Of a DNA stretch of 6,455 bases, positions 1 through 6,455 are shown piece by piece (the first letter of the stretch is position 1; every line of letters starts with the position of its first letter). Position numbers and translations under genes: made by a program. Below the pieces are notes generated by a model, which did not search any database, was not told where the DNA came from, and saw nothing but the letters and a program-made list of their open reading frames with translations. Source of the DNA: Candidatus Pacearchaeota archaeon (GTDB taxonomy: Archaea; Nanoarchaeota; Nanoarchaeia; Pacearchaeales; GW2011-AR1); contig NZAS01000213.1 in the NCBI GenBank assembly GCA_002686195.1, positions 1 through 6,455 on the forward strand, given 5' to 3'.

Positions 1-462
1 AAAAAATGCAGAAAGGCAATCACCCCCAGTATTATATGGAATATATTTTTTATGAGAATAATTGTGTACAATATAATTCATAATATCAGTCCAAACATCT
101 AATTGAGGTTCAGAAGCAGACATAAATTCATTACTTACTATATTTCTATCAAAACTAGTTTGTACACCAATGTTTACTCCTGGTTCAAGTTCTACTCTGT
201 GTAAGCATTTCATATCCATATCTAAGTATAGACCTCCATATACCCAAAGCAAAGCATATCTAAGGAAATCTATTTTTTCAATAAGAAAATTAAATTTACT
301 AACAGTTTCATAATGCCAAGGAACAAGTCTTTTAATTGTAGCCTCAATCTCGTCATTAACATATACTTTTCTATCATATTCGGGCATATATAAAGCCCAA
401 GAATCAATATTCTCTTGATACTGACTATCGTCTTGAGTATACCATGTTTGATGTAAAATCAC
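1..462 (-). CDS. GT32-like (OCH1/Gly_transf_sug) glycosyltransferase, N-terminal part, cut by window edge
   Basis: The 154 visible residues carry the signature of the DXD sugar-binding glycosyltransferases (Gly_transf_sug, GT32/OCH1-like). HQTW lies at residues 4-7. A lysine/aspartate-rich helix leads into the FLRYALLWVYGGLYLDMDM block at 66-84, where YGG (75-77) precedes the metal- and nucleotide-sugar-binding DMD (81-83). Family members transfer a hexose from a nucleotide sugar to a glycan or protein; the acceptor cannot be read here. The product looks cytosolic, with no signal peptide or membrane segment in the visible part. The start is taken as GTG at 462 because a stop lies in frame at 471-469 and the HQTW motif begins almost at once; it shares one base with the TAG of the upstream gene (TAGTG). 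No clear Shine-Dalgarno is present, so translational coupling is likely. The C-terminus lies outside the window. In phages such enzymes may modify host surface glycans or virion proteins; that role is inferred. Confidence 0.85.
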   Translation of the reverse strand, partial: MILHQTWYTQDDSQYQENIDSWALYMPEYDRKVYVNDEIEATIKRLVPWHYETVSKFNFLIEKIDFLRYALLWVYGGLYLDMDMKCLHRVELEPGVNIGVQTSFDRNIVSNEFMSASEPQLDVWTDIMNYIVHNYSHKKYIPYNTGGDCLSAFF

Positions 463-755
463 TATATACTATCAATTAAGACTTGTGTCTTAAGTTGTTC
501 CAAATCAAATTCAAATTTAGCAATAATCATACGAATAGCTTGTATAGCCATTTCTTCTGTCATATCTTCGTTTATGTATTCTTTAATTTGAGTTATTACT
601 TCCTCTCTTCTAACCTCAATTTGTTTATGCAGTTCTTTAACTGTTCTAGCAGGATATATTCCTTCAGAACCTTGAAAATAACTGGGATGAGAAATAGTAG
701 TAGTATCGTCACTACTCATATTTAATGTATTATTTGTTTTCTCATCTTTTTTCAT
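462..755 (-). CDS. hypothetical protein, 97 aa, helical
   Basis: I do not recognise this protein. The first 35 residues are polar and rich in Ser/Thr/Asp, probably disordered. Residues 38-97 are charged and likely helical, with a coiled-coil-like pattern around KELHKQIEVRREEVITQIKEYI and a second amphipathic segment near the C-terminus. There is no signal peptide, membrane span or metal motif. The ATG at 755 has no good ribosome binding site, in contrast to nearly every other gene here; an internal ATG at 719 (residue 13) has none either. Its stop overlaps the GTG start of the glycosyltransferase by one base, so the two are probably co-translated. It lies directly downstream of the structured intergenic region, so an RNA element could control its translation. 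Coding status is supported by the overlap with the next gene and the protein-like composition. Confidence 0.7.
   Translation of the reverse strand: MKKDEKTNNTLNMSSDDTTTISHPSYFQGSEGIYPARTVKELHKQIEVRREEVITQIKEYINEDMTEEMAIQAIRMIIAKFEFDLEQLKTQVLIDSI
476..493 (-). other. 7-bp perfect hairpin before the glycosyltransferase start
   Basis: TTAAGAC and GTCTTAA form a perfect 7-bp stem around a 4-base loop. The hairpin sits inside the last codons of the 97-aa gene, and its near edge is 13 bases upstream of the GTG start of the glycosyltransferase. No T-run follows on the transcribed strand, so it is not an intrinsic terminator. It could affect initiation at the GTG, which lacks a clear Shine-Dalgarno, or it may be chance in AT-rich coding DNA. 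Confidence 0.35.
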
Positions 756-1029
756 AACTAATTTTTATGTTAGCTTTTCAGTGCCCGTGTCGAAGATTTA
801 TATCCGACTTTCATTCATTGTTAGGTATGAGTTAAATTGCTGTAAGGGCAAAGTAATCAAAGATTACTCTAACAAATGAGTGCTTATTGGATTTATAATC
901 TAGTGACCTTGCTTCAAACCTTTCGGTAACCCAGACAAAGTTTATCTATAAACCCTCATCACTCCCAATACGGTTTTAACACCGTTTGCTTATCTTTATG
1001 TGGAGTGCTGTACGGGTTTCTATTTTTAG
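756..1029 (-). ncRNA. gene-free 274-base region with multiple collinear stems; candidate structured RNA
   Basis: No credible reading frame covers this gap. GC is locally near 40%, above much of the surrounding DNA, and inverted repeats are dense. On the minus strand the 5' part nests three perfect stems on one axis: AAACCC 1019-1014 with GGGTTT 955-950, CACTCC 1007-1002 with GGAGTG 965-960, and ACGGT 985-981 with ACCGT 974-970. The 3' part pairs 900-889 with 805-795 (10 bp, one mismatch, one bulge) and 882-869 with 824-812 (12 bp, one mismatch, one bulge). These enclose a 7-bp hairpin (868-862/858-852) and a 4-bp hairpin (851-848/840-837). A possible pseudoknot joins TGCCC 850-846 to GGGCA 786-782. 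I match it to no known family. It may be a trans-acting RNA, possibly a Y-RNA-like partner of the nearby TROVE-type protein, or a cis-regulatory leader of the 97-aa and glycosyltransferase genes. Ends and strand are inferred from gene direction. Confidence 0.5.
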
Positions 1030-1239
1030 TTAGAGCGTAGTAACATTCTTAGCAGCAGGACCCTTAGTTCCTTCACCTACCTCGAATTCTACACTCTGAG
1101 CTTCGAGCAGAGTTTTAAACCCTGTTCCTACGATATCATTTGCATGTACAAATATATCATCGCCACCGTCAATAGTAATAAAGCCATATCCTTTAGATTT
1201 ATTAAACCATTTAACAGTACCTGTTGTTTTGTCAGTCAT
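1030..1239 (-). CDS. cold-shock domain protein (CspA family)
   Basis: This is a single cold-shock domain of 69 residues, the normal length for CspA-type proteins. They bind single-stranded RNA and DNA and melt secondary structure in the cytoplasm. The order is typical: TGTVKWFN at 6-13, RNP1 as KGYGFI at 16-21, RNP2 as DIFVH at 28-32, and the ending GPAAKNV at 60-66. The surface aromatics W11, F20, F30 and H32 are present, so binding should be intact. The ATG at 1239 is preceded by AAGGA at a suitable distance. The gene begins 19 bases after the TROVE/vWA gene and is probably on the same transcript. The structured gap follows directly, so an RNA chaperone lies between a Ro60-like protein and a candidate noncoding RNA. 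Small csp genes are common in phages, and the pairing may be incidental. Confidence 0.95.
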
Positions 1240-1258
1240 GTTATTATTCCTTATTTTA

Positions 1259-2707
1259 TTACCAACTCCAGTCTTCTTCTAATTCCCATGACCTTACATT
1301 TTCTGTGTGTTCAAAAGTTTCAGGTAGATTCTTAAAGTTGACCTTGATAGGCTCTAAGGCCTCTTTCATTACTTCAATTGGATTGAAGTCTTCTACTGCA
1401 AGTATAGCTTTCATTAGTACAGGACTAAATCCTGATACCAAAGCTACACCATCATCATTTGCTTCCGCAGGACTACCATCACACACAGATGTTTGTAAAT
1501 TCCAAAACACCAGTTTAGGTAATTTATAGCCTGCTTCTTTAAACTCTTCTTGTATTAATTGGAAGTGTGGTCTATTTCTTCCCTCTTGACTTTGATCAAA
1601 TTGCATATCACTTAGTACTAATAGCATAGTAGGCATATGCTCTTGCGGAGCATTAAAGCTTACAGCTGTATCAAGTATTAATCTATATGCTCTTTCAAAA
1701 TCAGTATTCATATCCCAATTTGCGTTCACTACTGTAGGTATGTCTTTCTCAAGATTACCAGTTAACTTAACAAATTCAGGTCTTGCTGAAAATGTTAGAA
1801 ATGTATTATTAAACTGTCCTTTATTCCTATTAGCTAGATACATACCCAAAGATACGGATACTAGCAATGGAAGTCCACACATACTACCACTTACATCAGC
1901 TATTGGAAGAATATTCTCCCCTTCTTTAACATAATTTGGGAGATTATTCCATTGTTTTTGAGCAAGTGCCCAATCAACATCTTTTTTAGCACCAGATTGC
2001 CATGATTCTAAATTAGATACAGTTTTAATTACATCATGAGGATAAGAAGCAGAAACCGAGGCTTTACTGGTCTTATCTTCTTTCCAACAAGTAAACCTTT
2101 TTTGATCATGCTTATCAAAGGCTTTACCGTACGTGCGCATAGCGCGGCCAGGAACAGATTGATATTTAATATCATCCCATTGCTTAGAAGACATTTGTTG
2201 TTCAACAGTTTTACTATTTTCTTTAAGCCATACTCTATATTGCTTATTGGTACAAGTAGGAGTCATCAAAATTGATGGTATAGAATCTCTTAGCAATTTT
2301 GCATTAGGTCCCTTTCTAGGTGCCCATTTGCAAGCTAATCGATCTTTATTTCTTATAGCTACAGCATAAACTTCTACTACTTCAGGTATATGAAAGTATC
2401 TTAATAGATCTTTCCAATATCCCAATTCAGCTATTGTTTTTGCATTATCAGCTATAAATTTATCTGGCATATTTTCAAGAATAGTATGAAAGACTTCTCT
2501 TTCGCCTGCTCCCTCGCGCGCCGCTCGGGCCCAAAAAGCTATTTGCGTAGCTACTTGGGGATCTTCTTCGAAGGCTTGCTTGAATTTTTCAAGTACTATA
2601 CCTTTAGAAGAATTACGATAGGCACCTATTTTACTAAATAGGTCTAGACATTTTACTCCAGTATCAGAGTATTGTACTGCATTATTTTCAGTTAGTGTAA
2701 CAGACAT
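1259..2707 (-). CDS. DUF2828-type protein: TROVE/Ro60-like helical region plus von Willebrand A domain
   Basis: The 482-residue protein has the layout of the DUF2828 family, which is related to the Ro60/TROVE proteins. A helical N-terminal half contains the block [17 protein letters not shown] at 57-73, comparable to the RDxRGGKGER segment of TROVE/DUF2828 proteins. A C-terminal vWA domain starts near residue 264. Its metal site looks complete: DVSGSM at 271-276 (D271, S273, S275), T335 in MNTDF, and D367 in LSDMQF. No transmembrane segment or signal peptide is evident. Ro60 is a ring-shaped cytoplasmic protein that binds misfolded RNAs and Y RNAs; RNA binding here is inferred from the family. 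DUF2828 proteins also occur in giant viruses and plants with no established function. The ATG at 2707 follows a good AAGGGG site. The gene opens a new transcription unit after an AT-rich promoter-like region and leads into the cold-shock gene. The family call is from motif recall, not a profile search. Confidence 0.85.
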
Positions 2708-2740
2708 TTTAAGTTCCCCTTATTTAACCGTCGATTTAAG

Positions 2741-2763
2741 ATTATAATTTAATAATATTTATA
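2741..2763 (-). promoter_or_regulatory. candidate promoter for the TROVE/vWA gene
   Basis: The 114-base gap upstream of the DUF2828 gene contains TATAAATA at 2763-2756, identical to the -10 consensus of T4-type late promoters, and the perfect sigma-70 -10 hexamer TATAAT at 2746-2741. Neither has a good -35 box at the expected distance; the nearest is TTGCAC, about 23 bases upstream of TATAAT. Late T4-type promoters need no -35. The stretch is almost pure A/T, so matches by chance are likely, but position and orientation fit a promoter about 35-50 bases upstream of the ATG. Confidence 0.4.
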
Positions 2764-2780
2764 TATATTGTGCAAGCTTT

Positions 2781-2815
2781 TTATGCGGAGAATAATTTAA
2801 TTATTCTCCGCATAA
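2781..2815 (-). other. 16-bp perfect hairpin between the two transcription units
   Basis: Positions 2781-2796 and 2800-2815 are perfect reverse complements around a 3-base loop; the stem core is GCGGAGAATAAT. It starts seven bases after the stop codon of the SSB-like gene. On the transcribed strand it is followed by AAAAAGC rather than T-residues, so it is not a canonical intrinsic terminator. The T-run lies on its other side. It may act as a 3'-end stabilising or processing hairpin, a U-tract-less terminator, or a protein-binding palindrome. This is the strongest single inverted repeat in the window. Confidence 0.8.
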
Positions 2816-2821
2816 TGGAAG

Positions 2822-3091
2822 TTAGAACAATTCTGTTTGCTCTGTTGCGGCTTCCTCTACTTCTGATGAGACAGCATCAGATGCTTCAGATGAAGCATCA
2901 TCAGCTACTACTAGAGAAGTAGCTCCAGAAATGAATGAGTTACCATTCTTATCTGATTTAGTCCATCCAGAAATACGATGCTCAACCTCACCAAGGGTTA
3001 AAGTACCGTTCCAATCTGGTTGGTTTGTTCCAGGTTGTCTCTTAGTGTTCTTAAAAAGAACAACAGAACCTGTTTTTGTGTATTTAGGCAT
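2822..3091 (-). CDS. small SSB-like protein with acidic tail (putative)
   Basis: Residues 6-57 (KTGSVVLFKN...PDWNGTLTL...EHRISGWTKSDKNGNSFIS) resemble a widespread small phage and bacterial family with the pattern GxLFKN..K....PDYTG.....G.EYRLSAW.K..K.G..F.SL. It is probably a compact beta-rich, OB-like fold. Residues 61-89 form a low-complexity acidic tail of Asp, Glu, Ser and Ala ending in the hydrophobic ELF. That arrangement recalls the disordered acidic tail of single-stranded DNA-binding proteins, which recruits partners through a terminal Phe. Nucleic-acid binding is therefore a reasonable guess, not proven. The ATG at 3091 has a near-perfect AAGGAGGT site, so strong expression is likely. 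The gene follows the AAA+ ATPase by 27 bases and precedes the 16-bp hairpin that closes the unit. It may serve in replication or repair, or work with the ATPase. Confidence 0.7.
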   Translation of the reverse strand: MPKYTKTGSVVLFKNTKRQPGTNQPDWNGTLTLGEVEHRISGWTKSDKNGNSFISGATSLVVADDASSEASDAVSSEVEEAATEQTELF

Positions 3092-3118
3092 AAATACCTC
3101 CTTTGTTAGGGTTACGTA

Positions 3119-4426
3119 CTAAAATGGCAATCTATCGCCATTATCATCATAGTTTTTATGAAAAGGGGGTTCAAATCCCATTTTCTGTTTGTTTCCTTCA
3201 ATCATAAGACTATTGTCTTCAGCAAATTTATATGCTTCTGATAAATCTTTTGTTAATTTTGTAGAAACTTCGTTAATCGTAGCAATACTCATTGATAATT
3301 GATTACTTGCACAATATGCTCTAGCCGAATTTGCCAATTCTTTAATCTGTGCACCAGTCATACCTGATACAACAGCTGTTAACTTAATATTGTTTCTTTT
3401 ATTATACTTTAGATCTTTCCCAAAATACAATTGTGCACATTCTAATGCATAGTGTCCCTCAAGGGGACCTACTTGATAAAGTCTATCAATACGTCCAGGT
3501 CGCTTTAGCACACGTGGTTCTACTCTTTCTGGATGATTTGTAGTCATAATTACATAAGCACCCTTCTTATTAGCTGGAGTATCGGCGCCGTCTAAGAAGT
3601 TCAATACTGAACTATGTGTATTAGATAAGGCTGCCTCAGCGTCCTCTAAAATAACAACAGTAGGCACAGAATATTTAGCACATTTTAATAAATGCATATA
3701 AGCTGCCTCTAATTCAGTGCATACAGCAACACAATATTCTTTAGAATATTCTCGTGCAACTTTAATACACATGCTTGTTTTACCGGTTCCCGGAGGCCCC
3801 ACAAGCATTGATTTTCGAATACCAGGCATTCCATATCGAGTAAATATAGAAACATTATTAAAGAAGAAATCCATATCTTTATTTAATTCAACAACAGCGG
3901 GGTGTATCGTTTCAATTAGTGAAGGATGATCTACCTTTTCATATCCTAATCCAAATTGTCCAGTAAATGCCTTAAAAAACCCTGCTTTGGGTTTAGCACT
4001 ATACTGTCTTTTCTTGTACATTAATTTCTTAAAATTATACAGAACAAGAGATTCTGTAGCTATTAAAGATTCAATAGTTTGATTTCTCCCAAACCCAGTA
4101 ATATACCAAGTTACCAGCATAATAGTATTATCACTAAATTCTATTTTAAAGGTTCCTTGTCGTCCCTCATATTTCAAAGTATTCTTTTTATATTTAACTG
4201 GTACTGCTCCCCATACAATTGGGGCAAGTTCTTTATCTGGAATAGGTATAATATCGGTAATATGAAAAGACTTAGGTTTAAATCTTTGTGCGTGACTCCG
4301 TAATTCTTTCATAGTACGCCAATTTAAATTAGTATCTTGTTCAACTATTACAAACCCAGATTTTGGAACATATCCTTTATATGTTTTTACTAGATATTTA
4401 GCTGAAACATTTATTTTTGTAGCCAT
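3119..4426 (-). CDS. BCS1-like AAA+ ATPase
   Basis: The 435-residue protein carries a complete AAA+ module in its second half. Walker A is GPPGTGKT at 210-217. Walker B is VVILEDAEA at 257-265, the E-D order typical of the BCS1 group. Sensor 1 is MTTNHPERVEP at 294-304, and the arginine finger lies in RPGRID at 309-314. A helical lid with MTGAQIKEL (356-364) stands where sensor 2 sits. Residues 1-200 form a beta-rich region unlike the mitochondrial BCS1 N-terminus, with no clear membrane span, so the enzyme is probably soluble. Such proteins are hexameric remodelling ATPases that pull on protein or nucleoprotein substrates; the substrate is unknown here. The ATG at 4426 shares one base with the preceding TAA (TAATG) and has a very strong AAGGAGGTGA site. 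The nearby vWA protein is a possible partner, since AAA+ and vWA proteins often work in pairs, though usually with MoxR-type ATPases. Confidence 0.92.
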   Translation of the reverse strand: MATKINVSAKYLVKTYKGYVPKSGFVIVEQDTNLNWRTMKELRSHAQRFKPKSFHITDIIPIPDKELAPIVWGAVPVKYKKNTLKYEGRQGTFKIEFSDNTIMLVTWYITGFGRNQTIESLIATESLVLYNFKKLMYKKRQYSAKPKAGFFKAFTGQFGLGYEKVDHPSLIETIHPAVVELNKDMDFFFNNVSIFTRYGMPGIRKSMLVGPPGTGKTSMCIKVAREYSKEYCVAVCTELEAAYMHLLKCAKYSVPTVVILEDAEAALSNTHSSVLNFLDGADTPANKKGAYVIMTTNHPERVEPRVLKRPGRIDRLYQVGPLEGHYALECAQLYFGKDLKYNKRNNIKLTAVVSGMTGAQIKELANSARAYCASNQLSMSIATINEVSTKLTKDLSEAYKFAEDNSLMIEGNKQKMGFEPPFHKNYDDNGDRLPF

Positions 4427-4665
4427 TATGCTTCACCTCCTTGTGGTGAGTTTTTAATTAATTCAGCAATATCTTCTTCATCAACTAGTTCACCGAAAAT
4501 ATCTTCTAAATCATCCATTACCATAGAATGTGATATTATTTGAATAATGTGCATAAATTTTGCCACATCATGTACTATTTGATTTGCCCTATTAGGATTA
4601 TCCTCAACACAATGTGTAAATTCTTTAAAAAAGAGTTCTAATTTCGGAATTTGTTTATATTTCAT
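4426..4665 (-). CDS. hypothetical protein, 79 aa, helical and acidic
   Basis: I do not recognise this protein. It is predicted to be almost all helical: a mixed-charge first helix (residues 8-20), a hydrophobic central segment FMHIIQIISHSMVM (37-50), and an acidic third part DDLEDIFGELVDEEDIAELI (51-70). The central segment is short and interrupted by histidines and serine, so it is more likely a buried helix than a membrane span. The ATG at 4665 has AAGGAG seven bases upstream and overlaps the stop of the winged-helix gene by four bases (ATGA). Its own stop overlaps the ATPase start by one base. This tight coupling on both sides suggests fixed stoichiometry with the AAA+ protein, so it may be an adaptor or co-factor of that ATPase. 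Confidence 0.8.
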   Translation of the reverse strand: MKYKQIPKLELFFKEFTHCVEDNPNRANQIVHDVAKFMHIIQIISHSMVMDDLEDIFGELVDEEDIAELIKNSPQGGEA

Positions 4666-5372
4666 GTATTCTCCTTTTTCTTGTTTTGCCTCGCTGTGTA
4701 ACTATTAAGGGCACCTCCTCTTTTACCTAATAACGATATCTTCAGAGCTCTTAAATCCCTCCGCTGTGCAGCATCTGCTGCCTTTGCTGTCTTTTCACAA
4801 AAGAGTTGCTTATGACAAATCTGATTATTGCAATAGGGATGCATCGCACTAAATATGCGGGACTGGTTTTCGAAAGACCATTTATCGGCAGGACCTCCCA
4901 TTAGTAGTGTCCTAGCGCTATTTGTATCATTTCTGCTGCCACCCGCACAATCAGGTAATGCTGGGTGTTGTTGGCAATCAGTAATTTTGAGTGACTTTCT
5001 ATTATGGTAAGCCGATATTGAGCTGTAAAACCGATTAGAATCCAAATACACTTGCTTTCCTTTTTCAGTGAGGCAATAGGGATACCCTTGCCCATGTGCT
5101 GGATGATAATGCTGCAGGTTTGCTACAGTAAGCCAATCATTTTTAATAAGTTCTTTAAAAGCTTTATTGACCCCTGATCGGGTGGTTGTACAACGCTTAC
5201 TTTCAATGTATTCCAGTGCCTCTCGTACAGATAAATGCCTGTATCCACCATAATTATAGAGCAAACCCATGATAATGATCCGCTCTAAAGCTCGCTTACC
5301 AAAAATGTAGAAATCTGATCTGCCAATCAGCAATTTCTCTGGCAATACCAGCTTTTCTCTTTTCTTGTACAT
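4662..5372 (-). CDS. winged-helix DNA-binding protein with C-terminal Cys/His cluster; GC-rich relative to neighbours
   Basis: The 236-residue protein has a probable winged helix at about 25-110. Helices ALERIIIMGLLYN and SVREALEYIES lead to a recognition helix TRSGVNKAFKELIKNDW (64-80), then a wing and the closing LTEKGKQVYL (101-110), a pattern typical of MarR/PadR-like regulators. The middle (115-170) is polar and probably flexible. A small Cys/His cluster follows: H178, C181, C186, H187, C192, with the spacing C-x4-C-x5-C, possibly binding zinc. The C-terminus is basic (AAQRRDLRALK, then KKKENT). Sampled 60-base lines have about 40-48% GC, against roughly 25-35% in the ATPase next to it, so recent acquisition from another genome is likely. 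The ATG at 5372 follows AAGGAT. It could be a transcriptional regulator or a replication initiator-like protein; I cannot decide. Confidence 0.75.
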   Translation of the reverse strand: MYKKREKLVLPEKLLIGRSDFYIFGKRALERIIIMGLLYNYGGYRHLSVREALEYIESKRCTTTRSGVNKAFKELIKNDWLTVANLQHYHPAHGQGYPYCLTEKGKQVYLDSNRFYSSISAYHNRKSLKITDCQQHPALPDCAGGSRNDTNSARTLLMGGPADKWSFENQSRIFSAMHPYCNNQICHKQLFCEKTAKAADAAQRRDLRALKISLLGKRGGALNSYTARQNKKKENT

Positions 5373-5390
5373 TTTACTTATCCTTCATTT

Positions 5391-5588
5391 TCATATCTGT
5401 ATTCCCCTTTCCATCCTATCCATACAGCTGTCACATTTATCATACTGTGGTAATAGTTTCACCTTCTCATCACATATAGAACACACTTTCCATACAGAAC
5501 GTGCCTGTACGCTATGGTAAAACTCTCTTACTTCTTCTTCATCTGTGTCATGCCAACTGCCAAAGTTGTCATCATAGTATTCTTCCAT
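5391..5588 (-). CDS. small zinc-ribbon protein, 65 aa
   Basis: The first 22 residues are strongly acidic and aromatic (EEYYDD, DTDEEEV). The second half holds two CxxC knuckles, CSIC at 36-39 and CDSC at 52-55, separated by 12 residues. That is the arrangement of a small zinc ribbon, and a single zinc ion bound by four cysteines is likely. The protein could contact nucleic acid or another protein; acidic, zinc-ribbon miniproteins are common in phage early regions and many inhibit or redirect host factors, but no specific target can be read. The ATG at 5588 has a good AAAGGAG site. The gene ends 18 bases before the winged-helix gene, whose ribosome binding site lies in that gap. About 50 bases upstream separate it from the paralogue array. 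Confidence 0.82.
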   Translation of the reverse strand: MEEYYDDNFGSWHDTDEEEVREFYHSVQARSVWKVCSICDEKVKLLPQYDKCDSCMDRMERGIQI

Positions 5589-5638
5589 TTATGCTTCTCC
5601 TTTTCTAATGGGTAAACCCCGGATAATGAGGTATAAAG

Positions 5639-5920
5639 TTATAACGCATTTTTAATACTTTTATAACGTCTTCTATTAACTCTTTCTTTCATTTCCCGTT
5701 CAAGAAATGATTTAATACCATCATACAATACTTGTCGTATATCAGCTGATAAATATTTCATTATATCATAATCTTCATCAGGATATCCAGAAGACCACTT
5801 ATGTGCCCATTTATCTCGAAGCATCTTTACAAACTCTTCCTCCAATTCTTTTGTCAAGCGTAAATGCTTCTCATCAGTATACACATGTTCTTTATAGAGC
5901 TTAGGTAATTCGTTGTCCAT
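5639..5920 (-). CDS. hypothetical protein, member of local paralogue family (copy 3)
   Basis: The start is set at ATG 5920 (MDNELPKLYKEH). The frame is open to a TTG at 5935 and an ATG at 5926, but the 5920 start has GAGAT at a good distance and lines up residue for residue with the start chosen for the adjacent paralogue. The 93-residue product is highly charged and mainly helical, with LTKELEEEFVKMLRDKW near 22-38 and KYLSADIRQVLYDGIKSFLEREMKER near 55-80. The tail is basic (RRRYKSIKNAL). The segment KYLSADIRQVL... to KER is identical at DNA level to the partial gene at the window end. The gene overlaps the previous one by 20 bases. No function is recognised; the repeated small genes resemble the rapidly duplicating accessory genes of phage early regions. 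Confidence 0.75.
   Translation of the reverse strand: MDNELPKLYKEHVYTDEKHLRLTKELEEEFVKMLRDKWAHKWSSGYPDEDYDIMKYLSADIRQVLYDGIKSFLEREMKERVNRRRYKSIKNAL
5680..5760. repeat. 81-bp direct repeat, copy A
   Basis: This stretch is identical, base for base, to 6375-6455 (offset 695). It lies inside the copy-3 gene and encodes KYLSADIRQVLYDGIKSF plus LEREMKER in the same frame as in the other copy. Identity breaks at 5679 (A) against 6374 (G); the other end cannot be seen because copy B reaches the window edge. Perfect identity, including third codon positions, implies a recent duplication, gene conversion or an assembly effect. Confidence 0.97.
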
Positions 5921-6161
5921 GTTCATCTCTTTCAATATGTAGCATACTATCTATTTTTGTTGATACATTTGACAATACTCTAAGTATATCTTCTGCCATA
6001 TAATCAAGTTGATCCATCCTGTTGTTTACTACCCAACCTTTATCAATCATCATTTCGATAAGCATATCCTTTAATATTTTATTCAATATATCATGCTCAT
6101 CATTATTATAATATTTTGATTCTGTATGTTCCTTTTTAAATACTTTCATTGGTTTTGCCAT
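5901..6161 (-). CDS. hypothetical protein, diverged member of local paralogue family (copy 2)
   Basis: The start is set at ATG 6161 (MAKPMKVFKKEH), which has AAAGGA seven to eight bases upstream. It aligns with the next gene so that both have KEH at residues 10-12. An in-frame ATG at 6176 has AAGGAG ten bases upstream and cannot be excluded. The 86-residue product is charged and helical and shares scattered positions with copy 3: the early KEH, a central leucine-rich helix, and DYMAEDILRVL where copy 3 has IMKYLSADIRQVL. It lacks the basic tail. The gene overlaps the upstream partial gene by 26 bases and the downstream gene by 20, so the three are probably co-translated. Function unknown. Confidence 0.72.
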   Translation of the reverse strand: MAKPMKVFKKEHTESKYYNNDEHDILNKILKDMLIEMMIDKGWVVNNRMDQLDYMAEDILRVLSNVSTKIDSMLHIERDEHGQRIT

Positions 6162-6455
6162 CTTGTTTCCTTTCATTATTGTTTAACTCCTTATTTTTCC
6201 GTACCGTACGGAAATTTCCGTACTTTCCGTACTGTGTGGAGTTTGCCATAGATTCTATTTCATCCTGCGTACTAGGCCACTCGTGCTCATCATCTACATC
6301 ACGTGCATCTTGTGCATCAAGTGCTTCTTGATGTGCAAGTGCTTTTTGATGTTCAATTGCTTCTTCTCCAGCAGCTCTTTCTTTCATTTCCCGTTCAAGA
6401 AATGATTTAATACCATCATACAATACTTGTCGTATATCAGCTGATAAATATTTCA
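6136..6455 (-). CDS. hypothetical protein, paralogue family (copy 1), 5' end outside the window
   Basis: The frame is open from the window edge, and the ATG at 6423 is not the true start because homologous coding sequence continues upstream of it. The visible 106 residues begin with KYLSADIRQVLYDGIKSF, identical to copy 3. After EMKER the sequence diverges into an alanine/glutamate/histidine/glutamine-rich stretch of six-residue repeats (about residues 27-50). An acidic DVDDEHE and a polar basic tail ending NNNERKQDGKTNESI follow. Relative to copy 3 it therefore carries a replaced or extended C-terminus. The last 100 bases overlap the operator-like TTCCGTAC cluster and the start of copy 2. 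No function recognised. Confidence 0.72.
   Translation of the reverse strand, partial: KYLSADIRQVLYDGIKSFLEREMKERAAGEEAIEHQKALAHQEALDAQDARDVDDEHEWPSTQDEIESMANSTQYGKYGNFRTVRKNKELNNNERKQDGKTNESI
6197..6232. promoter_or_regulatory. cluster of four TTCCGTAC half-sites including an 18-bp perfect palindrome
   Basis: TTCCGTAC occurs at 6197-6204, inverted at 6206-6213, and again direct at 6216-6223 and 6225-6232. The middle two form a perfect 18-bp palindrome centred between 6214 and 6215. The cluster lies within the 3' end of copy 1 and ends 36 bases upstream of the copy-2 start at 6161. Spaced inverted and direct half-sites suggest binding by a dimeric protein, such as an operator or iteron-like site; the winged-helix protein in this window is one candidate, without direct evidence. 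The same bases encode YGKYGNFRTVRK, so coding repetition may explain part of the pattern. Confidence 0.5.
6303..6356. repeat. three imperfect 18-bp tandem repeats encoding six-residue repeats
   Basis: Units at 6303-6320, 6321-6338 and 6339-6356 share the form GTGCTTCTTGATGTGCAA with a few changes; a partial fourth unit starts at 6357. In the copy-1 gene they encode successive hexads such as AIEHQK, ALAHQE and ALDAQD, likely a single long helix. The unit length is a multiple of three, so copy number can change without breaking the frame. This region is absent from copy 3, whose sequence diverges just before it. Confidence 0.75.
6375..6455. repeat. 81-bp direct repeat, copy B (runs to window edge)
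   Basis: Identical to 5680-5760. It lies inside the copy-1 partial gene and stops only because the window ends, so the true repeat may be longer. If the window edge is also a contig end, an exact repeat there is what a short-read assembler leaves when it cannot resolve a duplication. In that case the sequence beyond is uncertain. Confidence 0.95.

Follow-up and report, generated by a model that had tools for sequence, protein, structure and literature searches.

The window, a stretch of 6,455 nucleotides deposited as Candidatus Pacearchaeota archaeon (contig NZAS01000213.1), raises the question of whether a protein gene and the gene-free DNA behind it encode the two parts of a single particle. 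An initial annotation, made from the letters alone, had proposed a phage-encoded ribonucleoprotein with its own noncoding RNA, and had placed a Ro60-like gene, a cold-shock gene and a structured gap in one cluster. Y RNAs in phages have already been reported by others. The analysis described here yielded a Ro fold, two conserved RNA units, the recurrence of such units beside this gene family or in phages that carry it, and a unit interior that is interchangeable. The window seems to belong to a virus of bacteria with its own version of Ro60 and small structured RNAs. It probably encodes a phage Ro-type ribonucleoprotein, composed of the DUF2828 Ro60-like protein and two candidate Y-RNA-like units just downstream. 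The protein fold and the units beside its gene support part of the original proposal, but the cold-shock gene is not a conserved part of the cluster.

The Ro-Like Protein and Its Neighbours

On the minus strand of the window, an open reading frame (ORF) of 482 amino acids (2707-1259) is followed, after a spacer of 19 nt, by one of 69 amino acids (1239-1030). The next minus-strand ORF, of 97 amino acids, starts at 755, which leaves an ORF-free gap of 274 nt (1029-756). The ORFs and the Pfam matches confirm the layout first read from the letters: a DUF2828-type gene, a CspA-type gene 19 bases on and a gene-free gap. The features are collected in Table 1.

In Pfam, the 482-amino acid protein matched DUF7788 (1.7e-45) and DUF2828 (7.7e-28) only, and the TROVE profile gave no row at E ≤ 1. 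The curated cut-offs of the DUF2828 family (PF11443/PF25043) were passed with 97.9 versus 29 bits and 155.5 versus 27.1 bits. The protein also matched phrog_850, “RNA-binding protein”, at 4.3e-106. Relatives are present in 674 of 50,697 phage records (tblastn), and at least 6,401 homologues were found among the 7,999 scored database candidates listed. Residues D271, S273, S275, T335 and D367, which we take to be the MIDAS motif, do not vary across the 22 rows formed by aligning the window protein with 21 relatives.

The AlphaFold2 model derived from this 22-row alignment (mean pLDDT 75.7, pTM 0.66) is composed of helical repeats (residues 19-254) and a vWA domain (266-441). A fold search of the PDB with the model returned five matches at E ≤ 0.001, all of them Ro60/TROVE proteins. 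The best alignments span residues 18-457; they are headed by 9kop and by 9l5y, whose entry title gives Ro60 of Thermus phage phiLo. As the fold matches are all Ro60/TROVE, the predicted structure has the Ro fold at low identity (12-17%; 17% to the phiLo protein, 9l5y and also 9kop), with the helical-repeat ring and the vWA domain of the Ro60/TROVE superfamily. A search of the PDB by sequence profile found no Ro protein (best E 0.064). The earlier description as a Ro60-like TROVE/vWA protein stands as regards the Ro60 fold and the vWA domain with its intact MIDAS, but not as regards the Pfam TROVE family. Mycobacteriophage proteins annotated as Ro-like RNA binding proteins belong to the same family as the window protein (tblastn), with identities of 28-32%.

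The cold-shock gene is unlikely to be integral to the Ro system, because a cold-shock gene lies near Ro in only one of 43 related loci (L027), and its place in a conserved cluster is not supported. When the gap and the cold-shock gene were compared as DNA with phage records, only the cold-shock part matched among the 20 of 45 records listed. Searches of IMG/VR for close relatives of the window, at the protein level and with an RNA pattern, returned nothing usable, and neither did protein alignment against bacterial genomes.

Table 1. Coordinates of the protein genes and RNA elements in the window.
Feature	Position	Strand	Basis
Ro60-like protein (DUF2828 + DUF7788), helical repeats and vWA domain, MIDAS residues intact	1259..2707	-	Pfam, PHROG, alignment, AlphaFold2, fold search
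CspA-type cold-shock protein, neighbour gene	1030..1239	-	69 aa, Pfam CSD 1e-25
RNA unit 1 (large form)	900..1021	-	R3, built without the window: 50 bits, E 6.8e-11
Unit 1 closing helix P2, 5′ strand AACCC	1014..1018	-	sequence, repeats of relatives, R3
Unit 1 ACAGCA motif	1006..1011	-	sequence; CAGCA invariant in alignment A5
Unit 1 interior hairpin CACUCC...GGGAGUG	960..1007	-	single-sequence fold of the gap
Unit 1 helix H2, 5′ strand CUUUG	936..940	-	between the P2 strands; cognate-flank permutation test
Unit 1 P2, 3′ strand GGGUU	928..932	-	sequence, repeats of relatives, R3
Unit 1 GNRA mini-hairpin ACC-GAAA-GGU	918..927	-	sequence, alignment A5
Unit 1 helix H2, 3′ strand CAAGG	907..911	-	cognate-flank permutation test
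RNA unit 2, with outer helix	769..873	-	R2, built without the window: 765-860, 28.3 bits, E 9.8e-6
Unit 2 outer helix GUUAG / CUAAC	873-869 / 773-769	-	read from sequence only
Unit 2 P2 5′ strand UGCCC, UU, ACAGCA	838..850 (850-846; motif 843-838)	-	sequence, R2
Unit 2 P2 3′ strand GGGCA and mini-hairpin CUGAAAAG	774..786 (786-782; 781-774)	-	sequence, R2

Two RNA Units in the Gap

The RNA of the gap folds to -63.4 kcal/mol, compared with -49.0 ± 4.4 kcal/mol for 200 shuffles (z = -3.25), none of which was as low. Two units were found in it by models R2 and R3, which were built from relatives, and the structured intergenic RNA surmised for this gap is upheld by both results. Unit 2 is also the second match of R3 (755-852, E 2.6e-4), and each model ranks the other window unit second. 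In both units, the closing helix, P2, has UACAGCA just within its 5′ strand, and its 3′ strand is followed by a GNRA mini-hairpin; unit 1 ends in GGGUU-ACCGAAAGG and unit 2 in GGGCA-CUGAAAAG. In the large form, helix H2 encloses the GNRA hairpin and starts between the P2 strands, so that P2 and H2 cross in a pseudoknot. The window thus has the general mark of a Y RNA, a conserved RNA-like unit with a closing helix beside a Ro gene.

The comparative structure rests on relatives, because in the minimum-energy fold of the gap, from a program that cannot show pseudoknots, CCCGU of unit 1 and ACGGG of unit 2 pair with each other in place of both P2 helices. No tRNA was found in the gap by ARAGORN and no match at the gathering level by Rfam, in keeping with the earlier remark that a tRNA-like module could not be seen by eye. 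The YrlA family (RF02553) likewise gave no row in the window at E ≤ 5. The best sub-threshold Rfam match by bits inside the gap was Dicty_Class_I_RNA at 788-850 (23.7 bits, E 0.55).

Units beside the Gene in Relatives

The comparison set consisted of the DUF2828 relatives in IMG/VR, 43 loci in all. In five of these (L001, L003, L004, L007 and L009), AACCC-n-ACAGCA ... GGGUU-ACCG.AAGG is found after the Ro gene, and in L006 it follows after one further ORF. With the exception of L007, this is succeeded by GGUC- or AGUC-nn-ACAGCAC ... GAC[C/U]-ACCGAAAGG. An exact 19-mer search returned six contigs, five of which have the Ro gene within about 1.2 kb (L045 is the contig of L006). The sixth, a 108-kb fragment (G013, L048, IMGVR_UViG_3300020477_001475), contains R2 and R3 units, and a DUF2828 gene was not found in it.

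Units had been picked without regard to H2 or to the outer helix P1 of the small form. Cognate flanks pair better than non-cognate flanks for both H2 (11 units) and P1 (15 units), with none of 10,000 permutations as good in each case, the permutations being not fully independent as the units include close relatives. In alignment A4 (11 rows), 79.9% of the cells are paired and the covariation score is 0.392; shuffles gave 66.7% and 0.169, and none of the 500 reached either value. The outer helix P1 is formed in only 59.7% of the A4 cells, and the count of further standard pair types was reached by 73 of the 500 shuffles. Alignment A5 has eight rows, with two L007 units that have tRNA-like cores left out. 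The comparison of the gap in relatives therefore shows a conserved structured RNA beside the Ro gene; an absence of conserved pairing in homologous gaps, or a gene that never lies near a structured gap, was not observed.

At E ≤ 0.01, R2 matched 12 of 29 IMG/VR records, seven of which had given training rows; the other five matches are weak. R3 matched 8 of 26 records, all but one of them training records, and none of seven Ro-less control phages. L002, whose Ro protein is 53% identical to that of the window, had no unit by any model, and L005 (52%) had a weak R2 match only (1.1e-3).

A Sister Form with Different Ends

A sister form of the unit, in which a CUGU end replaces the GNRA tail, is often found next to the Ro gene in other phages; phages that have this form include FelixO1, KVP40, LAh_6, CP30A and WIL-1. 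The consensus of the sister form, from an alignment of 24 units, is AAG-stem-UUACAGCAA ... A-rich ... stem′-CUGU. A unit scan of 64 sequences, which kept scores of at least 17 with a recognised tail, gave 73 units on the Ro strand and seven on the other, with a unit in 29 of the 43 IMG/VR loci. The scanned loci had also served for tuning the descriptor, and some rows (e.g., L039 and L040) may be due to chance. Loci L044, L045, L046, L049 and L068 were left out as duplicates. As the helix had served for picking units in the first scans, covariation there is partly circular. The 24-unit alignment (A3), which uses 24 of 26 listed units chosen for stem and tail, has all 168 of 168 cells paired and double changes in six of seven pairs under selection for that stem. 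Within it, G, CAGCA, C and G are invariant, A and U are nearly invariant, and the final U is a majority base only. Further standard pair types showed no excess over shuffles in this alignment (385/500).

Model R1, which describes this form, matched at E ≤ 0.1 in 15 of 18 named DUF2828 phages when run on whole records. Among the 12 that had given no training row, nine matched (KVP40, CP30A, Aeh1, OC, S-CoN_Ph6, DLP_6, phiM12, Ci1 and UPIE); FADO, phiSHEF16 and B23 had no match, and a unit near Ro was found by eye in each of these three. The proportion of R1 matches within 1.5 kb of Ro was 21 of 27 in six training records and 4 of 19 in nine held-out records (0.52 expected). In six named held-out phages, every R1 match lies about 7 to 52 kb from the Ro gene. 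None of the Ro-less control phages, seven only (T4, lambda, SPO1, phiKZ, S-PM2, RB49 and K), was matched. In IMG/VR, R1 matched 15 of 29 records (E ≤ 0.01). The rnaC and rnaD RNAs of T4 were considered as relatives and ruled out, as neither R1 nor R3 has a match in T4.

The window units were also considered as members of this form, an assignment that was dropped because R1 does not detect them: it gave the window no score (best E 0.32). The units of mycobacteriophages have Class I-type ends, whereas those of the window have GNRA tails. The GNRA form nevertheless appears to be tied to the CUGU form by its motif, by position and by common tRNA-like interiors, with no single model joining the two.

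Some loci have further features. In Ochrobactrum phage OC, four tandem R1 units (MT028491, 157014-157699) lie about 50 kb from the Ro gene. Listeria phage WIL-1 has, in addition to Class I-like units, a match resembling ROOL RNA (L060 1435-1986; 87 bits, cut-off 99.1) about 1 kb upstream of the Ro gene.

Blind Pattern Test

The pattern AAGG-N4-UUACAGCAA-N25..55-N4-CCUGUU leaves free both the stem, at the N4 positions, and the presence of a Ro gene. It had 29 matches in 28 viral contigs, and all four free positions were complementary in 23 of the 29 (2% expected). DUF2828 was present in 17 of the 22 contigs with a complementary stem, including all 13 of those of at least 50 kb, and in none of the six without one (Fisher p 0.0012, the contigs being not all independent). 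The stem-bearing contigs include several close relatives (five share one unit and two another), and one of them (L094, identical to L016) had already been obtained through Ro. The pattern was also run on 84,980 bacterial and archaeal species, with one genome per species, where it had 92 matches, of which two were complementary, which is the level of chance; no Ro gene was found in the examined flanks. These results tie the unit to phages that carry a Ro-like gene. Phages with the RNA have the Ro gene at a rate far above chance, in support of the original proposal.

Exchangeable Interiors and the YrlA Link

Sub-threshold matches to YrlA (RF02553) lie within 2 kb of the Ro genes of L047, L007, MsGreen, UPIE, phiM12 and phiSHEF16, with 29-47 bits (up to 47.4) against a cut-off of 69. 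The gathering score was reached in none of 26 records. Since the YrlA model also matches weakly (E ≤ 0.1) in 11 of 14 control genomes, the argument rests on enclosure and position rather than score. Seven of eight matches inspected lie inside a closing helix whose inner 5′ end has CAGC[A/G], in both forms; the match at L059 1268 has no enclosing unit. The unit directly after Ro in L007 ends as window unit 1 does (AACCC...GGGUUACCG.AAGG) and has an apparent tRNA mimic inside. Upstream of Ro in phiSHEF16, two tRNA-containing units and one plain unit were read by eye in tandem, and in MsGreen and UPIE units and YrlA-like RNAs directly follow the Ro-like gene.

Some long units appear to enclose permuted, tRNA-like (YrlA-like) cores. 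The ends of the unit are constant and the interior is exchangeable, as would be expected if the ends carry the protein-binding site. The tRNA-like modules of YrlA type that had been thought of for this locus appear as probable mimics within the units of relatives, but not in the window RNA. In this the window differs from the bacterial Ro (Rsr)-YrlA systems, as its units are without a tRNA-like core and its protein is DUF2828, not Pfam TROVE. The YrlA consensus, in turn, is without the UACAGCA end module.

Unit interiors of L010 (1931), L026 (1904), L037 (3398) and L024 (3775) hold a hairpin with the loop CUUGUAA, presumably like the anticodon arm of tRNA-Thr. B23 (L064 4839-4948) and Ci1 (L066 4852-4966) have odd tRNA-like matches in which the anticodon arm carries a long insert. 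That of Ci1 contains UACAGCAA, as though the same RNA had instead been opened at the acceptor.

Leader Units, Proposed Function and Alternative Explanations

Of 57 loci in which the Ro start codon is present, 13 have a unit whose end lies no more than 22 nt from it (15 rows, one of which, in L061, rests on an upstream ATG; several of the loci are close relatives). In several of these leader units, the tail CUG-AAAGG stands before the ATG and merges with a Shine–Dalgarno-like stretch. Autoregulation of Ro by leader units would be the simplest reading: the protein would repress its own synthesis in loci where the ribosome-binding region of its gene overlaps with a unit. The window has no leader unit before its Ro gene.

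The current proposal is that the constant terminal module (closing helix, UACAGCA and GNRA hairpin, or the AAG...CUGU form) is gripped by the Ro-like protein. The variable interior, a tRNA mimic in some relatives and hairpins in the window, may occupy or gate the RNA-binding ring of the protein; alternatively, it could recruit client tRNAs and repair enzymes. As units often sit among phage tRNA genes (FelixO1, L007 and others), the likely task of the phage Ro particle would be to protect or repair tRNA or other RNA during infection. An annotated tRNA splicing ligase lies about 1.3 kb from the Ro gene of Listeria phage WIL-1. The available excerpts of a jumbo-phage survey describe phage TROVE proteins beside RNA-repair enzymes, and cellular TROVE proteins that form RNA-repair platforms with a tRNA-like partner (PMC7824862).

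Other explanations of the units have been weighed against a Ro particle. Short stems are frequent in DNA as AT-rich as that of the window, yet the idea that the gap is ordinary DNA with stems by chance has next to no probability: it is refuted by the matches of models from other contigs, and the folding energy also speaks against it. Purely cis-acting units, such as leader operators, mRNA processing sites or 3′ stabilisers, whereby Ro binds mRNA and no Y RNA particle exists, are unlikely. The leader units, with a purine-rich, Shine–Dalgarno-like stretch in the spacer, fit such a role, as does the position of the window units between two same-strand ORFs, where a consensus promoter scan (minus strand, 400-1259) found no promoter-like site. 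Cis control does not, however, require that units stand in tandem in groups of four to seven, mostly away from leaders (LAh_6, FelixO1 and OC), that some contain tRNA mimics, or that some lie 7 to 52 kb from Ro.

It is very unlikely that the units are parts of tRNA clusters (processing signals or degenerate tRNAs), linked to Ro only indirectly because Ro genes are also residents of such clusters. Many units do lie among tRNA genes, but T4, which has a tRNA cluster, is without an R1 match, as are the other Ro-less controls. Furthermore, units flank Ro in S-CoN_Ph6, UPIE, MsGreen, CP30A and WIL-1, and every long contig with a complementary stem in the blind test carries DUF2828. For the Ro-type ribonucleoprotein, the preferred reading, the consequence would be that phage Ro proteins, often annotated only as hypothetical or RNA-binding, gain concrete candidate RNA partners. 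Some of these are in phages that can be grown in the laboratory, which makes binding and function directly testable. An RNA end module would be common to tRNA-mimicking YrlA-like RNAs and to short Class I-like RNAs.

Likeness to the Class I RNAs of Dictyostelium

According to the available excerpts of a study in Genome Research (2021, PMC7919456), Class I RNAs of about 60 nt have a short stem that joins the ends, an 11-nt motif next to its 5′ strand, the start AAG, the end CUGU and a variable interior. The same excerpts report them as absent outside Dictyostelia and name an RRM protein, Rnp1A, as a known binder. Set against that description, the consensus of the short phage units has the same stem, 11-nt motif, AAG, CUGU and variable interior, at about 60 nt and in many copies. 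Single units deviate at the CUGU end, with CUGG in FelixO1 and CAGU in MsGreen. The window units have neither the AAG start nor the CUGU end, with GNRA tails in place of the latter. Positions 838..850 of unit 2, together with the next base, contain an exact CCUUACAGCAA, which we take to be the 11-nt Class I motif; the consensus of RF01414 agrees with this.

The gathering score of RF01414 (41.5) was reached in none of 20 phage records, the best phage match having 29.8 bits. At E ≤ 1, the model matched in 16 of the 20 phage records and in 7 of 14 control genomes. Membership of the Class I family is not claimed, because no match passes the gathering score and weak matches occur in half of the controls. 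Below the threshold, LAh_6 has nine matches, of which eight lie no more than about 4.5 kb from Ro, and the four in FelixO1 are all within 1.2 kb of it. In the other 18 records, the matches are weak or absent and mostly scattered. The alignments of RF01414 to phage units have the form G-stem-CUUACAGCAA...CUG.

Tentatively, the phage units and the Class I RNAs may form one family, exchanged between phages and amoebae or the symbionts of amoebae. Its members would be Y-RNA-like partners of proteins of the Ro superfamily (DUF2828-type), with a terminal UACAGCA module that the protein grips and an interior that can be swapped. If so, the Class I RNAs, which are abundant and affect amoeba development, would be Ro-type ribonucleoproteins, and phages would autoregulate the Ro gene with the same module. 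The chance is nearly even that the likeness is convergence on a short motif by unrelated RNAs that bind different proteins. Convergence accords with the failure to reach the RF01414 cut-off, with the matches in controls, with the weak, scattered matches outside LAh_6 and FelixO1, and with the RRM protein as binder. It sits less well with the agreement of stem, motif and both termini at once, and with the clustering near Ro in those two phages. Among the matches listed from open-licence papers, none linked phages, Class I RNA and Ro. For the social-amoeba RNAs, which were reported as unique to that group, the units offer candidate relatives and a protein family to seek.

Other Features of the Window

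A search for relatives of the 97-amino acid neighbour ORF found none except itself. Inside this orphan, a third R3 match lies on the minus strand at 497-597 (17.8 bits, E 0.0037). A promoter and terminator scan of 400-3200 gave five promoter-like sites compared with 10.6 expected, and the minus strand had no terminator-like site. Between an SSB-like gene and the Ro gene, there is an inverted repeat at 2781-2815 (TTATGCGGAGAATAATT/AATTATTCTCCGCATAA) without a T run. An exact direct repeat of 81 nt occupies 5680-5760 and 6375-6455; its second copy forms the end of the window, which resembles an assembly that halted in a repeat.
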